From an uncultured Candidatus Saccharibacteria bacterium (GTDB taxonomy: Bacteria > Patescibacteriota > Saccharimonadia > Saccharimonadales > Saccharimonadaceae), in NCBI GenBank assembly GCA_945873065.1, contig CAMCBN010000001.1, forward strand, positions 62,001 to 126,000: 64,000 nt of DNA, in the 5' to 3' direction. Within the stretch, counting starts at the first letter, position 1, and every line of letters begins with the position of its first letter. Both the position numbers and the translations under genes were made by a program. The notes below the pieces were generated by a model, which was not told the origin of the DNA, made no database searches, and was given only the letters and a program-made list of their open reading frames with translations. This document shows, piece by piece, positions 1 through 64,000 of the stretch.

Positions 1-183
1 TCTGAACTATCGCTAGTGATAATACCCACCTCTAGCATATTGAGTAATTCACGACGCACTGAATTGATCTGCTCATTGATCAACCGCGTAATCTCACGCA
101 CATAAAACGCCTTCCCCGGATTATTCAAGAAAAGGTGTAACAATTTCACACGCGTTTTTGATCCAAACAATGCATCTATCATG
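1..183 (-). CDS. Winged-helix/HTH DNA-binding protein, partial (runs off window start)
   Basis: Minus-strand translation from ATG at 183: MIDALFGSKTRVKLLHLFLNNPGKAFYVREITRLINEQINSVRRELLNMLEVGIITSDSS; ArsR-like wHTH pattern, open to window edge. Confidence 0.7.
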
Positions 184-208
184 GTTTTCGCCAACAATGT
201 TTATGGTA

Positions 209-1138
209 TCACACATTGGTAGCTTGCGCGAGTCTGTCTACTATATAATCATACGCCGATTCAAGACGACACCATACAATATCTGGGTTGCGGCGTAACC
301 ATGTGAGTTGCCGTTTCGCGAGATGCCAATCTGCTCGACAAAATAATTCTCGCGCCTGCTGCCGCGTAATAGTCCCTTGTTGTAATTTATGTATAATTGG
401 GTATACGTTTCCGGTCATCGCTTCATTATCCCAGCCATACTGTTGCGCTAGCTTTATTGATTCATACACAACGTTGTCAGAAACTATAAGATTAGCCCTT
501 TGTTCTATACGAGTTCGTAAAATATAACGATCTGTAGTAATTCCAACAATAAATGTATTTTTATCAACATGCTTACGTTTATTGACTTTTGCGCCATTTC
601 TAACTATCGTATTTACAACATAACGCTTGTTGTATTTATTATCTGGCAATGGAATGTTGTTCGTCTGACAATACTCATGTAATTCCGCCAGAGACCAGTT
701 TGATATTCTTTGCATAAGCTTTTTGTTCACAGCTGGAAATTGAAAATCATACACAACCGCATCAACATACAGCCCCGTACCACCGACTAAAAATGGCACA
801 TGTCCGCGATGACGAATTTCTTGGACCTTTCTTTGAGCGTATCGCTGAAAATCAATTACCGTGAATCTCTGACCTGGATCAACGAGATCAAGCCCCCAGT
901 GTGGTACTTTTGCTTGTTCTTCAAAAGTAGGCTTGGCAGTACCTATGTCCATACCACGATAAATAGTGCGCGAATCAGCACAAATGATCTCACCACCACA
1001 CCGCTGAGCCAAGCGAATCGCCAAATCAGTCTTACCACTGGCCGTTGGCCCAACGATAACAATTAACGGTAACACCGTGCGGTCATTTTCATTACGTTTC
1101 ATAGCCATCGACGTTATTTGTTTTGATATGGCCGCCAT
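209..1138 (-). CDS. miaA: tRNA dimethylallyltransferase
   Basis: IVGPTASGKTDLAIRLA P-loop, DSRTIYRGMDIGTAKP, VGGTGLYVDA motifs. Confidence 0.95.
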   Translation of the reverse strand: MAAISKQITSMAMKRNENDRTVLPLIVIVGPTASGKTDLAIRLAQRCGGEIICADSRTIYRGMDIGTAKPTFEEQAKVPHWGLDLVDPGQRFTVIDFQRYAQRKVQEIRHRGHVPFLVGGTGLYVDAVVYDFQFPAVNKKLMQRISNWSLAELHEYCQTNNIPLPDNKYNKRYVVNTIVRNGAKVNKRKHVDKNTFIVGITTDRYILRTRIEQRANLIVSDNVVYESIKLAQQYGWDNEAMTGNVYPIIHKLQQGTITRQQARELFCRADWHLAKRQLTWLRRNPDIVWCRLESAYDYIVDRLAQATNV

Positions 1139-1473
1139 CGTCGTTCCTCAAAATCAATAACTCGATAATCATCACCACAATTAATACCATCCTGCTCAAG
1201 CAGTTGCCGCTGCACCTCCTGTCCACCTGGAAATCCCACTGCCAAACCACCTCTCACATTCACCAACCGGTGCCATGGCAGTTCTTCTGGGCCACCATGC
1301 GCTATACCACCAACTATCCGCGCTGCATATGGGTGACCCGCCATCGCCGCCAGATCACCATACGTAGTCACAGCATTGTCTGGTAACTGCGCCATCAATT
1401 CATATACCCTATCACGTAGACTAGCTATCGGTACCCGTGCGTCATCAATAGTAATTCTTAGCTTTTTCGCCAT
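1114..1473 (-). CDS. Alkyltransferase-like protein (MGMT-like, Cys replaced: PWHR)
   Basis: MGMT C-terminal fold motif with LPWHRLVN in place of PCHR. Confidence 0.85.
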   Translation of the reverse strand: MAKKLRITIDDARVPIASLRDRVYELMAQLPDNAVTTYGDLAAMAGHPYAARIVGGIAHGGPEELPWHRLVNVRGGLAVGFPGGQEVQRQLLEQDGINCGDDYRVIDFEERRWRPYQNK

Positions 1474-1478
1474 AGATT

Positions 1479-3290
1479 TTACGATTCTTTGACATACTCA
1501 GCCAGTTTCGCTAATTCGACTTTACACTCACCAGACTGAGTGCGTATACTCACAACTCGATCAGTCTTATCCTTTGGCCCAACGATAATTTGCATCGGGA
1601 TTTTGGCTACTGTAGCTTCACGAATTTTTTTACCAAGTGATTCATTACGCGTGTCTGTTGTAAATCTTACTTCGTTGTATTTTATAGGTTTCATCAACAC
1701 TACCCCTGATAAAACTGATGTTATTTCATCAACATAATCTTTTACAGTGTCGTTTATGGTCAAAATTCGGACTTGCTCAGGTGCAATCCAGAATGGGAAC
1801 CAGCCCGCTGTATGCTCGATAAAAACACTGAGAAAGCGCTCGATCGAACCCAACAGTGCGCTGTGAATCATTACCGGCCGCACTGCCTTGCCAGACTCAT
1901 CAGTATACTCTAACCCAAACCTTTCTGGTTGAACAAAATCGAGCTGAACTGTTGCCACTTGATGTTCTCGACCGATCGCGTCCGTCGCCATAAAGTCGAT
2001 CTTTGGACCATAAAAGGCTGCCTCGCCTTCCTGCTCGAAATAATCCAAACTTTTCGCTACTACCGCCGCCTTGAGCTGCGCTTGGGCAGACTGCCACAGT
2101 TCAGGTGCGCCGAGATAGCCCTCGCTATCATCGCGATAACTCAAACGGACGCGCAGCTTCATCCCTACAATACGATATAATTCCTGCGCACATGCCAGCA
2201 AGTTATTAATTTCTTGCTCGATTTGATCTGGCCGGCAAAAAACATGACTATCATCTTGTGTTAGCGATCGTACACGACTCAAGCCACCCAGCTCGCCTGT
2301 TTTTTCATCACGATAGTCCGTAGTCGTTTCTAGGTAGCGCACCGGCATATCGCGATAGCTACGTGGCTGCGAAGCGAAAATCTGCGTATGATGCGGACAA
2401 TTCATCGGCTTAAGCGCCATCTGGTCGCTCGTCTCCTGGCTTTTCACCAGGAACAATTCCTCACCGAATTTCGCCCAATGGCCCGATGTCTCATATAAAT
2501 CTTTCTTAGTAATATGCGGCGTCCAAACTTTCTGGAATCCATATTTCGCACGCAACTCGTTTGATAATTGCGCAGCTTTATCACGCAAAATCGTACCTCG
2601 CGGCGTAAACAGCGGTAACCCAACACCAACCAGTGGTGACATCGTGTATAAATCGAGCTCTTTACCCAATCTGCGGTGATCGTGTTTTTTCGCCTCTTCC
2701 AACATCTGTAAATATTCATCTAACTCCTGCTGCGAAGCAAACGCTACCCCGTACAAGCGCTGCATTTGCGGTTTATGCTCATCACCACGCCAATATGCAC
2801 CAGCTACGCGCATCAGCTTGAATGCGCCAACCTGCCCAGTGCTTTCAACATGCCCACCACGGCACAAATCGGTATAATCACCTTGTGAATACAAAGATAC
2901 TGTATTCACCATACTATCACCCTCGCCAGCCACACCCAGCTCTTCGCCAGCTAGCTCTTTGGCGACAGTAGTACCCGAACGCTTCAAGTCATTCAGCAAC
3001 TCAATCTTGTATGGCTGATCATTCTCTTGTGCCCATGCCAATGCCTCATCCACTGACACATCCTTGCGTATAAACGGCAAATCACGCCTAACGATACGAC
3101 GCATCTCCTTCTCGATTCGTTTAAAATCAGATTCCGAGATCGTTATGTCACCAAGGTCGATATCATAGTAGAACCCATTATCAATCGCTGGCCCTACACC
3201 AAATTTTGCCTCCGGCCACAAATGCTGCACCGCTTGGGCCATAATATGAGCTAGACTATGACGCATAGATTTTAACTGATCATCATTCAT
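1479..3290 (-). CDS. thrS: Threonyl-tRNA synthetase, lacking N-terminal TGS domain
   Basis: MRHSLAHIMAQAV, MNCPHH, class II motifs; ORF starts directly at the HxxxH editing domain. Confidence 0.96.
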   Translation of the reverse strand: MNDDQLKSMRHSLAHIMAQAVQHLWPEAKFGVGPAIDNGFYYDIDLGDITISESDFKRIEKEMRRIVRRDLPFIRKDVSVDEALAWAQENDQPYKIELLNDLKRSGTTVAKELAGEELGVAGEGDSMVNTVSLYSQGDYTDLCRGGHVESTGQVGAFKLMRVAGAYWRGDEHKPQMQRLYGVAFASQQELDEYLQMLEEAKKHDHRRLGKELDLYTMSPLVGVGLPLFTPRGTILRDKAAQLSNELRAKYGFQKVWTPHITKKDLYETSGHWAKFGEELFLVKSQETSDQMALKPMNCPHHTQIFASQPRSYRDMPVRYLETTTDYRDEKTGELGGLSRVRSLTQDDSHVFCRPDQIEQEINNLLACAQELYRIVGMKLRVRLSYRDDSEGYLGAPELWQSAQAQLKAAVVAKSLDYFEQEGEAAFYGPKIDFMATDAIGREHQVATVQLDFVQPERFGLEYTDESGKAVRPVMIHSALLGSIERFLSVFIEHTAGWFPFWIAPEQVRILTINDTVKDYVDEITSVLSGVVLMKPIKYNEVRFTTDTRNESLGKKIREATVAKIPMQIIVGPKDKTDRVVSIRTQSGECKVELAKLAEYVKES

Positions 3291-3354
3291 AACGAACCTC
3301 CTTTAGGTCGGCAGCCGATTATCGCGTCACCGACCACCAAATTTTAATATAAAT

Positions 3355-3500
3355 ACAAAAAGCACGCAATCGCCTCTCACGTGCGTGCCTCGGTCCTGAA
3401 AGATCAGGAGGTTCCACCTCGGCTATTACTCTTGCTCCGGCTGATATCGTGCGCCGCAACCGCTTCCACGTAAGCTCGAGAGATGGTTAGACTCTGTCAC
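3355..3500 (-). promoter_or_regulatory. Putative T-box leader of thrS (antiterminator plus terminator)
   Basis: RNA sense: GCCGAGG-UGGAACC-UCCUGA-UCUU-UCAGGA-CCGAGGC (T-box bulge UGGAACC), followed by GCACGCA...UGCGUGC-UUUUU terminator, then thrS. Confidence 0.7.
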
Positions 3501-3678
3501 TGCTTATACTCTATTGTATACCGCACCAGACACTGTGGCAATCTTACCATGTGTTATAATAAGTATAAGTGGACACTTATCAGCCTACCAAATTGGCTCT
3601 GCTTGTATCGAGAAACTTTCGATATTATTTTTCGGCTGTCTTGCCCTACTCATATTATTCTGTTACAATGTGGGGCAC

Positions 3679-3755
3679 GGGCGATTAGCTCATTTGGCTA
3701 GAGCGCTTCATTGACGTTGAAGAGGTGAGAGGTTCGAATCCTCTATTGCCCACCA
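3679..3755 (+). tRNA. tRNA-Val(GAC)
   Basis: Full cloverleaf GGGCGAT/ATTGCCC, anticodon loop TTGACGT, TTCGAAT T-loop, encoded CCA. Confidence 0.97.
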
Positions 3756-3765
3756 GGATTGATCA

Positions 3766-3791
3766 GTGCCACAAATATTGTGGCACTTTTA
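3766..3791 (+). terminator. Rho-independent terminator after tRNA-Val
   Basis: GTGCCACAA-ATA-TTGTGGCAC-TTTT, 9-bp perfect stem. Confidence 0.85.
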
Positions 3792-3920
3792 TATGACACT
3801 ATATACTTATAATGAAATCATTCATACCATATTTTTCGATAGTCTAGACATCTAGTTACTCGCCCGCACCTCTGATACCACCCACTTGCAAACAACAAGT
3901 ACTCCTGCTATGCTAACGGT

Positions 3921-4382
3921 ATGACCCGCCGCATGACTCGACGATCTTCCTGTCCGATTAGCTTTGGGCTAGATATTTTTGGCGACGCCTGGACGCTTAT
4001 TGTTATGCGCGACATTCTTTTGTTCGGTCGCCGCTATTTCCGTGAATTTGCCCGCGACGAACACATCGCTACTAATATCCTATCCGACCGCTTAGCGCGC
4101 CTTGAAGCAACAGGCCTGCTCGACAAACGACAAGATGAACGACAACGAAATCAATTCATATACTCACCCACCGAAGCTGGCTGGAATCTTTTGCCCGTCG
4201 TCATTGAGCTGCTTTTTTGGGGTGCGACTCACGACCCTTATTCGCCAGTTAGCCGCGACTATGCTATTCGCATACCATACGAGAAGGAATTTTTGATTCA
4301 AGAAATAAGCCTCGCCGCACGCGCTGGTACGTTCACCAATTATTATCACTCTGTCATGGGCGTACCGACAGACGCCCACTAA
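3921..4382 (+). CDS. HxlR-family winged-helix transcriptional regulator
   Basis: CPISFGLDIFGDAWTLIVMRDILLFGRRYFREF...ILSDRLARLEATGLL pattern. Confidence 0.85.
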   Translation: MTRRMTRRSSCPISFGLDIFGDAWTLIVMRDILLFGRRYFREFARDEHIATNILSDRLARLEATGLLDKRQDERQRNQFIYSPTEAGWNLLPVVIELLFWGATHDPYSPVSRDYAIRIPYEKEFLIQEISLAARAGTFTNYYHSVMGVPTDAH

Positions 4383-4641
4383 TCATCTACGCGACAGCAC
4401 ATATATTTTACTTGCTAAAGCAATCACCCGTCTCAATATTTTCACAATACACACCAACGGGATTAGTTTTTCAGGTATGATATATTTGTGAATATTTATG
4501 GTGAATATTTATGACAATCTCTCTTATTATACTAATCGCTTCGTATCTATCCTTTCGATGTAATTTCTCCATCAGCCTCTATCTTGGAATCTATCGACAC
4601 CACCTCCCCATGACGAGCCTTACCTTATCCCCATCTCGATT

Positions 4642-5154
4642 TTAGTTTTCCACATCACATATCGTCGTATTTTCGCTTCGTGTATTCACCTGGTGATATA
4701 TTCTGGTAGATAATTTTATTTGACTTTTATGTATTTTATGTTTTGATGATGATACCTTTTCTAGCTCTGTTACGTAACCACCGCGCGCCCAGACCGCCTG
4801 ATCATCGCTCTCCTTTTGGTTCTTGATCGACATAACGAGAAAAGACCGCGCATAAAATAGAGCCAACGAATGCGAATGCAAAAGCCGCAAAAAAAGGAGA
4901 CACAAAAATGGTATGGTCACACATACCATCCAAAAGGCTACACTTATAAATTTATCTTGCTACACTGTAGACACACTAGTATCGGTGCCTGCTGGCTCTA
5001 ATCGTAGACTTTCCACCCGCTCTCCGATCTCCGGCTGCGATTCGGGGCTCAACACTAAGCTGGTATACCCCAAGTCACGAGAAAGCCCAAGTAGCTCGCC
5101 ATCGTCATACTTTATCAACTCTCCAAGAGTCGGATATCTTGCTATATATTCCAT
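4642..5154 (-). pseudogene. Possible interrupted hypothetical gene (two same-frame ORFs split by one TAG)
   Basis: ORFs 4960..5154 and 4642..4929 share the frame; only TAG at 4960-4962 separates them; second part has a hydrophobic stretch. Confidence 0.3.
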
Positions 5155-5293
5155 CTTAGAGCTACTTGGTCACTGTACAATCTTGTCTAAAAATCCATAA
5201 TACTACCTATTATAGTTTGCATCTTCATCAAACGGGCGGGATACACCCTTTTCGGCAATGATCGATCAAGAACGTTTGACTGATCCAGTAGGG

Positions 5294-5962
5294 CTACGCC
5301 AGCTCCACATTCTCCCGCGCCCATATGAGCGCCGCCTGCGTTTTGGCGCGCGCTTCGATATTTCGACGCGGCGGACGATCATTACCCCACCACTGACGCC
5401 ACGCCCAATCGGCCGGATTCAGGCATTCAAAGCAATCCAGATGGATCAGTTCGCCATTCACAAATTTCTCATTACGCTCGGTATAAACATAGGTATAGCC
5501 GCTCCGCTCCAGCGCCTTACGGCTGCCAATATTTGGCTGCAGCACCGCTGACTTAATCCGGTGCAGCCCCATCTGCTCAAACGCCCACAATGTCCGCGCC
5601 TTATGACAAGCACTAGCAATCCCCTGTCCCCAATAATTTTTATCAAAAATTATTGACCCGCTCACCGCTTGATGAATGTGTTTATTAGTAGAGATATGCG
5701 TCAATGAGCTACTACCAATCAACTTTCGTTTCTCACTCTCAACTGCCCAAATCCCCCAAACGCACGAAGATTTGTCTTTTATCATCGCATCATACCACTC
5801 TTCCTCGGTCTCTTTGGTTTCAACATGGTCAGCAACGTACTGCGAAATTGAGTGCTGCTCAAAACCCTTGACAAATAGTACCGCCTCCTCGCGCGTAAAC
5901 GGCGCCAGCTCAATATTTAGCCCTTTGTCAGTCGTTAATTTCATCACCCTGCTTAATGCCAT
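5294..5962 (-). CDS. GNAT-family N-acetyltransferase (RimJ/RimL-like)
   Basis: YWGQGIASACHKART, LQPNIGSRKALERSGY motifs. Confidence 0.88.
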   Translation of the reverse strand: MALSRVMKLTTDKGLNIELAPFTREEAVLFVKGFEQHSISQYVADHVETKETEEEWYDAMIKDKSSCVWGIWAVESEKRKLIGSSSLTHISTNKHIHQAVSGSIIFDKNYWGQGIASACHKARTLWAFEQMGLHRIKSAVLQPNIGSRKALERSGYTYVYTERNEKFVNGELIHLDCFECLNPADWAWRQWWGNDRPPRRNIEARAKTQAALIWARENVELA

Positions 5963-6023
5963 ACGTGCTCCTTCCCGTGCGTATCAATAATACTTATAAT
6001 ACACAACTGCGCTCTATTATCAC

Positions 6024-6054
6024 AAATAGCCTCCAGGTCTCCCGGAGGTTATTT
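6024..6054 (-). terminator. Terminator downstream of the glycosyltransferase operon
   Basis: AAATAgCCTCC...GGAGGtTATTT hairpin. Confidence 0.6.
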
Positions 6055-6077
6055 ATTATCTACAGCTAGTTCATACG

Positions 6078-7796
6078 CTATTTACGCTTACCAAAGAGAC
6101 CGAAGAATTTTCGAGGTTCTTTCGACTGTTGCCGCGCCCGATCGCGCGAGTCAACAGTAGCCTTGACTGTCACATCGAATTTATCAAGGTAGCGCCCAAG
6201 GGCTAGGTGAGTCTGTGCATTAAAGGCACCGATAGCACTAAAGCAAATTGATGTCACCGGCATCAAAAACCATTGCAGTACCATCCATACTGTACGTCGA
6301 CGCTTATAGCGATCAGGGCGTGGTGGCAACATCTTGAGCATCAGGAATACCGTGACAAAAATACCGATCATCGCGAGCCGTTGTAAATTACTGACAATCT
6401 CGGGCAGCAGGTGGACCGCATAACTACGCGACGATTGGCTATTGAGAAGTAGCGGCACCCACCCACCGAACGTCACCATAAACGCCATCGAGGCTAATGT
6501 CACATGCCCATCTAGCAATCGTACAAACCTAGCGAACAACTCGGCAAACGGCACCGTACGATGACGCGTAAACAACCTCACCGCCACGTACGGTATATCC
6601 GAAACGCCGTATCCCCATCGTCGCAACTGCTTGAACTGCGCGACCACTGTACCCCAAAACGTATTATCCATCACCGCATCCTGGTAGACGGGAATATGGA
6701 TCGGCAATACATTATAATCTCCGCCAAAGTAAAAATAACTCCTCCAATACTGGTGACCATCCTCGACTATACTACGTGTACTCCAAAAACCCATCTCGAC
6801 TAACGCATCCATCGGCTGAGAATGTGCAGCAAAATTACGCAACGTGTGTGGCCGCATACTACTAATGATCGTCCAAAACGAGTTACCTGTCGCGATCACC
6901 CGCATCGGCGCTGGTGCGTCCCAAATATTGCCAAAATACAGCGCCACTGGCTGATACGACAGTCGCTTGCGCTCAGGATGAACAATATATTCATATGCTA
7001 CATAATCGAAATAACCGGGGTGCGGACGATTGTCACTATCTAATGTTGTGATCATCACACGATCATAAGTAATACCTTGTTCGTCGCAATATGCCTGCAT
7101 TTTTTTGCCAGCATAGGTAATATTACCACCCTTACCGACCACCTCGTCGGGTAAGTTTTTGGGGTGTTTAATAGCGTGAAAACTATGGAAGACATCACCA
7201 TACTCTTTCTTCAAGCGAGCTGCGGTCTTAGCGATACCTGCACCACCTCGTTCCTCGTAAGTCAAAACCAGAATGATTTGCTGATTGTTATATGTAGTCG
7301 CCTTGACCGATTCAATCGTGGGTTGGATAACATCATAAGATTCGTTGTAGGCAGCGATAATAACCATCTGATAAAGCTGCGATGGCTTCGGGAAAGTCTC
7401 CGGGCTAGCTGCAGCCAAACGGAGATTATTGTAGTGCTCTTGAATATGAAATTCTGTTTGACGCCCTGGCAGCCGCAATCGCGACACATTAGGTGCCGTA
7501 AGCGCAGCATAGCTAGCAACTGGATCCTCAAGCTGCTCGAGCCGATTACGCCAATCGACAGCTTGAGCACGCACCATATGACGGTGCCCTGTGATAGTTC
7601 GATAGGCGATCCCGACCGACCGCACAATCGTACTCATTACTACTACCAATAAATAAATAGAAGCCCACAGTGGCTGAATAAACGACAAAATAATCAATAC
7701 CGCTATCACGCTATAGCTAATAAAAGCTGGCACGATCTCAAAAAAACGATACAACTTGCTACGTTTACCTAGGGGTAGTTCTAAATCATTCATCAT
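6078..7796 (-). CDS. Membrane-bound family 2-like glycosyltransferase
   Basis: YNESYDVIQPTIESV, TTLDSDNRPHPGYF, ATGNSFW, FKQLRRWGYG plus several TM helices. Confidence 0.85.
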   Translation of the reverse strand: MMNDLELPLGKRSKLYRFFEIVPAFISYSVIAVLIILSFIQPLWASIYLLVVVMSTIVRSVGIAYRTITGHRHMVRAQAVDWRNRLEQLEDPVASYAALTAPNVSRLRLPGRQTEFHIQEHYNNLRLAAASPETFPKPSQLYQMVIIAAYNESYDVIQPTIESVKATTYNNQQIILVLTYEERGGAGIAKTAARLKKEYGDVFHSFHAIKHPKNLPDEVVGKGGNITYAGKKMQAYCDEQGITYDRVMITTLDSDNRPHPGYFDYVAYEYIVHPERKRLSYQPVALYFGNIWDAPAPMRVIATGNSFWTIISSMRPHTLRNFAAHSQPMDALVEMGFWSTRSIVEDGHQYWRSYFYFGGDYNVLPIHIPVYQDAVMDNTFWGTVVAQFKQLRRWGYGVSDIPYVAVRLFTRHRTVPFAELFARFVRLLDGHVTLASMAFMVTFGGWVPLLLNSQSSRSYAVHLLPEIVSNLQRLAMIGIFVTVFLMLKMLPPRPDRYKRRRTVWMVLQWFLMPVTSICFSAIGAFNAQTHLALGRYLDKFDVTVKATVDSRDRARQQSKEPRKFFGLFGKRK

Positions 7797-8170
7797 CGAT
7801 ACGCCAGGTGCATAATTGCTAATCCATACGAAGCAGCGATCAGCAGCACCATAACTGCCACTACCCCGATACCCAAAGCTGTTTGGCGTCGCTGTAGCCC
7901 ATAAAACTTCAGCATCAACCCGCCATGTATCAGCGTCGAGACAATCCCAAATAGCACAAATGATACCAGATAATACCAGTGGTCCTTATAAAAATGTGCC
8001 TCACCAAAGGCAGTGTAGCGCACGTAAACCTGTACGTCGCGCACCTGTAGGGTGAATACCATGACCAATGTATATATAATCCCTACAAGAAACACACCGA
8101 CCAGCGCCAGTAAAAACGGGCGGTCAGCAACCACATTGCGAGATAGTGTACGCAAGGAATCTTTTTTCAT
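7793..8170 (-). CDS. Small integral membrane protein
   Basis: Three to four hydrophobic segments; overlaps the GT2 gene by 4 nt; ATG start at 8170 preferred over upstream TTG. Confidence 0.7.
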   Translation of the reverse strand: MKKDSLRTLSRNVVADRPFLLALVGVFLVGIIYTLVMVFTLQVRDVQVYVRYTAFGEAHFYKDHWYYLVSFVLFGIVSTLIHGGLMLKFYGLQRRQTALGIGVVAVMVLLIAASYGLAIMHLAYR

Positions 8171-8179
8171 AAACAACAA

Positions 8180-8255
8180 TGGAGCCGCTGACCGGACTTG
8201 AACCGGTGACCTACGCTTTACGAAAGCGCCGCTCTACCAGCTGAGCTACAGCGGC
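8180..8255 (-). tRNA. tRNA-Thr(CGT)
   Basis: GCCGCTG...GCGCT-TTCGTAA-AGCGT...TTCAAGT...CAGCGGC-T-CCA; discriminator U73. Confidence 0.97.
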
Positions 8256-8312
8256 ATTAGATCATATTATACTAGAGTTACTGCTAAATTGGAAGGACAC
8301 CTCACGATGATA

Positions 8313-8340
8313 AAGCCCTCGGCTACAAGGCCGAGGGCTT
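8313..8340 (-). terminator. Terminator downstream of the 8375..9310 gene
   Basis: AAGCCCTCGGC/GCCGAGGGCTT 11-bp stem; short T-rich tail on minus strand. Confidence 0.65.
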
Positions 8341-8374
8341 CGTAGCTAACACGCTCGATCCCACGTGCTATCGC

Positions 8375-9310
8375 TCAGATTTGTTCTTGCTCGTCTTTAA
8401 TCTCTACACCGATGTATGATTCGACTTCAGTCATCCGTTGGTTTCGTTCTATCAAGTTTGCCAACCTTCTCGCGTCAGACTCCGTGAGTGCTGGCGACAC
8501 CCCATATTTAGTAGTTCGACTGAGTACCTTCAGCGCAAGATCACAATTTGGAGCCAGAAATCTGGCTTCGCGAGGGCGCTCATGCTCCAGGACACGCCAT
8601 CGCTTATATTCATCAAAGGAGCCCCTCAGCCGGGCTGCTTCGTCTCTAGTGAGACCATGCTTAAACCGTTTATATCCTTCTTCTCCACATATCTCCTCTT
8701 TAATTCGATCAACGTGGCTATAATCTCCGCTATCCTCGCGTTTTCGTGCAACATCAAGTTCATTACTATAGAAGCTTCGCATTTCTAACAACTCTGAATA
8801 CGACCAGCAAGCGCCAAGTATCAATTGCTCGTCTGCCGTCAAGGGCTTTTCGTTCGTCACAAGCAAAGCCTTTGTCTCTGGAGATGCACCACTCCAGCCG
8901 TTGCCGTGCTTCGATGAAATATAGGCTTCAACCACCTGTCGCATACCTGTAAATTCAGGATCGTGCTTTACGTCAGAAAAAGGCCCACTATCGACATCAT
9001 CGGGCCCATCGGCGATATTATGCAACCTTTCAAGAACTCCACGATCCGTATCGGGCTCCTTCACATACTGCCAATTATCGTCTGGACCCAGCGCCACATT
9101 ATCTAGCCATCGCTCGGCAGGCTTGGGCTCTTGTGACTGATCATCTCCTATCCCTTCACGCGCCGCTGCCAATTCATCATGTATCCATGCATCAGCACCA
9201 GGCCTACCCGATAACGGTTTCTGAGGATCAAAATTAAAAGGCATCTCGTCAACTTCGGGAAATGGATTCTCCGGATTCTTCGGCCATCCCCCTTCTATAC
9301 TTCTTGGCAT
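8375..9310 (-). CDS. Hypothetical protein (acidic, lineage-specific)
   Basis: Long ORF; start at ATG 9310 (MPRSIEGGWPKNPENPFPEVDEMP) preferred because upstream codons lie in the promoter repeat. Confidence 0.75.
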   Translation of the reverse strand: MPRSIEGGWPKNPENPFPEVDEMPFNFDPQKPLSGRPGADAWIHDELAAAREGIGDDQSQEPKPAERWLDNVALGPDDNWQYVKEPDTDRGVLERLHNIADGPDDVDSGPFSDVKHDPEFTGMRQVVEAYISSKHGNGWSGASPETKALLVTNEKPLTADEQLILGACWSYSELLEMRSFYSNELDVARKREDSGDYSHVDRIKEEICGEEGYKRFKHGLTRDEAARLRGSFDEYKRWRVLEHERPREARFLAPNCDLALKVLSRTTKYGVSPALTESDARRLANLIERNQRMTEVESYIGVEIKDEQEQI

Positions 9311-9357
9311 AAAATCAATCATCCTTTCTCTAAGCACATTACCTTTTACTGGTAAAA

Positions 9358-9394
9358 ATTGTATTGTATTGTATTGTATTGTATTTGTCAAAGT
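9358..9394 (-). promoter_or_regulatory. Sigma70-like promoter built on an (AATAC)5 microsatellite
   Basis: Minus strand: TTGACA-[AATACAATACAATACAA, 17 nt]-TACAAT. Confidence 0.65.
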
Positions 9395-9536
9395 ACAACA
9401 GGCACGGAACGTGGTGTCTCTATGAAAACACCCGAAGACTACCTGCGATGAGCTTTACGGTGGATAGATCGACAAGACTTCCGAGCGACCCTCTTGCACT
9501 TTTGAGCTAATATTGCTATTATTGAGCCAGTCGCTT

Positions 9537-9614
9537 GCGCTCGTAGTGAAGTTGGCCTATCACGTCTCCCTGTCACGGAGAAGATCGCCGGTTCGAATCC
9601 GGTCGAGCGCGCCA
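9537..9614 (+). tRNA. tRNA-Asp(GTC)
   Basis: GCGCTCG/CGAGCGC acceptor, TCTCC-CTGTCAC-GGAGA anticodon arm, TTCGAAT, encoded CCA. Confidence 0.96.
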
Positions 9615-9675
9615 TATCAAAGATATTCATCACCCCGTAGCAGGGGTTATTTTAATGAATTTATACCGCTAGACA

Positions 9676-9709
9676 ACAAAGATTACACCCACTGGGTGCA
9701 ATCTTTGTT
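9676..9709. terminator. Bidirectional terminator between tRNA-Asp and ndk
   Basis: AACAAAGATTacACCC.../GGGTgcAATCTTTGTT long stem. Confidence 0.8.
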
Positions 9710-9741
9710 TAACTTCGCTGGTAAAATTCTACCCCTACTAG

Positions 9742-10269
9742 CTATCTGGTGAATTTTTCGTGCAAGGCATGGTATTCGTAGATCTCATCGTCAGAAAACC
9801 AGTGATTAATCTCTTGCTCAGCTTCTTCTGGATTGCCAGATGCATGGATAAGGTTCGGCACACCTTTGTCTTCTTCGTTAGCGTAACCAAAGCTCATGTG
9901 TGAATAATCACCCCTGATAGTACCCATCTCAGCAGCCATCGGCTCGGTCGGTCCGACTAATTTGCGTACTAGTTTCACCGCTTCGACACCCTCAAAAACC
10001 ATAGCAATCACTGGGCCCTGCATCATGAAGTCGAGCGTTACACCAAAGGCGTGTTGACCACGGCGCGAAACCATCTTACCGATCTCTTCGTAATGACGGT
10101 AATAGTGATCACGAGTCGGAGCTATCATTTTTACAGCAACAATCTTCAGGCCAACTCGTTCAAATCGAGTCAAAATCTCGCCGACGATACCGCGCTGAAC
10201 AGCATCTGGCTTGAAGACCACTAGGGTTTTTTGTACGTTGTTATTGTTTGGAACAGCTGTTTGACTCAT
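9742..10269 (-). CDS. ndk: Nucleoside diphosphate kinase
   Basis: KTLVVFKPDAVQRGIVGEIL, MVFEG, IRGDYS, NLIHASGN active-site region. Confidence 0.95.
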   Translation of the reverse strand: MSQTAVPNNNNVQKTLVVFKPDAVQRGIVGEILTRFERVGLKIVAVKMIAPTRDHYYRHYEEIGKMVSRRGQHAFGVTLDFMMQGPVIAMVFEGVEAVKLVRKLVGPTEPMAAEMGTIRGDYSHMSFGYANEEDKGVPNLIHASGNPEEAEQEINHWFSDDEIYEYHALHEKFTR

Positions 10270-10370
10270 TCACACTCCTTGGTTATGATCTGCTCGTATT
10301 ATAGCGGATATTGTAGATGTATCAAACTCAAATCCTAGTCTAGCACTGTTATTATGGTATACTTATCTTA

Positions 10371-11312
10371 ATGAGTCAGCAGTATTACATGCAAGATTTG
10401 ATCATCGACTTCATCGAATATATGGAGGTGGAGCGCGGACGATCAGCCAAAACATCAGAAAATTACCAACACTACCTCGAGCGCTTCGTCGAATTCGCCG
10501 GGTCAGAATTAACAGTCGATGCCATCACTCCCGAGCTAATCCGACGCTATCGATTGTGGCTTAATCGTTACCAAGGAGCACTCGGCGAGGAGCTCGGCAT
10601 GTTAACGCAGAGCTATCATCTGATCGCCCTTCGCGGGTTCTTGAATTATCTATCGAAGCGCAATATACCGAGCCTTTCTCCGAACAAAATTGAATTACCC
10701 AAAACCCACAAACGACAAGTCACATTTCTTCATTATGAAGAAGTCGAGCGGATGATCGCCGCCGTGCCAGACGATGGCAAGGAAGCCAATCTACGCGATC
10801 GGGCTATTATAGAGCTACTATTTTCGAGTGGACTGCGTGTATCCGAGCTGGTCAATCTGAATCGCGACCATATCAACCTCAAGCGTCGCGAATTCATGGT
10901 GCGCGGCAAAGGACAAAAAGACCGGCCAGTATTTGTCAGTGCATCAGCAGCTGCTCAGATCGAGACCTACTTAGCGACACGACACGACTCGCTAGACCCG
11001 CTTTTCATCAGTTACAGTCGAAACCATGGCACGACAAACAATAGCGGCAACTTTCGTCGTCTAACTACACGAAGCGTCCAATCGATGATCGCCAAATACG
11101 CCCGATTAGCCGGGATTACCAAGCACGTCAGCCCCCACACTATGCGTCACAGTTTCGCTACCGATCTGTTGATGAACGGTGCCGATTTGCGCAGTGTACA
11201 GTCGATGCTGGGGCATAGTAATATCAATACTACTCAAGTGTACACTCACGTCACTGACAGCCATCTACGTGATGTATTCGAACAATATCATAGCGACCGA
11301 GTACAAGAGTGA
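10371..11312 (+). CDS. Site-specific tyrosine recombinase (XerC/XerD-like)
   Basis: LLFSSGLRVSEL, HTMRHSFATDLL, LGHSNINTTQVYTHV catalytic motifs. Confidence 0.93.
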   Translation: MSQQYYMQDLIIDFIEYMEVERGRSAKTSENYQHYLERFVEFAGSELTVDAITPELIRRYRLWLNRYQGALGEELGMLTQSYHLIALRGFLNYLSKRNIPSLSPNKIELPKTHKRQVTFLHYEEVERMIAAVPDDGKEANLRDRAIIELLFSSGLRVSELVNLNRDHINLKRREFMVRGKGQKDRPVFVSASAAAQIETYLATRHDSLDPLFISYSRNHGTTNNSGNFRRLTTRSVQSMIAKYARLAGITKHVSPHTMRHSFATDLLMNGADLRSVQSMLGHSNINTTQVYTHVTDSHLRDVFEQYHSDRVQE

Positions 11313-11330
11313 TCGCCCACCCTATCGTGT

Positions 11331-12479
11331 TCACGGGGTACACGACGAACCCGATGAGCCGGATTCGTTGTTGGTGACATAAAAATTCTTGCACAAACTA
11401 CCCGTGATATCCACTCCATGTTCAGGAAATACGAAGCTACCATCGGTGTTAAACCCGACATTTACACGACTCTTGATACGCCGGAAAATCACATCAGCTC
11501 GCCCAGTAGAGTCGATTTCGGGCTGAACGGTATCAAATTTTACAGTAGCATTATCTTGTTTGAGTGTGATTTTTACCGCTGAGGCCTTGTACATACTGGT
11601 CAAGCGCAAAAACGCCACTCGCGAGCCGGCTGGTACTGCCCCACCATTCATTTTTAGTACCGCTCGACAGGCGTAGTCACCGCTACGATATCGGGAGTTC
11701 GAACACGGTACAGCATTGACGGTTGTCTGTGAGCCAGCGTCATTATTAGCACGCAAGGCCGACCGTATCACCGGTGTCACTCCAGCCCCATCACTGATAA
11801 TACTAGGGCGTAGAAAGTTCGTCGATACCTGAGAACTGTCGAGATCGGTCAGCGAAATAGTTGCTTTGGTAGGCAGTATCGCCTGTGCCCGCATCAACCC
11901 TGGCGCGTTAACATTCCACGATGACTTTGATGGCAAGCTACGTAGATCACCAGTAGTTGGTGTTTCGATCGAAGCAACATCATTACCATCATTCTTTTTG
12001 CGCATCCACTCTATCTGTACACTATTGAACGGTGCGGCTGACATCAGGGGCACAACAGTCGATTGACTGTCGGGCAAATCGAGTAGTACATCATCTGTCT
12101 GGGCTTTGATTTTAACGCAAGTGTAGGCTTGATTTAATGTATTGCTACCACCATTGGTTTTGATAACTGTTTCACCCCGAGTCGAATCAACGATACCAGC
12201 CGCCGCAACTGTATCACAGCGTTGTTGGTCTATCGCCTGCCGCGCACGAGTGTTACCATTGAGAGCCGCCCGGATGACTCGCTTGCCATCCTCTACACCA
12301 GACACGGCAGAGTCGTAAGCACTCTGCGATAAATCGTTGTTGCTAGCTCTCTGCTGCTCTTGTACCATTAGGCGGATAAAACTAACTGTCAACACCGTGA
12401 TCAATACTGTCGAAAACATCACCACGAACAATGCCACCATACCAGATTGTCGCTGTCGTGTTTTGAGTTGTCTCATCAT
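11331..12479 (-). CDS. PilX-like type IV pilus-associated protein
   Basis: RQSGMVALFVVMFSTVLITVLTVSFIRLM N-terminal helix; last gene of minor prepilin cluster. Confidence 0.65.
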   Translation of the reverse strand: MMRQLKTRQRQSGMVALFVVMFSTVLITVLTVSFIRLMVQEQQRASNNDLSQSAYDSAVSGVEDGKRVIRAALNGNTRARQAIDQQRCDTVAAAGIVDSTRGETVIKTNGGSNTLNQAYTCVKIKAQTDDVLLDLPDSQSTVVPLMSAAPFNSVQIEWMRKKNDGNDVASIETPTTGDLRSLPSKSSWNVNAPGLMRAQAILPTKATISLTDLDSSQVSTNFLRPSIISDGAGVTPVIRSALRANNDAGSQTTVNAVPCSNSRYRSGDYACRAVLKMNGGAVPAGSRVAFLRLTSMYKASAVKITLKQDNATVKFDTVQPEIDSTGRADVIFRRIKSRVNVGFNTDGSFVFPEHGVDITGSLCKNFYVTNNESGSSGSSCTP

Positions 12480-13232
12480 TCACCCCTGTATTAATGTTTC
12501 AAATATGTTAATGGCGCAGAAATTATAATTGGTCGCATCATCATTCGGTGGTTTGCACGTTTGGCTAGCGGTGTCGATCGTATCTTTCTCATTTGTGCCT
12601 ATCGTGAAGCGTAGTCGGTATAGTGCCTGAGAACCATCAGACTTATCGACCACTCGATCTACCTGCAAATCCCGTAAGGCCAAGTCGCCTTCGCGCGAGC
12701 CGAGTAGCTCTGTCGCCTTGCTAGTCGGGATATCTGTAGCGTAACGCCCATTCGCCGATGGCGTACAATATTGCGCTCCAGCATCTTTGACACGAGCCAA
12801 TACGATCATATCACCACGAGGGTCACCCGTACCTGTGTCATTCTGATACCGATACGCCGTTTGATTTTGCAAACGATCAGCCGTATTCCAGACATACGAT
12901 GTTGTCCCGAAGCATAGCCTTCCCAACCCATCACCGGCTTGTGGTGTCACATAACGCAGCGCATCTGCCGAAGCCAACGCATCACGACGGAACATATCAG
13001 ATACATCGCGACCGGCGAGATTAATCGACTTGATCGTCACTCCTTTAGTGTATTGATTTATTATCTGCATGGTCGACAACGTGATAGCGATTAGCAATGT
13101 CGACAAAAATGTCATCGCCAATAACAATTCAACCAACGTGAACCCCCGATTCGACCGATAGCGTAATATATCACCACTCTCACTACCGCTGCGTAGTTTG
13201 TATTGATAATTATCTCTATCGTGCCACATCAT
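12480..13232 (-). CDS. Prepilin-type minor pilin (PilW/GspJ-like)
   Basis: NRGFTLVELLLAMTFLSTLLIAITL class III signal. Confidence 0.8.
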   Translation of the reverse strand: MMWHDRDNYQYKLRSGSESGDILRYRSNRGFTLVELLLAMTFLSTLLIAITLSTMQIINQYTKGVTIKSINLAGRDVSDMFRRDALASADALRYVTPQAGDGLGRLCFGTTSYVWNTADRLQNQTAYRYQNDTGTGDPRGDMIVLARVKDAGAQYCTPSANGRYATDIPTSKATELLGSREGDLALRDLQVDRVVDKSDGSQALYRLRFTIGTNEKDTIDTASQTCKPPNDDATNYNFCAINIFETLIQG

Positions 13233-13815
13233 ACAACCTCGTGACTGTTCCTATCGTAGCTGGCTTATCGGTACCAACTGTTGGCCAACATGCCGTAATG
13301 TATACATCGTATGCTCGACTGACATTTGCGCCTTCGGCTTTAACTATTTGTACGAACATACCTTGTGCTCGTGGGTCGTTGGTAAACTCAACCTTGCTGA
13401 ACGTCGTCGCCTCCGCTTGATAAGTGGCACTCGAAGGAGTGTACAAACCAATGATACGCTGCCCTTCCCGGTTCGTGCGTGGTGCCAAGAAAAACGCCCC
13501 ACGACTCCGTAAATTATCAGACGCCAACTGGCAACGAGTATCCGATAGCTCTCGTAGTGTAATCGGCTCGGTATTGCTGACTTTTTGGGTCATCGTCTCC
13601 CAAACCGTCTGGTCGACCGCCTGCTGAGCATTTTTGATCAATAACAGTTGCGAATCGATCTGCTGTCGCACTTGTGTGATTTCAAGTGAACGTTGTGCCA
13701 TAGCCATACCTTGCCCCATAATAGTGAAAGCACCAACGATCACCAAACTAAACACCACAAAGGCAAACATCACTTCGATAATAGTATCACCTCGCTCACC
13801 TGATCGTCTTAACAT
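13216..13815 (-). CDS. Prepilin-type minor pilin (PilV-like, GDTIIEV)
   Basis: GERGDTIIEVMFAFVVFSLVIVGAF. Confidence 0.75.
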   Translation of the reverse strand: MLRRSGERGDTIIEVMFAFVVFSLVIVGAFTIMGQGMAMAQRSLEITQVRQQIDSQLLLIKNAQQAVDQTVWETMTQKVSNTEPITLRELSDTRCQLASDNLRSRGAFFLAPRTNREGQRIIGLYTPSSATYQAEATTFSKVEFTNDPRAQGMFVQIVKAEGANVSRAYDVYITACWPTVGTDKPATIGTVTRLYDVAR

Positions 13816-14519
13816 GACCCGATCCCCCCACCAATAAGCTTCACGCTACTAGCCGAGCCACCACCCCGCGTCAATACTGCGCCACTAGTGCCAGCGAGGA
13901 CTAACCCATCTGGCTCAATACAGAGGTTAATATCACCATTTTGGGTATCATTCTCTTCTGCCAAAAGGCTCATCGGACTATCGGAGGTGCCACTGTAGGT
14001 CTTGATCGCGCCACTAGAGGGTGAACGTACGATCAAAAATGAACGCCGCGCCGCTGGCCGTAAACTAGTCTGCCAACCCAGCTCATACGTTATAGCTTCG
14101 TCCGCTACATCAGACACCACCAGCCGCGATGCCTTGAGTGCCGCTAGATCAGCTGTCTCGCTCGAACCATCGCGTGTCGCATACACTGTGCGCGAAGTCA
14201 TCACCCGCCCATCGCGATCGGTCGTGATCAAACGTCCGATGATAGTACACTCTCCGGTACCGGGTGTCTGTGGTGTCGCACTTGGGCTAACTCCAGAAGA
14301 CGAACAGCCTATGTATTGGTTGCGATCATTCTGTACATTGACAGTCCTGTCATACTCACCTTGCAAAAAACTGACAAAAGAGTTTGTCGCGTCACGATAT
14401 CGCTGCGCGTTCACTGAGGCACTCACACCCAGCATGATACCAGCCGCCAGCGTACCACTGATAGCAAAGAAAAGCATCACTTCGATAATAGTAAACCCTG
14501 GTCGCGACATCATACTCAT
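13809..14519 (-). CDS. Prepilin-type minor pilin (FimT/GspH-like)
   Basis: SRPGFTIIEVMLFFAISGTLAAGIMLG. Confidence 0.8.
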   Translation of the reverse strand: MSMMSRPGFTIIEVMLFFAISGTLAAGIMLGVSASVNAQRYRDATNSFVSFLQGEYDRTVNVQNDRNQYIGCSSSGVSPSATPQTPGTGECTIIGRLITTDRDGRVMTSRTVYATRDGSSETADLAALKASRLVVSDVADEAITYELGWQTSLRPAARRSFLIVRSPSSGAIKTYSGTSDSPMSLLAEENDTQNGDINLCIEPDGLVLAGTSGAVLTRGGGSASSVKLIGGGIGSC

Positions 14520-14613
14520 CGTAACTTCAGTATAGCACAAGCAAGATCATACGGGGAGTAACTACCGTGGTCAACTACCATCGCCGTATATTTTATATTG
14601 CCCAAATACACTA

Positions 14614-15483
14614 TCAACCAATCGACAACTTTGTGATAACACTTAGCAATGGCCCTCCCAATAGGAGCGACACCACGCAACCAACGATCAGTAGCGGCCC
14701 GAACGGCACCTGCGATTGTGTGTGTAATTTGCCACGTATCAGACCCGGCAATACTATCAGACACCCTAGTATATTAGCGAAGAATAATGTCATAAAAGAA
14801 AATCGCCAATCACTCAACAACAGCGCCAACCCCACACACAATTTCACATCACCAAAACCGATCCAAGCACCACGAGATAACACATATAGCACTCCATACA
14901 AACCAGCCAGCATCCCTAAAGATCCCAGTAACGACCCGATCTCTACATCACCGATCAGGAGCGCCCGCATCACGACAAACAACAACCCTAGTATCATCAA
15001 ACCATAGTTTAGTTGATCCGGCAAAAGCCGCCATTTCGCATCATAAGCCGCCAATATCAACAATACCACCGCTATCACCACCCACAAGATGAACATCCCC
15101 GTACTCAACGGCAGTGGCCATGGCCACAGTATATATGACAAAGGCAAAGCTAACCCCATCACTAATTCAACTATTGGCTCGAACAAACCGATCGGGGTCT
15201 GGCAATATCTACAGTGCCCCTTGGTCGATAGCCAACTCGCTAACGGCACTAAATCATACCAAGACAATACATGCCCACATTGCAAACACCGTGAACGATC
15301 CCGATGTAGATGGGATTGCCGCAGTACACGTAAGTGCCGCCATTCCTGCCGGTCGTACGCATGACCAGCCTGTCTATCAATATCAAGCTGCCAAGCACGT
15401 AATCTCCATACTTGCGCCCCAGCGAAACTACCTAAAACCGCGCCCAGCAATGCTAAGCTTATAATTATCATAATCGTCGTCAT
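14614..15483 (-). CDS. pilD: Prepilin peptidase
   Basis: LGSFAG, two CxxC pairs (CLQC, CRYC), AAYDAKWRLLPD and GFGDVKL aspartates, multi-TM. Confidence 0.93.
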   Translation of the reverse strand: MTTIMIIISLALLGAVLGSFAGAQVWRLRAWQLDIDRQAGHAYDRQEWRHLRVLRQSHLHRDRSRCLQCGHVLSWYDLVPLASWLSTKGHCRYCQTPIGLFEPIVELVMGLALPLSYILWPWPLPLSTGMFILWVVIAVVLLILAAYDAKWRLLPDQLNYGLMILGLLFVVMRALLIGDVEIGSLLGSLGMLAGLYGVLYVLSRGAWIGFGDVKLCVGLALLLSDWRFSFMTLFFANILGCLIVLPGLIRGKLHTQSQVPFGPLLIVGCVVSLLLGGPLLSVITKLSIG

Positions 15484-15594
15484 TACCTGGCCTATTATAG
15501 CAAACTACAGCAAATGAAAGAAAAACCACTTCTCCAAAAAATAAACGGCCCGCGATATACGCCAGCCGTCAATTTATTATTTTACATTAAACCC

Positions 15595-16050
15595 TTACGA
15601 ATCAAGACAGTAGCCTACACCGTTCGAGCCACCAGCCTCTAGTTTTGTCACAACGACGAACTGCTTTGAAGAGCCCTTCTTTAGAGACACGCCCGAACCG
15701 TTTGACTCATCACACTTAGCACCACGCACCACTACGACAGAGTCATTATCTGGCGAAACACTACTGACAAATTCTCGCACCGAAATACTGTCTTTATTGA
15801 GATTAGACAGATCACCAACATAATCTTTCAAAGAGGTGGCCGTCGGGAATTTACCTCTGTTATTCGACGTGTACTGTGTCACAGCGGCGGCGATTTGGTC
15901 GACATCACTTTTGCGCGCTGTATCACGCTGTCCTCGTTGTAGCTGTGGCAACGCTACGAAAATCATCAAAAATATTAACGCCGCCATAGCCAATACCAGC
16001 ATCACCTCAATGATGGTGAACCCTTGCTGCGTTGTACGTTGCTGTTTCAT
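15595..16050 (-). CDS. Type IV pilin (major pilin candidate)
   Basis: QQGFTIIEVMLVLAMAALIFLMIFVALP. Confidence 0.85.
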   Translation of the reverse strand: MKQQRTTQQGFTIIEVMLVLAMAALIFLMIFVALPQLQRGQRDTARKSDVDQIAAAVTQYTSNNRGKFPTATSLKDYVGDLSNLNKDSISVREFVSSVSPDNDSVVVVRGAKCDESNGSGVSLKKGSSKQFVVVTKLEAGGSNGVGYCLDS

Positions 16051-16156
16051 AATTCCCTACCTTTATATAAAGCATATTTTGTTGTCACAGCCCATAATAG
16101 CGTAAACGTCTTGATGTGTCTAGTTTGGGCTTGTCACTAACGCAAAATTCCATATT

Positions 16157-17335
16157 CTATTGGTGGGGCACATTGATAAATTCTTGTATTTTACCATCCG
16201 CCTTGAGCTGATTAACCTGTCGGTTGAGCTCTGTTAGTGGAATGAAGAGATAAGTGAAACGAACCTTATCCTCAGTCTTTTGGCTAACTTTGATGAAATA
16301 GTAACCCTTGTCGGTGCTGCTCTTGATCGGCCCCATGCGCTTGCCTGTTTCGAGCTTGGAAATGTCGGCGACTGATAGTCCATTATAGCTACTCGACTTG
16401 CTGACCAGTCCCGAGTCACCCACCTGTGGCTTGCTATTACCAGAGCCACCCAGTTTTGCGGCCACCTTGGCGAAATCGCCATCGGTCTGCTCTACAGACA
16501 TAGTCGCATTCGCCTGATAGTCGCTGGCTGTGCTATCTATCGCAAATGCTACCCGTGTTCGTATGATACTACGCCGCACTGCCTGGCGATAATCAGCTGG
16601 CGACCAGTTGTACATCATACGCGACGAAGCATCGTACGTCTCTTGGCTGATTTTGCCATTAGCGGTATTACGCTGCTGTTCGATCACCATATCGATGTCT
16701 TTTTCTGTCACTGTTATATTGTGTTGTCGCGCCAACTTGGATGCATATGTATCGATCAAGGCACGGTCGAGCGACTCACGCTTGATGTGATCGATCTGCG
16801 CTCGTCCATCAGCGCTATCTAGACGAATCTCGTCGTACCGACCCAAATAGTAGCGCGACCCCCGATATTGCACCAAATAATCGCTATATCGCACCAGTTC
16901 ACCATCGATCGATGCGACCGGCACTGGGAAGATTTGCGTCATACGGTATAGTAAGTTATTTGAACTTTGGGCGATGTACAACTGCTGCCAAGCTACGATC
17001 ACTAGCAAAATCACCGCAATTAGTGCCACTAGTAGCGTATTGATCACTATCTTACGACGTGGCACCTGTACTGGATACTTGAAACGTCGAGCTTTGGCTA
17101 GGATCTGCTCACGATGCTCGGCTACCGTCTCGTTGGTGATTTTTTCTAACTTCTGAGGAGTACTCGCAGAATCCTGATCCGCGCCCGAGCGAAGCCTTTT
17201 GGCGATGTTTGTTGGAGATAATTTCTTGAGGCGGCTCGACTTTGTAGTCTGTTTGCTTGATGATTTTGCCCGATGCGCCGAACGACCTGTTTCGTACCGA
17301 CTATGTGACGACTTTTTGTTGGCTGACAATTTCAT
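16157..17335 (-). CDS. SurA-like peptidylprolyl isomerase/chaperone (parvulin-type)
   Basis: Single N-terminal TM, SurA_N-like helices, VGDSGLVSKSS...ISKLETGKRMGPIKSSTDKGYYFIKV. Confidence 0.75.
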   Translation of the reverse strand: MKLSANKKSSHSRYETGRSAHRAKSSSKQTTKSSRLKKLSPTNIAKRLRSGADQDSASTPQKLEKITNETVAEHREQILAKARRFKYPVQVPRRKIVINTLLVALIAVILLVIVAWQQLYIAQSSNNLLYRMTQIFPVPVASIDGELVRYSDYLVQYRGSRYYLGRYDEIRLDSADGRAQIDHIKRESLDRALIDTYASKLARQHNITVTEKDIDMVIEQQRNTANGKISQETYDASSRMMYNWSPADYRQAVRRSIIRTRVAFAIDSTASDYQANATMSVEQTDGDFAKVAAKLGGSGNSKPQVGDSGLVSKSSSYNGLSVADISKLETGKRMGPIKSSTDKGYYFIKVSQKTEDKVRFTYLFIPLTELNRQVNQLKADGKIQEFINVPHQ

Positions 17336-17837
17336 CCTCTACTCCTTGTATTAACTCTGCGCGATTTACGGCATCTTGCAATTGATTATAGACGCGCGCC
17401 GGATGATCAACATTACGAATCACTAAATCGCCGACAAAGGTGCGGATAACGATCGTTCCGAAGTGAAACAGCTCACCCGACAACCCGGGTATATTATAAC
17501 TGATGTTTTGGACTTTCGCCAAACTTAACTCTACTACATCGATGCCAAAAAGTTTCTTTTGCGTCACCTGACGAATCCGTTGGTCAGTCACAATATAGTA
17601 AGTATATCGCCACAATACAAAATGATACGCAAACCCCACCAGCCCGACCGCTAACCCACCTAGCGGTAACAAAAACAATTCTAGTGTATCTTGCCAGATT
17701 AATGGTGGTATCGATAACACCGCTAGCGGTACCAATAGCATATAAAAACCTTTGCGCATCGCAATAATATGACGCCGAAATACAAACAACAACGTCTCAT
17801 CATCACGCTGTCCATTAAATGTCGTCGTATACGCCAT
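17301..17837 (-). CDS. Bacterial PH domain-containing membrane protein
   Basis: TDQRIRQVTQKKLFGIDVVELSLAKVQNISY...FHFGTIVIRTFVG pattern. Confidence 0.8.
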   Translation of the reverse strand: MAYTTTFNGQRDDETLLFVFRRHIIAMRKGFYMLLVPLAVLSIPPLIWQDTLELFLLPLGGLAVGLVGFAYHFVLWRYTYYIVTDQRIRQVTQKKLFGIDVVELSLAKVQNISYNIPGLSGELFHFGTIVIRTFVGDLVIRNVDHPARVYNQLQDAVNRAELIQGVEDEIVSQQKVVT

Positions 17838-17928
17838 GACCCGCTACTGCGGACTGCGCCAGTAGTGCTCTTTAGGGGCACCCCTTGGCCGCCGCAATTT
17901 TTACCCTCTCTTCATCATAATCCCATAT

Positions 17929-18005
17929 TGGTACCCCGGATAGGAGTCGAACCTACAACCTTCTCCTTAGGACGGAGCCGCTCTATCCAATTGAGCTACC
18001 AGGGC
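17929..18005 (-). tRNA. tRNA-Arg(CCT)
   Basis: GCCCTGG...GCTCC-GTCCTAA-GGAGA...TTCGACT...CCGGGGT-A-CCA. Confidence 0.95.
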
Positions 18006-18042
18006 GCACTATCAGTATATCACATACGCTATAGCCCAATCA

Positions 18043-19251
18043 CTAAGTGAGCTGGCCGACTAAATTGTATATTGGGAACAAAATAGCTCCAATCATACCA
18101 CCTGCTACTATCGCCAGCACTACCATCAATACTGGCTCGATCGCTGTTGAGATAGTACGTATTTCGTCGTTAAGTTCGTTTTCGTACACCTGTGCAGTCT
18201 TGCCCATCATTTCATCAATTTTACCAGATTGTTCACCGATCTTGATCATCTGTGGCACCATCGGCATAATATACTCTTCGCGACCTAGAGCCTGCGACAG
18301 AGCCCGCCCGCCTTTCACTTTATCGGCAGCTCGTTTGATCACTTCTTCAATGATAACGTTATTCACACCAGCGCTGGTAATATCGAGCATATCCAGCATC
18401 GGCACTCCCGATGCAAGAAGCGTCTGCCCTGTACGAGTGAACCGCGCCATATAAAGTTTACGGAACATACCGTTCACTAATGGCAAGTTCAGTTTCAAGG
18501 TATCGACCGCTCGCCGACCCGGCTCAGTTTTGGCGTATTGTCGACCAAAATACACGATAGCTACCAACGCCAACAGCTCAACCCACCAAAATGTTGCCGT
18601 AAAATCAGCCACTGCTATCAACGCCGAAGTCAGAAATGGTAGCTCTTTATTCATATCTTTGTACAATTTCTCGACCTGTGGCACCACTACTAACAGCATA
18701 AAGAGCATCACTGCCACGATCACCGCTAATACAATCCCCGGGTAGGTCATCGCGCCACGAATTTTGCTGATCATCGCCGCATCTTTTTCTTGTTGAGCAG
18801 CGATGCGCTTGAGAGATTCATCCAGTGTGCCCGATGCTTCACCGGCTGTCACTAGCGACAGGTAAATCTTATCAAATACTTCAGGATGCTTACCGAAGGC
18901 GTCTGATAGTTGTCGCCCCCCCTCGACATCAGCTATAACCTCTTGGACGATCTCTTGTAGTTTTTTATTCTGCGTTTGATCAAGTACTGTTCTCAAACTC
19001 TGAGCCAGTGGCAGCCCAGCGCCGATCAGCGTCGCTAACTGCCGAGTGAACATCACCTTATCTTTGGCGCGGATACGATTTCTCAAACTAGCGAACCATC
19101 CACCACTATCATCGACTTCGGTGATATTCAACGGTACAAAACCCTGTTCAGTCAACACACGAGCGGCAGCCATCTCAGATTCGGCCTGAACGATAGATTT
19201 CACGATACTATCAGTCGATTTGTCACGAGCTTCGTATGTAAACTTCTTCAT
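18043..19251 (-). CDS. pilC: Type IV pilus inner-membrane platform protein
   Basis: T2SS F domains: FTRQLATLIGAGLPLAQSL; FTRTGQTLLASGVPMLDML. Confidence 0.95.
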   Translation of the reverse strand: MKKFTYEARDKSTDSIVKSIVQAESEMAAARVLTEQGFVPLNITEVDDSGGWFASLRNRIRAKDKVMFTRQLATLIGAGLPLAQSLRTVLDQTQNKKLQEIVQEVIADVEGGRQLSDAFGKHPEVFDKIYLSLVTAGEASGTLDESLKRIAAQQEKDAAMISKIRGAMTYPGIVLAVIVAVMLFMLLVVVPQVEKLYKDMNKELPFLTSALIAVADFTATFWWVELLALVAIVYFGRQYAKTEPGRRAVDTLKLNLPLVNGMFRKLYMARFTRTGQTLLASGVPMLDMLDITSAGVNNVIIEEVIKRAADKVKGGRALSQALGREEYIMPMVPQMIKIGEQSGKIDEMMGKTAQVYENELNDEIRTISTAIEPVLMVVLAIVAGGMIGAILFPIYNLVGQLT

Positions 19252-19254
19252 GTA

Positions 19255-20325
19255 TTATCCTCGGATTAGTCGTTCAAATTCTGTTAGGTCGACAGCAAAT
19301 TCACGCGCGTCGTCGTAGGTAATCGTACCACTTTGCACCAAATTCACCAAAGTGCGGTCCATGGTCTGCATACCGAGGTCGGCCCCTGTCTGAATGATAG
19401 CATCCAGTTGATGAGTTTTTCCTTCACGAATGATGTTGCGCACTGCTGGATTAGCCACCAATACCTCTGCGGCCACCACACGGCCACCGCCGATCGCTGG
19501 CACCAAACGCTGTGAGCAAATCGCCATCAAGATATTACTGAGCTGCGCTCGAATTTGCGGCTGCTGGTGCGGCGGAAAGACATCAATCATACGGTCAATT
19601 GACTGCGCCGCTGAGTTGGTGTGAAGCGTCGCAAACACTAAGTGCCCGGTCTCGGCGATGGTGATCGCTGCCGAAATTGTCTCGAGGTCGCGCATCTCGC
19701 CGATCAGCACCACATCTGGATCCTGGCGCAGACTTGAACGCAAAGCCGCCGAGAATGAATAGGTATCGTAGTGGACCTCGCGCTGCACCACCACTGATTT
19801 TTTCGACTTATGCGTAAACTCAATTGGATCTTCGATGGTAATGATATGATGCGATTTTTCAGAGTTAATTTTGTCGACCAACGCCGCGAGAGTTGTCGAC
19901 TTACCCGAGCCAGTCGGACCAGTCACCAGCACTAAACCGCGCGGGAAATCGGCGAAAGTCGACACTACCGATGGCATGCCAAGCTCAGTCACCGACTTGA
20001 TCTCATTCGGAATCAGACGCAACGCCGCTGCTAGATTACCACGTTCATGAAAGGCGTTTACCCGGAAACGTCCAAGATTACCGAAGGCAAAGCTAAAATC
20101 AAACTCTTTATCTTTCAATAATATCTGCTGCTGATCCTGGTCGAGTATCGCGAACACCAGCTGCTCTACCTGCACCTCATCGAGCGGACCAAAACCATCA
20201 ACTGCTATCAGTGAACCATCGATACGTAACATCGGTGGGAGTCCTACCTGAATGTGTAAGTCGGAGGCACGACGCCGTACCACATCCTCTAGCAACACCT
20301 CTATACGCAACTCTCGATTTTCCAT
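19255..20325 (-). CDS. pilT: Type IV pilus retraction ATPase
   Basis: VTGPTGSGKSTTLAALVDKIN, IEDPIEF, VLIGEMRDLETI, ATLHTNSA. Confidence 0.96.
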   Translation of the reverse strand: MENRELRIEVLLEDVVRRRASDLHIQVGLPPMLRIDGSLIAVDGFGPLDEVQVEQLVFAILDQDQQQILLKDKEFDFSFAFGNLGRFRVNAFHERGNLAAALRLIPNEIKSVTELGMPSVVSTFADFPRGLVLVTGPTGSGKSTTLAALVDKINSEKSHHIITIEDPIEFTHKSKKSVVVQREVHYDTYSFSAALRSSLRQDPDVVLIGEMRDLETISAAITIAETGHLVFATLHTNSAAQSIDRMIDVFPPHQQPQIRAQLSNILMAICSQRLVPAIGGGRVVAAEVLVANPAVRNIIREGKTHQLDAIIQTGADLGMQTMDRTLVNLVQSGTITYDDAREFAVDLTEFERLIRG

Positions 20326-20339
20326 ATTCCCATCCTTTC

Positions 20340-22103
20340 TTATGCTATATCCGAAGTGACTCGATTCACTTCTTCTAATGTAGTTATGCCTTGTAATGCC
20401 TTGAGGTAACCATCTTGACGCATAGTGATCATACCCTGTTCGATAGCTTTCTTTTGGATAATGTTGCTTGAGGCACGACTAGTGATTAATTGTTGGATCT
20501 CTTCAGTCACATCCATCACCTCAAACAAGCCAGCCCGGCCACTATAACCGCGTGGTGAATTCGGCGTATCACGTCCTCGCACCAAGCGGTACGATTTTTG
20601 CCCAGCCAAAGGTAGATCACTGTAACCTAGATCTGCAGCGACCTTAGCTACTTCAGCCTTCGTCTTTGGCAAAAGATGTCCGACAGTCTGAATGATACTT
20701 TCTGTCTCGAGCTGATTCGACCAATAATTTTCGTGCTGCGCAGCAACACGTCGCACCAAGCGCTGTCCAATAATCGTATTAACCGTACTAGCGATCAAAA
20801 ACGGCTCAATATGCATGTCCAATAATCGCGGCAACACGCCAGCTGCTGAATTGGTGTGTAGAGTTGAAAACACTAAATGTCCAGTCAGCGCTGCTTGCAC
20901 CGCCAAGTTAGCGGTTTCGCTATCGCGGACCTCACCGACCATCACTACGTCTGGATCCTGGCGCAGAATACTACGCAAACCGTTGGCAAATGTCAGACCA
21001 ACGTCGCTATTGACCTGGATTTGATTGACACCCTCCATCTTGTATTCGACCGGGTCTTCTAGTGTAACAATGTTGATCGTGTCGTCTTTAATTTCTTTGA
21101 TGAGTGCATAGAGGCTCGTCGACTTACCCGAACCAGTCGGACCAGAAGTCAAAATCATGCCATTAGGCCTGTGAATCCCCTGGCGGATTAGACGCAAAGC
21201 TCGCCCCGCATAACCCATCTGCTCGAGCTCAAACGACGTACCAGTCTTGTCTAGCAGACGGATCACAACCTGCTCACCCCAAACCACCGGACTAATCGCG
21301 ATACGCAGGTCGACTTCCTTGTCGGCTACTTTAACAGCGAACTGTCCATCCTGCGGGATACGATGCTCATCAATTTTTAACTCCGACAAAATCTTGATCC
21401 GACTCACCAACGCCGGCTCGATGCTTTTGGGTAATTGCATGACTTCGCGCAACACACCGTCGACTCGACAACGAATTTTAAGTGACTTCTCGAGCGGCTC
21501 GATATGAATATCGCTAGCCCGACTTTTGACGGCATACTCTAAAATGGTACTCAACGCACGGCTTATTGGCGAATCCTGTACGATCGTCTTGATATCGCCT
21601 CGAGCCTCGGCAGCTGCTTCGGCTTGCGATACTTGCGCTGCCTCGTTCACACTGGTGAGATCGGTGCGATACTGCTCTAACACATGACGCACTCCTGCTT
21701 CTGAAGCCATGAAGACTTTCAGTGGGCGCTGGACACGGTTAGCTAGATAATCCACTGCTTGGACATTATTAGCATCGATCATCGCCACCGCCAAGCGGTT
21801 TTGTACCTCGGCTAGTGGCACGGCCATGAAACGCTCAGCGATATCCGATGGCAATAACGCCAAAATATCCTGGTCGACGATAGTATTAGTCAGATTGACA
21901 TATGGCACACCAGATACATGAGCTATTGCACGAGTCAATAACTCGTTATCGATCGCTGACTCTTTCGTCAAAATAGTTAGCAGTGGCTGCCCAGACTCCT
22001 CCGCCTCTTTGGTCGCTTCATCTAGACGTTTACGAGTGATCAACCCCTCATCAAGTAGGAGCTTGGTCAGTTTGTCTTGCATGTCACCCATCATCACCGC
22101 CAC
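20340..22103 (-). CDS. pilB: Type IV pilus extension ATPase
   Basis: MshEN N-terminal domain, TSGPTGSGKSTSLYALIKEI, VMVGEVRDSETA. Confidence 0.95.
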   Translation of the reverse strand: MAVMMGDMQDKLTKLLLDEGLITRKRLDEATKEAEESGQPLLTILTKESAIDNELLTRAIAHVSGVPYVNLTNTIVDQDILALLPSDIAERFMAVPLAEVQNRLAVAMIDANNVQAVDYLANRVQRPLKVFMASEAGVRHVLEQYRTDLTSVNEAAQVSQAEAAAEARGDIKTIVQDSPISRALSTILEYAVKSRASDIHIEPLEKSLKIRCRVDGVLREVMQLPKSIEPALVSRIKILSELKIDEHRIPQDGQFAVKVADKEVDLRIAISPVVWGEQVVIRLLDKTGTSFELEQMGYAGRALRLIRQGIHRPNGMILTSGPTGSGKSTSLYALIKEIKDDTINIVTLEDPVEYKMEGVNQIQVNSDVGLTFANGLRSILRQDPDVVMVGEVRDSETANLAVQAALTGHLVFSTLHTNSAAGVLPRLLDMHIEPFLIASTVNTIIGQRLVRRVAAQHENYWSNQLETESIIQTVGHLLPKTKAEVAKVAADLGYSDLPLAGQKSYRLVRGRDTPNSPRGYSGRAGLFEVMDVTEEIQQLITSRASSNIIQKKAIEQGMITMRQDGYLKALQGITTLEEVNRVTSDIA

Positions 22104-22112
22104 ATTACCTCC

Positions 22113-22349
22113 CTACTTATTCGCCTGACTGCCCTGTCCAATGATAGTCTCTACCGCTGGATTGATCGCGTCTTTGTTGAACACAGCAGTGTCAGGTTCA
22201 TCGATAGTATCAGGCACTTTTTCGACCATCTCAACCTTCTCTCCTTGTGGCGACACCCGCAACAGTGGAATGCTACTAGCCACAAAAAATGCCACCACCA
22301 CCGATATACTGGCGATCAAAATAACCATAGCAATATCACTTTTTTTCAT
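22113..22349 (-). CDS. Small single-TM protein in the pilus operon
   Basis: MKKSDIAMVILIASISVVVAFFVASSIPLLRVSPQGEKVE; overlaps pilO. Confidence 0.65.
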   Translation of the reverse strand: MKKSDIAMVILIASISVVVAFFVASSIPLLRVSPQGEKVEMVEKVPDTIDEPDTAVFNKDAINPAVETIIGQGSQANK

Positions 22350-23023
22350 GGCTTGACGTCCTTTTTCTTTAGCTCGATACTTTTAGCGGGTGAATAGTAT
22401 GCGTGAGCAGCGATCTTCATTGTGACCTTACTATCTGTCCGCTCAATCGTCGCACTATCTATCGTGATCACCCTGATCGATTTCTCAAACCGCTGCAATA
22501 GCTCCTTTAGCGCCGATGCATTCGTCGCTGACACCTCCATATTGAAATGAATTGTCTGCAAATCAGCGGTGCTATCATCGTTAGTATTACCAGTAGCGTC
22601 ATCAGATTGGTCCATGTTAAGTGAGTCGAGCGACAGCCCAGCTACCCCGTTCACCAACTTTTTTTGTAATGACGCTCCTAACGACAAGGAGTTATCCTCA
22701 GCTGGCAAAGCATCGAGCACCACCTGCAGAGCTTTCTCGTCGTTGTTGATGCGGCTAGCATTAAGACCAGAGTTAGTTTCTAACACCTTCAAGTCGCCAC
22801 GTAGCTTTTCGACAGCGGCATTATTGTTTTTGAGCGTAGATATAGCATCGTTCTTTTGCGACAAGATTTTTTCTTTGAATACGATCTGCTGCACCAAAAA
22901 CCACGAAATCACCAAAGCAAACCCGACTATCACCGAAGCTCCAGCCACCCACAAAAACATCACTCGACTTGAACGCTCGATCTGTTGCCGTTTGCGTACA
23001 ACGGTTTCTTGTTTCTTCGCCAT
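22346..23023 (-). CDS. PilO-like alignment subcomplex protein
   Basis: N-terminal TM plus coiled coil; position after pilN. Confidence 0.75.
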   Translation of the reverse strand: MAKKQETVVRKRQQIERSSRVMFLWVAGASVIVGFALVISWFLVQQIVFKEKILSQKNDAISTLKNNNAAVEKLRGDLKVLETNSGLNASRINNDEKALQVVLDALPAEDNSLSLGASLQKKLVNGVAGLSLDSLNMDQSDDATGNTNDDSTADLQTIHFNMEVSATNASALKELLQRFEKSIRVITIDSATIERTDSKVTMKIAAHAYYSPAKSIELKKKDVKP

Positions 23024-23748
23024 TATGACTTCTCCTTATCGCTTGATCGCGGTGTGAACAGGCTGTCTGGTACATGCAATCGCGAATCAGTCACATCAGT
23101 ACTACCAGTCGGAGCCTCGATACGCACATTCTTTGAATTATTCGATAATAGCTCTTCTGGGTAGACGAAAGTCAACTTGAAACGCAATACCTTAGCACCG
23201 CTAGCATCCTCACCGTAACTCGTATCGCTCACAGTCACATCACTGGCAAGCTTGGTCGACTGTGATTGGTTGTTGCTATCGGTATACGTGATCTTGGTAT
23301 TAAGGATCATCTTTTTTAGTTTGTCGGTAGCTTCAAAGCTATTTGTAGCCGAACCTTCGATAGTTAGGCGAGTTTCGTTCGGGTCGAGACTGATCGTTGA
23401 CATTTTGATGTCGTTTGGTGCTGGCGGGTTGACCGCCTCAAGTACACTGAAAATGCGCGAGTTCATCATTTTGTTGTTGTGCATCGCTGATATCTGCGAC
23501 AACTGATGCTGAATAGTGATGATTTGATTGGCGTCTTTGACGTTGCTGAGCTTGTCGTACTCGCTTTTGATATCGTTGTTAGCCAACCATTCACGAGCGG
23601 TTTGTGTCCCAACATAGCCGATCAATAGCGCCACGATAACACCCGCAACGATACTGACTAAAATAGATAATGACACTACGCTATTACGCATACGCTGAGC
23701 GCGCAAATATTCACGTTTTACATCAGGAATTAAGTTGACCTCGATCAT
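23023..23748 (-). CDS. pilN: PilN-like alignment subcomplex protein
   Basis: MIEVNLIPDVKREYLRAQRMRN motif plus TM. Confidence 0.85.
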   Translation of the reverse strand: MIEVNLIPDVKREYLRAQRMRNSVVSLSILVSIVAGVIVALLIGYVGTQTAREWLANNDIKSEYDKLSNVKDANQIITIQHQLSQISAMHNNKMMNSRIFSVLEAVNPPAPNDIKMSTISLDPNETRLTIEGSATNSFEATDKLKKMILNTKITYTDSNNQSQSTKLASDVTVSDTSYGEDASGAKVLRFKLTFVYPEELLSNNSKNVRIEAPTGSTDVTDSRLHVPDSLFTPRSSDKEKS

Positions 23749-24791
23749 GTTGTATTTCTCCGTTTCGCCAACCCAACGGCAGTAGCAAATTCAGCCGCCA
23801 CATGCGCCAGCTGTTCTTGGCTGGATTGTGGCATACTAACACCCTGCCATGGGTTACCTGGCGTAGCAGATACCGATACTTGCGCCGCGATATAATCACC
23901 AAAGTACGGGATCATCTGGCCAAAACCAGTCAGCGTGATCGTCGCTACTTGAGCATTGTTGTAACGAGTCTGGAAAAACTTAATCGACTTCGTCAGCTCG
24001 CTCGCAAAGCTATCAAGCGTCCCCTCGACTGCGCGTACGACTTGTCCATCGAGCCGGTCTTCTGCCAAGCCAAACTTGAGAATGAACTGTCGAGCTTGGT
24101 CTTCTTGTACGCTCAAATTTTGTACCGCCGCCTTAACGAAACTAGCCAATCCCGATGGTATAGTTCGCACAAGGCGTGGCGCACCACCATACACTATCGC
24201 TAGATCTGTTGACAGCTCACCGATGTCGATCAATAACGCCGCTTGCGTGTCTGTCTTTGCTGGCGCCAAAGCTCGCACCATCGCTATCGGATCTGGCTCG
24301 ATCGCAATGACATTCAATCCAAGCGACTCGATAAATTCCAGCCGATCCTCGCTATATGCCTTTGATACACTAGTGATCAACACCTCTTGCTGATCCTTGG
24401 CGCGCAGTGATGGGCCAAGCAACGCCCAGTCAACCTTCGCATCATCTGACATAGGTACGTATTGATCGATTTGGTACTTCATGGTTGCGCGTAGCTCTGC
24501 ATCGGCGATCTGCGGTACATCTACGATCGTAGTAAACGTTTTATTTGATGGCAAACCGATCGCTACATTTTTCGTCCGAATACCACTCTGGCCGATAGCC
24601 GTTGTGATTGTTTCACCCAAGCGGCGGCGTGCTTCTGGCGCATCGCTACCAGCGATCCGACGATCAATCGGCGCATACCCATGCGCCACTAGCTCCCATT
24701 GACTGTTTGTTGGTGCCAACTGCAATACTCGCACCGCATTCGTACCGATATCCAGTGCAAAGAAATCGCCCGACCCTTTTTGAAATTTCAT
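23745..24791 (-). CDS. pilM: Type IV pilus assembly protein PilM
   Basis: FFALDIGTNAVRVLQL, LLIDIGELSTDLAIVYGG; actin-like ATPase motifs. Confidence 0.93.
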   Translation of the reverse strand: MKFQKGSGDFFALDIGTNAVRVLQLAPTNSQWELVAHGYAPIDRRIAGSDAPEARRRLGETITTAIGQSGIRTKNVAIGLPSNKTFTTIVDVPQIADAELRATMKYQIDQYVPMSDDAKVDWALLGPSLRAKDQQEVLITSVSKAYSEDRLEFIESLGLNVIAIEPDPIAMVRALAPAKTDTQAALLIDIGELSTDLAIVYGGAPRLVRTIPSGLASFVKAAVQNLSVQEDQARQFILKFGLAEDRLDGQVVRAVEGTLDSFASELTKSIKFFQTRYNNAQVATITLTGFGQMIPYFGDYIAAQVSVSATPGNPWQGVSMPQSSQEQLAHVAAEFATAVGLAKRRNTT

Positions 24792-24936
24792 ACCTCCCCA
24801 TTATACATAAGCAACTTTCATTTAGGCAAGAGGTTGATGCGACTTTATCGATTGAGCAAGCAATAGACCTCATTAGTTAGCCAAAATTCACCAATTAAGA
24901 GTTACCAAGAATATTGGTTTTTACTCTATATATAAA

Positions 24937-27372
24937 TCAAAAGCGCGGTGCCACTTCTGTAGTCGTAGCAGTGGTAATCTGCAAATCACGTCCTTTATTG
25001 TAGCGCGAGCCCCACATGAACACATCTGCCCGCTGATTGAGCACCTCGGCTGGCTGTGCCAAAGCAGCTCCCTCGGCGCCAAAAGTACGGCGCAGCTGCA
25101 TCTGCCGCGCTATGATTGTCCCATTGATGACCAACTGCTCTTTGCAAGTGTTGATATTTAACCCGTCATAGTAGGCGCTACCCCGACGAATTTCATCGCA
25201 AGTAGAAATGACGCCATCGCGATTAGCCGCTGTGGGTTGAGCGATCAGCCAAGCGTTCACCTGCCTGACATTACCTTTGATAATAATATTCTTTGCTTTA
25301 ATCACTAGTTGTGGCAATTTCGTAGCATTATCTACTTCTGTAACACCGTAGAGTAAATCACCATCAATCGTCACATTACCACCCGCCTCGATCACTAATG
25401 TACTACTTCCTGGCAAAGTACCGTGTATAGTAGCATTGCCTGCCACCGTCCGGACAGTATTGCCACTATACGCCCCTACGTCGATCGTCGCACCCACCGC
25501 AGTACCACGACCAAAATTCGGTAAGGCCACACTACTAGGTGGCGCCCATCGCCCAGCCACCGTGCTAGTGTTAGCAAAAGCAAGATTGTTGCGGTATCGA
25601 TCAAAATCACCACTATAACCGTTTTTGCCTGACAATACCCCACCAGTCGCCGACACAATAGTCCCATTATTTTGCGGCGCCATCATACCATACTCGCCCC
25701 AACTACCATATACTGCGCCATCCTTAGTAGTCTTGAGGGTGACGATTTGCGCTGACCCATTTCCAGCCACCGTACCGATACCATTGCCAACACGTACATC
25801 ACCACCCCAGATTTGCACCCACGGCAACTTCGTCACTGTCACACAAGCTGGCGATGACACGCGGCGCTCATTGGCATCGGAATGTTTGTAATTGTAATCT
25901 TTGATAGCTACGATCCGGCAAATCATATCACCCACCTTGGCATCAGAAGCATTAATGTCTTTGGTGTCATTGAGCCGATTGTAGCTATCGAGATATTTGC
26001 GCGACTCGCGGAAAGTCGGGCTACCTGCACAATCGACCGACTTTTTGCTACGCAGCCAAGTGCAAGCCGTATCATTACCCGAATAACTAGCCAGCGCATA
26101 GGGATACCCAGCGGCAGCTCCCCTATTGAAAATACCACCTATGCTCGATAAGAAGTCCTGACGGTTTTGGCTCCGCACGATAAACTGATAAGCCACCGAT
26201 TCACTCTCGGCGCGATCTATATCTTGCGTACCACCAGTGTTGTGAATCACTTCCTCGATCCGATTTGGCATAATATTACCACCTTCGACAGTAGCCAGTT
26301 TTTTGCCATCAATTGTCACCGATGGATACAATTCAAAATCTGATCTCACTCTAGCACAAGCAAAATCACTATACCCCCAGCCCGTATCACCGGCCTTGGC
26401 TGGCGACCACGACACCTGTTGACATAACTGTTTACCGACATCGCTTGCCCGCACACGATAAGTCGTATAGCGAGAGTCATCTCCACCGGTCGGATATAAC
26501 CGATAAAGAATCCGTCCGGCTGGGCCACTACGTCCACTAGTTATTTTGTGCCAACGATTGTATTCAGCGTTACCAAAGCCTGTACCATTTTGCTGTAATT
26601 CAATCGGGTTGTTGGGGTTTGGACCATTATTTCGAACATCATGAGCCCAGTAAACCTGTTCACCAGGAAATGCTTGAACTGACTTTTGCATATTACTAGT
26701 GCGTCCTGTCCAGGTTTTGCCGACATAACTCTGTCCATTGATCGTCCACGGTGGTAGACGACGTTGTATAGTGACACTGACTTGGTTCACACCGCAAGCT
26801 GTTTGCCGGCTTGATATGAGCGTGCGGCCACCATCTCCCGACATACAGCTATATAGACCCACACTAAAAGTCCGCGACTGACCCATTGGTATATCGAATC
26901 CGCTAATGTCGAGCTGAGCTTTCACCTCGCCACCCTGACTACTGTACTGACCACGCCCACTCATATAACCACGATACATCGTGCTCGCTTGAACATTTTT
27001 GATGCGACTATTTGGATTGTAATACCAATTCATATTACGGTCGAGATGCATTGATGCAACCTCATACGGACCGGTCCTAGTGCCAGTATAGCCAGAACCG
27101 CGGATCACGATATCGACCAAATTCGATTGGTTATAATCGACTGTCAGGCCCACTTTGTAATAATTTGGTTCACCAGGCTGAGAAAACCACACCATCGCGC
27201 ACGGGCTGCCGATATCACCACACAAAGCTGGCAGCTGCTCCTCGATACTATTGTATGGTTGCGATCGAGCCGATACTGTTGCTGGCGATAATATTATCGC
27301 GATCACAGCCAAGCAGGCTACGCTAATGTATTTGTAGGGGTTACTAGCCATCAAACCCGTTATTAATTTCAT
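24937..27372 (-). CDS. Large secreted protein preceding the pilus operon (candidate adhesin/pilus-associated)
   Basis: Signal peptide (YISVACLAVIAIILSPATVSA), beta-rich C-terminus (VIEAGGNVTIDGDLLYG...LVIKAKNIIIKGNV). Confidence 0.7.
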   Translation of the reverse strand: MKLITGLMASNPYKYISVACLAVIAIILSPATVSARSQPYNSIEEQLPALCGDIGSPCAMVWFSQPGEPNYYKVGLTVDYNQSNLVDIVIRGSGYTGTRTGPYEVASMHLDRNMNWYYNPNSRIKNVQASTMYRGYMSGRGQYSSQGGEVKAQLDISGFDIPMGQSRTFSVGLYSCMSGDGGRTLISSRQTACGVNQVSVTIQRRLPPWTINGQSYVGKTWTGRTSNMQKSVQAFPGEQVYWAHDVRNNGPNPNNPIELQQNGTGFGNAEYNRWHKITSGRSGPAGRILYRLYPTGGDDSRYTTYRVRASDVGKQLCQQVSWSPAKAGDTGWGYSDFACARVRSDFELYPSVTIDGKKLATVEGGNIMPNRIEEVIHNTGGTQDIDRAESESVAYQFIVRSQNRQDFLSSIGGIFNRGAAAGYPYALASYSGNDTACTWLRSKKSVDCAGSPTFRESRKYLDSYNRLNDTKDINASDAKVGDMICRIVAIKDYNYKHSDANERRVSSPACVTVTKLPWVQIWGGDVRVGNGIGTVAGNGSAQIVTLKTTKDGAVYGSWGEYGMMAPQNNGTIVSATGGVLSGKNGYSGDFDRYRNNLAFANTSTVAGRWAPPSSVALPNFGRGTAVGATIDVGAYSGNTVRTVAGNATIHGTLPGSSTLVIEAGGNVTIDGDLLYGVTEVDNATKLPQLVIKAKNIIIKGNVRQVNAWLIAQPTAANRDGVISTCDEIRRGSAYYDGLNINTCKEQLVINGTIIARQMQLRRTFGAEGAALAQPAEVLNQRADVFMWGSRYNKGRDLQITTATTTEVAPRF

Positions 27373-27510
27373 GCTTATGATTATACCAAAATCTAATCTA
27401 TCTTCACAGCCTGATAGCCATTGCTGTTAGCTAAGTTATCACTTTAGGTTTCGGTGGTCGCTCAAGCTCAACTACACTAATTAACACATGGATGCTGTAT
27501 ACTGTTATGT

Positions 27511-28596
27511 ATGAGTTTATCCATCGGAATCGTCGGCCTGCCAAACGTCGGCAAGTCAACCACTTTCAACGCGCTAACTAATAACGATATTTTAGCGGCT
27601 AATTATCCATTCGCAACAATTGAGCCAAATACTGGCATCGTGCCGGTGCCTGATGAACGTCTACAAGTTCTCACCAATCTCTACCACGCCCAGAAAATCA
27701 TCCCCGCCACCGTCACCTTTGTCGATATTGCTGGGCTGGTGGCTGGCGCGTCCAAAGGCGAAGGTTTGGGCAATAAATTCCTGGCCAATATCCGCCAGTG
27801 CGATGCTATCGTCCATGTGGTGCGCGCCTTTGAGAATGACGATATCGTCCGCCACGATGAAGCGCCAATTGACCCGAAAAATGACATTGACATCATCAAC
27901 ACCGAGCTCATTCTGGCAGATATCCAAACAATTGAGCAGCGCCTACCTCGCGCACAAAAAGAGGCTAAGGCAAACCCAAAACTACGCGCTACCGCCGATT
28001 ATTTACAGCATTTATTGGCGCAGCTTCAATCAGGCACGCCGCTGTCCGCCTTGCCAGAACTGAACACTGAACTTATTCACGACCTGCATTTGCTCACCGC
28101 CAAGCCAGTGATTTACGCTTTCAATGTTGACGAGGCTGGGCTAACTGATGCCGATCTGCAGACCAAATTGACTGCCCTGGTCGCCCCAAGTAAAGCCCTC
28201 TTCTTGAGCGCTAAATTAGAGGAAGAACTAAAGGGCTTACCGCCAGAAGACGCTGCTGAACTGCTCGAAAGTTACGGCGTCAAAGAAACCGGCTTATTGC
28301 AGCTCATTCACGCCGCCTACGACACCCTCGGACTGCAAAGCTACCTGACTGCCGGCGAAAAAGAAGTCCGCGCCTGGACGATTCATCAAGGCTGGACTGC
28401 GCCGCAAGCCGCTGGCGTCATTCACTCAGATTTTGAACGCGGTTTTATCGCCGCTCAGGTGATCGACTACGACGACCTCATCAAAGCCGGCTCCGAGGCC
28501 AAAGCGCGCGAAGCTGGCAAAATCCGCACCGAAGGCAAAGCCTATGTCATGCAGCCAGGCGATGTGGTGGAATTTCGATTTAATGTAAGTAAGTGA
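27511..28596 (+). CDS. ychF: Redox-regulated ATPase YchF (Obg family)
   Basis: GIVGLPNVGKSTTFNALT, FVDIAGLVAGASKGEGLGNKFL. Confidence 0.97.
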   Translation: MSLSIGIVGLPNVGKSTTFNALTNNDILAANYPFATIEPNTGIVPVPDERLQVLTNLYHAQKIIPATVTFVDIAGLVAGASKGEGLGNKFLANIRQCDAIVHVVRAFENDDIVRHDEAPIDPKNDIDIINTELILADIQTIEQRLPRAQKEAKANPKLRATADYLQHLLAQLQSGTPLSALPELNTELIHDLHLLTAKPVIYAFNVDEAGLTDADLQTKLTALVAPSKALFLSAKLEEELKGLPPEDAAELLESYGVKETGLLQLIHAAYDTLGLQSYLTAGEKEVRAWTIHQGWTAPQAAGVIHSDFERGFIAAQVIDYDDLIKAGSEAKAREAGKIRTEGKAYVMQPGDVVEFRFNVSK

Positions 28597-28704
28597 TTCT
28601 AGCTAGGAAACATGAGCAAACTCGCCAGGGATAGTGGCGAGTTTTGCATATACTATCACTACAATTCTTCTCAGAAGGTATAGCAAAGAGTACACTGGTA
28701 GTAT

Positions 28705-29337
28705 ATGTATCATTATATGCGGCGCATTGCCATACCGGTCATACTCGAGGTTGTTTTCATCGTCTCATGTTTTGTCCTGCCACGGCGCTTGTATGTTTAT
28801 AGTAATACAGCATTTTTCGTGGCGCTGCTTGGTTACATCATCGCGACAAAAAGTGTGAGTATGCACCAGTGGTGTCGTGCGCTCGCTGGTGGGTGGCATT
28901 TTTGGCGGCAGGTAGTAATCACGCTGGTTTGCGCAGCAGGAGCGTTTGGTGCGACGAGCGTGCTCGAGCAAGCCTTCCCTCACCTCACCACAGGTGCTAT
29001 TACGATGCCGGTCAAGACGGCAGGCGAATTGCTACTCTTCGCGCTCTCAACCATCATTCTCCCCGCCATTGTAGAGGAAACAATTTTTCGCAAGCAAATG
29101 ATCTGCTTAGCCAGTCGCACAGCGATCATCTGCACCACTTTGCTGAGTGCTATGTTGTTTGCAGCAGAGCACTTCGTCGCACCATGGGGTGTGCTGCTGG
29201 GCATGGTGTGGGCGCTGCCATTTAGCCTAGCATACATCACGACACGCAATATACATGTGCCAATGACGGCACATGCCATTGCGAGCATACTCATCAACGG
29301 GCCGACGGTGGTGATGGCGCTATTTGTTGTACTGTGA
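28705..29337 (+). CDS. CPBP-family intramembrane metalloprotease
   Basis: VEETIFRKQM, FAAEHF, HAIASIL motifs; multi-TM. Confidence 0.85.
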   Translation: MYHYMRRIAIPVILEVVFIVSCFVLPRRLYVYSNTAFFVALLGYIIATKSVSMHQWCRALAGGWHFWRQVVITLVCAAGAFGATSVLEQAFPHLTTGAITMPVKTAGELLLFALSTIILPAIVEETIFRKQMICLASRTAIICTTLLSAMLFAAEHFVAPWGVLLGMVWALPFSLAYITTRNIHVPMTAHAIASILINGPTVVMALFVVL

Positions 29338-29662
29338 TGTGTGCTACTTGGATTTATATTTACTATATTATTCGCACTATCCTATTCTCTGCTTTTTTAG
29401 AATCTCGTATAAATAACTATCAAGTGCGGGCAGTATAAAAGGTCTTTATTTATTATATATAACGATTCATGCCGACAGGCGGTATATAAAGCCTAGATCG
29501 TATCCGTTCGAAACACTCACTTTCCTCACCGCTTCATTCGTTGGAGTGTGAAACTGGTTTTTCTCAGTCTAAGCGTGTGGCTGGAGGTAACCAGCTTTTA
29601 TATTGCTTTGCCAGAGAGAGTAGCAAGAGAAGCTGCCAACGATGCTTGCTCTCAATGAGACG

Positions 29663-30391
29663 TTAGCGCCTTGTGCTTTTTTGCAATCGGTAAAACCGCT
29701 CTTGGTTGCCATGCGCGCCCTTCACACTACTATCGGCCTTGTCGATGATCACACACTGGGTGCGCACCCACTGCTCAAAGTCGCGCAGGATGGCGCGGCG
29801 CACGCTGTCATTTTTGACGATGCCACCGCGCGTAAGCTGCGCTCGCTGCGCCTCAAACTGCGGCTTGACCATTGCGATAATGCTGGTGTGCGGACTGCTA
29901 ATGCGCACTAGGTGCGGCAAAATTTTGCGCAGGCTAATGAACGATACATCAATGACAATAATGTCTGGCGTGGTGGCAGGCACAAAATCGCGAATGTCGG
30001 TTTTTTCATGCAGCTCAACGCATGGGTGGTTTCGTAGTTTAGGGTGCATTTGGTTCGTACCTACATCGACTGCAAAAATTTTTTTGGCACCATGTTGCAA
30101 TGCATAGTCGGTGAAACCGCCCGTGCTACTGCCGACATCTAACACTATCGCTTGTTCAAAATTAATATTCAATTGTCGCGCTACACTGGCTAGTTTCAAG
30201 CCAGCTCGCGACACATACGATTCATTAGCCATAATTTTTATATGTGACACTTGGCTTACAAGTATGCCAGATTTTTGTGCGATAGACCCATCAACTTCTA
30301 CCATGTGCAAACGAATAAGATTCTCTGCCTGAGAGCGAGTCTCCACGAGTCCACGCTCGACCATCATTTTATCAAGACGATATTTTATCAT
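29663..30391 (-). CDS. tlyA: TlyA-family rRNA methyltransferase
   Basis: S4-like N-terminus RLDKMMVERGLVETRSQAENLI, LDVGSSTGGFTDYALQHGA. Confidence 0.93.
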   Translation of the reverse strand: MIKYRLDKMMVERGLVETRSQAENLIRLHMVEVDGSIAQKSGILVSQVSHIKIMANESYVSRAGLKLASVARQLNINFEQAIVLDVGSSTGGFTDYALQHGAKKIFAVDVGTNQMHPKLRNHPCVELHEKTDIRDFVPATTPDIIVIDVSFISLRKILPHLVRISSPHTSIIAMVKPQFEAQRAQLTRGGIVKNDSVRRAILRDFEQWVRTQCVIIDKADSSVKGAHGNQERFYRLQKSTRR

Positions 30392-31091
30392 TTCATCATT
30401 ATATCACCCTTAACTTATGTGAATTTTCCAAATTTTATATCTTCAAACTTCGTACTAAAAATTTATACATAAGCATTATCGTATAAAACATTATTTTTAA
30501 AGTATTTATATAATTTATATTTCTCGCATATTTAATTTTCGTAGCTTTTAGCAAAATCAAATTTCAAATTATAATGACAGTTCGTCTCTTAATGAAACTG
30601 TCTTATTGTACACATTATGTGTTCAACCATAAGCTTTTTATATTAATATCACTTACTATACCAAAGTCATCTCATATTCTTATTATTCGATGTCATATTT
30701 ACACTATATTTAAAATAACTCTTGTGCTTTTTACATTACACCCTAAAGTTGTATTCATTTCATCATTGTTGTATATACATAGTTGCATTTTTACTAAAAT
30801 AACGTATAGCTGTCTATATAATAATTTGTTGTCAATCTTGATACGTTGTTTGTTTATCATCTATTTAATTATTGTTGCGCTGTCTACATCGATCAAACCA
30901 AGAATTTACGCTTTAATTTCGTTGTTAAATTATAGTTAGCCATTACCCCACACCTCATATGCCTTCTGATTTATAATCGATAAGCGTTTGTGTTGTATTA
31001 TCAACATTAGCTATTGCCGTATCGGCCAAACCATATCTTTAGCTATATTTGATGTTGTCTTATATACATCTTATAGCTTTGCCAAAATAAT

Positions 31092-31113
31092 ACCGCACCT
31101 TGTGTAGTGCGGT
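31092..31113 (-). terminator. Terminator downstream of efp
   Basis: ACCGCAC/GTGCGGT followed by ATTATTTT on minus strand. Confidence 0.75.
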
Positions 31114-31163
31114 TACAAATATGCCCTTCTCAGGCCACCTAAGGCCCTCTGTGCGGCTTTATA

Positions 31164-31724
31164 CTACTTCTTGCGCTCTCTATACTCTCCGCTCGCAGTA
31201 TCGACTGAAATGACGTCTCCTGTCTTTATAAAGGCTGGCACTTTAACTACCAGGCCTGTCTCAAGCGTCGCATCCTTAAGCACGCTACTTGTCGTATCCC
31301 CCCTCACTACATCTTCCGTATACGTTACCTTCAAAAATAGATTTTTTGGCAACTCAACGTTAATAACACGGCCATTGAAGAACTGCAACCCTACGGGGTC
31401 CCCCTCTTTCAAGTAACCTTTAGACTCGTCCACCAAGTCGACAGGCAGCTCAAACTGGTCAAAACTCTCTGGATTCATGAAATAATAGGTCGCACCATCA
31501 TTGTATAGATATTGCACTGTTTGTGTTGTTACCTCTGCTGGCTCAATCTTATCTTGACCTTTGAAGGTTTTTGGCACAACACTACCATCAACCAAGTTCT
31601 TTAATCTAACATTAACAATAGAGCCGCCTCGGCCCATTACCTTTTGATTATATTCGACAACTCGATACGGTTTGCCATCGAGCTGAACAATAACACCTTT
31701 TTTCAGGTCAGTTGGTTGATACAT
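31164..31724 (-). CDS. efp: Elongation factor P (Arg at modification site)
   Basis: TDLKKGVIVQLDGKPYRVVEYNQKVMGRGGSIVNVRLKNL...VDTASGEYRERKK. Confidence 0.96.
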   Translation of the reverse strand: MYQPTDLKKGVIVQLDGKPYRVVEYNQKVMGRGGSIVNVRLKNLVDGSVVPKTFKGQDKIEPAEVTTQTVQYLYNDGATYYFMNPESFDQFELPVDLVDESKGYLKEGDPVGLQFFNGRVINVELPKNLFLKVTYTEDVVRGDTTSSVLKDATLETGLVVKVPAFIKTGDVISVDTASGEYRERKK

Positions 31725-31803
31725 ATGTGCTCCTTTTTTCTATCCCGTTTATTCGAGACATCCCCCAGCACGACAATGTACCACTGTTGTGCTGGAAAAA
31801 TCC

Positions 31804-32004
31804 CTAATCTTGCACGACGAATGGAAGCAGTGCCAAATGACGAGCACGTTTGATAGCTACTGCAAGTTGCCGTTGTTGTTTATCCGACAACCCTGTGCGA
31901 CTTCGCGGTTCAATCTGGCCATATGCATTGATGTATTTTTGTAATACTTTTGGGTCTTTGTAGTCAAAGTATACTGGCGTATCATTACGTGAACGTTTTG
32001 CCAT
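31804..32004 (-). CDS. rpsR: 30S ribosomal protein bS18
   Basis: [39 protein letters not shown]. Confidence 0.97.
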
Positions 32005-32027
32005 ATATGTTCTCCTTTTATACGTTG

Positions 32028-32477
32028 TTAAAATGGTATTTCTGATAGATCAATCGGTTTATCATCGATATCTTCGATGGCTACACCCTGACTGCTACCA
32101 CTGTTATTTGCCGGTATAGTGTTCGGTGTTGTATTTTCTGCACGGCCACCACCAACAAATGTAAAATCTTCTACTGTTACTTCGACAACAGAACGTTTGT
32201 TACCGTCTTTGTCGTCGTAACTACGTTGATCGAGTCGCCCACTCACGAGGAGCGGACTGCCCTTTTTTACATACTGTGCGATCGTCTCGCCAGTTCGCCC
32301 CCACGCCACACAATTGATGAAGCTGGTCTGATCCTGGCTTTGACCATTTTGATTGCGCCATGTACGGCTGACTGCAAGGGTGAAATTCGCGACATTCTGA
32401 CCACTCGGTGTGGTTCTCATCTCAATATCACGCGTTAGATTACCCATCAGTATGACTTTACTAAAACCTCGGGCCAT
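32028..32477 (-). CDS. ssb: Single-stranded DNA-binding protein
   Basis: [15 protein letters not shown]...FINCVAWG; acidic tail ending DLSEIPF. Confidence 0.97.
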
Positions 32478-32516
32478 AGATCCCTCCTTTACGCATTACT
32501 TGCAAAAAACAAATGA

Positions 32517-32885
32517 CTACTCAGACTCTTCCTTATGGCCTTCACGAGCCTTAGCCTCTTCAAGTGCCTTGCGACCCTTCTCGTCGACAGACACCAATAG
32601 ATACCGGATAACTTCGTCTGATATATTGAGCGCATTGCTAATTTTGAGCGGAGCATCGGCTGGCAATGCTACGTCAAAATAGACATACACTGCAAAATCT
32701 TCGTTCTTGATGCGGTATTGTAGTTTTTTCTTGCCCCAATTCTCTTCTTGGGATATTGATCCACCACTTGTCGTGATCAGATCGCGTACTTTCGCGAGTG
32801 GCGTGTCTAGGTTGGCCTCAAAATCTGGCCGGACCAACACGGTTAGTTCGTATTGTTTCATATGTAAACCTCCTTTGGAATCCAT
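32517..32885 (-). CDS. rpsF: 30S ribosomal protein bS6
   Basis: MKQYELTVLVRPDFE...ENWGKKKLQYRIKNEDFAVYVYFD; start likely at the internal MKQYELT. Confidence 0.94.
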   Translation of the reverse strand: MDSKGGLHMKQYELTVLVRPDFEANLDTPLAKVRDLITTSGGSISQEENWGKKKLQYRIKNEDFAVYVYFDVALPADAPLKISNALNISDEVIRYLLVSVDEKGRKALEEAKAREGHKEESE

Positions 32886-34106
32886 ATGGATGTTTATCCG
32901 AACGATAAACTTAGGTTAATAACCCACTTATTATACAGGAGTCGTGAAGTGAAATCCAGAACAGGCAGCAAACCGCTACATTGATCCGCTTATCTACAAA
33001 TCGCCTGCTCATATATAAGCCTATTTATACTTCGCATAAAATTTTTCCATCACCATATACGCTGAATGCAACACATATCAAAGAGTAGAGGCCAAGTATC
33101 GCAAAAATACATTCAATCGCTTGCATAGAACAAGTAACATGACATTTTTTATTTTACACAAAATGCACCCTTGTCTAACTTTTTCTAACCGACCCGATAA
33201 ATCAACCTTACATCATACTTCGTATGTATATGCTGTTACTATTTTTCGTCAGCTTTTACGATTTTATATTTAATTGCACCACAAAATATCTCCAATTGCT
33301 TTATCAAGCTCATTATAATAACCAACGCGCATCGCAAAACGAATTGAATCAACCTACCCTGATCACACATCAAAACCTCTTTGTGCTATCGTTTATCTAT
33401 ATGAGCCATTTGAACGAATATCATTCATATTCAAATTTCTCATCCTCATAATCTCATAAACGTCTCATCTATCCATCTATTAAATTGACACTTTTTATGA
33501 TAATCATTCACCTATTGACGATGCACCGCACGATGCATTTTCATCCTAAACGAAAAAATACATTTTTCGACGAGCCACAAGATTGTATTAATTATTTTTG
33601 TCCTTATCGGTATAAATTTTTCAACTTATTTAGATCGAGTGTCACAAATATCCAAATTATTTTGTCCAAAGTTTATGATATCTAAAACTCTACTATAGCC
33701 GCACCAATTTATTGAGTATCAAGCTTTAATATTTTTGATAATTATATCCACTCTAGTTATGGTCGTCTACACATTCATCATTTACAATCGCTAAGTACCT
33801 AATCCTTTTCTATCAAAAAAGGTGAATCATTTTTAATGAACGAAATCATCTTTTGTTCATAATTTAGTATCACTTTTTGCGGACAACTCACCTAGGGCTC
33901 TGCTTGCATAATACACACCCTACTTTGGGCCACGGCAATCTATCTTTAAATTAATGTTTTGACCGTGATCATAATTAATAATGAATATATAAAAAATTAA
34001 TTCATGATGGTGCTTATAAACTACAACAAGTATGCTTAGCTTTTTTGATCAAGTATTATATTTCCCAAACCACATCGTCAAAGTATTTTTATCTCTATCA
34101 AATAAA

Positions 34107-34139
34107 AATGACATGCTTTTGTGTGTATTACATGTCATT
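34107..34139 (-). terminator. Terminator of the 34160..34906 gene
   Basis: AATGACATG/CATGTCATT perfect 9-bp stem followed by TTTTATTT on minus strand. Confidence 0.75.
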
Positions 34140-34159
34140 CAAAATTAATTTTTTTATTT

Positions 34160-34906
34160 TTATGCAGTAAGCACAAAATCATCTGGTAATGGTAACACAA
34201 ATTCTGCAGAATCGGTGTCGGTATTTGCACGATCGCCGCCGATACTCACAGGCACAACTGCCATGCTGCCCAATTCGCCGTCTACCTGTTCTCCTGAATC
34301 AGTAATGATTGATGGCTGCTCTAAAATAGCACAGACGACCATAGCTGGTGGGTTTTCTTCGGTCGCATATTTATCAGGTAGTTTCGAAGAATAGGTAAAC
34401 CCAGCCAGTTTACCAACGACACTTTCTGTTTTATCAAAAATAATCGCCGTTTCAAACGACGAAGACGACAAAAAATCCTTCTCCTGCTTATCCTTCGGAC
34501 TTTTGTTACACTGAACCGGCACCGCATATTGCGGAGAAATAATTTCTAGCATATCGCCAGGCTTTATATTATATTTATCGCGCAACTCACCTACTTTGTT
34601 GATCAATTTACGCAATGTGCTAGCTGGCTCCTCTCGATATTCATTAAGGACCGAACCGAGATTCATAGACCAACTAATAGTATTGATAGCCGAGTCGGGC
34701 TCTTTTCTGTTATACCCTCTATAAAAATCAGAAACGTTCCCGCCTACACCAGATACTGCGATGTTTCCTTCTGGATATAAATGTCTCTTGGGCTCAGGCT
34801 CGGGCACGACCCATTGTGAATATTTATATTTATATTCATTAGGTTTTATTCCTTTAGGTAGTTCACTCATAATATCTATCCCGCGTGTGGCATTAATTAA
34901 CGGCAT
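34160..34906 (-). CDS. Hypothetical protein
   Basis: 248-aa ORF with SD (AAAGGAG) and terminator; no recognised domain. Confidence 0.7.
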   Translation of the reverse strand: MPLINATRGIDIMSELPKGIKPNEYKYKYSQWVVPEPEPKRHLYPEGNIAVSGVGGNVSDFYRGYNRKEPDSAINTISWSMNLGSVLNEYREEPASTLRKLINKVGELRDKYNIKPGDMLEIISPQYAVPVQCNKSPKDKQEKDFLSSSSFETAIIFDKTESVVGKLAGFTYSSKLPDKYATEENPPAMVVCAILEQPSIITDSGEQVDGELGSMAVVPVSIGGDRANTDTDSAEFVLPLPDDFVLTA

Positions 34907-35052
34907 GGCTCCTTTCTACCGAAATTCCTCCCGACAAGCCCAGGTGTAACCTGGTACTGGGGTAGTATGGTTATATCGTCTGTATTATAGCACAAAAGTA
35001 GTATCTGCATAGCACTTTTGCACAAAATAGATTGCGAATGTCGCTTTCAATA

Positions 35053-35087
35053 TAAAATTACTCAGCATCCGGTACTGAGTAATTTTA
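35053..35087 (-). terminator. Terminator after rpsG
   Basis: TAAAATTACTCAG/CTGAGTAATTTTA 13-bp stem. Confidence 0.85.
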
Positions 35088-35107
35088 TATTTATGCGAAG
35101 CCAAAAC

Positions 35108-35587
35108 TTAGCGGCGAGCAAAGTGAGCAAACGCACGGTTGGCTTCGGCCATACGATGGGTGTCCTCTTTCTTTTTGAAAGCAATACCCGTTTGATTGTA
35201 GGCGTCAACGATCTCGGTCGCTAACCGTTTGTGGTAAGGCATACCGCTTTTTGATCGAGCAGCTTGGACGAGCCACATGAAAGCAAAGTGTTGTTGGCGA
35301 TGGCCCTGAATCGGGAATGGGATCTGATAGTTTGCCCCACCGACACGACGTGATTTTACCTCAAAGGCTGGGCTGATATTTTTGATAGCCTTTTCAAAAA
35401 TCTCTAGCGGCTCTTCGCTTTTGAGACTTTTGGCGGCTTGTTCGAGAGCGCTATAAACAGCGCGCTCGGCAACTGATTTTTTACCATCAAGCATTGACTT
35501 GTTGATCAAACGTTGTACTAACGCTGATTGATATTTGCGATCTGGCTTGATAGTACGCTGTAATTTTTTGGTGACTTTACGAGGCAT
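35108..35587 (-). CDS. rpsG: 30S ribosomal protein uS7
   Basis: MPRKVTKK...SRRVGGANYQIPFPI...RLATEIVDAYN. Confidence 0.97.
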   Translation of the reverse strand: MPRKVTKKLQRTIKPDRKYQSALVQRLINKSMLDGKKSVAERAVYSALEQAAKSLKSEEPLEIFEKAIKNISPAFEVKSRRVGGANYQIPFPIQGHRQQHFAFMWLVQAARSKSGMPYHKRLATEIVDAYNQTGIAFKKKEDTHRMAEANRAFAHFARR

Positions 35588-35589
35588 GA

Positions 35590-36003
35590 TTACTTGTCCT
35601 CCTTCTTGGTGCCATACTTGCTACGGCCTTGCTTTCGCTTGGAAACACCCTGTAGATCGAGTGCACCACGCACAATGTGATACCGCACACCTGGTAAATC
35701 TGGCACACGACCACCGCGCACTAGCACCACAGCGTGCTCCTGTAAATTGTGGCCTTCACCACCGATATACGCCCAAACTTCATGACCATTGGTCAAACGA
35801 ACACGAGCGACTTTACGCATAGCAGAGTTCGGTTTTTTCGGCGTCTTAGTAGTCACTTTGACGCAAACACCGCGCTTGAGTGGGGCATTTTGATCATAAT
35901 AACGCACCTTGAGGGCGTTGTGAATGCGGCCAAGCGCAGGCGACTTAGACTTTTTCGCCGCTGTTTTGCGTGGCTTACGCACCAATTGGTTGATTGTTGG
36001 CAT
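35590..36003 (-). CDS. rpsL: 30S ribosomal protein uS12
   Basis: [13 protein letters not shown]...[21 protein letters not shown]...[14 protein letters not shown]. Confidence 0.98.
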
Positions 36004-36340
36004 CCAACAGCTCCTTATAAACTTATTTATATAACACGGTCAGCATCGTAGTGTCTCTAAAGTTGGCTCTACTATACTATCCGATCATTTACGATTAAGG
36101 GCAGCACCCCCGCCTCGCGTCTTGCCTTCTCTGCCAAACGAGCTATCCACACCAGACAGCCTGCCCCGAGAAGAGGAAACTCGTTTCGCATTATACCACA
36201 ATTATAGTGGCTAATACTAATGATTTGGATTGCTTTTAGGTATCCTACATCAATGATCACCTATAACTTTGAGATGGATAATTTGACTATTTACTACTTT
36301 TGCAATGTCTGCACACCCCCTATAAGTACGACCACCATTT

Positions 36341-36419
36341 ACGATATGAAGCTGCGACAACTGTACTTTTACCTTCTCCTCTTGAAATAATTTTTATGCA
36401 AAAAATGATATATTGCCCT
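36341..36419 (-). pseudogene. Relic of MobA/MobL-type relaxase N-terminus
   Basis: SD AAAGGAGGT then AGG-GCA-ATA-TAT-CAT-TTT...: (start lost) AIYHF /fs/ CIKIISRGEGKSTVVAASYR. Confidence 0.55.
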
Positions 36420-36509
36420 AAGATAATACCTCCTTTCATTTTTCTGACATGGTAATGTGGATGTGTTTTAGTTGTTTAAACTGGTGACAAACTCCCCGAT
36501 AAACGGGGA

Positions 36510-37058
36510 CTAGTCGATTTTATCCTCTCCCCGAATTTTTTTGTTTTTCCGTTCTTCTAACTCAGCAATTTGGTTTATCAAACAATCTGAAAAATCCCCT
36601 TCAATCGGTGTAGCTTCTCCCGTTGTATAGTAGTCAAGAAGGACTATGTTTTTATCCTTGTCAAAACAAAACACTTCATCACTATTCCCTACAATGGATA
36701 AGAATGGAATAAAATCCGTAAAACCTTCATCGTGTAGTTGTTTCGTTTTTTCACGAATATCCAAAAAATCGGGTATTCCATTGGCAATTCCATAGACTAT
36801 AATTCCTCGACAGAACGACCAAAATGGGCCTACCTCGTACGGTTTCGCTCGTGGCCATATTTCTTCCCGAACCTCCATATAAAGCCCGCCTAATGGAGAC
36901 ATGGTGAACTCTCTAAAATCAGCAGGAAGATTTATTCCATACTGATTTTCAAAATTTTTTATGTTCTGTTCTGACGGCTCATTTCCCATACAAGCCACAA
37001 CCTGATAAGTCTGTTTATCATAATTACGAAAATAATCGTAGACTTTTTCTATCGCCAT
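36510..37058 (-). CDS. SMI1/KNR4 (SUKH) family protein, candidate immunity protein
   Basis: IKNFENQYGINLPADFREFTMSPLGGLY...FIPFLSIVGNSDEVFCFDKDKNIVLLDYY; strong SD AGAGGAG. Confidence 0.88.
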   Translation of the reverse strand: MAIEKVYDYFRNYDKQTYQVVACMGNEPSEQNIKNFENQYGINLPADFREFTMSPLGGLYMEVREEIWPRAKPYEVGPFWSFCRGIIVYGIANGIPDFLDIREKTKQLHDEGFTDFIPFLSIVGNSDEVFCFDKDKNIVLLDYYTTGEATPIEGDFSDCLINQIAELEERKNKKIRGEDKID

Positions 37059-37125
37059 GATATATCTCCTCTAAATTCCGATTTGTCGCTTTGTTTCTTA
37101 ACTAAAGTGTAGCACAATTGAGTTA

Positions 37126-37430
37126 ATAAAATTCATCTTCTGTAAAATCCTTGCTTTCTGCAAAGATACTTTCAAAAACTATTCCTTTTTCATATCATAT
37201 TTTCTTGCAAAATTCATCAAATGCCTTTACCAATACTTCCTGAACTCTCCAATTATCATCTTCGGGAACTTCATCTCGCATAAATGCTAAATATCATCTT
37301 GTTCTGATAAATATCCAAAAAGAAATACACAATACATTCTTACTTGATAGGCATCAGTTTATAGGCTGAAAATGCCAACTTCTTAACATATCCATTATCG
37401 TTGGATTTATAATCTATGAAGGCTCTTTTT
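37126..37430 (-). pseudogene. Frameshifted DNA-alkylation-repair (AlkD-like HEAT) family relic
   Basis: Minus strand, stitched frames: AFIDYKSNDNGYVKKLAFSAYK / TDAYQVRMYCVFLFGYLSEQDDI / LAFMRDEVPEDDNWRVQEVLVKAFDEFCKKI*. Confidence 0.6.
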
Positions 37431-37696
37431 CTTCCTCTTTAAACCCTTTTCTATTAAAGAGAATTTTTTCAAACTCACAATAATATATTCTTTCAAGCAG
37501 CCTCGCCTCCTCCCAAAATTCTAATTTTTCTCTGAATAATCAACGATATTATAACTTTTTATACCAGCTTTCTGCGATACTTGCAGTTGCCTATAAAATT
37601 AAAGTACACATCGACTTGCTGTTTCCTGCCTTTACCTTTTCTGTGTTTGTAATGTTGATATACAAAGCAATAACCGCACTCATACTAGACCAAACC

Positions 37697-37728
37697 AAAA
37701 AACGCCGACACTTACGCCGGCGTTTTTA
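37697..37728 (-). terminator. Terminator of the ABC exporter operon
   Basis: AAAACGCCG/CGGCGTTTT with flanking T runs. Confidence 0.85.
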
Positions 37729-37746
37729 TTTCTGGTGAAGAGACCC

Positions 37747-39981
37747 CTACTCGGTTCGGTTTTCTTCCAGACTGGTAATCTTTTTGATCATCGGCAAAAT
37801 ACGGTAAATACCGATCACTGCCGCCAACAGCAAACTACCTACGATGATAAAGTAAGTCGGAGTCAGAGTCGCCTTAACTGAATCGGTCAATGGCGACAGA
37901 AATACACCGGCTATCCAAACACCCAACCCCGCTGCCAAAATCGATACCGCAAATAACGGAATGAGTGATTCGATTAATACCATGCGCTTCATCTGCGACA
38001 ATGTCATGCCACCTAAGCGTAATGTCAGCAACGAACGACGCCGTTCTAGTAGCCCACCGATCGTCGAGACGATCATGCTACACACCGCCACAAACATAGT
38101 CAGACCAATGCCACCGTATGCCATTTCAGCAAAACTTTTAATGGCTGGGTTAATGTGTGGCCGCTGTGCATATTCACCAACTGCTACGTAGCGATAAACA
38201 TCATGTCCATCTGCTATTGCAGCAGTATGAGTAGCAATAAAACTGCGCAATTGTTCGACCGAAGCGTTATCTTTGAGTTGGACTAAATAGCCGGTCGTCT
38301 GATTTTTGCCACTAATTTCATTCACGGTCGTCGGAGTTTTCACTACCTTTGCAATGAAATTAATCTGAGCAAATTTTTTGTTGTCCGGACAACTGTGTCG
38401 AGTGTAGGCACTCACTACATCACACGGAATATACGACATTGAACCTTCCTCGGAGCTCACCTGGGTGATTTTGTCTGCTGATTTGACAAAAGATTGTGCG
38501 CGCAGATCTTTGGTTAGGTCTTTTTCGTTCGGATTCGTTAATTCTACTATCGCAGCAGTTTTATTAAGCTGCGAGTAGCCATTGTCATTGATCGAATCAG
38601 CATTTAATTTGTCGACCCCACCGACTGCTGCTAGATAAAAGCTCCCCGCAAACAGTGCCAGCACTACACCACTAACGGCGCGGAAAACTTGCTTGGACTG
38701 CACCGAGATACGGCGACTAGCGATTAGCATCGATGGACGCTTGGTGCGGCGCGCTGCCAACCTCGCGATGCAATATGTCAACCACGAACCAGCCAGTACT
38801 AGTCCGAACATCACCAGGAAGACCCCAGCCATCATCACAAATATCGGCGTTGAATCCTGTGCAGAAGCATTCTTTACCCATTCCTTACCTTGTGGCAGCG
38901 TCATCCATACGAACAGACCTAGACCGATCAATAGTGGTAGCACTCGCCAAACGCGCGGCCTTTTCGCTACCTTTTGCTTGCGCGCCACACCCAGTGGTGA
39001 CAATTGTACGTGGCGCATTCCCCACCAGTTCGCTAGCATACTAAGTATCAAAGTCAGACTGATCATCCACAAATATTGGTCCCAGTGGATGCTGACATCA
39101 TCTGGCATAAAACGCACACCGTTGAACCTAAACTCGCGCAACAAAGGTAGGGTCGCTAGATGAATCAATGATCCGACAACCACACCAGTCAACGAAGCAA
39201 TAAACGACTCAAACATCAACATCTTAGTCACCTGCGAGCGTGTGCCACCCACCAGGCGTATCGCTGCATAGCGCTGCTCGCGCTGAGCACTACCGAGCTG
39301 CGTAGCAATAGCCACAAACATCACGATCGGAAACAGTAGAATCGTGCCTCCAAAGCTCATCAAGATGGTCGACCCAATACTAAGCTGTTTCTTTGCATCG
39401 TCGTCGAAATCAAACTGATACATATCGACAAATGTATCGCCAGCAACATCGCTTTTCGTAAGCGTCTCTTCTTTAGTGACACCCCGAACCACGCTAAGGC
39501 TATCTGGCGAGGTCACAAAACTCGCGGGAAGCGTACCAAGATATTTAGTACCAAATCGATCACCTATCTTCGCTTCTGGGTGTTCACTGTTGACTTTTGC
39601 TAACGACTCCGATAGATAATATTCGCCTGGTGCTGGATTTTTTAGACCACCCAGAGTAAGCGTAGTCGTCGGCTCGGCATAAAGCGATGCCACAGAAATA
39701 TCTTCATCTTGCCACTTGGCGAGATTGCCGAACGATCCCGACAAAAAGGAAATTTTAAGAGGTGCTTCATTGCCCTTTGGTTTTTGCAAGTCCTTGTTCC
39801 GAGATGCCTTGTAGGCAGCTACCTGCCAGTTTTGTCGCTGTCCCTGCGATACCAAACCATTTGTGACCGCAGCCAAACTCAGCAAAATCACCACACCCAG
39901 CGCAATCGCCGCAGAGGTCAGGCTGAGCCGCCCTAGCGACTGCCGACCTGATTTTTTGAAAAGTAGCCAATTAAGATTCAT
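37747..39981 (-). CDS. ABC transporter permease (FtsX/MacB-like)
   Basis: Two FtsX-like halves (MFVAIATQLGSAQREQRYAAIRLVGGTRSQV; MSQNKR-like RRRSLLTLRLGGMTLSQMKRM); start at MNLNW. Confidence 0.9.
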   Translation of the reverse strand: MNLNWLLFKKSGRQSLGRLSLTSAAIALGVVILLSLAAVTNGLVSQGQRQNWQVAAYKASRNKDLQKPKGNEAPLKISFLSGSFGNLAKWQDEDISVASLYAEPTTTLTLGGLKNPAPGEYYLSESLAKVNSEHPEAKIGDRFGTKYLGTLPASFVTSPDSLSVVRGVTKEETLTKSDVAGDTFVDMYQFDFDDDAKKQLSIGSTILMSFGGTILLFPIVMFVAIATQLGSAQREQRYAAIRLVGGTRSQVTKMLMFESFIASLTGVVVGSLIHLATLPLLREFRFNGVRFMPDDVSIHWDQYLWMISLTLILSMLANWWGMRHVQLSPLGVARKQKVAKRPRVWRVLPLLIGLGLFVWMTLPQGKEWVKNASAQDSTPIFVMMAGVFLVMFGLVLAGSWLTYCIARLAARRTKRPSMLIASRRISVQSKQVFRAVSGVVLALFAGSFYLAAVGGVDKLNADSINDNGYSQLNKTAAIVELTNPNEKDLTKDLRAQSFVKSADKITQVSSEEGSMSYIPCDVVSAYTRHSCPDNKKFAQINFIAKVVKTPTTVNEISGKNQTTGYLVQLKDNASVEQLRSFIATHTAAIADGHDVYRYVAVGEYAQRPHINPAIKSFAEMAYGGIGLTMFVAVCSMIVSTIGGLLERRRSLLTLRLGGMTLSQMKRMVLIESLIPLFAVSILAAGLGVWIAGVFLSPLTDSVKATLTPTYFIIVGSLLLAAVIGIYRILPMIKKITSLEENRTE

Positions 39982-40654
39982 ATTGGTTTCCTCCGGCGAT
40001 TTGCCCATCGCGGACGATGATTTCACGGTCAGCATAGGCAGCGATAGTCGGCTCGTGTGTTACCATGATGACTGTCGTACCGTTATCTTTGGCAGTTTTG
40101 ATGAATAGTTCCATCACCTTCTCTGAATTCAGTGAATCCAGCGAACCAGTCGGCTCATCAGCGAAAAGAATTTTCGGCTCGATCACCATAGCGCGAGCGA
40201 TAGCAACACGCTGTGCTTGACCGCCAGAAAGTTCGCCCGGCAGACTATCTTCTTTACCCTTCAAGCCAACCGTCGCAATCCATTTTTCGGCACGTTTGTA
40301 CGCAGTTTTACGATCCACACCGTTGAGCAGTAGTGGTAACGCCACGTTATCGTGAACGGTGAGTTCTGGTACCAATTGCCCGAACTGGAAGACAAAGCCA
40401 AAACTAGTGCGGCGCAACTTGGACCGCTTATCGTCGTTAAATTTGTTAATCCGCTGCCCTTCGAAATCGATCTCACCCGAGTCCACGCTGATGATGGCCG
40501 CCAAACTATGCAGCAATGTTGATTTACCCGACCCAGATGGACCCATAATCGCCAAGACTTCTCCCGTCTCAACATCCAGGCTCACGCCGCGCAGCGCCTC
40601 AGTCTGGCCAAACTTTTTTGTAATATTTCGCGCGCTGATGATTGGTTTAGTCAT
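39971..40654 (-). CDS. ABC transporter ATP-binding protein (LolD/MacB-like)
   Basis: GPSGSGKSTLLHSL, LSGGQAQRVAIARAM, LFADEPTGSLD; start at MTKPII. Confidence 0.95.
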   Translation of the reverse strand: MTKPIISARNITKKFGQTEALRGVSLDVETGEVLAIMGPSGSGKSTLLHSLAAIISVDSGEIDFEGQRINKFNDDKRSKLRRTSFGFVFQFGQLVPELTVHDNVALPLLLNGVDRKTAYKRAEKWIATVGLKGKEDSLPGELSGGQAQRVAIARAMVIEPKILFADEPTGSLDSLNSEKVMELFIKTAKDNGTTVIMVTHEPTIAAYADREIIVRDGQIAGGNQYES

Positions 40655-41222
40655 TTTTTCCTCCTTTAACTTTACTATCAATTTTTTTAGGCTCTACCAC
40701 CATCAATTCCTCCTTTAACTTACTTAAACGCGAACTCGTTAGTTCGATCCAGCGCAGGTCCGCTTCTAAATGAAACAGCGCGTGATCGATCAACAGCTTA
40801 TCCGGTAAACTCACCTCGCGGCGCTGATTAGTCAGCTGCCGCATCCGCTGGATATGAGCGCGTCGTTGATTATCCAGATAGGGTGCAGCGTTGCCGTCCT
40901 TGATCAGTGCCAAAACAGTTTTAATATACATCGTGGTTTGCAGGGTCGGCGATGGCGCTTCCGCGGTGTCTAGCCACACTTGCAAATCTTTTTTACCCTT
41001 GTCGGTAATAGCATATTGTATTCGTTCCGGTCCGCCGCTTTCTGCCTGACTAACTACTTCGATCACCTTCTCGTCGCGCTTTAATCGCGACAACGTCGAG
41101 TAAATCTGCCCCGCCAAAATCGGCTTATCTTTACCGAAATAACTGTCGTATTGTTTCTTTAGCTCGTAGCCATAATTCGGCCCGTCTGCCAAGAAACCTA
41201 ATATTGCATAATTCGCGCTCAT
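40647..41222 (-). CDS. PadR-family transcriptional regulator
   Basis: MSANYAILGFLADGPNYGYELKKQYD...GQIYSTLSRLKRDEKV; ATG at 41222. Confidence 0.93.
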   Translation of the reverse strand: MSANYAILGFLADGPNYGYELKKQYDSYFGKDKPILAGQIYSTLSRLKRDEKVIEVVSQAESGGPERIQYAITDKGKKDLQVWLDTAEAPSPTLQTTMYIKTVLALIKDGNAAPYLDNQRRAHIQRMRQLTNQRREVSLPDKLLIDHALFHLEADLRWIELTSSRLSKLKEELMVVEPKKIDSKVKGGKND

Positions 41223-41228
41223 GCCTCT

Positions 41229-41249
41229 ACTATACACTGAGTGTATAGT
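41229..41249. promoter_or_regulatory. Candidate PadR operator 1
   Basis: ACTATACAC-TGA-GTGTATAGT inverted repeat just upstream of padR start. Confidence 0.75.
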
Positions 41250-41273
41250 GAGTTCAAGAGTTTTTCGATAAAT

Positions 41274-41290
41274 TATACACCGAGTGTATA
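41274..41290. promoter_or_regulatory. Candidate PadR operator 2
   Basis: TATACAC-CGA-GTGTATA, same half-sites, 43 bp centre-to-centre from operator 1. Confidence 0.75.
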
Positions 41291-41339
41291 GTTACAAAAT
41301 CATGTACATAGACTTCCCACTATGTATCGCGACAAAAAT

Positions 41340-41720
41340 GTAAGCACAGCAGAGCTTACGATAGCACTCAACCAATTCATATATATGCTTTTTGCACAAC
41401 CCGGTGCGAAAAGCCTCGAGAGAGGAGAAGTCATGGAGAGCTCAACCTAACGTGCCGGACTCTAGTCGAAGCAGTTAACGAACTGATCGACGAAGGGCGG
41501 AAACCCCTAGGAGGGGACTTCTCTCGTCATACCCAATAAGCATGGCCGTCGTATGTACTTACGGGCCTTGACCAGATGACCAGAGAGGGAGAGCTCTATC
41601 CTTCTGAAGACAGAGCTCGGGAGACCCGCCGATAATTCGGTAATCCTTCCTGACTCATCCCCAGGCCTGGACATGCCCGCGACCAGCTCATCCTGAGTTA
41701 GTGTCGAAACAACTGTCTGC
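41340..41720. ncRNA. Candidate structured noncoding RNA of unknown family, strand undetermined
   Basis: ORF-poor 380 bp with many inverted repeats: GTAAGC/GCTTAC, GCTTTTTGCAC/GTGCGAAAAGC, GAGAAGTC/GACTTCTC, GTCGA..CAGTT-AACG-AACTG..TCGAC, GGCCGT/ACGGGCC, GAGCTCT/AGAGCTC. Confidence 0.5.
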
Positions 41721-41794
41721 TTTCCTTTAGTAGAAGGGTCTATAGATGAATTGATTTTTCTTGATTGGTGCCAATAAAGTCAAATGAACTGCTC

Positions 41795-44125
41795 CTACCC
41801 ACCTATTTCGTCCATACTGCCGATCAACACTTCACGCGGTCGAGAACCATCCTGTGGCCCGATGATACCTTGTTCTTCCATCTCTTCGATAATACGAGCG
41901 GCCCTAGCATAACCGATGCGTAATTTGCGTTGCAACAATGACGTCGAAGCTTTACGGCTCTCTACTACCACCCGTACCGCGTCTTTGAACATATCATCGC
42001 CACCTTCACCATCCATGTCCATTACTACGCCGCCCTTACCATTGAGCTGCACCGGCTGGCTAACTATCTCATCGTTATATTGTGGCGCCGACTGCATACG
42101 AAGATGATCGGTGATTTTACCGACTTCTTCGTCCATTACCCAAGCTCCCTGTATACGCTTCGGCTTGGGCATACTAGCTGTTTTCATCAACATATCGCCC
42201 TGGCCAAGTAGCTTTTCGGCGCCGATTTGATCGAGAATAGTCCGGCTATCTACCTGGCTAGCTACTGTGAAAGCTATGCGCGCTGGTACGTTTGCCTTGA
42301 TCAATCCTGTGATCACATCGACACTCGGTCGCTGTGTCGCGAGCACCAAGTGAATACCGACCGCTCGAGCTTTTTGCGCCAAGCGGACGATCAATGCCTC
42401 AACATCGCGAGCAGCCACCATCATCAGATCGGCTAACTCGTCTACTACTATCACAATGTACGGCATACGACCCTCGTCGACTTTTTGCATATGACCTTGT
42501 TCGTCAGCCACAGCGATCTGCTTACCGCGAGATTTAATTTTTTGATTGTATGTTTTGATGTCGCGCACGCGTTCATCGGCCAGCAAACTATAACGTCGCT
42601 CCATTTCATTCACCGCCCATTTCAGCGCACTAATCGTCTTTTCTGGATCAACGATAACAGGGGTCAACAAATGAGGAATATCTGCGTACGGTGCCATTTC
42701 TACTTGTTTTGGGTCGACGAGTATCAGCTTCATATCACTAGGGCTATTGCGATAAAGCAAGCTCGTCAGAAGGGTGTTGATCATCACCGACTTACCCGAG
42801 CCAGTCTGCCCTGCTACCAACAAGTGTGGCATTTTGTTTAATTCACCCACGAATGGCTTACCTGAGATATCTTTGCCTATCGCAAACGCCAAGGGTTCTT
42901 TCGCCTGCTGCCACTCGGAACTGTCTAATACGCCACGAAGACGTACGTCAGCCGCTTTGCGATTTGGCACCTCGATACCGACTGCTTTTTTGCCAGGAAT
43001 CGGTGCCTCTATACGCAAGCTCGACGCCCCTAGATTTAATGCAATATTTGTCTCTAGCGCAGTGATACGATTTAGCTTGACGCCAGCTGGTGGTTTGAGG
43101 GTATATTGGGTGACTTTCGGGCCAATATTCGCCCCCTCCATCTCGACATTAATATTAAACTCATGTAACGTATCTTGAATAATATGAGCATTTTGCTCAA
43201 TATCACCAGCATCGGCTGGGCTCTGTCGACGCTCCAACAAATCCAAGCTGGGTGGCTGCCAATTTGGATCGCTAACGGCCAACATAGCGGTTTTGTCCTC
43301 AGCAGTTTTATCGACTGGAGTACTATCACGAAAGCTAGCTTGTGGTTTCTTGTCGGTCTTTTCGGCAAAAGATTTACCAGTGTCGTTGAGTGTCGGCACA
43401 CCAGCGTTAAGCTTGAAATCGCTCATGGCTTTTGGTGTCTCTTCAGATTTTTTGCTTTGAGTAGACACCTTATCATCTTTGGTAGAATTATCTGCTGCTC
43501 GGCGCAACACTGCAATATTATCGGCGTCATCACTGGCAGCTTCGCTACGAAAGGCTTGCTGCAGGCTGCGCCATACCGTTGCCGGCGATACGCGCAATAT
43601 AAATAATGTCGTGATACCTATCAATAATACATATACAAATATCCCAACGGGACGATCGACCAGTTGCAACATTAGTCGATTTAGTATATCTCCCACTAGG
43701 CCACCTGTCGACGCGCCATCAGCCCGACGAAGCAGACCACATAGCCCCGACACCCAAAATATCATCACGATCGCCGTAATTTTCAAAACAGTTGGCAAAC
43801 GATTGTCTTCTGCTCGAAATATCTCTACCGCTACATAGATAGCGATCAGTGGTACTACATACACCGCGTAGCCGATTAACTGCAACATCGCATTATCGAG
43901 CCACTTCAAAACCGGACCGCCCGAACCAAACCACGAGACGACCAGCAACACCGAAAAAGCCAATAGCAATACGGCCATCACTTGCGACCAAAACCCAACC
44001 GGCAGTGTGTGTTGTGGTGCAGGTTGCTTGGCCTTAGTGCGGCTACCAGCCCGCGAACGCGCTGACGACTTACGTGAAACTTGACGATTAGTACGAGTAC
44101 GGGTAGTTTTCTTTTTATTTGCCAT
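41795..44125 (-). CDS. ftsK: DNA translocase FtsK/SpoIIIE
   Basis: Four TMs, LLVAGQTGSGKSVMINTLL, LATQRPSVDVITGLIKAN, C-terminal gamma wHTH. Confidence 0.96.
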   Translation of the reverse strand: MANKKKTTRTRTNRQVSRKSSARSRAGSRTKAKQPAPQHTLPVGFWSQVMAVLLLAFSVLLVVSWFGSGGPVLKWLDNAMLQLIGYAVYVVPLIAIYVAVEIFRAEDNRLPTVLKITAIVMIFWVSGLCGLLRRADGASTGGLVGDILNRLMLQLVDRPVGIFVYVLLIGITTLFILRVSPATVWRSLQQAFRSEAASDDADNIAVLRRAADNSTKDDKVSTQSKKSEETPKAMSDFKLNAGVPTLNDTGKSFAEKTDKKPQASFRDSTPVDKTAEDKTAMLAVSDPNWQPPSLDLLERRQSPADAGDIEQNAHIIQDTLHEFNINVEMEGANIGPKVTQYTLKPPAGVKLNRITALETNIALNLGASSLRIEAPIPGKKAVGIEVPNRKAADVRLRGVLDSSEWQQAKEPLAFAIGKDISGKPFVGELNKMPHLLVAGQTGSGKSVMINTLLTSLLYRNSPSDMKLILVDPKQVEMAPYADIPHLLTPVIVDPEKTISALKWAVNEMERRYSLLADERVRDIKTYNQKIKSRGKQIAVADEQGHMQKVDEGRMPYIVIVVDELADLMMVAARDVEALIVRLAQKARAVGIHLVLATQRPSVDVITGLIKANVPARIAFTVASQVDSRTILDQIGAEKLLGQGDMLMKTASMPKPKRIQGAWVMDEEVGKITDHLRMQSAPQYNDEIVSQPVQLNGKGGVVMDMDGEGGDDMFKDAVRVVVESRKASTSLLQRKLRIGYARAARIIEEMEEQGIIGPQDGSRPREVLIGSMDEIGG

Positions 44126-44193
44126 AACTGTTTTTATTGTAACCTGTCTATGATTTAATTGCCACTAGACTACTCCAACCTAATTACGATCTT

Positions 44194-44631
44194 CTAAACT
44201 CGAAAGTCATAATCGTCATATGGGCCAGGGTCATCCATGGCTATTCTTTCTTCTTCATCATAGTCGGGTGAAGTTATACTCAACTCACCGCCGCCAGCTC
44301 GGTGTGCCACAAGGCGTACGTGACACCTACCATCGGGAGTAGTACCCCGCGCCAAGCTGACAACATCGTTCGGGTCCGAGTAGGGGATTTCATTAGACCA
44401 CCATGATATAACTAACTCACCTAGTTGTCTTATAGCATTAGCTTTATTTCTATCTAGCTCGGGTGCAGGCTCATAGCCTGGATATAATACAGAGTGTGCA
44501 GGATGGTTCTCGCCATTAATAGAATCTCCCACAGTCATTAACGCATATCCAGTCTCTGAGGGGTCCAGCTGAGCTATTAGCTCTTTTATACTACCATCTG
44601 GTCCAAACTCATACCTATCGATTTTTGGCAT
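44194..44631 (-). CDS. Hypothetical small acidic protein overlapping upstream nuclease-like gene
   Basis: MPKIDRYEFGPDGSIKELIAQLDPSETGYALMTVGDS; ~17-nt overlap with 44615..45622. Confidence 0.7.
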   Translation of the reverse strand: MPKIDRYEFGPDGSIKELIAQLDPSETGYALMTVGDSINGENHPAHSVLYPGYEPAPELDRNKANAIRQLGELVISWWSNEIPYSDPNDVVSLARGTTPDGRCHVRLVAHRAGGGELSITSPDYDEEERIAMDDPGPYDDYDFRV

Positions 44632-45622
44632 ATGCTTTTTGTCCAAGACTTTGGTTACGCTTATATTCTTCGACAAGGTCATCGACTTCTTTTTTAGTCA
44701 AAATACCCGCCTTAATCATATTGTTTAGTACTTTCGGCGCACACTCAATGACCATATCTGGTCTAGTAGCGAGAGCTAATTTACCACCAAAATCCCCCCC
44801 CGTGAAGCCAGGACAAAATATGATCTTTTCATCACGGTTACCCGTCCTACGCTCCCACATCATGCGTTCATCCTCAGCAGCATCCACGGCTTTTTGTGAA
44901 TTCTTGACATCTACCGGAATATCGTTTATGTAATAATCGACACCATTCAAGTCGTCTTCGACCGTGCCTTCTTCAAAATCAACGCCAAATCGTATCATCA
45001 CGCTCTCAAAGGCTAGTTCATTACGTACCCCCACTAACGTGCTAACGATGTTTTGGCGAGTTTTTTTATAACTCTCTGATCCAACCTTCAACTGGCTTCT
45101 CCGTGGATGAAAATCCATTAGGGCGTCGGTCATATCACCTAGAAATATGTGCTCACCTTGGCGATTGATGAGGTCTCGGAGACTATGATTAAACACGACC
45201 AGCTTTTCTGTATCTGCTATACGATCTTCTTTGCGGCGGTTGATATATCTTTGGTCCTGTCTCTTGGCATCCACTTCAGCCCAATCAAAGAAAGAACTTG
45301 CCAATTGCATCATCTCCGCTTCTCGATATCTGCCTTTTACTTCAAGCTTGTCCGCCATCGACTTAGCTTCATCTCGTAGCATCTGTGTACGTCGGCGATC
45401 TATTTCCCTAGTCATACCCTCTTGAGCTAATCCCAGGTAGGGTTCATACCCTGGCGATTGCATGAGTATCTTCTCTATTCGCCTGAAAACTTTACCGATT
45501 TCTGAATTCGGCTGTCTTTTGGATGCCGACGACTGCTCTAATCGCCTTACCGACGGTGTAGAGCTGTTATCATAACCTGGCACTTGTCTTTGTGTTTGTT
45601 TTCGCACCCTGCTGCCTGCCAT
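44615..45622 (-). CDS. Hypothetical protein with PD-(D/E)XK nuclease-like core
   Basis: RNELAFESVMIRFGVDFEEGTVEDDLNGVDYYINDIPVDVKNSQ. Confidence 0.7.
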   Translation of the reverse strand: MAGSRVRKQTQRQVPGYDNSSTPSVRRLEQSSASKRQPNSEIGKVFRRIEKILMQSPGYEPYLGLAQEGMTREIDRRRTQMLRDEAKSMADKLEVKGRYREAEMMQLASSFFDWAEVDAKRQDQRYINRRKEDRIADTEKLVVFNHSLRDLINRQGEHIFLGDMTDALMDFHPRRSQLKVGSESYKKTRQNIVSTLVGVRNELAFESVMIRFGVDFEEGTVEDDLNGVDYYINDIPVDVKNSQKAVDAAEDERMMWERRTGNRDEKIIFCPGFTGGDFGGKLALATRPDMVIECAPKVLNNMIKAGILTKKEVDDLVEEYKRNQSLGQKAYAKNR

Positions 45623-45739
45623 AATGTGGTCATAGTATCACAAATCTATTCACTCGTCAACCAGCCAGCATATCAACGCGAGGCCAAACTGTTTGCTCAA
45701 TCATTGATTTTGTAGCCTAAACTACTAGTGTCTATCTGT

Positions 45740-48061
45740 TCAGTAGTTCCATTGCCGTGACCGATCTTTTGGCATAGCGACCTCTGTGTCGGGAACTTGC
45801 TTGCGAGGGAATTTCTTGCGCGGCAGCTGCGGAATAGCCGATGGATGTCGTGGGCGAACAACCTTGTCCGTCAGTTTGTCTGGTGAGTGGCGACCACCCT
45901 CACTAGACTGGCTAGACAACGCTGACGATCGTTTAGCGGCGATGGCAGCATTGGTAGCAGCCGCCCCACCTTTGACTCGTAACACTCGACGCGATGATGA
46001 TTTCGGCTGAACATTAGCTTCGGCTGCACGAGCTTTGCTGGCTGGTGCAGCTGGTGCTTCACGGCTAACCTTCGCGACGCGAGCAGACTGCCTCTGCGGG
46101 CCACCAACCTCATTTACCACCGGGATGACGATCGGCGTACGATGAGTCTGATCATACAAAATATGATTAATTTCATCTTTGATCTCTTTCTTTAGTGCAT
46201 CCAGGTCATACGAACCAACGAAACTATGCGCTACCTTTTGCTTGAGGTGAGCACGGATCATCCCCATCAATTCTTCACTATCACGTAGATAAATGAAACC
46301 ACGACTAATGATATCTGGACTAGTAAGGAGTCGGCCAGTGCCACGCTGTACAGTCAACACTACGACGAACATGCCTTCCATACTCATGTGAATACGATCC
46401 TTTAGCACCACTTCGCTAACGACCGCTCCAGCGTCATCATACATTGTGCCACCTGAATGCGGAATACGCCCAATTTTTTTGGCGCCATCAGAGGTAAATT
46501 CAACGATATCGCCTGGATCACACACGAAGATATTCTGCCGCGGAATACCGCATTCTTTCTCGGCGAGGCGTGCATTATGGACTAACATGTGGAATTCACC
46601 GTGATTCGGCAAATAATACTTCGGTTTCACCGCATTTATCACTCGCACATGATCGTCGTAATAACCGTGCCCCGATAAGTGTAGTGGCCCGATACCTGTC
46701 AGGTGAGTCTTGCCATTCTGCACTACATCGCCACCTTCGCGCATCAAGCCATCGACAGTACGCACAACGTATTTTTCGTTGCCAGGGATCGGATTCGAGC
46801 TCAGCACTACCACATCGCTGCCCTTGATCTTGATATATTTGTGAGCCCCTGTAGCCATCCTATTCAACACCGCGGTGAATTCACCCTGGCTTCCAGTACA
46901 GACAATGGTGACTTTATTGTCGGGCAATTTCACCAAATCCTCCATTTTGACTACTGTGTCCTTCGGAATTTTGATCGCCCCAGTGCGTAACGCCACCTCT
47001 AAATTTTGCATCATACTAAATCCAGCGAGAGCCACTTTACGCCCATGTCGATGAGCCTCTTCCAAAATGAGCTGGATACGATGCAACTGGCTAGAGAAAC
47101 TACTAATGATAATTCGACTCTGAGACCATTTATCCATCACTTCGCCCATACTGTGCTGGATATCATGCTCACCATGCGTGTGCGTACCAGCGCTCTCGCA
47201 GTTGGTCGACTCGTTCATGAACAGCAGAAAACCCTCATTCTCGGCTATTTCACTGATACGATCGAAGTCGAATTTCTTGCCATCGACCGGATTTTTTTCT
47301 ATACGCCAGTCGCCACTACTCAGAATATTACCGACTGGTGTACGGATCACCACCGCCGCTGCATCTGGTATCGAGTGGTTGACACGCACCAACTCTACAC
47401 TAAACGAATCACATAATTGTACAATGTCGTGATTCTCTGGATTCAACTCGTAGTAATCTGGCTCGTATGTGTCATCGGTCTCAGCTAGTGTACGCTGCAA
47501 CATGCCGATGGTAAATTTTGTACTATACACCGGCGCTGGCAACTTCGGAATAATATGCCGGAAAGCCCCGATGTGGTCGAGGTGACCATGAGTAAATATA
47601 TGCGCCCGAATCTTGTGTTTGTTTTCTTCTAACCACTGAGTGTCAGGTATGATGTAGTTTATGCCTGGATAGTCGTTACCCGGGAAAAGAAACCCCATGT
47701 CGATGACAATGATATCGTTGTCGTACTCGATAGCAGTCATGTTCTTGCCGATACCCATCTCGCCCACTCCGCCGATCGGGATGACTTTCAGTGTAGGGCG
47801 CGGTGCTCGTGGTTTTTTGGGCTGCATGCTGAGTGTAAATTGCTTACCACCATAACCGTTGTAAACAGACTTGTTCACCGGCACATTGATGACATGCTGG
47901 CTGGCTTGCATGTTGACACTTTCGCTAATGCGCCGTTGAGCCCGAAAAACCTCACCCTTACGTGTAGTTGTCGCACTTAACACTGTATTGTTGGCCTTTT
48001 GTCGCACTGGGCGTTTACTTTCATCGTCTTCTTTAGGGTTAGCCAGTCGTCGTTGACCCAT
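45740..48061 (-). CDS. rnj: Ribonuclease J with N- and C-terminal extensions
   Basis: IPIGGVGEMGIGKNMTAIEY, FTHGHLDHIGAF, STNCESAG, SGHGYYDD; beta-CASP. Confidence 0.95.
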   Translation of the reverse strand: MGQRRLANPKEDDESKRPVRQKANNTVLSATTTRKGEVFRAQRRISESVNMQASQHVINVPVNKSVYNGYGGKQFTLSMQPKKPRAPRPTLKVIPIGGVGEMGIGKNMTAIEYDNDIIVIDMGFLFPGNDYPGINYIIPDTQWLEENKHKIRAHIFTHGHLDHIGAFRHIIPKLPAPVYSTKFTIGMLQRTLAETDDTYEPDYYELNPENHDIVQLCDSFSVELVRVNHSIPDAAAVVIRTPVGNILSSGDWRIEKNPVDGKKFDFDRISEIAENEGFLLFMNESTNCESAGTHTHGEHDIQHSMGEVMDKWSQSRIIISSFSSQLHRIQLILEEAHRHGRKVALAGFSMMQNLEVALRTGAIKIPKDTVVKMEDLVKLPDNKVTIVCTGSQGEFTAVLNRMATGAHKYIKIKGSDVVVLSSNPIPGNEKYVVRTVDGLMREGGDVVQNGKTHLTGIGPLHLSGHGYYDDHVRVINAVKPKYYLPNHGEFHMLVHNARLAEKECGIPRQNIFVCDPGDIVEFTSDGAKKIGRIPHSGGTMYDDAGAVVSEVVLKDRIHMSMEGMFVVVLTVQRGTGRLLTSPDIISRGFIYLRDSEELMGMIRAHLKQKVAHSFVGSYDLDALKKEIKDEINHILYDQTHRTPIVIPVVNEVGGPQRQSARVAKVSREAPAAPASKARAAEANVQPKSSSRRVLRVKGGAAATNAAIAAKRSSALSSQSSEGGRHSPDKLTDKVVRPRHPSAIPQLPRKKFPRKQVPDTEVAMPKDRSRQWNY

Positions 48062-48167
48062 AGTATTCTCCTTTTACGCTCAAAACTGCTAAACTTATAT
48101 ATCAAATGAGAGACAGGCTTTGCGCCTCTAACAGTTCTTTTAGTATAGCAAATTTATCACTAGAAGT

Positions 48168-48198
48168 CAAAATCACCTCTACATGAGAGGCGATTTTG
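48168..48198 (-). terminator. Terminator of the 48222..49064 gene
   Basis: CAAAATCaCCTCT/AGAGGcGATTTTG. Confidence 0.75.
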
Positions 48199-48221
48199 CA
48201 CTACGATAACTCTCCCTTGAG

Positions 48222-49064
48222 CTACTGCGTAATAGGTGTAGACCATTCGCGGACGACTTCGGTGGCTTTTTGGCCTGCCGCATCGACTGAAAGATTCTCC
48301 CAGGTAGGCTGGTCGGCCTTATAATCGTACGGGCCTGCCGCCGAAACTTCAAAGCCAACCTTGCTGTGTGCTGGATCTTCCAAATTTGGGTCATTGTATA
48401 ACGTCACGTTAGTTTCTCCGCCAGGCGTGAGGTGAGTCAAACTCTCGACACGCGTCGTGCTATCGACGAGTAAACTATTTATCTCATCGACAGTAAAACC
48501 ACGACCACCCTCAACTACCGCATGAGCCTCTGGTGATGCTGAAACGAGACGAACTGTATCTGAGCTCATCATCGCCCCACCAGGATTTTCTGTAGTTCGC
48601 ATGACATATACCGCGACACTACCATCAGATTGGAGAGTCGGCTTTTCTACAAAGACAGCATCACCACCGACACCCACCGTGTTCATCGATAGTATCAGCG
48701 TATCATCATTATTGTAGACCTGCTCTGCTGTCTGATTTTCACTGGGGTTGGTCACTTCTCCTATCCTTGACGCAACACCGCTACGCACAGCCTGATCGGC
48801 TGCCACTACCCGCTCGGATGTCATCGTCACGAAAGTCGAAGGAGCTTCCTGTCCTTGCTCATAACCTTCACTCGTCTCTACTGCAACAGTCGTAGGTACT
48901 GGAGCTGCCTCTGCTACGCCACTTGTAAGCGCCGCCGCGAGTGCCGCCCCTGCAGCAGCTCGCTTCCAGTAGTGACCTGATTGATCAGCTGTCGTATCGT
49001 ACCCTTCTCCTCGCGACGCTACATGTCTTCCTCGTACCATATCCTCGTACCCTTTCTTGTTCAT
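48222..49064 (-). CDS. Hypothetical membrane-anchored/secreted protein
   Basis: MNKKGYEDMVRGRHVAS...WKRAAAGAALAAALTSGVAEAAPV hydrophobic segment. Confidence 0.7.
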   Translation of the reverse strand: MNKKGYEDMVRGRHVASRGEGYDTTADQSGHYWKRAAAGAALAAALTSGVAEAAPVPTTVAVETSEGYEQGQEAPSTFVTMTSERVVAADQAVRSGVASRIGEVTNPSENQTAEQVYNNDDTLILSMNTVGVGGDAVFVEKPTLQSDGSVAVYVMRTTENPGGAMMSSDTVRLVSASPEAHAVVEGGRGFTVDEINSLLVDSTTRVESLTHLTPGGETNVTLYNDPNLEDPAHSKVGFEVSAAGPYDYKADQPTWENLSVDAAGQKATEVVREWSTPITQ

Positions 49065-49132
49065 TACATAATAATATGTACATGTACAATACCTACTGTA
49101 CGCACTTCGTGCGCATTCGTCAAATATAGCGC

Positions 49133-51241
49133 TCAATCACCATCTACCGACTGGTGAGCAAATCTACGCGTTCCACGCCAAGCGAAGAAGCCGAGCAACG
49201 CCGCGTTTGCTATCACGAGAAAGACAGTCAAAACCATCATATGTTGATCAAAAATCGTCCGATCGATACCGCCCGAAATCGCCTCGCGCAGCGCGATGAT
49301 CGAGTGAGTCATAGGCAGCCAGGGGTTGATCGCCTGGAAAAATTGCGGTGCTGTCTGTATCGGGAATATCCCTTCACTAGCCGCTAGCTGTAACACCATC
49401 AGTATCATTACTAGTAGACGGCCAGGATTGTCAAATACCATTACTAGCAGAGTGATGATTGATATAAAGGTAAACGACGCTAGGCAGCTAGCCCCGATAA
49501 ACTGCCATGGATGGTCTGGCTGCAGACCGACCACAGATACCATCACGACCATCAGAATCATCGCTTGAATTAACGCAGCCAATCCGAGCACCGACATCTT
49601 GGCGAGCCACCAGCGCCATGGGTTCTCCTGTCGGGAGAATGTCTTGCGTACTGGGTACATCGTAGTCAATGCCAAGCCACCGACAAACAGTGCAAGAGAT
49701 ATCATGTATGGTGCCATCGCGTAACCATAGTTTGGCACATTGCCATTTGTCGCCTCATGGGCCTGTACTGGCGTAACTATTTGTTGCTGTTGCGGTGCGC
49801 CTGCTGGTATGAGCGCTACCTGGGCCGCACCACTCTGCAAGGCGCCCCCTAGCGTCGCCGAACCATCCGCTAGTACCTTTGTACCGTTCAACAATGCATG
49901 AGAATTTGCGTCAAGTGTCATCGCACCGTGAGTCAATTGACGACTACCCTGTTGTGCGACCACTAGCCCTGTACTCAGCTGTTGTACACCTGTTGCCAAA
50001 CGCTCACTACCTGACCGCACTGTATTATAACCCTGCAATGCCATAACCGTGGGTGGTACGACGCGATCCATACCAGCTCGGATAGTCCCTACGCCACCTT
50101 TGAGGTTTTGTTGTTGTGTCGTGAGTATATTTGTTAACGCTTGAAGTGATCCGAGAAGTTTTTGCGATTCGGTCGCAATAGTCTTTGTCTGCGCCAGGGC
50201 CTGCGCTATCGCTTGTAGTTGCGGCAAAGTCATCGTTGTCGCACCATTGTTGGCTACTGCTTGAGTCATAGCTGTCTGAACGGCCGCCCCCGCTGCAATC
50301 ATAGCTGGCTGCGATACCTGTAGCGACACCGCTAAAGATTGAGCGCTATTCGCTACCGCCTGCTGCTGACTAGACATCACTGGCGATGGTTGAGCAACAC
50401 TAGCGTCTAGCGCTCGAAGTCCTTGCTGAACACTCTGCAAACCCTGTACCAACTGATTGATCTGACCGCTCGTTGGCACACCGCTACTCAGTTGCTGCGT
50501 CCCTTGTTGCAATCTAGCTGTGCCAGCTCGTAGCTGAGTCAGTCCATTCGTCAGCGTTGTTTGATTATTCGCGAGCTGATGAACCCCTGTTGTATACTGG
50601 CGCAAACCTTGTTGTAGCTGTGCTGTACCAGCATGTAACTGCGCTGCTCCACGACTGGCCCGATCCATCCCCTGACCTATGTTCGTCACACCCGTCATCA
50701 CTTCCTTGACATAAGCCTGCGAAATCTCTTGCGCGATCGTTGTCTTGATATTTTGTGCCGCCTGGCGACCAATGATCGAACCCACGTAATTTTTGGCTGG
50801 AGTCAGTGTGTATGTCATCGTAGCCCGCTGTGGCTGCTTTTGTGTCAGCGATGCAGCCCGTGCCGAAAAATCAGCCGGCACAGATACCACCGCATAATAA
50901 TGGCCACGCTTCACTCCATCACGCGCTTGATTTATATCCACAAATTCCCAGCCGATTTTTTTATTGGTAGCGAGCGAGTCTGCTACACTTTTGCCAACAT
51001 TTAGAGACTTGTCTCCCAACCGCGCACCACGATCTTCATTCACAAACGCGATCGGCAAATGCTCTGTATTTCCATACGGGTCCCACACCGCGCTTAAAAA
51101 TATCGCTGCATATAGCACTGGTATAAACAAAATTGCTATCACAGCCACCAAGAGCATTTTGCTATGGACCAGATGTCGCCATTCCGCCTGCACCATGATA
51201 CTTCGCCGCCGGCGTATTGTTTGTTTCAATTTTTCAACCAT
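49133..51241 (-). CDS. YhgE/Pip domain-containing membrane protein
   Basis: LFIPVLYAAIFLSAVWDPYGNTEHLPIAFVNEDRGA; QL/GL coiled-coil repeats; C-terminal ABC-2-like TMs. Confidence 0.92.
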   Translation of the reverse strand: MVEKLKQTIRRRRSIMVQAEWRHLVHSKMLLVAVIAILFIPVLYAAIFLSAVWDPYGNTEHLPIAFVNEDRGARLGDKSLNVGKSVADSLATNKKIGWEFVDINQARDGVKRGHYYAVVSVPADFSARAASLTQKQPQRATMTYTLTPAKNYVGSIIGRQAAQNIKTTIAQEISQAYVKEVMTGVTNIGQGMDRASRGAAQLHAGTAQLQQGLRQYTTGVHQLANNQTTLTNGLTQLRAGTARLQQGTQQLSSGVPTSGQINQLVQGLQSVQQGLRALDASVAQPSPVMSSQQQAVANSAQSLAVSLQVSQPAMIAAGAAVQTAMTQAVANNGATTMTLPQLQAIAQALAQTKTIATESQKLLGSLQALTNILTTQQQNLKGGVGTIRAGMDRVVPPTVMALQGYNTVRSGSERLATGVQQLSTGLVVAQQGSRQLTHGAMTLDANSHALLNGTKVLADGSATLGGALQSGAAQVALIPAGAPQQQQIVTPVQAHEATNGNVPNYGYAMAPYMISLALFVGGLALTTMYPVRKTFSRQENPWRWWLAKMSVLGLAALIQAMILMVVMVSVVGLQPDHPWQFIGASCLASFTFISIITLLVMVFDNPGRLLVMILMVLQLAASEGIFPIQTAPQFFQAINPWLPMTHSIIALREAISGGIDRTIFDQHMMVLTVFLVIANAALLGFFAWRGTRRFAHQSVDGD

Positions 51242-51668
51242 GTACTATTTCCTTCATAATCTTTTTTAGTGTCACTCCACGTAGCTCTTCGGCCCAGTTT
51301 CGATGCGCCCTATCAAATGCCCGCATGATAATCCCCGCTCCACGATTTATCTCGTCACCATCTTTAGGGAACATTCGCTCCGCTACTCCTTGATATTCGA
51401 CGAAGTTACCATCGCCCTCGATCGCCACGACAATATCCCACAATGTGATGTCATCACTATCACGCGCCAGCCGAAACCCTCCACCCGCACCACGCGCCGA
51501 ATTAATCAAACCTTTCTCGACCAATTTGCGCGTTATTTTAGTGATGTATGTCGGCGATACCATCATCCGCTCTGCCAAATTATTATTCGTCACGGGTGTT
51601 CGTAGCTCTGGGTGTGCCAGCAGCACCACGATACAACATGCTTGCTCTACCGCTCCCGATAATCTCAT
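51234..51668 (-). CDS. Rrf2-family transcriptional regulator
   Basis: MRLSGAVEQACCIVVLLAHPE...VSPTYITKITRKLVEKGLINSARGAGGGFRLAR. Confidence 0.9.
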   Translation of the reverse strand: MRLSGAVEQACCIVVLLAHPELRTPVTNNNLAERMMVSPTYITKITRKLVEKGLINSARGAGGGFRLARDSDDITLWDIVVAIEGDGNFVEYQGVAERMFPKDGDEINRGAGIIMRAFDRAHRNWAEELRGVTLKKIMKEIVHG

Positions 51669-51691
51669 GATTCTCCTTACTTCTAAATAGT

Positions 51692-51716
51692 ATAATAGAT
51701 ATCGACTATAGATTAT
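51692..51716. promoter_or_regulatory. Candidate Rrf2 operator
   Basis: Imperfect palindrome ATAATagATAtcgacTATagATTAT upstream of the regulator. Confidence 0.45.
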
Positions 51717-51849
51717 ATCATATATTATAAAACAAACCCACACCTTATGTCTACTTTTGTCATATACCTATCTTGTGTGGTTTGTGACAAATTATCTAGT
51801 TTGTAGTAAAATGCTTATATTAATGTTGTGAAGCAGGAGGACCGCTTTG

Positions 51850-52383
51850 ATGTCAAAACCATCAGACAAAGAACTGACGAGAAACCAACAGGCTATCATG
51901 GAGGAGTTGGAGCGCCTCCGAGAAGAAGTAGCGCAAGTACGCCAAATATTGAATCATGTCGATACGATCAACCTAGAACAGCCACTTACTGGTGCTCATA
52001 TCAGTACTTGCCTCGAACAGGCCGCCGAAACATCACGCATCCTCTCGAATATCGCTGGAAAATATATAGCTGTCGGTGGCGAGTACAATGGTCGACCATT
52101 CAAAGTCCACTCCGATTCAAATCTCGAGCTCATCGTCCGCGATATGAACCGACCAAGTCTCGGTAAATTCGGCGAACATGGTGTACAAATCGTTGGCCCG
52201 TATCCACAAACCGACCTAACTCTAGACGACAAAATCGCCGATGCTGTCGCCAGTGCCAAGCAAGAACACGCCACACAAACCGAGCTCCGCGAACGTCGAG
52301 CACAACAAGACCAGAAAATTGATAACGCACAAAATACACTCCGGCGTGCTGGTTTCACCGTGACCCCACCAGAACGAAGTTAA
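51850..52383 (+). CDS. Hypothetical coiled-coil protein
   Basis: ORF with SD (GGAGGACCGC); MSKPSDKELTRNQQAIMEELERLREEVAQVRQIL. Confidence 0.65.
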   Translation: MSKPSDKELTRNQQAIMEELERLREEVAQVRQILNHVDTINLEQPLTGAHISTCLEQAAETSRILSNIAGKYIAVGGEYNGRPFKVHSDSNLELIVRDMNRPSLGKFGEHGVQIVGPYPQTDLTLDDKIADAVASAKQEHATQTELRERRAQQDQKIDNAQNTLRRAGFTVTPPERS

Positions 52384-52418
52384 TATTATCACTGTCAATC
52401 AACGACAAGAAACAGCAA

Positions 52419-52452
52419 CAAGAAACAGCCACCCAAGCGGTGGCTGTTTCGA
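52419..52452. terminator. Bidirectional terminator between convergent genes
   Basis: GAAACAGCCACC-caagc-GGTGGCTGTTTC 12-bp perfect stem. Confidence 0.8.
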
Positions 52453-52480
52453 AGTGTAGCTGCTAACGCCCTCACCTCCG

Positions 52481-53380
52481 TTATCCACGGAGGGTTTTGT
52501 TTCTCATATACGTACGTAATTCACGCAATTTTGAGTCAGCTTCCTTGCCCTTGAACTCCGAAAAGATCTTGGTGTGTGGCGTTGTTACCGATGGGTACAC
52601 TGGGTATGATACAGAGTAGTCCTTGTTTGCACGAGCCATCATGTAGCTGCGAATTTGCTGGTAGTAAGTTTTTTGTGCTTTTGCATACAACTTGATACTG
52701 TCGATATCTGACGAGGTGTATTTATTTATCGAAGACAAACAATTCTTGTAAGTACTGTCAAATGCTGCACCAACTTCCTGGGCTGTCTTATTGTAAGTAG
52801 AAATATACGTGGCAGACGTTCGACGACAGCTTAGCATATCACGATACGCTGTCACAGCCTCGACTAGATCGTTCAACTGAGGCTTAGCCTTGTCGTACAA
52901 TCTTCTATAGTCGTCATACAGCGACTTCGCCTCTGGGTCTTGGAGCGCCTTCATTTTGACAAGTTTTTCGTTGCCACTATCCATCTTGTCGATGATATCA
53001 TCAATATTCTTGCGTAGCTCCTCAGGGTCGCTCGATGATGATATATTCGATGTGTTCGACGAATCATTGATCTCATCTATGACCCTGATCGCCTGCCTGT
53101 AGTCGTCTCGACTCGGTCCCCCCAAGAAGATCACCGCCAAAACAATAGCGACAATGACGACAATTAGTCCGATACCGCCGCCGATCAGGCCCCACAGCAA
53201 ACCCTTACTCATACCTTTTTTGGGTGGCATCGGTGGCATAGTAGTCGGTTGGGGTTGCTTACTAGGGTCAATCGGTTGTGGTATCGGTGGCGTCGGTTCT
53301 GTAGGTGTAGGTGTCGCCCCCATGCTCATGCTAGCGTCTGGCGCAGTCATGGCTGGTTTGTCAGAGGGTGTATTACTCAT
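52481..53380 (-). CDS. Hypothetical single-TM protein, proline-rich N-terminus
   Basis: Pro-rich N-terminus, GLLWGLIGGGIGLIVVIVAIVLAVIFLGG TM, helical C-terminal domain. Confidence 0.75.
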   Translation of the reverse strand: MSNTPSDKPAMTAPDASMSMGATPTPTEPTPPIPQPIDPSKQPQPTTMPPMPPKKGMSKGLLWGLIGGGIGLIVVIVAIVLAVIFLGGPSRDDYRQAIRVIDEINDSSNTSNISSSSDPEELRKNIDDIIDKMDSGNEKLVKMKALQDPEAKSLYDDYRRLYDKAKPQLNDLVEAVTAYRDMLSCRRTSATYISTYNKTAQEVGAAFDSTYKNCLSSINKYTSSDIDSIKLYAKAQKTYYQQIRSYMMARANKDYSVSYPVYPSVTTPHTKIFSEFKGKEADSKLRELRTYMRNKTLRG

Positions 53381-53456
53381 AAATCTCCTTAATTTATTAT
53401 TTACTTGTTGTATCGTATTTTAGCATATTATACATCTATATTGCGAAGCTTATTGG

Positions 53457-55565
53457 CTATAAACCGATCATCGTCAAATTAATCTTACCGCGCTCATCGA
53501 TCCCGGTGATTTTTACCCGAACGATCTGGCCTTCTTTGACCACATCAGTCACCTTGGCGACCCGGCCTTCAGCTAGTTTCGAGATGTGCACCATCCCGTC
53601 CACCCCTGGCAAAATGTTCACAAAAGCGCCGAAATCCTTAATGCTGACGACTTTGCCCTCGTAAATTTTGCCGACTTCTGGCTCTTCGGTCAGGCTCTTG
53701 ATCCAGTTAATCGCCTTTTCGATCGACGCGCCGTCTGGGCTGGCCACAGTGATCAGCCCGTCTTCCTTGATGTCAATTTCTGCGCCAGTTTCTGAGGTGA
53801 TCTTATTGATCACTTCGCCGCCCTTACCGATCACCGCACCAATCTTATCTGGGTTAATCTTCAATTTTTCGATACGCGGCGCATACGGGCTGAGCGCTTC
53901 GCGTGGCGCTGGCAAGATGCTCAGCATGTGATCGAGGATAAACGCCCGGCCAGCCTTACTCTGTTCAATTGCCTGGCGCAATACATCCACCGGTAAACCG
54001 TGCACTTTCATATCCATCTGCAGCGCCGTAATACCCTTCGCCGTACCTGTCACCTTAAAGTCCATATCGCCAGCAAAATCCTCAGCATCAGCGATGTCGC
54101 TCAGAACATACGGCGTATCACCGTCCATCATCAGGCCCATAGCGATACCCGACACTGGCGCTTTCAGCGGCACGCCCGCATCCATCAGCGCCAAACAGCT
54201 CGAACAGGTCGCCGCCATCGAAGTCGAACCATTCTGGCTCATGATTTCCGTCACGCTGCGGATGGCGTACGGGAATTCTTCCTCAGTTGGCAGTACTGGC
54301 GTCAGCGCCCGCTCCGCCAAATAGCCGTGGCCAATCTCGCGCCGGCCAGGACTGCCGAGACGCTTGACCTCGCCAACCGTGTAACCTGGCGCATTGTAAT
54401 GATGCATATACCGCCGTTCATAATCAGTCTGCTCCATGGTGTCAACCAATTGCGCATAGCTGAGCGGCGCCAAGGTTACAATATTCATGCCCTGCGTCAC
54501 GCCTCGAGTAAATAAGCTCGAACCGTGCGCTCGCGGCAGCAAGCCCACCTCCGAACTCAGCGGGCGAATTTCCGTCAGCTCGCGACCGTCTGGGCGCTTA
54601 CCTTCCTCGACGATACCGCGCCGCACGTCTTTATGCAGCGCCATAGTGAATGCCTCGTCGTACTCATCACGCAGTTCATCATACTCCTCGCCAATTTTCT
54701 CGGCCATCGCCTCATGAAACGCCCAGCGAATTTCATTCACTACCTCGTTGCGCTCTGGGTACGGCCGGCGAATTTGCTCGCCCAATTTACCGTCAACCCA
54801 AGCATCCGCTTCAGTCTGTACATCAGGATTTGGCAGTACCAATTCATATTCCTGCTGGACTGGCGCAACCTTCTCGGCCAGCTCCTTTTGTAATTGAATC
54901 GCTGGCTGCATCATCTGGTGCGCCCACGCCATCGCATCGACGATAGCCTCCTCTGATACCTCCTTGGCGCCAGCCTCAACCATCGTAATACCGCTCTCAA
55001 TTCCAGCCACCACCAAATCAAGATCACTCGCCGCACGCTCTTCTGGCGTCAAAAATGCCTTAAATTCACCATTCACCTGGCCGACGCGCAAACCCGCCAC
55101 CGGTCCGTCAAACGGCGTTCCAGTCAGGCTCAGCGCCGCACTCGCCGCCACCATCGCCACCATGTCAGGGCGAAAATTCGGATCCATACTGAGCACGCTC
55201 GCCACCACCTGTACCTCTTGGCGATAGCCCTTTGGAAATAGCGGACGAATTGGACGATCAATCAATCGGCCGATCAAAATCGCTTCGTCGCTTGGGCGGC
55301 CTTCACGCTTGATAAACCGCGAGCCAGAAATCTTGCCCGCTGCATAAAATTTTTCTTCATAATCGATCGAGAGCGGAAAATAATCCAGCTGAATAGGCCG
55401 CGAGCCAACCTGCGCACTGCCCAACACTACCGTGTCGCCATAGCGCACCAGCACACTGCCAGTCGTACGAAAACCGACGCGGTTCACCTCGATACTCAGC
55501 GGCCGGCCGCAAAATTCCGTGGTAACACTAAAAATTTCCTTACCACTCGGATTGATAATGCTCAT
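53457..55565 (-). CDS. pnp: Polyribonucleotide nucleotidyltransferase
   Basis: RNase PH repeats, [17 protein letters not shown] domain, S1 domain. Confidence 0.97.
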
Positions 55566-55583
55566 AATGAGCCTCCTTTCTTT

Positions 55584-55679
55584 AGCGAAGAGTAACAGGG
55601 GTGAAAACTCGCTTTCGCCACCTCGCTCAGCTCTCGCTAGGCGTAAAAGAGCAAATCCTCGTCTCTATCACTTTTCGCT
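55584..55679 (-). promoter_or_regulatory. Candidate structured 5' leader of pnp
   Basis: AGCGAAAAGT pairs with ACTCTTCGCT (one mismatch) enclosing three AGCGAG motifs, directly before SD AAAGGAGG. Confidence 0.4.
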
Positions 55680-55812
55680 TAATGTTACAGTTATTATTAT
55701 AGCAGTTTTCGTTACAAATCACTACATGCCTCTTATGCATAAAGTGCATATTAAAGCGATGGCCCCACTAAAGAGCCATCGCACATTTAATAATCTAAAC
55801 GACGTCTGTATT

Positions 55813-58437
55813 TTATTTTTTAGCTAATTTTTGTCGGATCACTAGAGAACCAGCAGCGATCATAGCGACACCCGCGACTACAGCTATCGCGATATTTGTA
55901 CCAGTATCAGCTAGCCCTTCTTGCTCTAACTTTTCTGGCTTGGCAGTATCGTTTGGTGCAGGGTTGGCTGGGTTCGGTTGCGGTTGCGGTGTTGGAGGTG
56001 TAGGTGGCGTCGGCAGATTTAGAGTGAAGCTGCTGTGAATAGTCGCCACATTACCCGCAACATCAGTTACCTTCACAGTAAAGTCGTGCACACCATTACC
56101 GAGAGCTGCGAGAGCACTTGCTGGGACTGTCCATGTACCAGCATTATTTGTAGCTGGATAATCAACGCCACCGATAGTGACAACGACTGTAGCATTAGTG
56201 TCATTAGTACTACCCTTGATGTCGGGGATAGTAGTAAATGTACCAGATGTTTGGACATTTGCCTGCGGTGCTGTGGTATCAATTTCTAGCGATAGTTCAG
56301 CTGACGGCGCTGAAACATTACCAGCAGCATTTTCCACAGTATATGCCACTCGTCGCTGACCTTGGCCAAGCGTATTTAGCGCTACTTCGACTGGACCAGC
56401 CTGCGTGCATTGTACATCCTGCAACGAAGTGCCATTAACGTAAATGTGTAATTTGTCTGTTGCATTCTGGCAGGTCAGAATAACAGTCGGCGCTGTTTGA
56501 TTTGTGATGTTGTCAGAATTGGAGACACCTGTGTCCGATGATGGCTTCAGAGTTGGTGCGGCTGGAGCTGGTGTTGGAGTATTATTTACTGTATATGGTC
56601 GATCTTGAGTGCCTGTAGCTGCATTGCCAGCGACATCTTTGGTAGTGACAGAAACTGTCACCTTTTTGTCTGGATTATTGACCAAGTCTGCACCTGGCAC
56701 AGTAAAGGTGAAACGATTACCATCTAGCGAAGCTTGCTTGCGTACACCATTAATGGTCAATTCTACTGGATCGCGATCTTTTGCACCAGCTACAGTACCA
56801 GTTATAGTTTGCTGTTGAGTAGCTTCGGTCTGATCGATGACATCATCGGTCGCGATCGGACTGATAGTAATCTGCGGCGCAGCCGGAGCGGTTGTGTCTA
56901 CCGTAAATCCAAGTACCTGTGATTTGGGCGACTCACCGAAAGCATTCGATTCCGTGTAAGTCAGGCTGTAAGCCTTATCAGCCAATGGCGTTGTCAATGG
57001 TACTGTGATATCGCCAGCACCAGTACAGTTAGCTGTCGCGGCTTGGACATTGTCGACATACAGTTTGATGGTCGTACCATTCGCCGTACATTTCACGACG
57101 AACGATGGTGTTTTGTTGTTAGTGACGTTATCTGAATCTGAATCACCCGAATCAGTCGCAGCTGTCATGTCTGGCGCTGCAGTTGGAGCAGCTGGCGGCA
57201 TACAAGCTGGGTCTTTTGCGTCACCAGTAAACGTCCATTGTTTATTATTGATGAGCGAAGTTCGCGCAGCATCCCCCTGGCAATATTTCAGGCCTACAGC
57301 TCCGATCGACACGCCAGTCTGAACGTTCTGCGCAGCCCATGCGATCAACGTATTGTCATAATTATCGCGCGATAATGCGGTATTGTTCAGCATATTTGTT
57401 CCACCAAGCCATGCACCACCAGCAGTACTTCTCAGTGAAGTGACGTTAAAGTTGGCTAATGACTGGTTGAAGCTAGTTGCATTATTAAACATTTGTCGCA
57501 TCGCAGTCACATGGCTAGTATCCCAGTTTAGTGGCTGATTGAAGCTCGTAGCCCCATTAAAAGTACCATCCATCGATGTGACCTTCGCGGTATTCCAGCC
57601 CTTAATAGCGTCTGAACCACCGTTGTTAAAAGTAGTCGCCCCTTGGAACATGGCACCAATATTGGTCGCGCTGCTCAAATCCCAGGCGCCAAGATTTTGG
57701 TTAAATGCTTTCGCGTCTTTAAACGCAGACTGCATTTCAGTCACCTTACCAACATTCCAGCTAGAAATATCCGCATTAAACCGCGTCGCTCCTTCAAAAG
57801 CATTTGAAAGTGAAACTACCTTGCTGGTATCCCAGTTCCAGTTCGCAGATGCGCCCTGCAAACTGGAGGCGTTCTTGAACATACCGCTCAAATAAACGTT
57901 GTTACCAAACTTTGGTGTATCTGCTGCCTTGACATCCATATTAGAAGCCCCACTGAAGGCTTGTGCCATCGAGGCCCATGTACCAGTACCCCACTGGTCG
58001 ACCGACAAAAGCTTCAGCTTGTCGCCAGCATCATTAAAGTAAATCCGCGGAAATGTACCACCGATCCGTATCGTGTGTGTCCCCGGAGCGCCAAAGGTAC
58101 AGGTAGCATCACCCGTCTGATTAGTTAATTCTGGGGTACCATCGTTATTACAGTCAACCGTATAATTGTACCCAGTGCTTGTTGTCGGAATAGTGAACTG
58201 ATTATTCCCCGATGCACCAGCATTGTCCGACTTCACTGTCATGACAAAATCGGTGTTATTGATCGCATCAGCTCGCACTACTCCTGGTCGCAGCATGAAG
58301 AAACTACCCGCCGCGACAGCTATCGCTGCCGCCACAAGCGGTATAGATACCGCGCGCTTTTTAATATTTAACCTACCCTCTTTCACGTAATCCCCTCCTT
58401 TTGTTTGATAAAACGTGTCGCAGACATTGTATCTCAT
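55813..58437 (-). CDS. BspA-like (DUF285 repeat) surface protein with Ig-like domains and LADTG sorting-like signal
   Basis: Repeats like FKDAKAFNQNLGAWDLSSATNIGAMFQGATTFN; tail GLADTGTNIAIAVVAGVAMIAAGSLVIRQKLAKK. Confidence 0.88.
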   Translation of the reverse strand: MRYNVCDTFYQTKGGDYVKEGRLNIKKRAVSIPLVAAAIAVAAGSFFMLRPGVVRADAINNTDFVMTVKSDNAGASGNNQFTIPTTSTGYNYTVDCNNDGTPELTNQTGDATCTFGAPGTHTIRIGGTFPRIYFNDAGDKLKLLSVDQWGTGTWASMAQAFSGASNMDVKAADTPKFGNNVYLSGMFKNASSLQGASANWNWDTSKVVSLSNAFEGATRFNADISSWNVGKVTEMQSAFKDAKAFNQNLGAWDLSSATNIGAMFQGATTFNNGGSDAIKGWNTAKVTSMDGTFNGATSFNQPLNWDTSHVTAMRQMFNNATSFNQSLANFNVTSLRSTAGGAWLGGTNMLNNTALSRDNYDNTLIAWAAQNVQTGVSIGAVGLKYCQGDAARTSLINNKQWTFTGDAKDPACMPPAAPTAAPDMTAATDSGDSDSDNVTNNKTPSFVVKCTANGTTIKLYVDNVQAATANCTGAGDITVPLTTPLADKAYSLTYTESNAFGESPKSQVLGFTVDTTAPAAPQITISPIATDDVIDQTEATQQQTITGTVAGAKDRDPVELTINGVRKQASLDGNRFTFTVPGADLVNNPDKKVTVSVTTKDVAGNAATGTQDRPYTVNNTPTPAPAAPTLKPSSDTGVSNSDNITNQTAPTVILTCQNATDKLHIYVNGTSLQDVQCTQAGPVEVALNTLGQGQRRVAYTVENAAGNVSAPSAELSLEIDTTAPQANVQTSGTFTTIPDIKGSTNDTNATVVVTIGGVDYPATNNAGTWTVPASALAALGNGVHDFTVKVTDVAGNVATIHSSFTLNLPTPPTPPTPQPQPNPANPAPNDTAKPEKLEQEGLADTGTNIAIAVVAGVAMIAAGSLVIRQKLAKK

Positions 58438-58556
58438 TCCTCTTATGTTTACAAGTGCTACATTATCATCCTGCCGATAATAGTAGTATAAACAACAAAA
58501 AACAGAGGCGAGATCTTCTCTCGCCTCCTTATCAGCACTCTTTTTATGATGTTCAC

Positions 58557-59972
58557 TTAGACAAATCTAACCCAATTCTTTGGTATGACCGGTGGTTTCT
58601 TCTCCGCGCTGCCATCACTCATCATCTCCAAATACCGATGTACCGATATAGACTCTTCTGACGACCTATGCTGGTAGAGGTTGTCGTCTCCAAATACCAC
58701 CGCGGCTGTCTGCGCGTCGAAACAAAACCCCGTCAACCGTAGTGGCACGAAGCCCTCATTACTACCACGCTGCGCCCAGAGCGTCCCTGGCGGGAAAACA
58801 ATACCACAATACTTCACCGGATCGACAGCCAACATAGTGTGCGCACCATGTGTTTTTTCGATAAAACGAAGATCCACCCCATCTTTACTTTGAGTAGTGA
58901 TCAAACTCAATTCGCCTTCATCGATCGCTAAATCAAAATACTCCTCGACATCCTTGCAGCTATCCTCCCGCAACTTCACTGCCCCTTCGGGCGGTACCGG
59001 GAAGTCACTCGACCGATCGTCTCCCCGTGTGATGAACTGATTGACGAGCGCGATCATCGTATCTGCTGCGTCATCACCTGTCTCTGGGATAAGCTGCCCC
59101 GCTCGCTGCCAAGCCTCAAGTGCCGGCTCGTCGAAAAACTCCTCTTCACGATCAGCCGCCATCTTGATAATCTCACGCGACATCCAAGCGTATGCGTTAC
59201 CATAACGCTTATCATTTTCTTCGACCAGTTCACACCGAGCCGACTCATGTAGCGGCAAACCATTCGTATCGAATGCAGCCAACAGGCGCTGGGCTGATTC
59301 AGTATGAAGATAAAGATGCTCATCGTCATTATTATGTTCATGACGCTGCACATACATAGTCGTACCATACATACCAAACGCTACACCGTTCAATTCGATT
59401 CGATTGACAATATCATCATAAGCTTCCTTGTCATAAGGATCTTCTAAGTCAAATGTTCGCACCGGTACCAATCCTGGACCATCAGAGCTCAGTTGACCGA
59501 GCGCCTCATCTGTCAAGCGCGCTACATCATGCAATCGCTTCATGTATGGATCATTCGCGTATAACGCCTGAATCTTCTCTTCAAACTCTGCGTCAGTGAG
59601 TGAATCTTCGGTTAGTTTGCGGCGCATTGTGATTTTGCGCTCGTCTAATTGATCTAGTTCGAGGAGCTCTGCTGCTTTGTCAGTCAATGAAATATTGCCA
59701 TCATCGTCCCGAGCCACGAGTGGTGATATTTCCCTCAACCAGAGATCGTCTGCCAACGAAGTATCGACCCAGCGTCCGTGCACTAGAAACCCTGCCTCTC
59801 TTTCGCCGCTTGACATACGAGCCCAATCTCGCACCACACGCCAAGTCTGCATTTCACTGCGCTGCGCGACATACTCACGTCGCTTGGCAGTAAGCTCACT
59901 ATGAGTCGGTGACACTGGTGACGTATCGCGTTCATTTGCTGTCAGTGTATTGTAGGAGGATTGATTCACCAT
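58557..59972 (-). CDS. Hypothetical acidic protein
   Basis: 471-aa ORF, no recognised domain. Confidence 0.75.
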   Translation of the reverse strand: MVNQSSYNTLTANERDTSPVSPTHSELTAKRREYVAQRSEMQTWRVVRDWARMSSGEREAGFLVHGRWVDTSLADDLWLREISPLVARDDDGNISLTDKAAELLELDQLDERKITMRRKLTEDSLTDAEFEEKIQALYANDPYMKRLHDVARLTDEALGQLSSDGPGLVPVRTFDLEDPYDKEAYDDIVNRIELNGVAFGMYGTTMYVQRHEHNNDDEHLYLHTESAQRLLAAFDTNGLPLHESARCELVEENDKRYGNAYAWMSREIIKMAADREEEFFDEPALEAWQRAGQLIPETGDDAADTMIALVNQFITRGDDRSSDFPVPPEGAVKLREDSCKDVEEYFDLAIDEGELSLITTQSKDGVDLRFIEKTHGAHTMLAVDPVKYCGIVFPPGTLWAQRGSNEGFVPLRLTGFCFDAQTAAVVFGDDNLYQHRSSEESISVHRYLEMMSDGSAEKKPPVIPKNWVRFV

Positions 59973-60110
59973 AGCCCTAGTCTTTCGTGTCGATCACTTA
60001 TTCTTTGTTTGAAATATTATATTATTATGGGGTAATCATATCATACAATCTCCCAAAGCGCAAAATCTCCCCACTTCAGTGAGGAGACTACATTGTCTGG
60101 TCTATCGCGA

Positions 60111-60377
60111 CTATTTGCGTAGACCCAATTTCTCGATCGTCGCTTTGTACGCCTCAAAGTTTGTCCGCTCTAGGTAGCGTAGTAGACGCTTGCGCCTACC
60201 GACCATCTGTTTGAGCCCACGACGCGCCATATGGTCGTGATTGTTGGACTTAAGGTGTTCTGTCACCTCTTTGATACGAGCCGTCAAGATCGACACCTGT
60301 GCTTGCGGGCTACCGACATCGTTCTTGCTGACCTGAGTCAAAGCAATCGCTTTCGCTTTGTTATCCTTTGTTATCAT
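60111..60377 (-). CDS. rpsO: 30S ribosomal protein uS15
   Basis: GSPQAQVSILTARIKEVTEHLKSNNHDHMARRGLKQMVGRRKRLLRYLE. Confidence 0.97.
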   Translation of the reverse strand: MITKDNKAKAIALTQVSKNDVGSPQAQVSILTARIKEVTEHLKSNNHDHMARRGLKQMVGRRKRLLRYLERTNFEAYKATIEKLGLRK

Positions 60378-60424
60378 GGCTCTTTATTGTAGCAGAGGAT
60401 GGAGAGTAGGTCAAATCTCGTCGA

Positions 60425-60958
60425 CTACTCCTGTGGATCTTCTTCTGCCATCGCTTTGAGCAGTTCAGCAATAGCCTTCCTCTCTTCGGGTAGTATATCT
60501 CTGTCTCCGTCTGCTTCGGCAGATCCATCGATCGCATACTCTATCATCGCCCTAGCGCTTTCTTCGCCAGCAGACACCGGCATCTCTATTACATACAATG
60601 TGCTTACCTCAAGAGGCGCCAAACCCAAACTCTCACGATCCGTAGGGTCAATAGTGTGTACTGCGACCTCAACACTATGAGCCACTGGCTCTTCTTGACC
60701 ATCAGCATAATCTTCAACGACCGCCACATCGCTCACAGACCTTGGGTCTAGATAGGTCTCGCCACTGCAAAATAATTTTCCCACCAACTCGGATGGCGCA
60801 GGAATCTGTGTGTATTTGTAACGATTATCGTCCATAAACGTTCTACTCCCCTCACCCTGCACTGCTTTTTGTGCTAACGCATACAGCTCACTAAAGGAAA
60901 TTTCCTCTGGGTTTGGTTCTTGGTTTTGGCTCGATAGATGATCATGATTAACACTCAT
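60425..60958 (-). CDS. Hypothetical acidic protein
   Basis: ORF with ATG at 60958 (MSVNHDHLSSQNQEPNPEEISF). Confidence 0.65.
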   Translation of the reverse strand: MSVNHDHLSSQNQEPNPEEISFSELYALAQKAVQGEGSRTFMDDNRYKYTQIPAPSELVGKLFCSGETYLDPRSVSDVAVVEDYADGQEEPVAHSVEVAVHTIDPTDRESLGLAPLEVSTLYVIEMPVSAGEESARAMIEYAIDGSAEADGDRDILPEERKAIAELLKAMAEEDPQE

Positions 60959-61026
60959 ACACCTATGATACAATCTATTATCATAAGGACGCAAGCCCCT
61001 CAGACATATATTCTCCTGGCTTTATC

Positions 61027-61728
61027 TCACCATTGTATACAAAGTTCATACATCGTTCGCTGCCCTGGCGCTATCTGGTCTGCGTGTGCCATGTCTTCGG
61101 CGAATACATTACCATGGTATGTCGGCTCGACACAGAGGTACGGACCACGTTGATCTGTCCACACCGCCCATCGCGACAAGTTGGTCGATCGCAACGTAAT
61201 ATGGCGATCGTGCGCGACCAACTCGCGGCGTACGCCATCGACAAACAATGTATCAGCTAGCGGCGTAAGGTCGTGAAGCGTCTGGCCATCAAGCACCGGG
61301 ACCACCGCCCCGACCGCAAAATACGGATGAAACGCTGGCGCTACCAGGAGTGGTACATCGCCAGAATTGTGGAGTATCAACCGCATCGTGAACTGTTGGG
61401 CTTGGAGTTGGTATACAAGCACTGCATCAAGTGCCTCATATAGTGACACCCCTGTTAATCGTAGCGTCACACCCGCAGATGACTGCTCATCGACCTGCCA
61501 TTCAGACGTTCGCCCAAAACCATGTTGTGCCAGACCACTTGCTCCACCAGGCCCAAAATTCGGCAGACAGACATGACAACCCCCACGGGCTTTCTGTACA
61601 CCACTGGGAGTCAAGTGCTTACGTTTAGGATAAAATATGTCACCCCGATGATCGGCTAGTGAGGTTACGTAGCCACCCTCTGTGGAGATCGTGGCAACTG
61701 TCGTGCGTGCTCGGAGTTGAATATTCAT
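61027..61728 (-). CDS. Aldose 1-epimerase family protein
   Basis: FGPGGASGLAQHGFGRTSEW, PAFHPYFAVG, LCVEPTYHGNVF. Confidence 0.85.
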   Translation of the reverse strand: MNIQLRARTTVATISTEGGYVTSLADHRGDIFYPKRKHLTPSGVQKARGGCHVCLPNFGPGGASGLAQHGFGRTSEWQVDEQSSAGVTLRLTGVSLYEALDAVLVYQLQAQQFTMRLILHNSGDVPLLVAPAFHPYFAVGAVVPVLDGQTLHDLTPLADTLFVDGVRRELVAHDRHITLRSTNLSRWAVWTDQRGPYLCVEPTYHGNVFAEDMAHADQIAPGQRTMYELCIQW

Positions 61729-61815
61729 GCTTCCTCTTTTATCGTGTTACGTATTTTCAATCATTTAGGCTAAACTTTTATCAAATGTCATCTTGTTGAC
61801 CGAATAATTTTTTCA

Positions 61816-62514
61816 TCAATCCGCAATACCAAATTCACTTAGCTGGTGTGCATCGGATATATCATATTTGGCAATCTTGGTGCGTCGTAACTCCTGGCAA
61901 TACGCCCCTACCCCCAGCGCTTCACCAATATCGACCGCCAACGAACGAATGTACGTGCCACTCGAAACGTGAACGCGAATTTTTAACAGCGGGTAATCGT
62001 ACTCGACCAGCTCCAACCTGTAAATTCGCACTGTCCGCACGGGTATTTCGACCTTTTTCCCATCACGCGCCAACCTGTAGGCACGCTGGCCATTGATCTT
62101 GATAGCGCTAAATATCGGCGGCCGTTGACATATTTCACCAGTAAATTGCCGCAAAATATCCTCTACTGTGACGCGCTCGGGTGGAATAGTACTTAGCTTT
62201 GTTATATCACCCTCTGGATCGCCTGTCGTACTGGTGGCACCCAAGTAAATGGTAGCCTCATAAATCTTGTCTAGCTTAGTATAACGCATGGCATTTTTGC
62301 ATTCTTTACCAGTCACCAAGACCATCAAACCCGTCGCAAAAGGATCGAGCGTACCACAGTGTCCTACTTTTATTTTATGTCCAGCCTGTTCGCTCAAGAC
62401 TCGCCGCAAACGTGCCACCACACCGAAGCTAGTCATCCCAGCCGGTTTATCGATCAATATTATGCGATCATCCTCATCCATGATAGTTAGTATATCATCT
62501 AGACTAAACGGCAA
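61816..62514 (-). CDS. truB: tRNA pseudouridine(55) synthase
   Basis: LIDKPAGMTSFGVVARLRR, KVGHCGTLDPFATGLMVL, CSSGTYIRSLA-like VSSGTYIRSLAVDIG. Confidence 0.96.
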   Translation of the reverse strand: MPFSLDDILTIMDEDDRIILIDKPAGMTSFGVVARLRRVLSEQAGHKIKVGHCGTLDPFATGLMVLVTGKECKNAMRYTKLDKIYEATIYLGATSTTGDPEGDITKLSTIPPERVTVEDILRQFTGEICQRPPIFSAIKINGQRAYRLARDGKKVEIPVRTVRIYRLELVEYDYPLLKIRVHVSSGTYIRSLAVDIGEALGVGAYCQELRRTKIAKYDISDAHQLSEFGIAD

Positions 62515-62590
62515 CTAGACAAAGTATTGCCAAGGTAACACCAGGCGCCGACTCACGCTCGCGCATATACGTATAGTTATTACTGTCAGA

Positions 62591-63994
62591 TTATTTCGGT
62601 CGTTTGAACTGAGCCGGGTTATCGCTGTCTTTTTTGGATTTCGCCTCTGATTGAAGAGCTGCATCAAGCTGCGACATTGAATCGTCACCATCGCCTGGCA
62701 TAGGTGGCAAGCTCGAGAAGTCTGGCATCGGTGGAAGCGGTGGCAAAACAGGCGCATCGGCGTTATCGGGCCGCGGCATTGGCTTGCCACGATGCTCAGC
62801 ATCAATTTCTGCCAAAGTCGGCTCTCGCCCAGGCGCTGGGGGCAACATACCATCATTGTGCGCCATCGGTATACGAGATGCACCACTAGTCGCAGCATTT
62901 AAGGTATCTTGGCTCGAATTATCTTCGAGATATCGACCCCCTTTGTGCGAGAGGATGGTTTTGTTGCGACCATCTTCATCCGCTCGACGCTTATCGTCGG
63001 CAGCTTGTTTGATCGTCGCACTCAATGTGCCACCAAGACTTGGCTCACCAATCGGTGTTTCTATCGGACGACGCCAGTCATCGGCTGTATCACCACCACG
63101 GCCTGAACGACGCGAGCTATTTGAATTCGTTGGGTTATTCTTGGCTAACTGCTGTGCCAATTCTTCTTCATCGCTGTCGGTTTGACTTAATGGTTTTTTC
63201 GACTTTGGCGCAGCATTTGGATTGTGTGAAATAACTAGCGCACGATCTTTGTTCTTGTTGGTAGCCTTTACCTTAGCTGTGTTAGGCGTCTTAGTTTCCT
63301 TCGGTAAAGGGCCAGCGGCCAATTGCCGCGCCTCGGCTAATTTCGCCGCGATGAGTTGCTGATCGGCACCAGCTGTCATCAATTGCGCCGCCAAAGTCAT
63401 CACACGCGAACTAGTCTTTTCGTTACTAAAGCGATCGGTCGATGCCACGATACCCGTCAAAAATGCTGTCGCAATGTGTTTGTCTATCAGGGGTTGGTCA
63501 TCACCATCAACCACAAAGTCCTGCGCCAACCGAGTAGCCATTTCACTGTAGCTGCTAGCAGTTTGGTCGGTCCACATGATATTACCCAAAGCACCTGGGT
63601 TGCTAATGTGCAGTGCAGCGACCGGCGACTCTCGCAAAATTCGCCCGTGCCCATGCAGAGCTGGATCGAGATCAGACTCTTCTCGCACCCCGATCGTCAC
63701 GACAAATTGAACATTATAATCACCCTGGCTAAACTCAAGATCATCCTGATTAATCGTCGCCCTATATGGCGTAATAAACACCTTCACCAGATCACCATCA
63801 ACCTTGTAGCGCAAATGGTCGGCTTTTTCTTTATCAAATGCAATAATAAAATCACGCAAACTATTAATAGTGTTTTCAAAGGTACGCTCTGGCTCCAAAA
63901 AACCAACAGCCGGCGGAACATCGCCACTAAATACGGCTGTCGCATGCTTGTCCATTTTGTTAAGCAATAAAGTCAGGCCTAGCGCAGCACTCAA
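62591..63994 (-). CDS. DHH-family phosphoesterase (NrnA-like), with long disordered C-terminus; may extend past window end
   Basis: LGLTLLLNKMDKHATAVFSGDVP, ATAFLTGIVASTDRFSNEKTSSRVM; upstream of truB. Confidence 0.75.
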   Translation of the reverse strand: MSAALGLTLLLNKMDKHATAVFSGDVPPAVGFLEPERTFENTINSLRDFIIAFDKEKADHLRYKVDGDLVKVFITPYRATINQDDLEFSQGDYNVQFVVTIGVREESDLDPALHGHGRILRESPVAALHISNPGALGNIMWTDQTASSYSEMATRLAQDFVVDGDDQPLIDKHIATAFLTGIVASTDRFSNEKTSSRVMTLAAQLMTAGADQQLIAAKLAEARQLAAGPLPKETKTPNTAKVKATNKNKDRALVISHNPNAAPKSKKPLSQTDSDEEELAQQLAKNNPTNSNSSRRSGRGGDTADDWRRPIETPIGEPSLGGTLSATIKQAADDKRRADEDGRNKTILSHKGGRYLEDNSSQDTLNAATSGASRIPMAHNDGMLPPAPGREPTLAEIDAEHRGKPMPRPDNADAPVLPPLPPMPDFSSLPPMPGDGDDSMSQLDAALQSEAKSKKDSDNPAQFKRPK

Positions 63995-64000
63995 TTCATC

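Follow-up and report, generated by a model that had tools for sequence, protein, structure and literature searches.

Features of the thrS leader

The window, by which we mean the whole stretch of 64,000 nucleotides analysed, carries on its minus strand a thrS gene preceded by a structured leader made up of stem I, a pseudoknot, a second hairpin, a linker, an antiterminator and an intrinsic terminator (Table 1). A promoter-like site ends about 7 bases 5' of the first helix, and stem I to the end of the U-run spans about 150 nt. As this site lies just before the first helix, the transcript probably starts with stem I. A TTGCAA...TATNAT-like site was also noticed by eye 5' of stem I in relatives. 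A tRNA-Val(GAC) gene (3679-3755) lies divergently upstream of the leader, an arrangement common to many relatives.

Table 1. Features of the thrS leader and of a tRNA gene discussed with it, in positions of the window
Feature	Position	Strand	Basis or remark
Promoter-like site: TTGCCA (3541-3536), 17 nt spacing, TACAAT (3518-3513)	3513..3541	-	consensus scan
Stem I, 36 nt	3471..3506	-	covariation
Stem I basal helix, AAGC with GCUU	3505-3502 with 3475-3472	-	covariation
Stem I 3-nt bulge AGU and GA opposite GA, k-turn-like	3501-3499; 3498-3497 opposite 3477-3476	-	sequence
Stem I 4-bp stem, AGAG with CUCU	3495-3492 with 3482-3479	-	covariation
Stem I 9-nt apical loop, UCUAACCAU	3483..3491	-	
Specifier codon ACC (Thr) in apical loop	3485..3487	-	ACN here in 31/31 related thrS leaders
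Pseudoknot 5' strand CGU	3468..3470	-	pairs with ACG in 29/29 aligned leaders
Pseudoknot 3' strand ACG, inside second-hairpin loop	3448..3450	-	covariation
Second hairpin, outer pairs GUU...AGC	3434..3460	-	covariation
Linker AAGAGUAAUA, stem III absent	3424..3433	-	alignment of type A leaders
Antiterminator	3387..3423	-	A1 and A2 covariation
Antiterminator helix A1, GCCGAGG with CCGAGGC	3423-3417 with 3393-3387	-	
Antiterminator helix A2, UCCUGA-UCUU-UCAGGA	3409-3394	-	
T-box bulge UGGAACC	3410..3416	-	invariant in thrS-leader family alignments
Intrinsic terminator GCACGCA...UGCGUGC-U5	3357..3388	-	
Ribosome-binding-site-like AAAGGAGG	3297..3304	-	
thrS, threonine--tRNA ligase, 603 aa	1479..3290	-	NCBIfam TIGR00418, 608.9 bits vs cutoff 383.65
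tRNA-Thr(CGU), U73	8180..8255	-	fits bulge; anticodon not complementary to ACC

The base of stem I carries a 3-nt bulge together with GA opposite GA, which was observed at the sequence level in nearly all aligned leaders and which is predicted to form a k-turn. The apical loop mostly takes the form NNYAACNRN across the leaders. The second hairpin occupies the position of the stem IIA/B region, as judged from the Rfam alignment of a type B relative (types A and B are defined below). The antiterminator, its UGGAACC bulge and the GCACGCA/UGCGUGC-U5 terminator were found on the minus strand just as an earlier, sequence-only reading of this DNA had described them, and the 5' side of the terminator shares about 5 nt with the 3' strand of A1 when pairs into the U tract are counted.

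An Rfam scan of the window returned tRNAs only, the leader matching no RNA family, and single-sequence folding gave the leader an energy unremarkable against chance (z = -0.59). The case therefore rests on the relatives of this leader.

Conservation and covariation among related leaders

The thrS gene was located in 60 of 61 genomes of the same family, and UGGNACC was observed in the same setting before thrS in 31 of the 50 related leaders examined. No T-box-like element was found in the other 19, so that the T-box is not universal among related thrS loci. The 31 leaders fall into type A (n=12, with the window included) and type B (n=19).

The helices were recovered by an unguided scan of all column pairs. 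In type A the named structure is paired in 99.3% of cells with 35 two-sided changes against 9.4 in shuffles, and in type B in 97.3% of cells with 71 against 21.9, where slid controls reached at most 46% pairing. Both the covariation among related thrS leaders and the conservation of UGGAACC and of the competing hairpins in related genomes had been put forward as checks; the former lies above shuffles in both types and the latter is strong. A T-box-type transcription attenuator before thrS, as first proposed, is thus supported by the comparison of related leaders. The reduced stem I suggested at that time is likewise backed by covariation.

Our alignments show that the CGY/RCG pairing of the pseudoknot is retained through UA to CG exchanges in four leaders. 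The loop codon was observed to be ACC in 24, ACG in 4 and ACU in 3 of the 31 leaders, its third base being variable. The hairpin finder behind the 31/31 count searched for ACN, and a codon-blind test was run separately (see below). Most type B leaders carry a stem III with the flanks AAGUG and AA, and RRRNG-stem III-AA is a motif of known T-boxes (PMC7583486, PMC7778990). Stem III is absent from four type B leaders and from type A, including the window; by this comparison, type A has lost it.

A terminator is present in 29 of 31 leaders, where its 5' side usually shares about 5 nt with A1. The terminator scan found none in the L026 and L050 leaders. In L026 the T-box domain of the thrS leader lies near the ribosome-binding site and might control translation.

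Match to tRNA anticodon and discriminator

The UGGA of the bulge is complementary to the UCCA 3' end of tRNA-Thr. The genome of the window holds three tRNA-Thr genes (GGT, TGT and CGT), all with U73, so the complementarity first noticed for the gene at 8180-8255 extends to two others. The pairing of that tRNA with this leader, as first suggested, holds for U73 and the bulge and fails for the anticodon, CGU against an ACC specifier. Given the conserved ACC, the expected partner is tRNA-Thr(GGU), encoded elsewhere in the genome, and not the tRNA-Thr(CGU) of the window. A tRNA-Lys(UUU) gene of this genome (L055 1498-1574, G000:C1) also ends in UCCA; U73 alone therefore cannot single out tRNA-Thr, and the codon must do so.

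We noticed that the variable base of the bulge changes with the downstream gene. All 81 Thr leaders have A, all 6 Val leaders and the Ala leader have U, and the Ser and Asp leaders have C. These Val, Ala, Ser and Asp bases agree with the tRNAs of the window's genome, where tRNA-Val and tRNA-Ala have A73 and tRNA-Ser and tRNA-Asp have G73. The glyS leaders carry UGGA (the L149 core is UGGAACC) and so predict a tRNA-Gly with U73. This base was observed in all eight glyS-leader genomes in which the tRNA was found; tRNA-Gly has A73 in the window's genome. Among 13 ileS leaders the bulge was UGGU in eight, UGGA in four and UGGC in one, and tRNA-Ile has A73 in the seven genomes yielding one. Five of the 13 (L142, L146, L180, L183 and L211, with UGGA or UGGC) thus mismatch the A73 of tRNA-Ile, and UGGA ileS leaders in A73 genomes would carry a discriminator mismatch.

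Distribution across the phylum and other synthetase genes

A model made from type B sequences alone (R2), without the window or any type A leader, matched the window leader at E=2.7e-10 as its sole match in that genome of 0.85 Mb. It had matches in 112 of 295 genomes at family level and in 41 of 334 at phylum level. A further model of 81 sequences with the window included (R3) matched 97 of 381 phylum genomes at E up to 0.01, where about four matches are expected by chance; its specificity was judged by E-values and by the fact that nearly all matches precede synthetase genes. The lineage that shares this small T-box is probably the Patescibacteria; by its size and by the many small-genome families of the phylum, the window's genome resembles Saccharibacteria within it. 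No further T-box was found in the window's genome, other R1 matches having E of 4.6 or more, and a search of a phage collection gave no match. A second R3 match (L224, E=0.07) was rejected as it lies within a coding region and has no UGGNACC.

Downstream of R3 matches thrS predominates, followed by glyS, ileS and valS; serS, alaS and aspS occur once each. The synthetase identity of representatives was confirmed with NCBIfam. The loop codon follows the gene, Gly leaders showing GGC or GGA, Ile leaders AUC, Val leaders GUC, and the Ser, Ala and Asp leaders AGC, GCC and GAC, respectively. An earlier codon test with one fixed offset gave 70 of 121. Because the codon lies 1 or 2 nt from the stem, the test was repeated with both offsets on GA/GA hairpins, a rule that was picked after the first result was known and by which shuffled labels were scored identically. 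The codon-blind picker uses pairing and GA motifs only and allows loops of 7-11 nt. It recovered the cognate codon in 72 of 85 cases (label shuffles: mean 39.5, maximum 49, n=5000). Many thrS leaders are closely related, so that these cases are not independent, and the non-Thr cases form the stronger test, with the cognate codon in 21 of 24 (shuffles: mean 7.4, maximum 14).

The smallest elements, of about 87 nt, were observed in the thrS leaders L166 and L172 (G646 and G591). Each consists of a k-turn hairpin whose 7-nt loop holds ACC, a short linker and the antiterminator, without a second hairpin or stem III. In L118 (1501-1620), a leader with the Thr codon ACU precedes two non-synthetase genes (1666-2785) whose products have 196 aa, without an NCBIfam match, and 173 aa; from this locus, the regulon may extend past the synthetases. 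A small gene lies between T-box and synthetase in L175, L187, L174, L199, L223 and L143; that of L187 encodes a GNAT-like protein, and in L143 a gene resembling 3-methyladenine-DNA glycosylase lies downstream of an Ile T-box.

Proposed mechanism and alternative readings

When the 37-nt antiterminator domain is folded in isolation, the antiterminator is the MFE fold. With the downstream sequence added, the terminator fold has an MFE of -25.6 kcal/mol against -25.4 kcal/mol with the antiterminator forced, the two being nearly equal. From their overlap, the terminator is expected to exclude the antiterminator.

We consider it very probable, from the comparison of sequences, that the leader is a reduced T-box riboswitch controlling thrS by transcription attenuation. 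Comparison among relatives establishes the helices, the pseudoknot, the codon, the discriminator match and the competing terminator. For tRNA binding, charge sensing and the direction of the response we infer the following by analogy with the known biochemistry of T-boxes. The anticodon of tRNA-Thr(GGU) would pair with ACC in the apical loop of stem I. If this tRNA is uncharged, its 3' UCCA would pair with the UGGA of the bulge and hold the antiterminator; as the terminator needs the 3' strand of A1, it could not then close, and thrS would be transcribed. With threonine-charged tRNA the bulge would stay unfilled, the terminator would form and transcription would stop. When threonine-charged tRNA is low, the cell would therefore make more synthetase.

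Charge sensing by a copy without stem III would be the weakest step of this mechanism, and here the strongest of the alternatives applies, namely that type A leaders are relics that bind tRNA-Thr without telling its charge, so that thrS would track the total tRNA level or would merely be attenuated. Stem III has been described as indispensable for charge sensing in canonical T-boxes (PMC7583486), and the window shares its absence with four type B leaders. However, leaders without stem III retain the bulge, A1 and A2 and the overlapping terminator, with compensatory changes, which suggests that these leaders still switch, and we regard a charge-blind leader as improbable.

Still less probable is control by the synthetase itself. 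In E. coli, ThrRS represses thrS by binding an operator that mimics the tRNA-Thr anticodon arm, and the present leader also stands before thrS and displays a Thr-related triplet in a hairpin. Yet what its loop displays is a codon (ACN) rather than an anticodon, six other synthetases are preceded by the same scaffold with another codon, UGGN tracks the discriminator, and a terminator lies downstream.

The sequence-only reading had placed the specifier at ACG (3469-3471) in a hairpin GCUU-ACGUGG-AAGC read by the tRNA-Thr(CGU) of the window. The window does contain this sequence as well as the tRNA gene, and ACG does encode Thr, but the proposal is hardly credible. The hairpin is not conserved, and most type A relatives (GAGC-ACGUGG-GAGC) are unable to fold it. 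In relatives UCG or CCG replaces the ACG triplet, which overlaps a strand of the pseudoknot, where CGU pairs with the conserved ACG with UA exchanged for CG. GCUU belongs to the basal helix as its 3' strand and pairs with AAGC farther 5'. Every thrS leader, moreover, has a Thr codon as its apical-loop triplet, and this triplet tracks the gene. Leader-peptide attenuation was considered briefly; the leader has one conserved Thr codon, located inside a structured loop.

Significance of the reduced form

Most of the T-boxes found in a 2008 survey belonged to Firmicutes and Actinobacteria, a few to Chloroflexi, Deinococcus and Proteobacteria (PMC2494555). In the open-access literature, where coverage is incomplete and an earlier description possible, no paper joining T-boxes with Patescibacteria, CPR or Parcubacteria was found, and a review of Patescibacteria does not mention T-boxes. 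Transcriptional T-boxes generally need an elbow-binding arm (PMC7583486), and tRNA binding is augmented by this arm or by the S-turn of stem II (PMC10482949). The thrS and glyS forms appear, from their sequences, to have neither. What would be new is the lack of an elbow arm, and in thrS and glyS of an S-turn stem II, in elements that are followed by a transcription terminator and that come down to about 87 nt.

We think it rather likely that the phylum widely uses minimal transcriptional T-boxes that need no elbow arm to work and whose thrS and glyS forms also dispense with an S-turn stem II. In that case L166 and L172, with one hairpin, a linker and an antiterminator, would be near the least RNA that can read both anticodon and charge. 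In the present data T-boxes are frequent in a phylum whose members have very small genomes, and this wide distribution bears on the age of T-boxes. The thrS and glyS forms make the smallest working tRNA sensor a question that is open to direct test on short RNAs.

Relation to known T-box classes and other systems

A search with RF00230, which had been suggested as a check, gave no match in the window even at E up to 10. Among the relatives it matched leaders of serS, valS, ileS, aspS, glyS, alaS and two type B thrS genes, with 28.8 to 55.5 bits (best E=1e-9), and over all relatives scored the range was 26.6 to 55.5 bits, all below the gathering cutoff of 93 bits; with scores under the standard Rfam cutoff, routine annotation would miss the T-boxes of the phylum. 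In the RF00230 alignment of L022, a type B thrS leader, the ends of stem I, the IIA/B region, the flanks of stem III and the T-box occur in order, and about 75 distal stem I positions are shrunk to 8. In addition, the ileS relatives have a stem II with S-turn-like letters. Inspection by eye revealed no such stem II in the thrS leaders of types A and B; the glyS forms show none either. The elbow-binding double T-loop arm is absent from the 36-nt stem I of the window with its 9-nt loop, and a stem III with RRRNG and AA flanks is absent from the window and the type A leaders.

The features shared with T-boxes are A1 and A2 around the 7-nt UGGNACC bulge, a specifier matched to the gene, the GA motif, a competing terminator and, for Thr and Gly, the complementarity of UGGN to discriminator and CCA. 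The order of parts in the Rfam alignment of L022, together with the S-turn-like stem II of ileS, speaks for shared ancestry with parts lost, not for convergence. Judged by sequence, the leader is a T-box variant by descent that stands outside classes I, II and III, since a search for the elbow-binding arm and for the S-turn stem II found neither.

The thrS translational operator of E. coli resembles the window leader in that each is an autoregulated leader of thrS and holds a triplet in the loop of a hairpin. It differs in that its ligand is the ThrRS protein and its loop imitates an anticodon, whereas tRNA is the expected ligand here and the loop holds a codon. With T-boxes of class I and II (B. 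subtilis tyrS and glyQS; RF00230) the present leaders share transcription attenuation, UGGNACC, the order of stem I, IIA/B region, stem III, antiterminator and terminator and, in type B relatives, the RRRNG-stem III-AA flanks; they differ by the missing distal part of stem I and, in the window copy, by the additional absence of stem II and stem III. The class III T-box (Nocardia farcinica ileS) shares a short stem I without the elbow arm, a k-turn, the UGGN bulge domain and a specifier within the short apical loop of stem I. Class III T-boxes have an apical loop of 5-6 nt, need the S-turn stem II and are mostly translational (PMC10482949), whereas the window leader combines a 9-nt loop and no S-turn stem II with a transcription terminator downstream.
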